Below the pieces are notes generated by a model. The model was not told where the DNA came from, ran no database searches, and saw only the letters and a list, made by a program, of their open reading frames with translations. The translations under genes and the position numbers were made by a program. From a virus, in the IMG/VR virus record IMGVR_UViG_3300013108_000516, positions 1 to 21,961 of that record: 21,961 nt of DNA; one strand, written 5' to 3'. Within the stretch, counting starts at the first letter, position 1; every line of letters starts with the position of its first letter. Below are positions 1 through 21,961 of the stretch, in pieces.

Positions 1-2
1 GA

Positions 3-77
3 TATGACCTGGCATCTGAACTAGAACAGTCTATATGTGATAGGATAAAGGCTTTTATATATTATAGAGCCATATAA
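3..77 (+). CDS. C-terminal end of an unidentified gene (partial)
   Basis: The frame starting at base 3 is open from the window edge and stops with TAA at 75-77. It encodes the last 24 residues of a protein that begins outside the window (ending ...IKAFIYYRAI). Charged and hydrophobic residues alternate as in a helix, which fits a real C-terminus. It is too short to identify. The next gene lies about 70 bases downstream on the same strand, so it is probably part of the same rightward gene series. Confidence 0.4.
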   Translation, partial: YDLASELEQSICDRIKAFIYYRAI

Positions 78-150
78 TAAATGTGTAACCTTAAAAACAA
101 TTAATCATGGAAAAGAAAACAATAAAAACGTATAATTAAATTTTTAAAAA

Positions 151-1038
151 ATGAATGTATTAAGTTTATTTGACGGCATGAGTTGCGGACAGATAGCACT
201 CAACAAGCTAGGGATTAATTATGATAATTACTTTGCAAGCGAGATTGACAAACACGCTATACAAATAACACAAAAGAACTACCCCAACACTAAACAAATT
301 GGTAATGTAGTTGATGTAAAAGCAGAAGATTTGCCAAAGATTGATTTACTTTTTGGTGGTAGCCCTTGCCAAAGTTTTAGTAGATCAGGTGACGGAAGCG
401 GATTCGACGGTAAAAGCAAATTGTTTTGGGAATTTTTAAGATTATTAAAAGAAACAAAACCTAAATACTTTCTTCTAGAAAATGTGCTTATGAAAAAAGA
501 ATGGGAGCATATAATAACAAAAGAATTAGGAGTAGACTGTATTTTAATAAATAGTAGTCTAGTGTCTGCTCAAAAAAGAGAAAGGCTATACTGGACCAAC
601 ATACCTAATATAGAACAACCCTTAGACAAAGGTATCACACTTAGTGATGTTTTAATTGACTCTGATAGAAAAGAATACCTTGATAAAGACTTAATATTAA
701 AAACAGACGATAAAGGTGTTTACGTTAGAAACGCTACAAAAAAAGGATATTTAATAGCAGAAAACGGAGACGGTGTAAACTTAGATTTTCCTAAATCTAA
801 AACTAGAAGAGGTAGAGTTTCTAAAGGAAAAATAAACACTTTAAATACCGCCTGTAACTACGGATTTGTAAAAGACTTTAAAATATACAAGCTAAACATA
901 ACAGAAATAGAAAAGTTACAAACAATACCAGAAGGATATACCAAAGGTGTTTCTGACAATCAAAGAAAAAAAATGATAGGCAACGGTTGGACAGTTGACG
1001 TAATAGCACACATCTTTAAAAATATACCACTAACATAA
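151..1038 (+). CDS. DNA (cytosine-5) methyltransferase
   Basis: This 295-residue protein carries the ordered motifs of C5 cytosine methyltransferases. It has the SAM-binding motif I FDGMSCG (residues 7-13), the catalytic Pro-Cys motif GGSPCQSFS with nucleophile Cys73, ENV (110-112), and a QKRERLYW block (141-148) matching motif VIII. A short target-recognition region follows, then the C-terminal motif X-like MIGNGWTVDV near 275-284. The enzyme transfers a methyl group from S-adenosylmethionine to cytosine C5 in duplex DNA; the target site cannot be read from the sequence. It is short but complete, as phage orphan methyltransferases often are, and no restriction enzyme lies beside it. A likely role is protecting phage DNA from host restriction. 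The ATG at 151 sits just before motif I and after an A/T-rich leader. The last base of its TAA stop is the A of the next gene's ATG. Confidence 0.92.
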   Translation: MNVLSLFDGMSCGQIALNKLGINYDNYFASEIDKHAIQITQKNYPNTKQIGNVVDVKAEDLPKIDLLFGGSPCQSFSRSGDGSGFDGKSKLFWEFLRLLKETKPKYFLLENVLMKKEWEHIITKELGVDCILINSSLVSAQKRERLYWTNIPNIEQPLDKGITLSDVLIDSDRKEYLDKDLILKTDDKGVYVRNATKKGYLIAENGDGVNLDFPKSKTRRGRVSKGKINTLNTACNYGFVKDFKIYKLNITEIEKLQTIPEGYTKGVSDNQRKKMIGNGWTVDVIAHIFKNIPLT

Positions 1039-1211
1039 TGCTTAAAATCAATATGAAAACCTTTGTTATTAAATTTATAGACAGTTCCTTCCAAATGAAA
1101 TGGGAAGTGATTAAAACAAAAAAACAACAATCTTATTACGACATTAAAACCCTCCTTCAAATAGAAGGATACGATGTCAAAAGAGTACTAAACTGGAAAG
1201 CTTATGGTTAA
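1038..1211 (+). CDS. Small hypothetical protein, 57 aa
   Basis: A short basic protein that starts at ATG 1038, sharing one base with the methyltransferase stop. Its own end overlaps the start of the next small gene at 1204. It contains a patch of alternating lysine and hydrophobic residues and ends NWKAYG. I do not recognise it. The main support is the tight stop-start coupling on both sides, typical of phage small-gene trains. An opposite-strand frame across 960-1160 is a shadow. Confidence 0.55.
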   Translation: MLKINMKTFVIKFIDSSFQMKWEVIKTKKQQSYYDIKTLLQIEGYDVKRVLNWKAYG

Positions 1212-1347
1212 CAACATACTAATAGCAATATGGCTAATATCAACAATCTCTGCTCCATTCTTATTTAATATATGGATGTTCCTCGGAGCTTGCACAATTA
1301 GTTACATATCAAGCTACAAATTATACAAACGATTATACTTAAAATAA
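1204..1347 (+). CDS. Small membrane protein, 47 aa
   Basis: The ATG at 1204 lies inside the end of the previous gene (8-base overlap). The protein is very hydrophobic from residue 4 to about 38, enough for one long or two short membrane helices, and ends with a basic tail (KLYKRLYLK), which suggests a cytoplasmic C-terminus. No family is recognised. Small phage membrane proteins of this type can act in superinfection exclusion or lysis, but nothing here decides between these. Confidence 0.5.
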   Translation: MVNNILIAIWLISTISAPFLFNIWMFLGACTISYISSYKLYKRLYLK

Positions 1348-1369
1348 AAACAATTAAAACTGAAAAATC

Positions 1370-1519
1370 ATGGAATATTATTGCAAAGAATGTAACGAAG
1401 AATTTCAAGAACCAACAACAATAAGTGTTGGTGATGACAACAAAAGATGTCCCTGCTGTTATTCAACTAAAATTAAAAAATATAAACAGCAACATTATAA
1501 GGGTGTATTAACACCTTAA
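1370..1519 (+). CDS. Small zinc-ribbon protein, 49 aa
   Basis: Two cysteine pairs, CKEC at residues 5-8 and CPCC at 27-30, are spaced as in a single zinc ribbon, followed by a basic tail (KIKKYKQQHYK). Such minimal zinc ribbons usually bind nucleic acid or proteins. The exact role is unknown. The gene follows the small membrane protein by 22 bases and is preceded by an A-rich leader similar to that of the next gene at 1536. Confidence 0.6.
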   Translation: MEYYCKECNEEFQEPTTISVGDDNKRCPCCYSTKIKKYKQQHYKGVLTP

Positions 1520-1535
1520 TCTAAAAAACAAAATC

Positions 1536-2024
1536 ATGGAAAACTTATTTCAAGAGTTCAAACAAGGACTCACAATTAAAAAAAATTCACAAGAACACCT
1601 GGACCAACAAAAAGACATCGACAAAATGATGAACGTAGGTGTGTTAATAAACGACAAAGGAATACAAATTAATCCTTTAGTCAGAAGATCTAAAACTTAT
1701 ACAACAGCAAAAATGACTATCAAGAAAATAATTAAAACATGGTTGGGAAATCTTGACAAACAAAGAAAACAACAAACAGTATTTAGAGAAGAAATGGTTC
1801 ACTTCTTCAAACAAAACCCTATCGGTTTTATTAATGAAGGATACGCAGTGATGCCAGAAAACACTCCTGACTGTTACAAAAAGGGTAAAGGTATAGCATA
1901 CGTATTCAACGGAGAGGTAATAACAATACACGCAGGATATATACCCCCAATTAACATACCAAAAGAGTGTGAAAGATTTAATTACGAAAGTAACTTTGGA
2001 ATTATTCAAATCAAAGGACTATGA
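1536..2024 (+). CDS. Hypothetical protein, 162 aa
   Basis: A mid-sized soluble protein starting at ATG 1536, with a charged N-terminal part rich in Lys and Gln (residues 1-35) and a mixed alpha/beta C-terminal half. I see no known catalytic motif, signal peptide or membrane segment. Its stop (TGA at 2022-2024) overlaps the ATG at 2021 of a tiny downstream frame. The opposite-strand frame in 1677-2009 is a shadow, with no coupling to neighbours. Confidence 0.7.
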   Translation: MENLFQEFKQGLTIKKNSQEHLDQQKDIDKMMNVGVLINDKGIQINPLVRRSKTYTTAKMTIKKIIKTWLGNLDKQRKQQTVFREEMVHFFKQNPIGFINEGYAVMPENTPDCYKKGKGIAYVFNGEVITIHAGYIPPINIPKECERFNYESNFGIIQIKGL

Positions 2025-2089
2025 TTTACTTTATAGGATTCTTAATATTAAAATTCTTAATCGCTTGTTTAGCATTAAGATCTAGATAA
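2021..2089 (+). CDS. Tiny hydrophobic peptide, 22 aa
   Basis: An ATGA overlap links this 22-residue frame to the upstream gene. The peptide is almost wholly hydrophobic up to Arg20 (ends LRSR), so it could be a single membrane helix. Its TAA stop lies inside the R''-like box of the first attC-like site (GATAAC, 2085-2090). It could be a real microprotein or just the chance frame before the recombination site. Confidence 0.3.
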   Translation: MIYFIGFLILKFLIACLALRSR

Positions 2090-2139
2090 CGAGGTCGTGT
2101 AACAGGTCGTTTTAATGCCTGTTACATATTGTTAGGCAC
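2083..2139 (+). other. attC-like site 1 (left edge of first cassette array)
   Basis: Seen directly: GATAAC at 2085-2090 opens the site, GTAACAGG (2099-2106) pairs perfectly with CCTGTTAC (2118-2125), and GTTAGGCAC (2131-2139) closes it. The loop contains CGTTTTAATG, also found in sites 4 and 5. From CGTTTTAATG to the closing GTTA there are 13 bases in all three. The outer boxes pair only as TAAC/GTTA, as expected where the closing bases belong to the next cassette. The predicted crossover is after G2131. Confidence 0.6.
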
Positions 2140-2166
2140 TTTTAATTAACCGATAAAGATAATAGA

Positions 2167-2805
2167 ATGAAGATACTTAATTTATATGCTGGAATAGGGG
2201 GAAATCGTAGATTATGGGGAGATAAACACGAAATAACAGCGGTCGAGTTTGATGATAAAGTAGCAGAAAAATACCAAGAGCTTTACCCTAATGATAAAGT
2301 AATTGTGGCAGATGCTCACGAGTACCTTTTAAAAAATTATACAGAGTTTGAAGATGGGTTTATTTGGACTTCTCCACCTTGCCAAACTCATAGTAAAGCA
2401 AACTATTTTATAAACTACATTACAGAAAGCAGATATCCAAAAATGGAATTATGGCAAGAGATAATATTTTTAAAAACATTTTGCAAGGGTAAATTTTGTG
2501 TTGAAAATGTAAAAGCATACTATGAACATTTTATACCACCAACCGCTGAAATAGGTAGACATTATTTATGGGCAAATTTTAAAATACCACCAATAAAACA
2601 ACCTAATAATGAGGTTGGTAATATGATGCACAAAAACAGCAAGCACAGTAAAAATTGGAAGGGGGTTAATAAAAATGGTAATAAGGCTTGTAGTAAACCA
2701 TTAGCAGATCGTAATATGGTAAACGCTGATTTAGGTTTGCACATATTAGAAAGGGCTAAAGGCATAATTAAGGCGAATAAAAACAATCAAGGCAGTTTGT
2801 TTTAA
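2167..2805 (+). CDS. Compact DNA cytosine-5 methyltransferase (cassette gene)
   Basis: This 212-residue protein has C5-methyltransferase motifs: LYAGIGGN (6-13) for SAM binding, SPPCQTHS with catalytic Cys72, ENV (113-115), and GRHYLWANF near 128-136, which matches the arginine-bearing motif VIII position. It lacks a recognisable large target-recognition domain and is shorter than typical C5 enzymes (300 residues or more). It resembles the compact phage and environmental type. It is the only gene in an attC-bounded cassette: the R' box ends 27 bases before its ATG, and the next R'' box begins 3 bases after its stop. It is clearly different from the methyltransferase at 151, so it is not a recent duplication. 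Confidence 0.85.
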   Translation: MKILNLYAGIGGNRRLWGDKHEITAVEFDDKVAEKYQELYPNDKVIVADAHEYLLKNYTEFEDGFIWTSPPCQTHSKANYFINYITESRYPKMELWQEIIFLKTFCKGKFCVENVKAYYEHFIPPTAEIGRHYLWANFKIPPIKQPNNEVGNMMHKNSKHSKNWKGVNKNGNKACSKPLADRNMVNADLGLHILERAKGIIKANKNNQGSLF

Positions 2806-2808
2806 TTC

Positions 2809-2934
2809 TGCCTAACGGACGAGTGTATGAGCAGTAGCCTACACGAATGATAGTGAATAGAAACAAACTTAAAAATTAACAACTGCAATAGTAAAAACGC
2901 CTAACGGCTATTGCTTATACACATTGTTAGGCAC
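2809..2934 (+). other. attC-like site 2 (long, between cassettes I and II)
   Basis: TGCCTAAC (2809-2816) and GTTAGGCA (2926-2933) are exact reverse complements. Inside them, the 16 bases at 2823-2838 pair with the 16 bases at 2907-2922 at 14 of 16 positions. The region between is long and holds a second GCCTAAC box (2899-2905) within a nested GCAATAG/CTATTGC hairpin. The total of about 126 bases is within the known attC size range. The predicted crossover is after G2926. Confidence 0.65.
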
Positions 2935-2942
2935 TTTTAATT

Positions 2943-3158
2943 ATGGAAGGAAAATGCCCCAAAGACGGTAGAGAAAACAGACCGATTTATATTATTACAA
3001 ACAACAAAAGGACACTTGCTGTTGCTGATGGAAAAGGACACGCATATAAAGTATATGGTGAAGGATATGACGTATTTGATAGCGTTTGTAAACCTGAAAA
3101 CAAATATGACCCAAACGATTATGAATTTGAACGTGGGTTAAGTGGTATGGATTTTTAA
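2943..3158 (+). CDS. Hypothetical cassette protein, 71 aa
   Basis: The sole gene of cassette II; its ATG is only 9 bases after the R' box. The protein is polar with mixed charge, no signal peptide and no membrane helix, with Cys5 and Cys49 far apart. Short phrases such as RTLAVADGKGHAYKVYGEGY suggest a small beta-rich fold. I do not recognise a family, as is common for integron cassette genes. The stop codon is followed after 2 bases by the next attC-like box. Confidence 0.6.
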   Translation: MEGKCPKDGRENRPIYIITNNKRTLAVADGKGHAYKVYGEGYDVFDSVCKPENKYDPNDYEFERGLSGMDF

Positions 3159-3160
3159 TT

Positions 3161-3231
3161 GTGCCTAACGTAATTGTAATTGAGCTTGTGCGACTGGCGA
3201 GGCACGAGCTTGCAATTACAATTTGTTAATA
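3161..3231 (+). other. attC-like site 3 (right edge of first array)
   Basis: GTGCCTAAC (3161-3169) opens the site. A long stem follows: the AATTGTAATTG arm pairs with CAATTACAATT, then two unpaired bases sit on the right arm only, then AGCTTGTGC pairs with GCACGAGCT. Unpaired bases on one arm are the strand-selection feature of attC sites. It closes with GTTAATA (3225-3231), which matches the opening box only at TAAC/GTTA, as expected at the end of an array. The core aligns without gaps to site 6 over 53 bases. Confidence 0.7.
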
Positions 3232-3270
3232 AGTATTTTTTCGTATATTGAAAAAAATAAATACTAAAAG

Positions 3271-3459
3271 ATGGCAACTAAAAAAAGCACAGTAAACAAA
3301 GCTGGTAACTATACAAAACCAACAATGAGAAAAAAGCTTTTTAATCAAATAAAAGCAGGATCTAAAGGAGGTAATCCAGGACAGTGGTCAGCAAGAAAAG
3401 CTCAAATGCTTGCTAAACAGTATAAAGCTAAAGGAGGAGGTTATAAATCTAAAAAATAA
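3271..3459 (+). CDS. Small lysine-rich protein, 62 aa
   Basis: A very basic 62-residue protein with the phrase GNPGQWSARKAQMLAKQY (residues 34-51) and a Gly-Lys-rich end. From memory, this looks like a family of short basic proteins found in many marine phages and large viruses, whose role is unproven; DNA binding or condensation is a fair inference from its charge. A possible AT-rich promoter (TATATTG near 3245-3251) precedes the ATG. The next gene, also lysine-rich, starts 4 bases after the stop, so the two are likely co-translated. Confidence 0.75.
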   Translation: MATKKSTVNKAGNYTKPTMRKKLFNQIKAGSKGGNPGQWSARKAQMLAKQYKAKGGGYKSKK

Positions 3460-3463
3460 TTAA

Positions 3464-3706
3464 ATGGCTAAAACTAAATCTCAGAAAAGTTTAGACAGGT
3501 GGACCAAACAAAAATGGACAACCGCTTCAGGAAAAAAATCTTCTGAAACAGGAGAAGTTTACGCTCCTAAAAAAACAATCACAAAACTTAAATCAACTGC
3601 CGCAGGTAGAAAAAAACTAGCAGCGGCAAACAGAAAAAAAAGAGCAGCAACCAAACAAGGCAAGCAACACGCTAAACATGGTTTGCACAAAGGGAAAAAA
3701 AGATAA
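3464..3706 (+). CDS. Small lysine-rich protein, 80 aa
   Basis: Strongly basic, with N-terminal SQKSLDRWTKQKWTTASGKKS (residues 5-25) followed by an Ala/Lys-rich helix-like region (AAGRKKLAAANRKKRAATKQ) and a Lys/His tail. The N-terminal SLxxWTKQKW pattern recurs in small basic phage and algal-virus proteins. It pairs with the basic gene just upstream. Together they could be phage histone-like or DNA-packing proteins; this is inferred from composition only. Confidence 0.75.
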   Translation: MAKTKSQKSLDRWTKQKWTTASGKKSSETGEVYAPKKTITKLKSTAAGRKKLAAANRKKRAATKQGKQHAKHGLHKGKKR

Positions 3707-3734
3707 TCCTTAACCACCCTATATTAAAATTAAA

Positions 3735-4640
3735 ATGACATATACTGAAAAAGAACTAAACGAAATAGTTCAACTCATTAATTGTGGTGAAAGCCTAGAA
3801 GAAGCCAAAAATATTATATCGCTTAAATATAAATTAACAGACCAAGGAAAAAGAATAAAAGAATTAGCCGAACAAGTTAAAGAATATTTTAAAGTAGATA
3901 CCCTAGTTAGTAGATCTAGAAGCTCTGAACATATCGCTCCAATGGCGGTATTTACATACCTTATACACGAACTTCTTGGTGATTACAAAGCAAAAAATGT
4001 TCACGAAACATTTTCAATTATCACTAAAAAAACAAGATGCACATTCTATCACTACACCAAAATGTACGAAGATGAACAACACCTAGTTGATAAAAGAAAA
4101 TGTAAAAACAACTACATTGCTAATCACTTCCTGATACTAAAAGGTAAAATCCTTAACGAAGATGTTTCTGAAGAACTCCTGATAGTAAAAGAAAAAATTA
4201 AAAAAGACTGCCAAGGAAGAGAAAACTTTGAAAAAAACAAAGAAGCAATCATACACGACATATACAATAATTTTATGTCATACAAAGAATTAAATAGAAA
4301 ATACTTTTTCTTTAATGACCATAGAAATGTTAAAAAGTTTTTTGCACTAGAAGAGAAAAAATACACTAAATTTATAAGAAGTAGCTACCGAACCAGATTG
4401 TCTATTATTTTAGAAACCTACAAGAAAAGTTTTAAAAATAAAATCGAAAAGGGATATACGTTTGAAGAAATTAATAAACACTTTAGCATATACCCCACAG
4501 CTACTACGCTTAGAAAAGTTGCTAGTAAATACGAGAAAATAATATTTGATATTCTGTTAGAAAATGAAAGGATTAGAAAAAAAGAAACCCAGACTAAACA
4601 AAAATGCTCTAAACAAAAGTGTTATAAATCTGGGTTTTAA
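3735..4640 (+). CDS. Possible replication-initiator-like protein with a DnaA-domain-IV-like segment
   Basis: A 301-residue basic protein. Residues about 60-112 (RSRSSEHIAPMAVFTYLIHE, then ITKKTRCTFYHYTKM) resemble the DNA-binding domain IV of DnaA: a basic start, a helix with a 'yLiHELLG' pattern, and a TRxTxxHxxK pattern like the DnaA signature that contacts DnaA boxes. No AAA+ ATPase motifs are present, so it would be a DnaA-like DNA-binding module on an unknown protein. The C-terminal half is rich in Lys and Glu helices and ends with a KQKCSKQKC repeat. An inverted repeat (AAACCCAG 4584-4591, CTGGGTTT 4630-4637) covers its 3' end. The family call is tentative; the gene itself is firm. Confidence 0.7.
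   Translation: MTYTEKELNEIVQLINCGESLEEAKNIISLKYKLTDQGKRIKELAEQVKEYFKVDTLVSRSRSSEHIAPMAVFTYLIHELLGDYKAKNVHETFSIITKKTRCTFYHYTKMYEDEQHLVDKRKCKNNYIANHFLILKGKILNEDVSEELLIVKEKIKKDCQGRENFEKNKEAIIHDIYNNFMSYKELNRKYFFFNDHRNVKKFFALEEKKYTKFIRSSYRTRLSIILETYKKSFKNKIEKGYTFEEINKHFSIYPTATTLRKVASKYEKIIFDILLENERIRKKETQTKQKCSKQKCYKSGF
4584..4637 (+). other. Inverted repeat across a gene 3' end
   Basis: AAACCCAG (4584-4591) and CTGGGTTT (4630-4637) are exact reverse complements with a 38-base loop, followed by a short T-containing stretch (TTAATTCTT). The stop codon at 4638-4640 directly follows the right arm. It may be a weak terminator or a chance pairing. Confidence 0.3.
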
Positions 4641-4644
4641 TTCT

Positions 4645-4652
4645 TACATTAG
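4645..4652 (+). promoter_or_regulatory. Possible Bacteroidetes-type -7 box
   Basis: TACATTAG differs from the Bacteroidetes consensus TAnnTTTG at one position. It lies just upstream of the open frame that leads into the winged-helix-like gene. The same TAnnTTAG form occurs near 5748 and 8574. No clear -33 box is seen, so support is weak. Confidence 0.25.
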
Positions 4653-4829
4653 CGACCTGAAAAACCATATAAGAATTTAAAGCTTACAAACGTTATCAAA
4701 TATAATAAATATATATCACTCACACAAATAACCCTAGTTCCTGGGTTAGCAAAAGCTATTCTTAACAAGAAAAAAGTTAAAGATTTCGAGTTCTACTGCT
4801 ATTTAAAGACACTAGAATACAGCGGCTGT

Positions 4830-5621
4830 GTGAAAGATTATGAAATGGTTGTCCTTGAAATGGATACCCAACTCTCTGTTAAAACTATCAACAGAAGACT
4901 ACAAGCTCTTCAAAGCTTAGGATGGATAGACATAAAAGGTCCAAACATCTACCTTAGATCACTGAAAAAAATATGCAAGTCAGTAGACTGCAGATATAAC
5001 GATAATAAACCAAAGAAAAAAAGACACCAATCAAGTAAAATATATACGATAAAAGAATTACTTAGAGCTGAGTCTCTAAGAGAACACATTTCTGCTCAAG
5101 AAACAAAAGCATTAAGAAAAGCAAGCAAGAAGTCAACGAAGTACCTTAATAGCTTTGGGATAAAAGGTCTCAAAGCTTGGTTACTCAATTCTCCAGAAGA
5201 ATTACAAGAGCATTCGCAGTTTTTTAGAAGCTTAGAGGTAACTGCCTCAAGAGAGAAATGTGCAGAAATTTGGGGTTGCTCCCTTATTGACGCTTCAAGG
5301 TCATTAAACGCTCTGGCTCGTCATAGAGTTATCTCTGACAGGAAAAGGGCAGGAATGATATATAAAGGCGACGAGCAGAGAGCTGCTGCTTTGAGAAGAG
5401 CATACGATGATCCCACTATCTTTCACAAAAAAGGGAAGATATATAAGAAGTTAAATAATCTAATTACTTTTTTAAAGGTTGATGTAGAAAAACATCAATA
5501 CGTTCCAGATTCAAAGTTCTACCAAGGAGGTGATGACTACGATTCGAGGTTCCTCTTTAAATTAGATATGATGTATACTTCTTATCTATCTAAGTTTAGT
5601 TTGGGGATTAAGTGTTCGTAG
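4830..5621 (+). CDS. Winged-helix-like DNA-binding protein; true start probably upstream
   Basis: From GTG 4830 this gives 263 residues. The first part (TQLSVKTINRRLQALQSLGW, about 13-32, then IDIKGPNIYLRSL) reads like a recognition helix and wing. A second HTH-like segment (AEIWGCSLIDASRSLNALARHRVI) lies near residues 145-168. The frame stays open upstream to base 4653 and those codons look like protein (for example KVKDFEFYCYLKTLEYSG), continuing the same fold, yet there is no ATG, GTG or TTG before 4830. The gene may therefore start at a rare codon (ATC 4695 or ATA 4713) or carry an upstream frameshift. It may be a phage replication or transcription regulator. It sits just upstream of the serine recombinase, separated by about 140 bases. 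Confidence 0.7.
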   Translation: MKDYEMVVLEMDTQLSVKTINRRLQALQSLGWIDIKGPNIYLRSLKKICKSVDCRYNDNKPKKKRHQSSKIYTIKELLRAESLREHISAQETKALRKASKKSTKYLNSFGIKGLKAWLLNSPEELQEHSQFFRSLEVTASREKCAEIWGCSLIDASRSLNALARHRVISDRKRAGMIYKGDEQRAAALRRAYDDPTIFHKKGKIYKKLNNLITFLKVDVEKHQYVPDSKFYQGGDDYDSRFLFKLDMMYTSYLSKFSLGIKCS

Positions 5622-5710
5622 TATCACTTCGTTCTAGACTTGTACCATTTTTGTCCAATCGAATAATAGATGAATTAATCTAACTACTACTTCTATACCC
5701 TGTTCAAAAA

Positions 5711-5731
5711 AAACATACTTTAAATATGTTT
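5711..5731 (+). terminator. Weak AT-rich hairpin, possible terminator
   Basis: AAACATA (5711-5717) pairs exactly with TATGTTT (5725-5731) around a 7-base loop, preceded by an A run and followed by T. It lies in the gap between the winged-helix-like gene and the recombinase. The stem is AT-rich, so its strength is doubtful. Confidence 0.3.
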
Positions 5732-5761
5732 TGTCATTACAAATAATTAAATTAGTCATTA
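5729..5761 (+). promoter_or_regulatory. Shared regulatory motif upstream of the recombinase
   Basis: The 15-base string TTTTGTCATTACAAA (5729-5743) occurs again at 8549-8563, and in both places TTAAATTAG follows (5747-5755 here). Here GTCATTA is directly repeated (5733-5739 and 5755-5761), and the second copy overlaps the ATG of the recombinase gene. This suggests an operator or promoter whose occupation could block recombinase expression. The spacing between the two boxes is shorter than at the second copy. Confidence 0.4.
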
Positions 5762-6426
5762 TGAAAACCCAAGCAATTATTTACATTAGAGTATCTACAA
5801 ACAAACAAGATAACTCATTAGAGATGCAGAGGGATAAATGTGTCCTGTTCTGCAAAGAAAAAGATTATGAGGTAGTTGATATAATTATTGACGAAGACAT
5901 CTCAGGAGGCTCTAAAATATTCAAAAGACCAGGAGGTTCTGTCCTTAAGGAAAGAATCGACAACAAAGAGATAAACCACGTTGTATCATGGAAGCTTGAT
6001 CGTATATCCAGAAAAGTAATAGACGGTCTTACTTTTATTGACACACTTAATAAAGAAGGAATAGGAATGTCAATCCTAGACTTAAATGGTGAATCAATAG
6101 ATACCAATACAGCAACAGGAAAGTTCTTCATATCATTAATGCTATCTCTTAACGAAATGGAAAGAGGTATTATCTCTGAGAGAACGTCTACAATTCTTCA
6201 AAACAAAAAAAAGAACTTAGAAGTCTACAGCAGAAAAGCACCTTTTGGATTTAAAAAAAGAGGTAAAAAGCTTATCCCTGTGGAAAAAGATTTGGATAAG
6301 GTTAGGAAGGTTATCATGTTGCACCAGACACGCTCTAAGAGGAAGTTATCAATCGACCTAGTGTTAGGCTACAACATTGTAAGTAGAATCATTAGAGATA
6401 AGGATTTTTATAAAGACCATATATGA
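5761..6426 (+). CDS. Serine site-specific recombinase (resolvase/invertase superfamily)
   Basis: The 221-residue protein starts at ATG 5761; a TTG start at 5731 would add ten residues before the fold and is unlikely. It has YIRVSTNKQ with nucleophile Ser12, DxDISGG (44-50), the LDRISR motif (79-84) and the long helix E-rich segment NEMERGIISERT (131-142), all typical of the serine recombinase catalytic domain. The C-terminal part begins PFGFKKRGKKLIPVE (161-175), as in the 'recombinase' domain of larger serine enzymes, but only about 50 residues follow, enough for one small HTH (VSRIIRD). It could invert, resolve or integrate DNA. It is the only recombinase in the window, but serine enzymes are not known to recombine attC hairpins. 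Its TGA overlaps the next ATG. Confidence 0.9.
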   Translation: MKTQAIIYIRVSTNKQDNSLEMQRDKCVLFCKEKDYEVVDIIIDEDISGGSKIFKRPGGSVLKERIDNKEINHVVSWKLDRISRKVIDGLTFIDTLNKEGIGMSILDLNGESIDTNTATGKFFISLMLSLNEMERGIISERTSTILQNKKKNLEVYSRKAPFGFKKRGKKLIPVEKDLDKVRKVIMLHQTRSKRKLSIDLVLGYNIVSRIIRDKDFYKDHI

Positions 6427-6566
6427 AATTACAAGTAAGTTTGTTCCCTGGTAACTGCGTAATATGTAACCGTAAAATAACCACTATTTTTACGGTTTGC
6501 TCTGTGGAGTGTCAAAAAAAGCTAAACGAAAGAGATAAAAAAATAAAAAGTAATAACGAAAATTAA
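6423..6566 (+). CDS. Small Cys-rich protein, 47 aa
   Basis: Starts at ATG 6423, overlapping the recombinase stop (ATGA). It has CVIC (12-15) and CSVEC (26-30), a spacing that can bind one zinc ion, then a highly charged tail rich in Lys, Glu and Asn. The N-terminal MKLQVSLFPGNCVIC pattern suggests a short treble-clef or ribbon. Function is unknown; the overlap implies translation coupled to the recombinase. Confidence 0.55.
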   Translation: MKLQVSLFPGNCVICNRKITTIFTVCSVECQKKLNERDKKIKSNNEN

Positions 6567-6572
6567 ATTAAA

Positions 6573-6827
6573 ATGACGGATATAGATTTATCATTTAAAG
6601 GAATAGAGTACACATTTACAGATGTGGAAATAGAAGAAAGCTGCCCTGGGGATTATTACACCCCTCCATACGAAGGTGGTGTGATAGGGTACAATAAAGT
6701 TTTAACCTGTTTAAGACCTTTAAGCCCACCAGTTGATGTTACTGAGATGTTTGAGTCACTAACAGATAACGATGATATTTTAGAGCAGCTAAACGAAAGA
6801 GTGAAAGATATGTACGATGATTTTTAA
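6573..6827 (+). CDS. Hypothetical acidic protein, 84 aa
   Basis: A strongly acidic small protein. The first half is likely beta-rich (FKGIEYTFTDVEIEESCPGD) and the C-terminal third is helical and acidic (TDNDDILEQLNERVKDMYDDF). There is no signal peptide or membrane helix. It follows the Cys-rich gene by 6 bases and precedes the GroES-like gene by 16. I do not recognise it. The acidic charge could suit DNA mimicry, but this is speculation. Confidence 0.65.
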   Translation: MTDIDLSFKGIEYTFTDVEIEESCPGDYYTPPYEGGVIGYNKVLTCLRPLSPPVDVTEMFESLTDNDDILEQLNERVKDMYDDF

Positions 6828-6843
6828 CTTTATAAAAAATTAA

Positions 6844-7491
6844 ATGATATACGTAAAAGATTATATGCTTGTTGATATTGACCTAAAACAGCATTTGAAA
6901 AAAACCATAAAATTAGGAGAAAAAGAAGTAGAGCTTTACATGGATACAATATTCTCCAGAATGGAAGAAGACGGCACAGCTCCTTTAGATCCTTCTTTGA
7001 TACCTCACAAGGGGACGGTAGTAGGAAAACCAAGAGGACTTAGTAGTGTGGTTAAGAAAGACCAAATAACTCTGGATGAAATAGATGAAGGTGATGTTGT
7101 TTACTTTCATCATCATGTGGTGAATTTTGAGAGAAGAACAGAAGACGGTAAGTTTTTCTTTCGGTTCTTCAGGGATATGATTGCTAAGTATGCTACTAGC
7201 TCATATTGTAAAATCGTAGACGGAGAGATAATCCCAATACACAAGTGGTCCATTTGTAAGAAGTATAAAAACATATTTCAATCCACCACATTAATAATTC
7301 CAGACTACCTTAAGAATAAAAAAACAGAAGATTTATTAGAGGTGGTTGCTCCTTCAAGGTTTATTGCTGATGAAGTTAGTAAGGGTGATGTGATTGTCGT
7401 TAAACCTCTGGGTGCTGTTGATCTTAAGATAGAAGGTGAAGATTATGTGGTTATTCATGAAGATGATATTTTTGGTGTTCAGACTTGTTAA
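6844..7491 (+). CDS. Tandem GroES-like (co-chaperonin-like) protein
   Basis: A 215-residue protein whose C-terminal half ends with GDVIVVKPLGAVDLKIEGED and YVVIHEDDIFGV (181-212). This matches the end of GroES-type proteins (GD-v-v-f ... k-i-dgeeY-l-i-eeDIlav). The N-terminal half has its own GDVVYFHHHVV (83-93) and YCKIVDGEIIPIHKWSI (121-137), which align with the same strands. The protein therefore looks like two GroES folds in one chain, about twice the normal 97 residues. GroES forms the lid of the GroEL folding cage; phages such as T4 carry their own lid protein to fold capsid proteins. The mobile-loop sequence is not obvious. The stop codon lies inside the opening box of attC-like site 4. 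Confidence 0.55.
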   Translation: MIYVKDYMLVDIDLKQHLKKTIKLGEKEVELYMDTIFSRMEEDGTAPLDPSLIPHKGTVVGKPRGLSSVVKKDQITLDEIDEGDVVYFHHHVVNFERRTEDGKFFFRFFRDMIAKYATSSYCKIVDGEIIPIHKWSICKKYKNIFQSTTLIIPDYLKNKKTEDLLEVVAPSRFIADEVSKGDVIVVKPLGAVDLKIEGEDYVVIHEDDIFGVQTC

Positions 7492-7538
7492 CGCTAAATG
7501 TAAAAAGCGTTTTAATGATTTTTAAATAATGTTATAAA
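7485..7538 (+). other. attC-like site 4 (left edge of second cassette array)
   Basis: TTGTTAAC (7485-7492, overlapping the GroES-like stop) opens the site and GTTATAAA (7531-7538) closes it; they match only at TAAC/GTTA. Between them AACGCT pairs with AGCGTT, followed by the CGTTTTAATG block shared with sites 1 and 5. Box-to-box spacing is identical to site 5. The predicted crossover is after G7531. Confidence 0.55.
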
Positions 7539-7550
7539 CAGTTGAATATT

Positions 7551-7730
7551 ATGGAACAATGGGAAAAGCCTTGCTATGGTACTTTGCGTATTACCAATAC
7601 TAAAACACTTGAAAAATGGAAGGTTAACGGAGATTATGATAAGTTAATAAAAGAAGGGTATATATACGCAAAGGGTTGTGGGAGGTTTAGAAAGTTTGTA
7701 TGTAATTGTTCAAAATGCAGAAAAGCGTAA
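7551..7730 (+). CDS. Hypothetical Cys-containing cassette protein, 59 aa
   Basis: Start chosen at ATG 7551; an in-frame TTG at 7542 would add three residues. The basic protein has CNCSKC near its C-terminus (50-55) with other Cys at positions 8 and 43, suggesting a metal site. The central part (TLEKWKVNGDYDKLIKEGYI) looks helical. It is the only gene of cassette A. No family is recognised. Confidence 0.55.
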   Translation: MEQWEKPCYGTLRITNTKTLEKWKVNGDYDKLIKEGYIYAKGCGRFRKFVCNCSKCRKA

Positions 7731-7743
7731 TAATATTTTATTG

Positions 7744-7797
7744 TTTATAACGGTATAAGTAAATACCGTTTTAATGGAATTTAATTAATGTTATAAA
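7744..7797 (+). other. attC-like site 5 (between cassettes A and B)
   Basis: TTTATAAC (7744-7751) and GTTATAAA (7790-7797) are exact reverse complements. Directly inside, AACGGTAT pairs perfectly with ATACCGTT around a 6-base loop, followed by TTTTAATG. It aligns without gaps with site 4. The predicted crossover is after G7790. Alone it could be read as a terminator hairpin, but the paired outer boxes and repeat layout argue for more. Confidence 0.6.
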
Positions 7798-7810
7798 TTG
7801 AAATTACGAT

Positions 7811-7987
7811 TTGATACTACAACCACCAAAAACAATACAAGACTTTGAGAATATTGAGAAATCAATTTTGGAATTAATGGATAATCCGTATACTGATAAA
7901 CAAATGTATATTAGTTTGAAATGTAGACTAAAAAAGTGTAAGGAAAAAATTGAAGAGTTAAAAAAGGAAAGTAATTTTTGTTTATAA
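7811..7987 (+). CDS. Hypothetical cassette protein, 58 aa (TTG start)
   Basis: The frame opens just after an in-frame TGA and the first usable start is TTG 7811. The protein is charged and helical, ending in a coiled-coil-like stretch (KKCKEKIEELKKESNFCL). It is the only frame that fills cassette B. Its TAA stop lies inside the opening box of site 6, which is common for cassette genes. No family is recognised. The internal ATG codons (for example within ELMDNP) would leave less than 40 residues. Confidence 0.5.
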   Translation: MILQPPKTIQDFENIEKSILELMDNPYTDKQMYISLKCRLKKCKEKIEELKKESNFCL

Positions 7988-8049
7988 CGCCCTTGTAAAC
8001 GAGCTTGAGCGACTACCGAGGAACGAGGTTGCGTTTACAACCTGTTAAT
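7981..8049 (+). other. attC-like site 6 (right edge of second array)
   Basis: TTTATAAC (7981-7988) opens the site and GTTAAT (8044-8049) closes it, matching only at TAAC/GTTA. The stem TTGTAAACG / CGTTTACAA is followed by unpaired bases on the right arm, then a second stem through AGCTTGAGCGAC and CGAGGAACGAG. The 53-base core has the same length as site 3 and shares the TGAGCTTG.GCGACT..CGAGG.ACGAG pattern. The predicted crossover is after G8044. Confidence 0.7.
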
Positions 8050-8062
8050 TTTTATAAAAAAT

Positions 8063-8410
8063 ATGAGAACATTAATTTTAGATAAAGAAGGAAATGCGGT
8101 TATCACAACCAATGATAAGTTTGACAAAATAACTATTATGGTAGGTGAATATTACATCAAAGGATTACACATTCCTTCTAAGCAGTTCTCTATCGAAACA
8201 ATAGACTCTATTAAAGCAGTCAGGGACTATCTCAACAGTGTAATAACTAAAGGAGAGAAGATTGCACAATTAGAAAAAGAACACAAAAACCTAAGCGAGC
8301 AGTACCTTGTAAAAAAGGATGAAAAGCTTTACCAAAAGATAAAACAGATTAAATCTGAATTTATTAAATTGAGAGGTAAAACTGCTAGTAATGGAAAAAT
8401 ACACATATAA
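8063..8410 (+). CDS. Hypothetical protein with C-terminal coiled coil, 115 aa
   Basis: The first 60 residues look beta-rich (MRTLILDKEGNAVITTNDKF and following). Residues about 65-105 are a heptad-like charged helix (IAQLEKEHKNLSEQYLVKKD), so an oligomer or a structural role is possible. No enzyme motif is seen. The ATG follows the array edge by 14 bases. The end overlaps the next gene by 20 bases. Confidence 0.65.
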   Translation: MRTLILDKEGNAVITTNDKFDKITIMVGEYYIKGLHIPSKQFSIETIDSIKAVRDYLNSVITKGEKIAQLEKEHKNLSEQYLVKKDEKLYQKIKQIKSEFIKLRGKTASNGKIHI

Positions 8411-8543
8411 GATCGGAAGGTCTTTGGCTATAGAAGAAGGCTACGAAGATGGAGAGCTTACCTGGAGCCAAATGATGCCAATAAACGTCATGCTAGACAT
8501 ACTCCTTTTAGACTTTATGGAGGAACTTTCACAAAATAATTAA
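8391..8543 (+). CDS. Small hypothetical protein, 50 aa
   Basis: Starts inside the end of the preceding gene (ATG 8391, 20-base overlap). The first part is mixed (MEKYTYKIGRSLAIEEGYED), then an amphipathic helix (NVMLDILLLDFMEELSQ). The pattern 'lai.eGYedG.lTwsqmm' is reminiscent of small phage proteins of unknown role. The overlap and codon quality support coding. Confidence 0.55.
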   Translation: MEKYTYKIGRSLAIEEGYEDGELTWSQMMPINVMLDILLLDFMEELSQNN

Positions 8544-8548
8544 ATTTA

Positions 8549-8581
8549 TTTTGTCATTACAAAAGTAATGACTTAAATTAG
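8549..8581 (+). promoter_or_regulatory. Putative promoter with internal palindromic operator
   Basis: TTTTG (8549-8553) and TAAATTAG (8574-8581, consensus TAnnTTTG with one mismatch) are separated by 20 bases, within the range known for Bacteroidetes promoters. Between them lies a perfect palindrome, GTCATTAC (8553-8560) and GTAATGAC (8565-8572), with a 4-base AAAA spacer: a good operator shape. The 15-base left part is repeated at 5729. About 80 bases separate it from the next gene at 8664; I see nothing else in 8582-8663. Confidence 0.45.
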
Positions 8582-8663
8582 CTTCTTAAACAAAATTCAA
8601 ATATTTTGGAAGCAAATAACTATATCCTAACCTAATAAAAATCAGCCTAATATATAAATAATT

Positions 8664-8789
8664 ATGAAAAAGAAATCAACAGCATGGATAATCTTATTGC
8701 TAATGTTTAACTCTTGTTTATACTACATAGAAAGAGCGTTTCTGTACATAATCAAACTGTTTATAGATGACTCCAAAAGAAGAAGCTAA
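8664..8789 (+). CDS. Small membrane or lipoprotein-like peptide, 41 aa
   Basis: It begins MKKKSTAW followed by a hydrophobic stretch (IILLLMFNSCLYY), with Cys18 where a lipobox cysteine could be (FNSC), then a second hydrophobic helix and a basic end. It could be a single-pass membrane peptide or a tiny lipoprotein. Its 3' end overlaps the next gene by 23 bases in another frame. Confidence 0.45.
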   Translation: MKKKSTAWIILLLMFNSCLYYIERAFLYIIKLFIDDSKRRS

Positions 8790-9018
8790 CAATCTTATCA
8801 AAGAGGTTATGGAAGTAAAAGGAATAAGCATAAATAAAAAAGAAGCTATTCACTTATCTATATTCTTAACCGACAAAATATTAAATGAGTACGAAAAACG
8901 ATTTAAAAATATCACTAAGTCTGAAAATGTAGCTAGGGTTGTTTTGTCTACTCACTGGAACAGAGTAAATCTAAACTTAAATAAAATATTAAAAGCCTAT
9001 ACAGATGAAGAAATATAA
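8767..9018 (+). CDS. Hypothetical helical protein, 83 aa
   Basis: An almost entirely helical protein with the phrase MTPKEEANNLIKEVMEVKGI at its start; similar openings ('TPKEEAxxLi') are common in small phage proteins of unknown role. No signal or membrane segment is seen. Its ATG lies in the previous gene and its end overlaps the next start at 9005. The triple overlap implies translational coupling. Confidence 0.7.
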   Translation: MTPKEEANNLIKEVMEVKGISINKKEAIHLSIFLTDKILNEYEKRFKNITKSENVARVVLSTHWNRVNLNLNKILKAYTDEEI

Positions 9019-9178
9019 CTTTGCGTATAAACCCCTAGAAAGAACTGGTAGAAAAGAAATAATATCAGTATTAAGAACAGGAGAAATAGACCTGTATTAT
9101 TTTTACCCTCAGACTAACGAAAAAGAATTTATCAAAACAGTAAAAGTAAAAGACAAACAAAATGACGATGATCATTAA
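9005..9178 (+). CDS. Small hypothetical protein, 57 aa
   Basis: ATG 9005 overlaps the upstream gene by 14 bases. The protein is charged, with a beta-like middle (GEIDLYYFYPQTNEKEF) and an acidic tail DDDH. It is the last phage-type gene before the PII-Amt operon, whose promoter-like element begins about 5 bases after this stop codon. Confidence 0.55.
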   Translation: MKKYNFAYKPLERTGRKEIISVLRTGEIDLYYFYPQTNEKEFIKTVKVKDKQNDDDH

Positions 9179-9183
9179 TAGAT

Positions 9184-9220
9184 TTTGTCAAAAAACCAAA
9201 GAGGTTTTAGTTTAACTTTG
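9184..9220 (+). promoter_or_regulatory. Promoter of the PII-Amt-porin operon
   Basis: TAACTTTG at 9213-9220 is an exact match to the Bacteroidetes -7 box TAnnTTTG. TTTG at 9184-9187 is a candidate -33 box, but the 25-base gap is longer than usual. The position, 33 bases ahead of the PII start and right after a phage gene, supports a dedicated promoter. No NtrC-type or other nitrogen-control site is recognised. Confidence 0.55.
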
Positions 9221-9252
9221 CATTTTTAATTTTTAACCAATAAATAATCGCT

Positions 9253-9591
9253 ATGAAAAAGGTGGATTGCATCATCAGAAAAGCTCAATTTGATGAGGTG
9301 AAATCGGCTCTATTGGCAGTTAAGGTAACTTTCTTTAGTTATTGGGACTGTACAGGAGTTGGTAACGAGCAGCTCGATAGGAAGTATCGAGGTATTCCAT
9401 ATTCTACTTCTGAAATTCAGAGGAGGTATCTTTCAATCGTCGTTAGTGACGAGTTTTTAGAAAGGACAATTAACGCTATTCTTGATTCTGCCTACACAGG
9501 AGAAGTCGGAGATGGTAAAATTTTTGTCAGCGATGTGCAGGAAGCATATCGAATCCGAACCAAAGAAAGAGGTAATCAAACACTTAATTAG
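9253..9591 (+). CDS. glnK: Nitrogen regulatory protein PII (GlnK type)
   Basis: A 112-residue protein of standard PII length. It shows the ATP-site pattern TGVGNEQ (34-40), a T-loop with RGIPYSTSEIQRRY where Tyr50 lies at the place of the uridylylated Tyr51, the B-loop signature TGEVGDGKIFV (82-92), and the C-terminal IRTKERG (101-107). PII proteins are trimers that sense ATP/ADP and 2-oxoglutarate and block AmtB when nitrogen is ample. The T-loop sequence and the phrase VTFFSYWDCTGVGNE are, from memory, typical of flavobacterial PII rather than enterobacterial GlnK. The gene lies 8 bases before amtB, the usual glnK-amtB order. Finding it between phage genes suggests acquisition from a flavobacterial host. 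Confidence 0.93.
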   Translation: MKKVDCIIRKAQFDEVKSALLAVKVTFFSYWDCTGVGNEQLDRKYRGIPYSTSEIQRRYLSIVVSDEFLERTINAILDSAYTGEVGDGKIFVSDVQEAYRIRTKERGNQTLN

Positions 9592-9599
9592 AAGAAGAA

Positions 9600-10829
9600 A
9601 TGGAAATGTTAACAGTAAATAACCTGTGGATGATGGTCTGTACAGGTTTGGTGTTCTTTATGCACTTAGGATTTAGCTTGTTGGAGATAGGACTGACAAG
9701 ACAAAAAAATACCATCAACATCCTATTCAAAAATATCTTCATTATTTGTATGGGGCTTTTGGTCTACTACATAGGAGGGTTCAATCTCATGTATCCAGGT
9801 TTTGAAGATGGTAGCATGGGAGTTCTTAAGTTTGCAGGTTTCGGAATTGATGCTCCTGTAAATGGAATGACTGCCGATTATGCTGACGGTGGCTACACTT
9901 GGTGGACAGACTTTTTGTTCCAAGGTATGTTCGCTGCAACCGCTGCTACAATTGTCTCAGGAGCAGTAGCTGAAAGAATTAAGCTTAGTAGCTTTATGAT
10001 TTTCAGCGTTATCTATGTAGGGCTTGTATACCCTATAGTAGGTAGCTGGAAGTGGGGTGGTGGATTCCTTGATAATATGGGATTCTATGACTTCGCTGGA
10101 AGTACTCTTGTTCACTCTGTTGGTGGATGGGCGGCATTAGTGGCTGTATGGCTACTTGGTGCTAGACTAGGTAAGTTTAAAGAGGGTAAATCTTTTGCTA
10201 TTCTAGGACACAATATTCCTTTTGCTACGGCAGGAGTATTAATCTTGTGGCTAGGTTGGTTTGGATTTAACGGAGGTTCTGTTTTAAGTGCTGACGCTGC
10301 ATTAACTTCTTTAACTCTTGTTACCACTTGTCTTGCGGCAGCAGCAGGAGGTTTTGGAGCTGCTATTACATCTTATCTTAAGAATAAGACATTAGACTTA
10401 ACAATGTTTCTTAACGGAATCTTAGGAGGACTTGTCGCTATTACGGCAGGTGCTGACCAAATGAGTCCAAACGAATCTGTTGTTGTAGGTCTTATTGGAG
10501 GTATTATAGTAGTCTTTGCGGTTGCTCTGTTAGACAAACTTAAACTAGATGATCCAGTAGGTGCTATCGCTGTTCACCTTGGATGTGGAATATGGGGAAC
10601 ATTAGCAGTAGGAATCTTCGGAGAATTAGCTAGTGGTAGTCAATTTCTTACACAGCTTATAGGGGTTGCCGTAATCGGAGCTTTCTGTCTAATTAGTTCT
10701 TTCTTAATTCTATTTACCATAAAGAAAATTATGGGACTTAGAGTTCCAAAAAGAGAAGAACTTGAAGGACTAGACAGTGCCGAGCATGGCATGAGTGCTT
10801 ATCCAGATTTCAGATTAAATCAACATTAA
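9600..10829 (+). CDS. amtB: Ammonium channel AmtB
   Basis: A 409-residue integral membrane protein with about 11 hydrophobic segments and the Amt signature YDFAGSTLVHSVGG (163-176). Asp164 and His172 correspond to the substrate-site Asp160 and pore His168 of E. coli AmtB, and His326 (AVHLGCG) to the second pore His318. The cytoplasmic tail GLRVPKREELEGLDSAEHG is intact and close to the region known to bind GlnK. It conducts ammonium/ammonia across the inner membrane. All key parts are present and I see no frameshift, so it is likely functional. The start ATG 9600 follows a purine-rich AGAAGAAG; ATG 9606 is also possible. It is translated just after the PII gene, and a hairpin follows it. Confidence 0.95.
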   Translation: MEMLTVNNLWMMVCTGLVFFMHLGFSLLEIGLTRQKNTINILFKNIFIICMGLLVYYIGGFNLMYPGFEDGSMGVLKFAGFGIDAPVNGMTADYADGGYTWWTDFLFQGMFAATAATIVSGAVAERIKLSSFMIFSVIYVGLVYPIVGSWKWGGGFLDNMGFYDFAGSTLVHSVGGWAALVAVWLLGARLGKFKEGKSFAILGHNIPFATAGVLILWLGWFGFNGGSVLSADAALTSLTLVTTCLAAAAGGFGAAITSYLKNKTLDLTMFLNGILGGLVAITAGADQMSPNESVVVGLIGGIIVVFAVALLDKLKLDDPVGAIAVHLGCGIWGTLAVGIFGELASGSQFLTQLIGVAVIGAFCLISSFLILFTIKKIMGLRVPKREELEGLDSAEHGMSAYPDFRLNQH

Positions 10830-10835
10830 TAACAC

Positions 10836-10861
10836 AGGGGGCTAATCACCCCCTTAATTTT
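10836..10861 (+). terminator. Intercistronic hairpin / partial terminator after amtB
   Basis: AGGGGG (10836-10841) pairs with CCCCCT (10849-10854) around a 7-base loop, followed by TAATTTT. The GC stem is striking in AT-rich DNA. The tail is short in T, so it may lower rather than stop transcription into the porin gene, or protect the glnK-amtB transcript. Confidence 0.6.
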
Positions 10862-10867
10862 ACAAAA

Positions 10868-11857
10868 ATGAAAAAACTATTTACATTTATATTATTAGCT
10901 ACTACAATACTATCTTACGGTCAAGATAGCTTGAAGTCAAACCTTTCTTTAGAGGGAAGTGTAGACGTTTATTACAGAAGAAACCTTAGTACAGCAAAAA
11001 CAGATTTAGCTCCTGCTACATCGTTTGCTAACTTAAACGGTTTCAGTTTGGGTATGTTCAACCTTATTAGTTCTTACGATACAAAGAACACAGGTGTTGT
11101 TGCAGACTTAGTTTTTGGACCTAGAGGAGAAGACGCTGTTTTTCTATCTACTGGAAGTTCTAACATCATTAATCAGCTTTATGCTTATTGGGACGTTAGT
11201 AAAAGTGTGACCTTGACTATGGGTAACTTTAATACTTTCCTAGGATATGAAGTAATCAGTCCAACAGGGAACTTTAACTACTCTACATCCTATATGTTTA
11301 GCTACGGTCCATTCTCCCACTCTGGGTTAAAGGCAGACATTGCTTTGTCTGAAAACTTTACCGCTATGCTTGCTGTTTTAAACGCTACTGATGCAACGGA
11401 TTTCAACCCGTCTAATTTTAGTACGCTAGGTGCTGTGTTAGCATACAAGAATACGTATTTGAACTTCTTATTAGGAAAACAAGATCCTAGCTCTGAAGCT
11501 ACTTTTCAAGTTGACTTAACGGGAGGATATAATTTATCAGAAAAATTTTATTTAGGAATAAATTCTACATATAATGACACTGATGGCAACGGTTTTTATG
11601 GAGCAGCTTTGTATCCTCAATATTCTTTTGGTAAATTAACCGCAGGTTTAAGAGGTGAGTACTTCGCTGAAGTTGGAGACGGAGTTGGAGCAATTGGAGC
11701 AGACGCTAATGTTATAAACTTTACCACTACTTTGGATTATGCAATAGAGAATATGAATCTAAAGTTAGAGTATAGATTAGACAAAGCAAGTGAGCAAGTA
11801 TTTGAGCAAAAGGATAACCTGTCAAGCATAGTTTTGGCAGCAGTATACTCCTTTTAA
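10868..11857 (+). CDS. Outer-membrane beta-barrel porin-like protein
   Basis: A 329-residue protein with a signal peptide (MKKLFTFILLATTILSYG, cut near residue 18 before Q), many alternating amphipathic strands, aromatic belts (for example TLTMGNFNTFLGYEVI) and a C-terminal Phe (AAVYSF) as in outer-membrane barrels. It resembles the OmpL/BBP2-like porins that, from memory, sit next to amt and PII genes in many Bacteroidetes. A likely job is to let ammonium or another small solute pass the outer membrane to AmtB. It lies downstream of the hairpin after amtB and upstream of a strong terminator, so the three genes form one unit. The class is confident; the substrate is inferred. Confidence 0.85.
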   Translation: MKKLFTFILLATTILSYGQDSLKSNLSLEGSVDVYYRRNLSTAKTDLAPATSFANLNGFSLGMFNLISSYDTKNTGVVADLVFGPRGEDAVFLSTGSSNIINQLYAYWDVSKSVTLTMGNFNTFLGYEVISPTGNFNYSTSYMFSYGPFSHSGLKADIALSENFTAMLAVLNATDATDFNPSNFSTLGAVLAYKNTYLNFLLGKQDPSSEATFQVDLTGGYNLSEKFYLGINSTYNDTDGNGFYGAALYPQYSFGKLTAGLRGEYFAEVGDGVGAIGADANVINFTTTLDYAIENMNLKLEYRLDKASEQVFEQKDNLSSIVLAAVYSF

Positions 11858-11858
11858 A

Positions 11859-11927
11859 ATGTGCTTTTTAGAAGATTATATTGATGATTTAGCAACAGAA
11901 TCAATCATTGATAGTGAACTAGATTAA
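11859..11927 (+). CDS. Tiny acidic peptide, 22 aa
   Basis: ATG 11859 lies 1 base after the porin stop and the frame ends 6 bases before the terminator stem. The peptide is acidic (8 Asp or Glu residues in 22). The tight placement suggests a translated microprotein, but its size gives little power to distinguish it from chance. Confidence 0.3.
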   Translation: MCFLEDYIDDLATESIIDSELD

Positions 11928-11933
11928 TTAAGA

Positions 11934-11960
11934 CTCCCTCATTTATTGAGGGGGTTTTTT
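11934..11960 (+). terminator. Strong intrinsic terminator at the end of the nitrogen operon
   Basis: CTCCCTC (11934-11940) pairs with GAGGGGG (11948-11954, one T-G wobble) around ATTTATT, followed by six T. This is the clearest intrinsic terminator in the window and closes the PII-Amt-porin unit. Confidence 0.85.
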
Positions 11961-11973
11961 AAAAAAATAAAAA

Positions 11974-12261
11974 ATGAGCGATGTAATAACTTCTAAAGAG
12001 TTGTCTTTAGTCAGACAATTAGGGTACGATGATAATGTAACATACTGCAAGGTCTTTGATTGGTTCAGAAGAAGATGGGGGTATGTTTCTTGGATAGAAA
12101 AAACAGGCAGTGAATATTGCTACAAAATATATGCAAGAGGTACTTATCACAGACCAAAAAACACAATAGACACAAAGTATCCATACTGCAAAGGATACGA
12201 GGACGCTCAAAAGAAACTATTAGAGGAATTAGTAGTAATAATACAAGAAAAAGAATTATGA
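11974..12261 (+). CDS. Hypothetical phage protein, 95 aa
   Basis: A small soluble protein with an aromatic-rich core (CKVFDWFRRRWGYVSWIEKT, residues 25-44) and several later Tyr residues. The 'vFdWFReky' pattern is familiar from small uncharacterised proteins of Bacteroidetes phages and prophages. The gene begins 14 bases after the terminator T run, so its transcription needs a promoter in that short gap or read-through. The stop overlaps the next ATG. Confidence 0.65.
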   Translation: MSDVITSKELSLVRQLGYDDNVTYCKVFDWFRRRWGYVSWIEKTGSEYCYKIYARGTYHRPKNTIDTKYPYCKGYEDAQKKLLEELVVIIQEKEL

Positions 12262-12596
12262 AAAAACTAACGGCATTATTTTTAATTATTGGATTTAAAG
12301 CATCAGCAATATGCACCTTTGATGTTTACTTGAGAGAGCATAAAAGCTTTGATGGCAAACAAACTAAAATGACTTTTGCAACGGGTGACGAATTGAACAA
12401 ACTAGGATCTGAATCTTATGAATCAGAAAAGCTATACGCTTATGAGTCTGTAAACGGTGAAGCCACCTGGTACGAAATTACAACTCCTAGTGTTTGCGGT
12501 GAAGTTGCTTATATTAATTGTATTAACAAGATGCCGTCAATGTTAGACGCTAAAGACATGTCAGGGAAGGAGTTTAAAATTGTCGTATACAAGTAA
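12258..12596 (+). CDS. Secreted/periplasmic hypothetical protein, 112 aa
   Basis: The start is ATG 12258, overlapping the upstream stop (ATGA), because it places a clean signal peptide at the N-terminus (MKKLTALFLIIGFKASA, likely cut before IC). The same frame is open back to 12117, but that part only shadows the upstream gene. The mature part has Cys18 or Cys19 and two later Cys (VCGEVAYINC), so disulfides are possible in the periplasm. No family is recognised. An exported phage protein may alter the cell surface or exclude other phages. Confidence 0.65.
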   Translation: MKKLTALFLIIGFKASAICTFDVYLREHKSFDGKQTKMTFATGDELNKLGSESYESEKLYAYESVNGEATWYEITTPSVCGEVAYINCINKMPSMLDAKDMSGKEFKIVVYK

Positions 12597-12607
12597 ATAC
12601 AAGCGTA

Positions 12608-12754
12608 GTGGATGCAGAGAAAGCCTTAAAAAAAATTAAAACCGAATGCTGTGACTCAGGTTGGCACGTAGAGGATACAAAGTTCATCTGCGACGAGTGT
12701 AAAAAAGATGTCACTATTGAAATTATATTTATGTACCAAGCAACAAACAATTAA
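12608..12754 (+). CDS. Small Cys-rich protein, 48 aa (GTG start)
   Basis: GTG 12608 is the first plausible start. The protein has CC (14-15) and CDEC (28-31), a zinc-ribbon-like arrangement (ECCDSGWHVEDTKFICDECK), and an acidic/hydrophobic end. It fits between its neighbours with 11 bases before it and 2 bases after it. The role is unknown; it is one of several tiny metal-binding proteins in this genome. Confidence 0.5.
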   Translation: MDAEKALKKIKTECCDSGWHVEDTKFICDECKKDVTIEIIFMYQATNN

Positions 12755-12756
12755 AT

Positions 12757-12924
12757 ATGCCTATATTCGATTACGTTTGCAAAAAATGCAAAACAGAAGT
12801 TAACGACAAGTTAGTTCAGTCTTACAAAACAGAAGTGAAGTGTCCTAAATGTGACACAATTATGAGTAAAAAAATCAGTAAACCCAATCTTGGAAATATG
12901 AATAAATATGGAAGCAGCTATTAA
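12757..12924 (+). CDS. FmdB-like zinc-ribbon protein, 55 aa
   Basis: It starts MPIFDYVCKKCKTEV and has a second pair CPKC (29-32), followed by a basic Ser/Lys stretch. The 'MPiyDYkCkkCg ... KCPkCg' layout is that of the small FmdB-type putative regulatory zinc ribbons. Such proteins are common in phages and bacteria, and their function is mostly unproven. Its end overlaps the next gene's start by 17 bases. Confidence 0.65.
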   Translation: MPIFDYVCKKCKTEVNDKLVQSYKTEVKCPKCDTIMSKKISKPNLGNMNKYGSSY

Positions 12925-13285
12925 CAAACACAAGAGGCTATGCACCTCTTTTATGTCCAACGCTATTATAATGTTGGAAAACATTGAAGACCTTAAAGAC
13001 ACCCCAATATGGTCCAGAGAACTAAAGTATTATGGAAATAAATTTCTTTCAGAGCTTGAAAAGAAAACACTTCCCGTAGAACGTTCTATGCACAAAAACG
13101 AAAAAGAAGTTAAGGTAGTTCAAGAGATTCAAACAATCTATGAAGAAATCTTTAAAGATATGGCCAACATCAATATTGACCAGTTAATAGATCTTAAGTA
13201 TTTTGTTAAAGACCTCATCTCAGGAGATGTAATCAAAGTGACGAAAGAAGAGGCTATGAAAATTAAGAAAGTTAATCAAAAATAA
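12908..13285 (+). CDS. Hypothetical helical protein, 125 aa
   Basis: A mostly helical soluble protein with a long charged central helix (EKKTLPVERSMHKNEKEVKV region). It ends in a basic tail. No motif is recognised. The start at ATG 12908 lies inside the zinc-ribbon gene, and the next gene begins 1 base after the stop, so the cluster 12757-14043 reads as one coupled transcript. Confidence 0.65.
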   Translation: MEAAINKHKRLCTSFMSNAIIMLENIEDLKDTPIWSRELKYYGNKFLSELEKKTLPVERSMHKNEKEVKVVQEIQTIYEEIFKDMANINIDQLIDLKYFVKDLISGDVIKVTKEEAMKIKKVNQK

Positions 13286-13286
13286 A

Positions 13287-13421
13287 ATGAATAAAGATAC
13301 AAAGTTCCAGATAAGGATAGAGGGAGATGTGATTGTTAAGCTGAAAGAACTAGCAAAACAAAAGAAGGTATCTGTTGCTAAATTAATACGTAAATCAATC
13401 AAGAAGACTTATGACCTATAA
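13287..13421 (+). CDS. Ribbon-helix-helix protein, 44 aa
   Basis: The sequence KFQIRIEGDVIVKLKELAKQ followed by KKVSVAKLIRKSIKKTY has the strand-helix-helix pattern of the Arc/CopG/MetJ family: a beta strand with alternating residues, then a helix, the 'vSvakLIRkSI' turn and a second helix. Such proteins form dimers that bind DNA through the strand pair and usually repress transcription. At 44 residues it is a bare domain. It is a candidate phage repressor, possibly of the operator motif at 8553. It overlaps the next gene by 11 bases. Confidence 0.7.
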   Translation: MNKDTKFQIRIEGDVIVKLKELAKQKKVSVAKLIRKSIKKTYDL

Positions 13422-14043
13422 TGAAGACTATCAGAAAGTAGCTGAACGACAAGCTATATTTAAAAAAGATTATGCAACCCATAAAATCACCACACACTTA
13501 CTAGACACCTGTATTATTGACGGTAAGCATCAGGTTATTATTAAGTGTGAGATACTCAATGGCTCAGGCAAGGTTGTAGCAACAGGAATAGCCTCTGAAA
13601 GAGAAGGCACTAACAACATTAACAAAACAAGCTGGGTAGAGAATGCCGAGACCTCTGCGATAGGAAGGGCGTTCAGAGCATTAGGGATTGGTGATAACGA
13701 AAACTACGCCTCTAAAGAAGAAGTTAGTAACGCTAAAGAAAAGTTAGGCACTGTTGAGAAGCAAGAAAAAGTTTCTAAAGGAAAATCCCTTACAGAGAAA
13801 GCTAAGAAAAACACCAAGAAGTTAGACTTTAGTTTTATTACAGACGACAGAAAAGTATCTGACTTAAAAAAGATAGCTGACGGATTAAAGATGTTCGGTA
13901 TTACCAAACTACAATTAACTCCTGCTTTTAAAAGATACGACCAAGAGGGTAAATACAAAGACCTAGCAGAGTTTATGGTTACTATGCCTACCGAAGAGCT
14001 GAAAACGTTTATTACTGAATATGTTGTCAATAATAAAAAATGA
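13411..14043 (+). CDS. Putative single-strand annealing / ERF-like recombination protein
   Basis: A 210-residue protein. Residues about 25-105 have the beta-rich core and the phrase SWVENAETSAIGRAFRALGIG followed by ASKEEV. This pattern recurs in phage proteins near exonucleases and SSB and resembles the helix of ERF/Rad52-type annealing proteins. The C-terminal part is Lys-rich, then a helical domain (LQLTPAFKRYDQEGKYKDLA). A YqaJ-type exonuclease is encoded 3.8 kb downstream, matching the usual exonuclease-annealase pair for phage recombination. The family call is tentative. ATG 13411 overlaps the ribbon-helix-helix gene, and its stop overlaps the next start at 14040. Confidence 0.65.
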   Translation: MTYNEDYQKVAERQAIFKKDYATHKITTHLLDTCIIDGKHQVIIKCEILNGSGKVVATGIASEREGTNNINKTSWVENAETSAIGRAFRALGIGDNENYASKEEVSNAKEKLGTVEKQEKVSKGKSLTEKAKKNTKKLDFSFITDDRKVSDLKKIADGLKMFGITKLQLTPAFKRYDQEGKYKDLAEFMVTMPTEELKTFITEYVVNNKK

Positions 14044-14681
14044 GTTATCTAGTAGCCAACCTACCACAGATACAGTGTTATGTCAGAAGAGAATACCTGT
14101 ATGATTTTGACGAAGGACATGGAGATTATGAACCATGTTATTGGGTAAGTGTAAAGTCCATATTAGGAAAAGCACTTTACATTGAAGCCTACCTAACTGA
14201 ATACGGAGCTTTATATGATAAACTACCTATATCAGCTTTTGTCTGGAAAACAGATGTTGATGTTGATACATTTGTTCCACTTGATTACTTGCAAATATGG
14301 GATTGTTTTTCGTATAATATAACTGTCATTGAAAAAACGATATTAAAGAATATAGACTGTCAGGTATATATGAAAGATAAAAAGTTCCACAAGGGTTATT
14401 ATCTATTTACTATTGATAGCTGTCATTCAGAGCCTAATGAATTAAATGTGAGCCTTTCGCAAACACCTAACGAACATAAGTCTTTTAATATTATTAAGAT
14501 GGATAACGGTCAGTTTGCTGCTCAACCCAACAACAGGGTTCTATTCTATGATCAGTCTTTGACATCAAATAAATTAACTCCGCCAGACTTCAAGGTAAGC
14601 ACCCATGAGTTCTTCTGTGAGAATGCTCACAAATGGGCTGTAGAAGATGGTTATTTTTATGAGTTTAATAAAAAAGAATAG
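14040..14681 (+). CDS. Conserved phage protein of unknown function, 213 aa
   Basis: It opens MSYLVANLPQIQCYVRREYL and continues with many aromatic beta-strand segments (EPCYWVSVKSILGKALYIEA; LQIWDCFSYNITVIEK). This opening and the 'LQLWDCFSY' core match, from memory, a family found in many marine phages with no known role. No catalytic motif is clear. It overlaps the upstream stop by 4 bases and ends 3 bases before the next start, within the replication transcript, so a role in DNA metabolism or takeover is possible. Confidence 0.75.
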   Translation: MSYLVANLPQIQCYVRREYLYDFDEGHGDYEPCYWVSVKSILGKALYIEAYLTEYGALYDKLPISAFVWKTDVDVDTFVPLDYLQIWDCFSYNITVIEKTILKNIDCQVYMKDKKFHKGYYLFTIDSCHSEPNELNVSLSQTPNEHKSFNIIKMDNGQFAAQPNNRVLFYDQSLTSNKLTPPDFKVSTHEFFCENAHKWAVEDGYFYEFNKKE

Positions 14682-14684
14682 ACA

Positions 14685-14990
14685 GTGAACTTAATAGATA
14701 AAATCCAAAAAGGTAACGATTACTTAATTGACCAATGTGAAGCAAAGCTTAACTCATTAGGAGCGTTAGAGAAAGGAAAATTTACCCCGACAAACCCTAA
14801 AGCCTACAATAGATATAAAAAAGAAGCAGAGTTTAGATTAAGGTACGTAGAAGCCGTATCAGAACTGCTTAAACAACATGTACTACTATCAGAAGGGCTG
14901 CTAGAGTTTATTAATAAAATAGATAACGAAGGTAATATAGAAGAAGAGGAGATTAATGGTTTAAGAAAGTTTGCAGAAAAATATAAATAA
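14685..14990 (+). CDS. Hypothetical helical protein, 101 aa (GTG start)
   Basis: It starts at GTG 14685, 3 bases after the upstream stop; there is no ATG near. The protein is helical and charged (EAKLNSLGALEKGKFTPTNP and later helices), with no known motif. Its TAA stop overlaps the ATG of the primase-helicase by one base, so it may be translated with it and could be an accessory replication factor. Confidence 0.6.
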   Translation: MNLIDKIQKGNDYLIDQCEAKLNSLGALEKGKFTPTNPKAYNRYKKEAEFRLRYVEAVSELLKQHVLLSEGLLEFINKIDNEGNIEEEEINGLRKFAEKYK

Positions 14991-17038
14991 TGATTACTAG
15001 AGACAAACTTGAATCCCTCTTAGGTAGAGGGTATAGCATAATACCGCTTAAAAAAAATAAAATACCTAACATAAGTTCTTGGCAGAAATACACCAAAGAA
15101 CTTTACAAACTAGGTGACGACATATCTGAGTTTCAATCTGTAGGACTTGTAACAGGTGAGATAGCAGGTGTTCAGGTTGTAGATGTAGACGCTAAATACT
15201 GGATAGGAGAAGGTGACTTTATGGAGCTTTTAGAAGACAGAGTAGAACTATTCTGTCCTGGACTTTGGAAAAAGCTAACTATATCGACAACAAAAAACAA
15301 AGGCTTTCACCTCTTATACAAAGTCGAAGGAAAACAAGAAGGAAGTGTTAAACTTGCTCAAAGAGAACCTACTAAAAAGGAAGCTGAAGAAGGCCAAAAA
15401 AGGTTAGTGCTTTTAGAAACTAGGTCAGCCAACGCTTATGTTGTTTGCCACCCTTCTGAAGGTTACGAGATAGAACAAGGTAAGCTTCTTAATCTAAAGT
15501 TAATTACCCAAAAAGAAAGAGATACTCTTTTTGCTTGTTGTAGAACTTTTGATGAGATTCTACCTCCCGTATTTCAAGAGAAGCCACAAGTTGTATATAA
15601 CAGCGTAGGGATACCGCCTTGGGATGCTTATAACGACGACAACCACCATTGGAAAATGGTTATGGAAAGTCATGGCTGGGAATTAAAAGACGTTAAGAAT
15701 GAGAAGATACCAGTTGTAAGACCAGGAAGCAACAGTCCTACATCGGGTAACTTCTCAATAGCACACAACCTATTAAGAGTGTTTAGCACTTCTTCAATAT
15801 TTGATAGCAATAGATCATATAGTCCTTTTGGGATATACACAGTACTACAATGCGGAGGAGACCCTAAACAAGCTGCTAGGGAGCTTAGAGATATGGGCTA
15901 CGGAACTAATCCAGAGTCTAAGTATAAAACCAAAGATGAGCCTGTTGATATTGATAATACCCATGAGTTTATTGTAGGTGATGAAGTCAACACTTATATA
16001 CATGATTTTGCTAGTGGCAAGATACCAATGGGACTATCAACAGGGTATAAAGACTTAGATAGGCATTATAGGTTTAAGGACCAAGCTTTTGATATTATAG
16101 GAGGTACAGCAGGTTTAGGTAAAACTACTATCGCTTGTTTTCTTTTTGCTCTAGCTAATGCCCTTCATGGTAAGCGTGTCATCATATACAGCACCGAGAA
16201 CCCTGCATGGGAACTTAAGGTATTTGTTCTTGAGTTTTTGTATGGTGAAAAGGTTAAGGATATACCCAAACAACACATAGACAAAGGATTGAAATACCTT
16301 GACAAAAACTTTGCTTTTATAGAAACAGAAGACATGTTAAGCTACCTAGATATTCTTAGTATGGTTGAAAAGATAGAGGCTAAAAAAGGTAAGTTTGATT
16401 ATCTGTTTATAGACCCTTGGAACGCTTTAACTGTAGATTATACAGAGGTAGACAGAAAGCTTAATACATACCAATACACACTTCAGGTGGCTACCAAGCT
16501 ACAGAAGTGGTGTAAGCATAAGAATATGTCTTTATACATAGGTATGCACTCCAATACAGAGTCAGCACGAAGAGTTCATCAGTCAGGAGATTTAAAAGGT
16601 AATCCTTCTCCGTTGAATGCTGCTGACCTTGCAGATGGTGTAGTGTGGGAAAACAAATGCACCCACATGTTATTAGTTCATAGATACAAGTTTGTTGAGG
16701 AATTAAGAAACCAAACACAGATAGCTGTTAAAAAAGTAAAGTCAAAACATACTGGTGGTTTAGAAACTCCAATGGACAGTCCTGTACTCCTGAATATGGG
16801 TAGAGGAAAGTATAGAGATTTTTTTAGTTTTTATGATTCTGACAACGAAAGTCCTTTGCGAGGATGGTTTAAAAAGACTATCTTAGGAGAGAAATTTGTC
16901 AGTACGGAAGATGAAAAGCCAAGCTTTGATGATTACGTATTTGAACAGCAAGAAACCTCTGAAGCAGAGGACATTAACAACTACAACAAGGGGACGGTTT
17001 TTAAAGGCAGCAGACCTGCCGAAGAGCCTCCTTATTAA
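14990..17038 (+). CDS. Bifunctional primase-polymerase / DnaB-like helicase
   Basis: A 682-residue replication protein with two parts. Residues 1-180 are a Prim-Pol (archaeo-eukaryotic primase type) domain: VVDVDAKYW with Asp65 and Asp67 as metal ligands, STTKNKGFHLLY with His107, and ETRSANAYVVCHPSEGY (143-159). A linker of about 130 residues follows. Residues 350-620 are a RecA-fold helicase: Walker A GGTAGLGKTT (371-380), Walker B YLFIDPWNAL (471-480) and MHSNTES around 519-525 as a sensor-like motif. The protein should make primers and unwind the fork for phage DNA replication, replacing host DnaG and DnaB. It sits upstream of SSB and the exonuclease. The acidic C-terminal tail may bind partners. 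Confidence 0.9.
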   Translation: MITRDKLESLLGRGYSIIPLKKNKIPNISSWQKYTKELYKLGDDISEFQSVGLVTGEIAGVQVVDVDAKYWIGEGDFMELLEDRVELFCPGLWKKLTISTTKNKGFHLLYKVEGKQEGSVKLAQREPTKKEAEEGQKRLVLLETRSANAYVVCHPSEGYEIEQGKLLNLKLITQKERDTLFACCRTFDEILPPVFQEKPQVVYNSVGIPPWDAYNDDNHHWKMVMESHGWELKDVKNEKIPVVRPGSNSPTSGNFSIAHNLLRVFSTSSIFDSNRSYSPFGIYTVLQCGGDPKQAARELRDMGYGTNPESKYKTKDEPVDIDNTHEFIVGDEVNTYIHDFASGKIPMGLSTGYKDLDRHYRFKDQAFDIIGGTAGLGKTTIACFLFALANALHGKRVIIYSTENPAWELKVFVLEFLYGEKVKDIPKQHIDKGLKYLDKNFAFIETEDMLSYLDILSMVEKIEAKKGKFDYLFIDPWNALTVDYTEVDRKLNTYQYTLQVATKLQKWCKHKNMSLYIGMHSNTESARRVHQSGDLKGNPSPLNAADLADGVVWENKCTHMLLVHRYKFVEELRNQTQIAVKKVKSKHTGGLETPMDSPVLLNMGRGKYRDFFSFYDSDNESPLRGWFKKTILGEKFVSTEDEKPSFDDYVFEQQETSEAEDINNYNKGTVFKGSRPAEEPPY

Positions 17039-17065
17039 TTAGTAAACAATTAAATTTTATATATT

Positions 17066-17725
17066 ATGGGACTAGGAAGAGATAATGCTCCGAAGACTTA
17101 TTTAAAGCTAAACACTAAAGAAGAAAAGCCAGTGTTTAAGGTTTATCAGAAGAACGCTGAAACAGGAAAGTATCAGCACACACAAAACGAAACATTTGTT
17201 AGTGGCTATTTTAAATCTATTAACTTTCAGGTTAATGAATATAAAGGCGACAAAACAGAAGTTTTTAATCTTACCATTACCGATGACGGTATGGACTATG
17301 TTATTGAGTCATCACTAAGTATGGTGGGTAGAGGTATTCTTAATACACTTTGCTCTTACACTGAGTTAGGATTGATTAAGATTTCATTAGCAACAAGATC
17401 TAAAGACGGTAAATCATTTCCAACAGCTTACCTAACAATAAACGGAGATGACAGACCTAAGTGGAAACTTAGTATCGAAGAGCAAATGGATTTGACTAAG
17501 ATAACAAAGCTTAGAGATAGAACAGACTATGACCGTTTCGAGCTTCATCAAAAGCTTAAAGAAATGTGTTCTAATTTAAAGCCTGCTGAGGACAATATAC
17601 TTAACACCGTTTCTCCTGAGCTACAACAAGCAGCGGAACAAGTAGATGGTTATTTAAAATCTCAGACTTTAGAAACAAAACAAGAACAGCCTTCGTATGA
17701 GGAGGATGACGATTTACCCTTTTAA
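17066..17725 (+). CDS. Single-stranded DNA-binding protein-like (acidic tail DDDLPF)
   Basis: A 219-residue protein. Residues about 20-135 are beta-rich with aromatic positions (VSGYFKSINFQVNEYKGDKT), as in an OB fold. A low-complexity Gln/Glu-rich linker follows, and the chain ends EEDDDLPF. That end copies the acidic tip of bacterial SSB (DDDIPF), which recruits replication and repair proteins. Its position after the primase-helicase and before the exonuclease supports an SSB role. It lies 27 bases after the primase-helicase stop. Confidence 0.75.
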   Translation: MGLGRDNAPKTYLKLNTKEEKPVFKVYQKNAETGKYQHTQNETFVSGYFKSINFQVNEYKGDKTEVFNLTITDDGMDYVIESSLSMVGRGILNTLCSYTELGLIKISLATRSKDGKSFPTAYLTINGDDRPKWKLSIEEQMDLTKITKLRDRTDYDRFELHQKLKEMCSNLKPAEDNILNTVSPELQQAAEQVDGYLKSQTLETKQEQPSYEEDDDLPF

Positions 17726-17778
17726 TGATTTCACGTAGTAGTTACAAAGAAGCCTTAATTCAAAACGGGAGTAGGTGA
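17725..17778 (+). CDS. Possible leader peptide, 17 aa
   Basis: An ATG overlapping the SSB-like stop opens an 18-codon frame (MISRSSYKEALIQNGSR) whose end lies inside the terminator hairpin at 17763. The layout looks like an attenuator leader, but the small size gives weak support. Confidence 0.2.
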   Translation: MISRSSYKEALIQNGSR

Positions 17779-17791
17779 AGCCCGTTTCTTT
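17763..17791 (+). terminator. Intrinsic terminator-like hairpin after the SSB-like gene
   Basis: AAACGGG (17763-17769) pairs exactly with CCCGTTT (17781-17787) around 11 bases, followed by CTTT. It separates the SSB-like gene from the exonuclease gene; the T run is short, so termination may be partial. Confidence 0.6.
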
Positions 17792-17805
17792 AATCTACAA
17801 TTAAT

Positions 17806-18951
17806 ATGTCAACAACATTGGAAATAAATAAAATAGATTTATCATCAGATAATCTTGGGTGTAACCTACCAGAGGAAATCGCACACTTAGAAGAATACGC
17901 TAAGTACGCTAAACAAATAAAAGAAGATGTATACGGTTTTTTTATCCCTCAGTTTATTGAGGGTAAAAGAAATGAAGATTGGTATTCGTTCAGAAAGAAC
18001 ACAATAGGTTCATCAGAGATAGCTACGATTATAGACATGGATGAGTATGGTGATGCTGTAAAGCTTTTTAGAAGTAAGATAGATTACGACATACCTCCTT
18101 TTGCAACAAAGTTTACTGTAAACGGATTGCATTTTGAAGAGAAAATATCAGACCTATGGGAGTTCTACGATGGAACTGAAACAGGTTGGGTAGATAACTG
18201 GACGCAAGCAAAAAAGATTAGAACTAAAGTTCCTATCCCTTGTTACGCTGTAAACATCAACTATCCGCATTTATCAGCTTCCTTAGACTTCTTTATTCCA
18301 GGAGGACAGGTTTCACCTTTTACAGGTGAGGTAGTCGAGTCAGACGCTTCTCTAGAAATAAAGATGGTTTCTCAGTTCGCAGCAGAGAAGTATGAACTAG
18401 GAATACCACACAGGTACGTAGTTCAAACAAACCTTCAAATGATAGTGTTAGGTATTACATACTCTGAACTTGCATACCTAGTAGCAGGTGTGGACTTTAA
18501 TGTATTACCCTTAGATATGGACCTAGAATTATGTCAAGAGATTATTGTAAGGTCTTATGAGTTCTGGAATCGTGTGACTATGGCTAGAGATATATACAAC
18601 TCCGAAGGTGAAGAGTTGGATATAGACAAGCAGATAACAGATATAGAGCCAGAGCCTTCAGGAAACGAAGCTTATATTGAGTTTTACAAAGACAAGTATA
18701 AAACATCTTATGAGGACACACTTAGGGCAGGAGAAGACGAAGAATGGGATATAGCTGTGCAATACAAAACCTGTACTGATAAAATTGCTGAACTTGAAAA
18801 AACCAAAGAAAAGCTTAAGCAGAAAATACTAGCCTTCTCTAAATACGAAGAGGTAATCTCTTTTGGAGATAACGGGAGAATACTTAATAAACGCCCCGAA
18901 GGAAAAAGAGCTACTTTTAGAGTTAATATTAAAAATTACAAAGAGGGGTAA
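17806..18951 (+). CDS. YqaJ-type recombination exonuclease
   Basis: A 381-residue protein with the lambda-exonuclease/YqaJ nuclease core. RNEDWYSFRKNTIGSSEIA (55-73) is the start motif, GLHFEE has Glu111 and Glu112, SASLDFF has Asp161, ASLEIKMVSQ has Glu184 and Lys186, and YVVQTNLQM has Gln207. These place the D-ExK metal site and the following Q-helix. Such enzymes degrade one strand from a double-strand end in the 5' to 3' direction and hand the tail to an annealing protein. The last 100 residues form a charged helical extension with a coiled coil (ACT DKIAELEKTKEKLKQKI region). The stop codon lies inside a terminator hairpin loop. Confidence 0.9.
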   Translation: MSTTLEINKIDLSSDNLGCNLPEEIAHLEEYAKYAKQIKEDVYGFFIPQFIEGKRNEDWYSFRKNTIGSSEIATIIDMDEYGDAVKLFRSKIDYDIPPFATKFTVNGLHFEEKISDLWEFYDGTETGWVDNWTQAKKIRTKVPIPCYAVNINYPHLSASLDFFIPGGQVSPFTGEVVESDASLEIKMVSQFAAEKYELGIPHRYVVQTNLQMIVLGITYSELAYLVAGVDFNVLPLDMDLELCQEIIVRSYEFWNRVTMARDIYNSEGEELDIDKQITDIEPEPSGNEAYIEFYKDKYKTSYEDTLRAGEDEEWDIAVQYKTCTDKIAELEKTKEKLKQKILAFSKYEEVISFGDNGRILNKRPEGKRATFRVNIKNYKEG

Positions 18952-18963
18952 CACCCTCTTTTT
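18940..18963 (+). terminator. Intrinsic terminator overlapping the exonuclease stop codon
   Basis: AAAGAGGG (18941 region, starting 18940) pairs exactly with CCCTCTTT (ending 18961) around the loop GTAACA, and the right arm runs into five T. The stop TAA (18949-18951) is in the loop, so translation to the end would melt the hairpin and couple termination to translation. Confidence 0.7.
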
Positions 18964-18975
18964 ATACAGTTAGCT

Positions 18976-19176
18976 ATGAGTAAAATTTTACATTTAAAAA
19001 AAGGAGATGTCTTTACCTACAAAGGAGAAGAATACGAAGTGTGTAAGATTGATGAAGCATTTGTTACTTGTAAAAACACCTCTCCTGATGGTTACACATT
19101 TTATATACATAAATCAGTAGAGATAAAAGACGAGCATTTTAAATCTAATCCTGACCATAAAAAGAACATGTTTTAA
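18976..19176 (+). CDS. Hypothetical small beta-rich protein, 66 aa
   Basis: The order of residues (LHLKKGDVFTYKGEEYEVCK then FVTCKNTSPDGYTFYIH) suggests a small SH3-like beta barrel, as in many phage proteins that read 'kGDvf.ykGeeYeV'. There is no catalytic motif. The TAA stop overlaps the next ATG by one base. It begins 13 bases after the terminator T run. Confidence 0.65.
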   Translation: MSKILHLKKGDVFTYKGEEYEVCKIDEAFVTCKNTSPDGYTFYIHKSVEIKDEHFKSNPDHKKNMF

Positions 19177-19493
19177 TGAGTAGAAAAAAAACAGGAGAAT
19201 GGGAAATGTTTATGGAGATATGGAAAGAACGAAAACATGTATGCGCTAACTGTGGTAAAAAGCTAGGAAACAAACCTCAACCAATATTCTTTTCTCATAT
19301 ACTAACCAAAGGAAGAACACCTGAGCTTAGATTAAACAAAGACAATATAGAGCTTCTATGTCCAGAACACCACATGGAATGGGAAACAGGAGATCTAGAA
19401 ACTAAAAGAAACTTTACTTGGTCCAAAACAAAAAAGCAAATAGTCAGAGAACATAACTACTTGCTTTACTGTAAATTATTTGGTGACGATTAA
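19176..19493 (+). CDS. HNH-type zinc nuclease-like protein
   Basis: A 105-residue protein with CANC (23-26), His41 in FFSHILTKG, Asn57 in NKDNIELLC and CPEHH (62-66). The CxxC - H - N - CxxHH layout is that of compact zinc-bound HNH folds, which cut or nick DNA; phage relatives act in recombination (NinG-like) or packaging. The position after the exonuclease favours a recombination role. It is the last plus-strand gene, and its stop (19491-19493) overlaps the stop of the convergent holin-like gene. Confidence 0.75.
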   Translation: MSRKKTGEWEMFMEIWKERKHVCANCGKKLGNKPQPIFFSHILTKGRTPELRLNKDNIELLCPEHHMEWETGDLETKRNFTWSKTKKQIVREHNYLLYCKLFGDD

Positions 19494-19966
19494 TTCTGAT
19501 TCATCCCTCCATAAAAGAACGCTATAATAGAAGCTACTATATTACCAAGTATAAACCCTTCTAGAGTATCTACTAAATGTGTGTTACCTTCTGGAACAAC
19601 TATGAAAAAAGAAAATATCATAAAGGTAGCTCCAACAACACTCCAAAAAGCAGCTAAATAATAAATAAAGTTTCTAGCAAGCTTTCCATTTTGTTTTAAA
19701 GATTCTTTCTGCATATCTCTAGCAGACTTCCTATCTTCCATCATTAATCTCTCATGCTCTACCTCAAACTCTTTAATCTTTAATTGGAACTCTTCTGACA
19801 GAGCTTTACCTTCTTCTGATAAGTCAGTACCCAATACATCTCCAATCTCTTTTATAACGCCTTTAAAATTACCTGTGGCGGCATTAATAGCTAACTGACC
19901 CACATCTTTACCTTTAGTGGCTAAAAATCCCTTAGCTTTCTTTAAAAATCCATTAAACTTTTTCAT
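19490..19966 (-). CDS. Holin-like membrane protein
   Basis: A 158-residue protein with a charged helical N-terminal half (including EFEVEHERLMMEDRKSARDM, about 67-84) and two membrane helices at about 100-124 and 134-153, joined by a short polar turn (PEGNTH). The layout 'DRxSAR ... R + two TM helices' is typical of holins related to the 3TM/GTA type. A holin opens the inner membrane at a set time so that the endolysin reaches the cell wall. The endolysin gene lies just upstream in the same strand with a 4-base overlap. The gene converges on the plus-strand HNH gene. Confidence 0.7.
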   Translation of the reverse strand: MKKFNGFLKKAKGFLATKGKDVGQLAINAATGNFKGVIKEIGDVLGTDLSEEGKALSEEFQLKIKEFEVEHERLMMEDRKSARDMQKESLKQNGKLARNFIYYLAAFWSVVGATFMIFSFFIVVPEGNTHLVDTLEGFILGNIVASIIAFFYGGMNQN

Positions 19967-20460
19967 GACTCTGGTTTTATTATTTCAACATGAGGAGCAT
20001 CTAAAAACGATTGGTCAAACTTTAATATACCGTCCATATCCCAATTCACTCCCGTTCTTATTATATGAGATATAACACCCCTTGAATATAAGTCTTTTGC
20101 ACACTGTTCTATTACAGTGGAGATATATACTAAGTGTGTCATGTCGTAGCTCAAGTTTTTGCCGTTGTGAAAAGCATACGCACAGAAATCTACAGCCCTT
20201 GAATAATTATACACAGGATGATCCTGAATAGTTATGTGCTTTGCAACCCTACACAACTCCTCCTCAGACCTATATTTATCTGGGTTTATTTTACTTAAAC
20301 CGTCTTTATAATACCTTCTTTGACTAGCTACATCTCTAGCTCCCTCTACTAAAACAATATCAACAGAGGTTCTCTGGATAGCTAAATTCATTGTTAATTG
20401 TAAATCAGGATGAAGTGTTTTTAAAACACCTATACTCCTTTTGCTCCATTCATATTTCAT
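19963..20460 (-). CDS. Endolysin, M15-type peptidase
   Basis: A 165-residue protein of the size of phage L-Ala-D-Glu or D-Ala-D-Ala peptidases. The motif DHPVYNYSRAVDFCAY gives His81 and Asp91, and DAPHVEI gives His157: the H...D...H zinc site of the M15 family. VNWDMDG (138-144) matches the 'W..GGDW/WDGD' area of relatives. The N-terminal EGARDVASQRRYYKDGLSK fits 'eG.Rt..rQ..Ly..G.sk' of this family. There is no signal peptide, so it depends on the holin. It would cleave the peptides of peptidoglycan at lysis. The stop overlaps the holin ATG. Confidence 0.88.
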   Translation of the reverse strand: MKYEWSKRSIGVLKTLHPDLQLTMNLAIQRTSVDIVLVEGARDVASQRRYYKDGLSKINPDKYRSEEELCRVAKHITIQDHPVYNYSRAVDFCAYAFHNGKNLSYDMTHLVYISTVIEQCAKDLYSRGVISHIIRTGVNWDMDGILKFDQSFLDAPHVEIIKPES

Positions 20461-20848
20461 TTGACCAAGCTATTGCTTTTTTTATGTTAGTGAAAAACTT
20501 AATTTTTATTCCTTTTGTCTTGATAATACAGATCAAATAATTCACCATGACACAAGTTAAGATATAAAAAAATCTCTTAATGTTATTTTTAGTAAAGTTC
20601 ACTAAGGCAATAGAATACACACCCTCTAAAGACTCATCTTTAGCAAAGGAAGAAACATCTAAGTCTTTAGTCTTTACATAAGACCAGTTTACTATTACCA
20701 CAAACTTTGTTATGTTGTGCCTGCTTTGATAAATGTTTTTTAACCTGACTATCCTACTAGCAAAATTATCGTCTATAACTATATTCTTACCACATGTAAA
20801 AACACAAGTATCCCCAATAACTCTATAATCTAAAATACTTCTATTCAA
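20450..20848 (-). CDS. Hypothetical protein, possibly STAS/SEC14-like, 132 aa (TTG start)
   Basis: The start is TTG at 20848, overlapping the stop of the small upstream gene; no ATG lies in a useful place. The C-terminal end FFTNIKKAIAWSNEI and the strand-helix alternation (CVFTCGKNIVIDDNFASRIV; KFVVIVNWSYVK) recall the STAS/SEC14-like proteins of Bacteroidetes, where a 'fFt..eeAi.Wl' end is common. The function is unknown. It overlaps the endolysin gene by 11 bases, so it belongs to the lysis transcript. Confidence 0.5.
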   Translation of the reverse strand: MNRSILDYRVIGDTCVFTCGKNIVIDDNFASRIVRLKNIYQSRHNITKFVVIVNWSYVKTKDLDVSSFAKDESLEGVYSIALVNFTKNNIKRFFYILTCVMVNYLICIIKTKGIKIKFFTNIKKAIAWSNEI

Positions 20849-20993
20849 AATAAAACTTTAAAAACTCGTCTATGAATTTTGATATTTTAATAGAGACTGT
20901 AATTAAAATCATACAGATAATAATCATAAAACTAATTAGTTTCATGGCTCTATACCTGTGGACATATAATATAAATAATATGGCTTTCGTCAT
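20841..20993 (-). CDS. Small single-pass membrane protein, 50 aa
   Basis: ATG at 20993 gives 50 residues; a second in-frame ATG at 20945 gives 34 residues starting MKLISFM. The middle is one strongly hydrophobic helix (LISFMIIICMILITVSI) followed by an amphipathic C-terminal helix. The dual start is reminiscent of holin/antiholin pairs, though the spacing is only suggestive. It lies between two other lysis-region genes. Confidence 0.45.
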   Translation of the reverse strand: MTKAILFILYVHRYRAMKLISFMIIICMILITVSIKISKFIDEFLKFYFE

Positions 20994-21016
20994 AGACGGT
21001 GTGTCTACAACATTTT

Positions 21017-21286
21017 TTATTTTTTGTTACTTTTTTGCTTAAAAATTTTATAAACAAATTGACCTATTGTAATAGATGAGGTGATTATAGAAAGGAAAGT
21101 TAGTACTAATACAGATATTTTACTTGTTGCATCTATGCCTGATTCGGCAGCAGGAGTTACTATAATCTTTAGATAATCTAATGAAGGAATGCTGTCTTTT
21201 ATCGTTTCTACATTTTGACTTAAACATCCCCACCCGAAAAAAGAAAAAATAGTATTTATAAAAATACCAAAATTAGTGTTCTCCAT
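21017..21286 (-). CDS. Small membrane protein, 89 aa
   Basis: The start is chosen at ATG 21286 (MENTNFGIF); the frame extends to a GTG at 21349, but a TATCTTTA -7-like box (21304-21311 on this strand) lies between, making the shorter form more likely. It has a first hydrophobic segment (GIFINTIFSFFGWGCL), a polar middle, and a second helix (KISVLVLTFLSIITSSITIG) with a basic end. It could be a second lysis membrane protein. No family is recognised. Confidence 0.55.
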   Translation of the reverse strand: MENTNFGIFINTIFSFFGWGCLSQNVETIKDSIPSLDYLKIIVTPAAESGIDATSKISVLVLTFLSIITSSITIGQFVYKIFKQKSNKK

Positions 21287-21364
21287 TATATTTTCATTTC
21301 GCATAAAGATAGAAAAATAAAATCTTTTGCTTTTTACAACGTAAGACACAGCTTAAAGTTAAAT

Positions 21365-21532
21365 CTAATCTTCAGGCTGCTTGCTTTCATCTACAAAAAG
21401 CTTATCCAATATACCTAATGCTTTATTATACGATAAAACCTCATGTCTAGAAAAAGCACCTCTTTGGGTAGCAGCATCTAAAAGCTTTATTATATGAATA
21501 TAAGCGTTGTTCTGTTCTGTTAATTCTTCCAT
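21365..21532 (-). CDS. Small helical protein, 55 aa
   Basis: ATG at 21532, TAG at 21365-21367. The sequence (MEELTEQNNAYIHIIKLLDA then AATQRGAFSRHEVLSYNKAL) is helical and soluble. A pattern like 'll..AtqrGaFs..E......al..l' is common in small phage proteins of Bacteroidetes; its role is unknown. It lies 5 bases after the gene at 21538 and clearly belongs to the same leftward transcript. Confidence 0.6.
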   Translation of the reverse strand: MEELTEQNNAYIHIIKLLDAATQRGAFSRHEVLSYNKALGILDKLFVDESKQPED

Positions 21533-21537
21533 TTTAA

Positions 21538-21960
21538 TTATATTTTAATTTTTTTTAATATCTCATACAGCCTTATAAGACTATCAGTAGAAGTTCCTGG
21601 CTTCTTCTGTATATATTTGTTTTTCATTCTTAAAAAGAATCCACCAAGCCTTACTCCTGCATAGTTGCGTTTAGCTTTATCTTTTAAGATCTTTTGAAGT
21701 TTGTAAAAAACATAATCATCATACTTGTTTCCACCGTACACTCTATAACCCCAATCGTGTAAAAAAGCATCCACGCTAGGATGAGTCTTATCTTGGATAA
21801 ACGTAGCGCCATCATAACCCTTCTCTCTCCAAAACTTGCTCTGCCAAGCCTCCTCAAAAGCAGGCATTACAAAATTAAGATTGTTCTCCTGTATCTGCCT
21901 TATTAAAGCAGTTCTTATCTCTTCCTCTGTGAGGTATGGGTATATGTTTCCGAAATACAT
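21538..21960 (-). CDS. Hypothetical phage protein (DUF1353-like pattern), 140 aa
   Basis: A 140-residue protein whose ATG (21960) is one base from the window end, so an upstream start cannot be excluded. The segment PSVDAFLHDWGYRVYGGNKY then DDYVFYKLQ (about 61-90) has the 'aslvHDwlY..G...k..aD.iF...L' pattern of DUF1353-type phage proteins and some phospholipase-A2-like proteins, with the His-Asp pair as the only candidate active residues. The C-terminus is basic. It is encoded upstream of the lysis genes, as are many small structural-region proteins. Confidence 0.6.
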   Translation of the reverse strand: MYFGNIYPYLTEEEIRTALIRQIQENNLNFVMPAFEEAWQSKFWREKGYDGATFIQDKTHPSVDAFLHDWGYRVYGGNKYDDYVFYKLQKILKDKAKRNYAGVRLGGFFLRMKNKYIQKKPGTSTDSLIRLYEILKKIKI

Positions 21961-21961
21961 T

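Follow-up and report, generated by a model that had tools for sequence, protein, structure and literature searches.

Bacterial GroES (Cpn10) is a single-domain protein that forms homoheptamers, whereas the phage co-chaperonin analysed here is predicted to consist of two fused barrels. Two GroES domains in tandem are known from chloroplast Cpn20, and Chlamydomonas subunits form hetero-oligomers totalling seven GroES domains (PMC5780408). According to the available part of the same paper, concatemers of six to eight GroES domains work with GroEL, Plasmodium Cpn20 can stand in for GroES in E. coli, and even-numbered lids pose a symmetry problem (PMC5780408). A GroES-type lid is also carried by phage T4, whose gp31 is single-domain, in contrast to the two-barrel phage tandem, and is described in the accessible sections of PMC6318259 as heptameric, as lacking roof loops and as forming a cage that is thought to admit the larger capsid protein. 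GroEL has already been published for phi38:1-type viruses (PMC5332604, available in part), and the phi38:1 GroEL is listed in the available portion of PMC13288928. Among catalogued phage proteins, phrog_13932, represented by Cellulophaga phages phi38:1 and Calle_1 and by the cpn10 of phi18:3, has the same length and two-domain layout as the protein described below. In the literature searched, which lay mostly outside subscription journals and was partly available as excerpts, no description of the two-barrel nature of the phage co-chaperonin was found.

The DNA analysed (the window) is a stretch of 21,961 nucleotides, positions 1 to 21,961 of IMG/VR virus record IMGVR_UViG_3300013108_000516, and the source of the tandem GroES protein is a marine phage. 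An earlier note, made from the DNA letters and their translations, had proposed that one 215-residue protein of the window contains two GroES folds. This is confirmed here at the level of profile comparison and modelling, which predict one GroES-type barrel in residues 1-126 (D1) and another in residues 127-215 (D2), with hhalign, Pfam matches in relatives and the structural model all in support of the first (Table 1). The strand motifs cited for the proposal are found in both halves: the GD-hydrophobic motif at residues 83-88 and 181-186, and the DGE-like motif, a DGK/EGE turn with the strand that follows it, at residues 101-107 and 197-203. The protein is a member of the catalogued family phrog_13932 and not a new protein family.

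Table 1. Positions of the tandem co-chaperonin gene and of its predicted domains and motifs in the window.
Feature	Position	Strand	Basis or remark
Tandem (two-barrel) GroES-type co-chaperonin gene	6844..7491	+	215 aa, ATG start
First GroES-type domain (D1), residues 1-126	6844..7221	+	hhalign with shuffles, fold match of D1 alone, Pfam in relatives
D1 loop region, residues 19-55, candidate mobile loop	6898..7008	+	Low pLDDT stretch, conserved hydrophobics; putative function
D1 GDxVYFHH strand and His pair, residues 83-90	7090..7113	+	Conservation partly by construction
Junction of D1 (final strand, 120-125) and D2 (opening strands, 128-131 and 135-142) through a turn of two residues	7201..7269	+	DSSP on model
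Second GroES-type domain (D2), residues 127-215	7222..7488	+	Canonical Cpn10 by Pfam and PHROG
D2 mobile-loop region, hydrophobic tripeptide LII (residues 150-152)	7270..7329	+	Cpn10 alignment

Compared with bacterial GroES/Cpn10, D2 belongs to the same Pfam family (PF00166) and D1 is distantly related to it. The Cpn10 profile of Pfam covers residues 146-212 (E 6.5e-8, 32.9 bits against a cut-off of 21.1) and the single-domain phrog_3188 matches residues 129-212 (E 1.1e-7), while the 200-column profile of phrog_13932, annotated “co-chaperonin GroES”, matches residues 83-212 (E 5.7e-6) through its columns 59-198, leaving its first 58 columns uncovered. A match to NlpC/P60 (E 0.22) was below the cut-off and was dropped. 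The LII tripeptide of D2 aligns with the Cpn10 mobile loop, at the position of IVL in GroES, and its three positions are hydrophobic in 26, 23 and 25 of 27 rows, respectively (residue conservation was counted in 27 of the 30 rows of the family alignment, A4). Relative to three bacterial Cpn10 chains, D2 has a gap of 6-7 residues between “APSRF” and “VSKGD”, which we take to be the place of the GroES roof hairpin. D2 appears to lack this hairpin, as T4 gp31 lacks the roof loops. The matches listed for the tandem protein include none to T4 gp31 at the sequence level; in structural comparison, gp31 (1g31, 2cgt) matches D2 of the model with Z 6.9.

No Pfam family matched D1 of the window protein alone, and the domain is thus missed by single-sequence tools. 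With the boundary between the two domains set at residue 126, a D1 profile built from 30 relatives obtained an hhalign score of 39.4 (P 9.7e-7) against nine single-domain GroES proteins and of 41.6 (P 2.1e-7) against the D2 profile. By comparison, 100 column-shuffled D1 profiles reached at most 15.4 against the GroES set or D2, and the reversed D1 profile scored only 9.8 and 10.5. In three relatives (G009, G022 and G026) Pfam Cpn10 matches both halves, the first with E-values from 7.0e-6 to 8.8e-5. Modelled alone, D1 reaches a pLDDT of only 61.1, i.e. low confidence. The 16 best Foldseek matches of this model are all GroES/Cpn10, the best at E 0.03 and none with E below 0.001, so that the identity of D1 rests mainly on hhalign and on the Pfam matches in relatives. 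In VIA comparisons the D1-alone model gives Z 6.7 with a co-chaperonin, versus 3.2 for the best chain outside the co-chaperonins. Structure prediction had been named in the earlier note as the check on whether the first half lacks a GroES-like barrel, and the D1 that it returned matches GroES/Cpn10, so that this check did not refute the proposal. The GroES-like domain of alcohol dehydrogenases was rejected as an identity for D1, such chains reaching Z of at most 3.2 against D1 and up to 5.1 against D2, in both cases below the co-chaperonins.

The AlphaFold2 model of the whole window protein, made with alignment A4, has a pLDDT of 76.7 and a pTM of 0.74. Among solved structures it matches best the two-barrel Cpn20 chain 7ekq_R of Chlamydomonas (Foldseek E 1.1e-4, TM 0.51/0.56; VIA-align Z 10.5, rmsd 3.8, 163 aligned residues over 1..214), which bears out the comparison with plastid Cpn20 that had been suggested, while GroES chains align with D2 only in the full model (Z up to 8.8). 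The 7ekq_R chain is part of a solved co-chaperonin hetero-oligomer with chains named Chaperonin 11, Chaperonin 23 and Cpn20 subunit. Among viral structures (BFVD), the best match is cpn10 of phi18:3 (200 aa, E 6e-10). Cpn20, from the chloroplast or apicoplast, shares with the phage protein the two GroES domains arranged head to tail, and the structural match extends over the full length. However, Cpn20 is a eukaryotic organelle protein that is about 16% identical to the phage tandem in the structural alignment, and phage D1 is distinct in its loop and its His pair. We liken the two in the sense of “works like”, not of membership or common descent.

The model also suggests how the two barrels are arranged. 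According to DSSP, the last strand of D1 turns directly into the first strand of D2, making a tight beta-hairpin, and the residues at the turn (126-127) are usually D-G or similar across the family. In GroES rings, each subunit packs its C-terminal strand against the N-terminal strand of its neighbour. Given this pairing, the tight hairpin of the model fits a chain that spans two neighbouring lid positions, and the barrels are expected to lie next to each other as adjacent GroES subunits do. Such an arrangement is also consistent with the Cpn20 match over the full length.

The loop region of D1 consists of a hairpin with a conserved [L/I]-x-[L/I]-D motif at residues 31-34, of which positions 31 and 33 are hydrophobic in 27 of 27 rows, followed by a low-confidence stretch (pLDDT below 50 for residues 37-45). 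D1 may not bind GroEL, since its loop differs from the canonical GGIVL and the loop motif falls in a strand that is modelled as ordered. Both the loop and the His pair are family-specific. That GD-V-Y-HH is invariant in the alignment follows in part from the way the set was collected, as GDxVYFHH was the DNA search pattern; members found without it have FHH (phi38:1), VHH (ctfjg026) and, in a copy from a Flavobacteriales genome, FHY, and hence the second His is not strictly kept.

Close relatives of the window protein, 55-100% identical, occur in several IMG/VR contigs. Searching with a degenerate DNA pattern for GDxVYFHH gave 61 loci, nearly all encoding proteins of approximately 190-222 aa with the same layout. 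Seven were dropped (L042 and L058, unrelated at 63-64 aa; L039, L043, L078 and L081, truncated; and L088, 344 aa with insertions), leaving 54, or 29 at under 90% identity. Alignment A4 has 30 rows, comprising 25 pattern-locus sequences and five from the window's own subgroup, with L047, L050 and L057 (extra domains or insertions) and L052 (a duplicate of L017) left out. All 30 members match phrog_13932 (best E 3.5e-47) and all 30 match PF00166; MazE matches in two relatives were taken as chance. The subgroup of the window is divergent with respect to phrog_13932 (E 5.7e-6) and carries a 10-residue insertion after the D1 loop. When the window protein and L009 were used as tblastn queries against phage records, no relative was found at E 0.01 or E 1, and E 10 gave weak matches only, to single GroES and other proteins. 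Two other relatives as queries retrieved Cellulophaga phages phi38:1, phi40:1 and Calle_1-3 and the metagenomic podovirus ctfjg026, where the proteins are annotated as co-chaperonin GroES, Cpn10 or hypothetical. The A4 profile found no relative in the genome contigs scanned, and a D1-type profile matches one of 196 Flavobacteriales genomes. In that order, one contig (L197 1-2026, G221 contig 41) carries two neighbouring copies of the tandem gene, one of which lacks the middle of the protein.

In a domain tree of 76 rows, which includes one of three host GroES sequences and was built without Cpn20, all 30 D1 domains fall on one side of a branch with support of 100/99 and 100% of 200 bootstraps. 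A single D1 clade indicates that the two-domain arrangement probably arose once and that the fusion is old in these phages. The same separation of D1 from D2 and single GroES agrees, as far as sequences can tell, with the suggestion that a double lid subunit would have two non-identical faces. Few columns and long branches limit finer claims from this tree. D2 of the window's subgroup joins the third domain of G012 and single GroES on long branches; this was flagged as a possible artefact, for which reason a replacement of D2 in the subgroup is not claimed. G012 (L106 6912-7784, 290 aa) is a three-barrel member, Pfam Cpn10 matching three stretches of its 293-aa frame (E 7.6e-4, 5.2e-6 and 6.2e-12). 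In G017 (L107 5347-6222, 291 aa) a third barrel was read from the sequence, with Pfam matching one stretch only. L050 (5616-6449) and L074 represent a variant of 278 aa whose D1 loop is extended by a long insertion, probably helical.

Outside the window's subgroup, the tandem gene is usually located just upstream of the terminase and portal genes. Here 23 of 29 relatives have, among the six ORFs downstream, one of 340 aa or more on the same strand, and the first such ORF matches the large terminase subunit (TerL, phrog_6681) in 21 of these 23 (21 of all 29). The next ORF of at least 340 aa after the one in the TerL position matches the portal (phrog_6547) in 15 of 17 cases. In the window's subgroup, by contrast, none of five loci has a large downstream ORF within six ORFs, and the tandem gene sits outside the packaging module: in G001, TerL (31442-33427, + strand) and the tandem (14258-14896, - strand) are about 17 kb apart on opposite strands. 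Most loci outside the subgroup also have an ORF of ~80-95 aa directly upstream of the tandem, for example gp088 of phi38:1; the encoded protein is conserved, with an “RKI..G” start and a “WK” motif. In L059, a small ORF preceding the tandem resembles GroES on visual inspection but has no PHROG match, and was not counted.

GroEL and single-domain GroES were searched for in 34 records chosen from the loci. GroEL is encoded in six, all of which are among the eight with a separate single-domain GroES (G011, G014, G018, G019, G027, phi38:1, ctfjg026 and Calle_1). In the isolate Cellulophaga phage phi38:1, GroEL (gp005) and Cpn10 (gp007) are far from the tandem (gp089), which adjoins terminase and portal. 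The order in G019 (L109 5080-7951) is GroEL, single GroES, a small ORF, the tandem, and then TerL-sized and portal-sized ORFs, TerL and portal being named here by ORF size and place. The nine records of the window's subgroup that were searched, which may be fragments, gave no GroEL and no second GroES.

The host of the window phage is probably a flavobacterium, as its AmtB is at best 76-78% identical to sequences of Flavobacteriaceae. Three Flavobacteriaceae genomes gave one Cpn10 match of ordinary size each. In the window (9600-11857, +) the gene for this AmtB ammonium transporter (PF00909, E 2.6e-117) precedes one for a BBP2 outer-membrane porin (PF07642, E 5.8e-62), and the two may form a nitrogen-uptake pair carried by the phage. 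Elsewhere in the window are a 213-aa protein (14040-14681, +) matching phrog_3704 “ferredoxin” (E 1.3e-90), a label that looks odd for the sequence, and two matches to the C5 cytosine methylase family (151-1038 and 2167-2805, +; E 3.1e-41 and 6.2e-6).

By analogy with Cpn20, we consider it fairly probable that the tandem protein is a GroEL lid that helps phage head and packaging proteins to fold. The two barrels of a chain would occupy neighbouring lid positions, and the loop of each, with its conserved hydrophobic motif, would dock on a GroEL apical domain; during infection the tandem would supply the lid of the host GroEL ring, wholly or in part, and the lidded GroEL would assist the folding of head and packaging proteins, its putative clients. 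Host GroEL is taken as the partner because the searched records of the window's subgroup yielded no GroEL gene. Conservation of the hydrophobic loop positions in both domains supports a lid, and the working concatemers, together with the replacement of GroES by Plasmodium Cpn20, make a two-barrel phage lid mechanically possible with or without a single-domain partner. Against a lid, the tandem of the window's subgroup is not near TerL, and phi38:1 keeps a separate GroEL and single Cpn10, so that the tandem may have a task other than closing GroEL. The earlier note had also expected a fused lid subunit to change the symmetry of the lid, which is plausible, and had suggested the capsid protein as a special GroEL client, which stays a candidate. 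Seven positions cannot be filled by two-barrel subunits alone, which makes mixed rings an idea that can be tested, and the co-occurrence of single GroES and the existence of three-barrel members make mixed seven-domain lids worth testing, with domain sums of, for example, 2+2+2+1, 3+2+2 or 2+2+1+1+1. More tentatively, phages might have independently evolved lids of the Cpn20/Cpn10 kind, in which two- or three-barrel subunits combine with a phage or host single GroES into asymmetric seven-domain lids dedicated to head and packaging proteins.

Other roles seem less likely. A GroES-type tandem that has lost its binding to GroEL could instead serve packaging or assembly, either chaperoning terminase, portal or capsid proteins by direct contact or being itself a minor structural component. 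The position of TerL as first large downstream ORF in 21 of the 29 relatives outside the window's subgroup would fit this, as would the family-specific loop and His pair of D1 and the retention of the tandem in phages with their own GroEL and single Cpn10, in phi38:1 beside terminase and portal. Yet D2 keeps both its similarity to Cpn10 and the hydrophobic tripeptide of the mobile loop, and the window's subgroup has left the packaging module and still keeps the protein; we therefore regard direct action on assembly proteins as unlikely. It is improbable that the tandem is a decoy or modulator, which would dock on host GroEL and displace host GroES without closing a productive lid, drawing the chaperonin away from host clients. 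The symmetry problem of even-numbered lids speaks for a decoy (PMC5780408, available part), and the nine subgroup records without GroEL or a second GroES would make host GroEL its partner, but the same text describes concatemers of six and eight domains as productive lids, and likewise Plasmodium Cpn20 in E. coli. Slightly more remote still is an anti-protease cap, in which the tandem would cover a different host ring of seven-fold symmetry, for instance ClpP, and block it during infection. This idea stems from the best solved match, since 7ekq (titled CrClpP-S2c) is a ClpP entry with chloroplast co-chaperonin chains; the available part of PMC8889267 places CPN11/CPN20/CPN23 on an axial side of that ClpP core and refers to a preprint that, according to its title, reports inhibition of ClpP by the interaction. 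However, the match reflects shared Cpn20 architecture and not ClpP binding, and a role in folding is indicated by linkage with TerL and, for some records, with GroEL.

The tandem co-chaperonin is called a unique, chloroplast-specific type in the available part of PMC5780408. A phage counterpart acting as a Cpn20-like GroEL lid, present in the isolated phage phi38:1 with its host Cellulophaga baltica, would offer a simple bacterial system for fused-barrel lids. It may allow one to address what fused barrels are used for, how a two-barrel unit is accommodated in a seven-fold ring, and whether a mixed lid selects its clients. For the last of these, the linkage to terminase and portal offers candidate clients besides the capsid protein known from T4.
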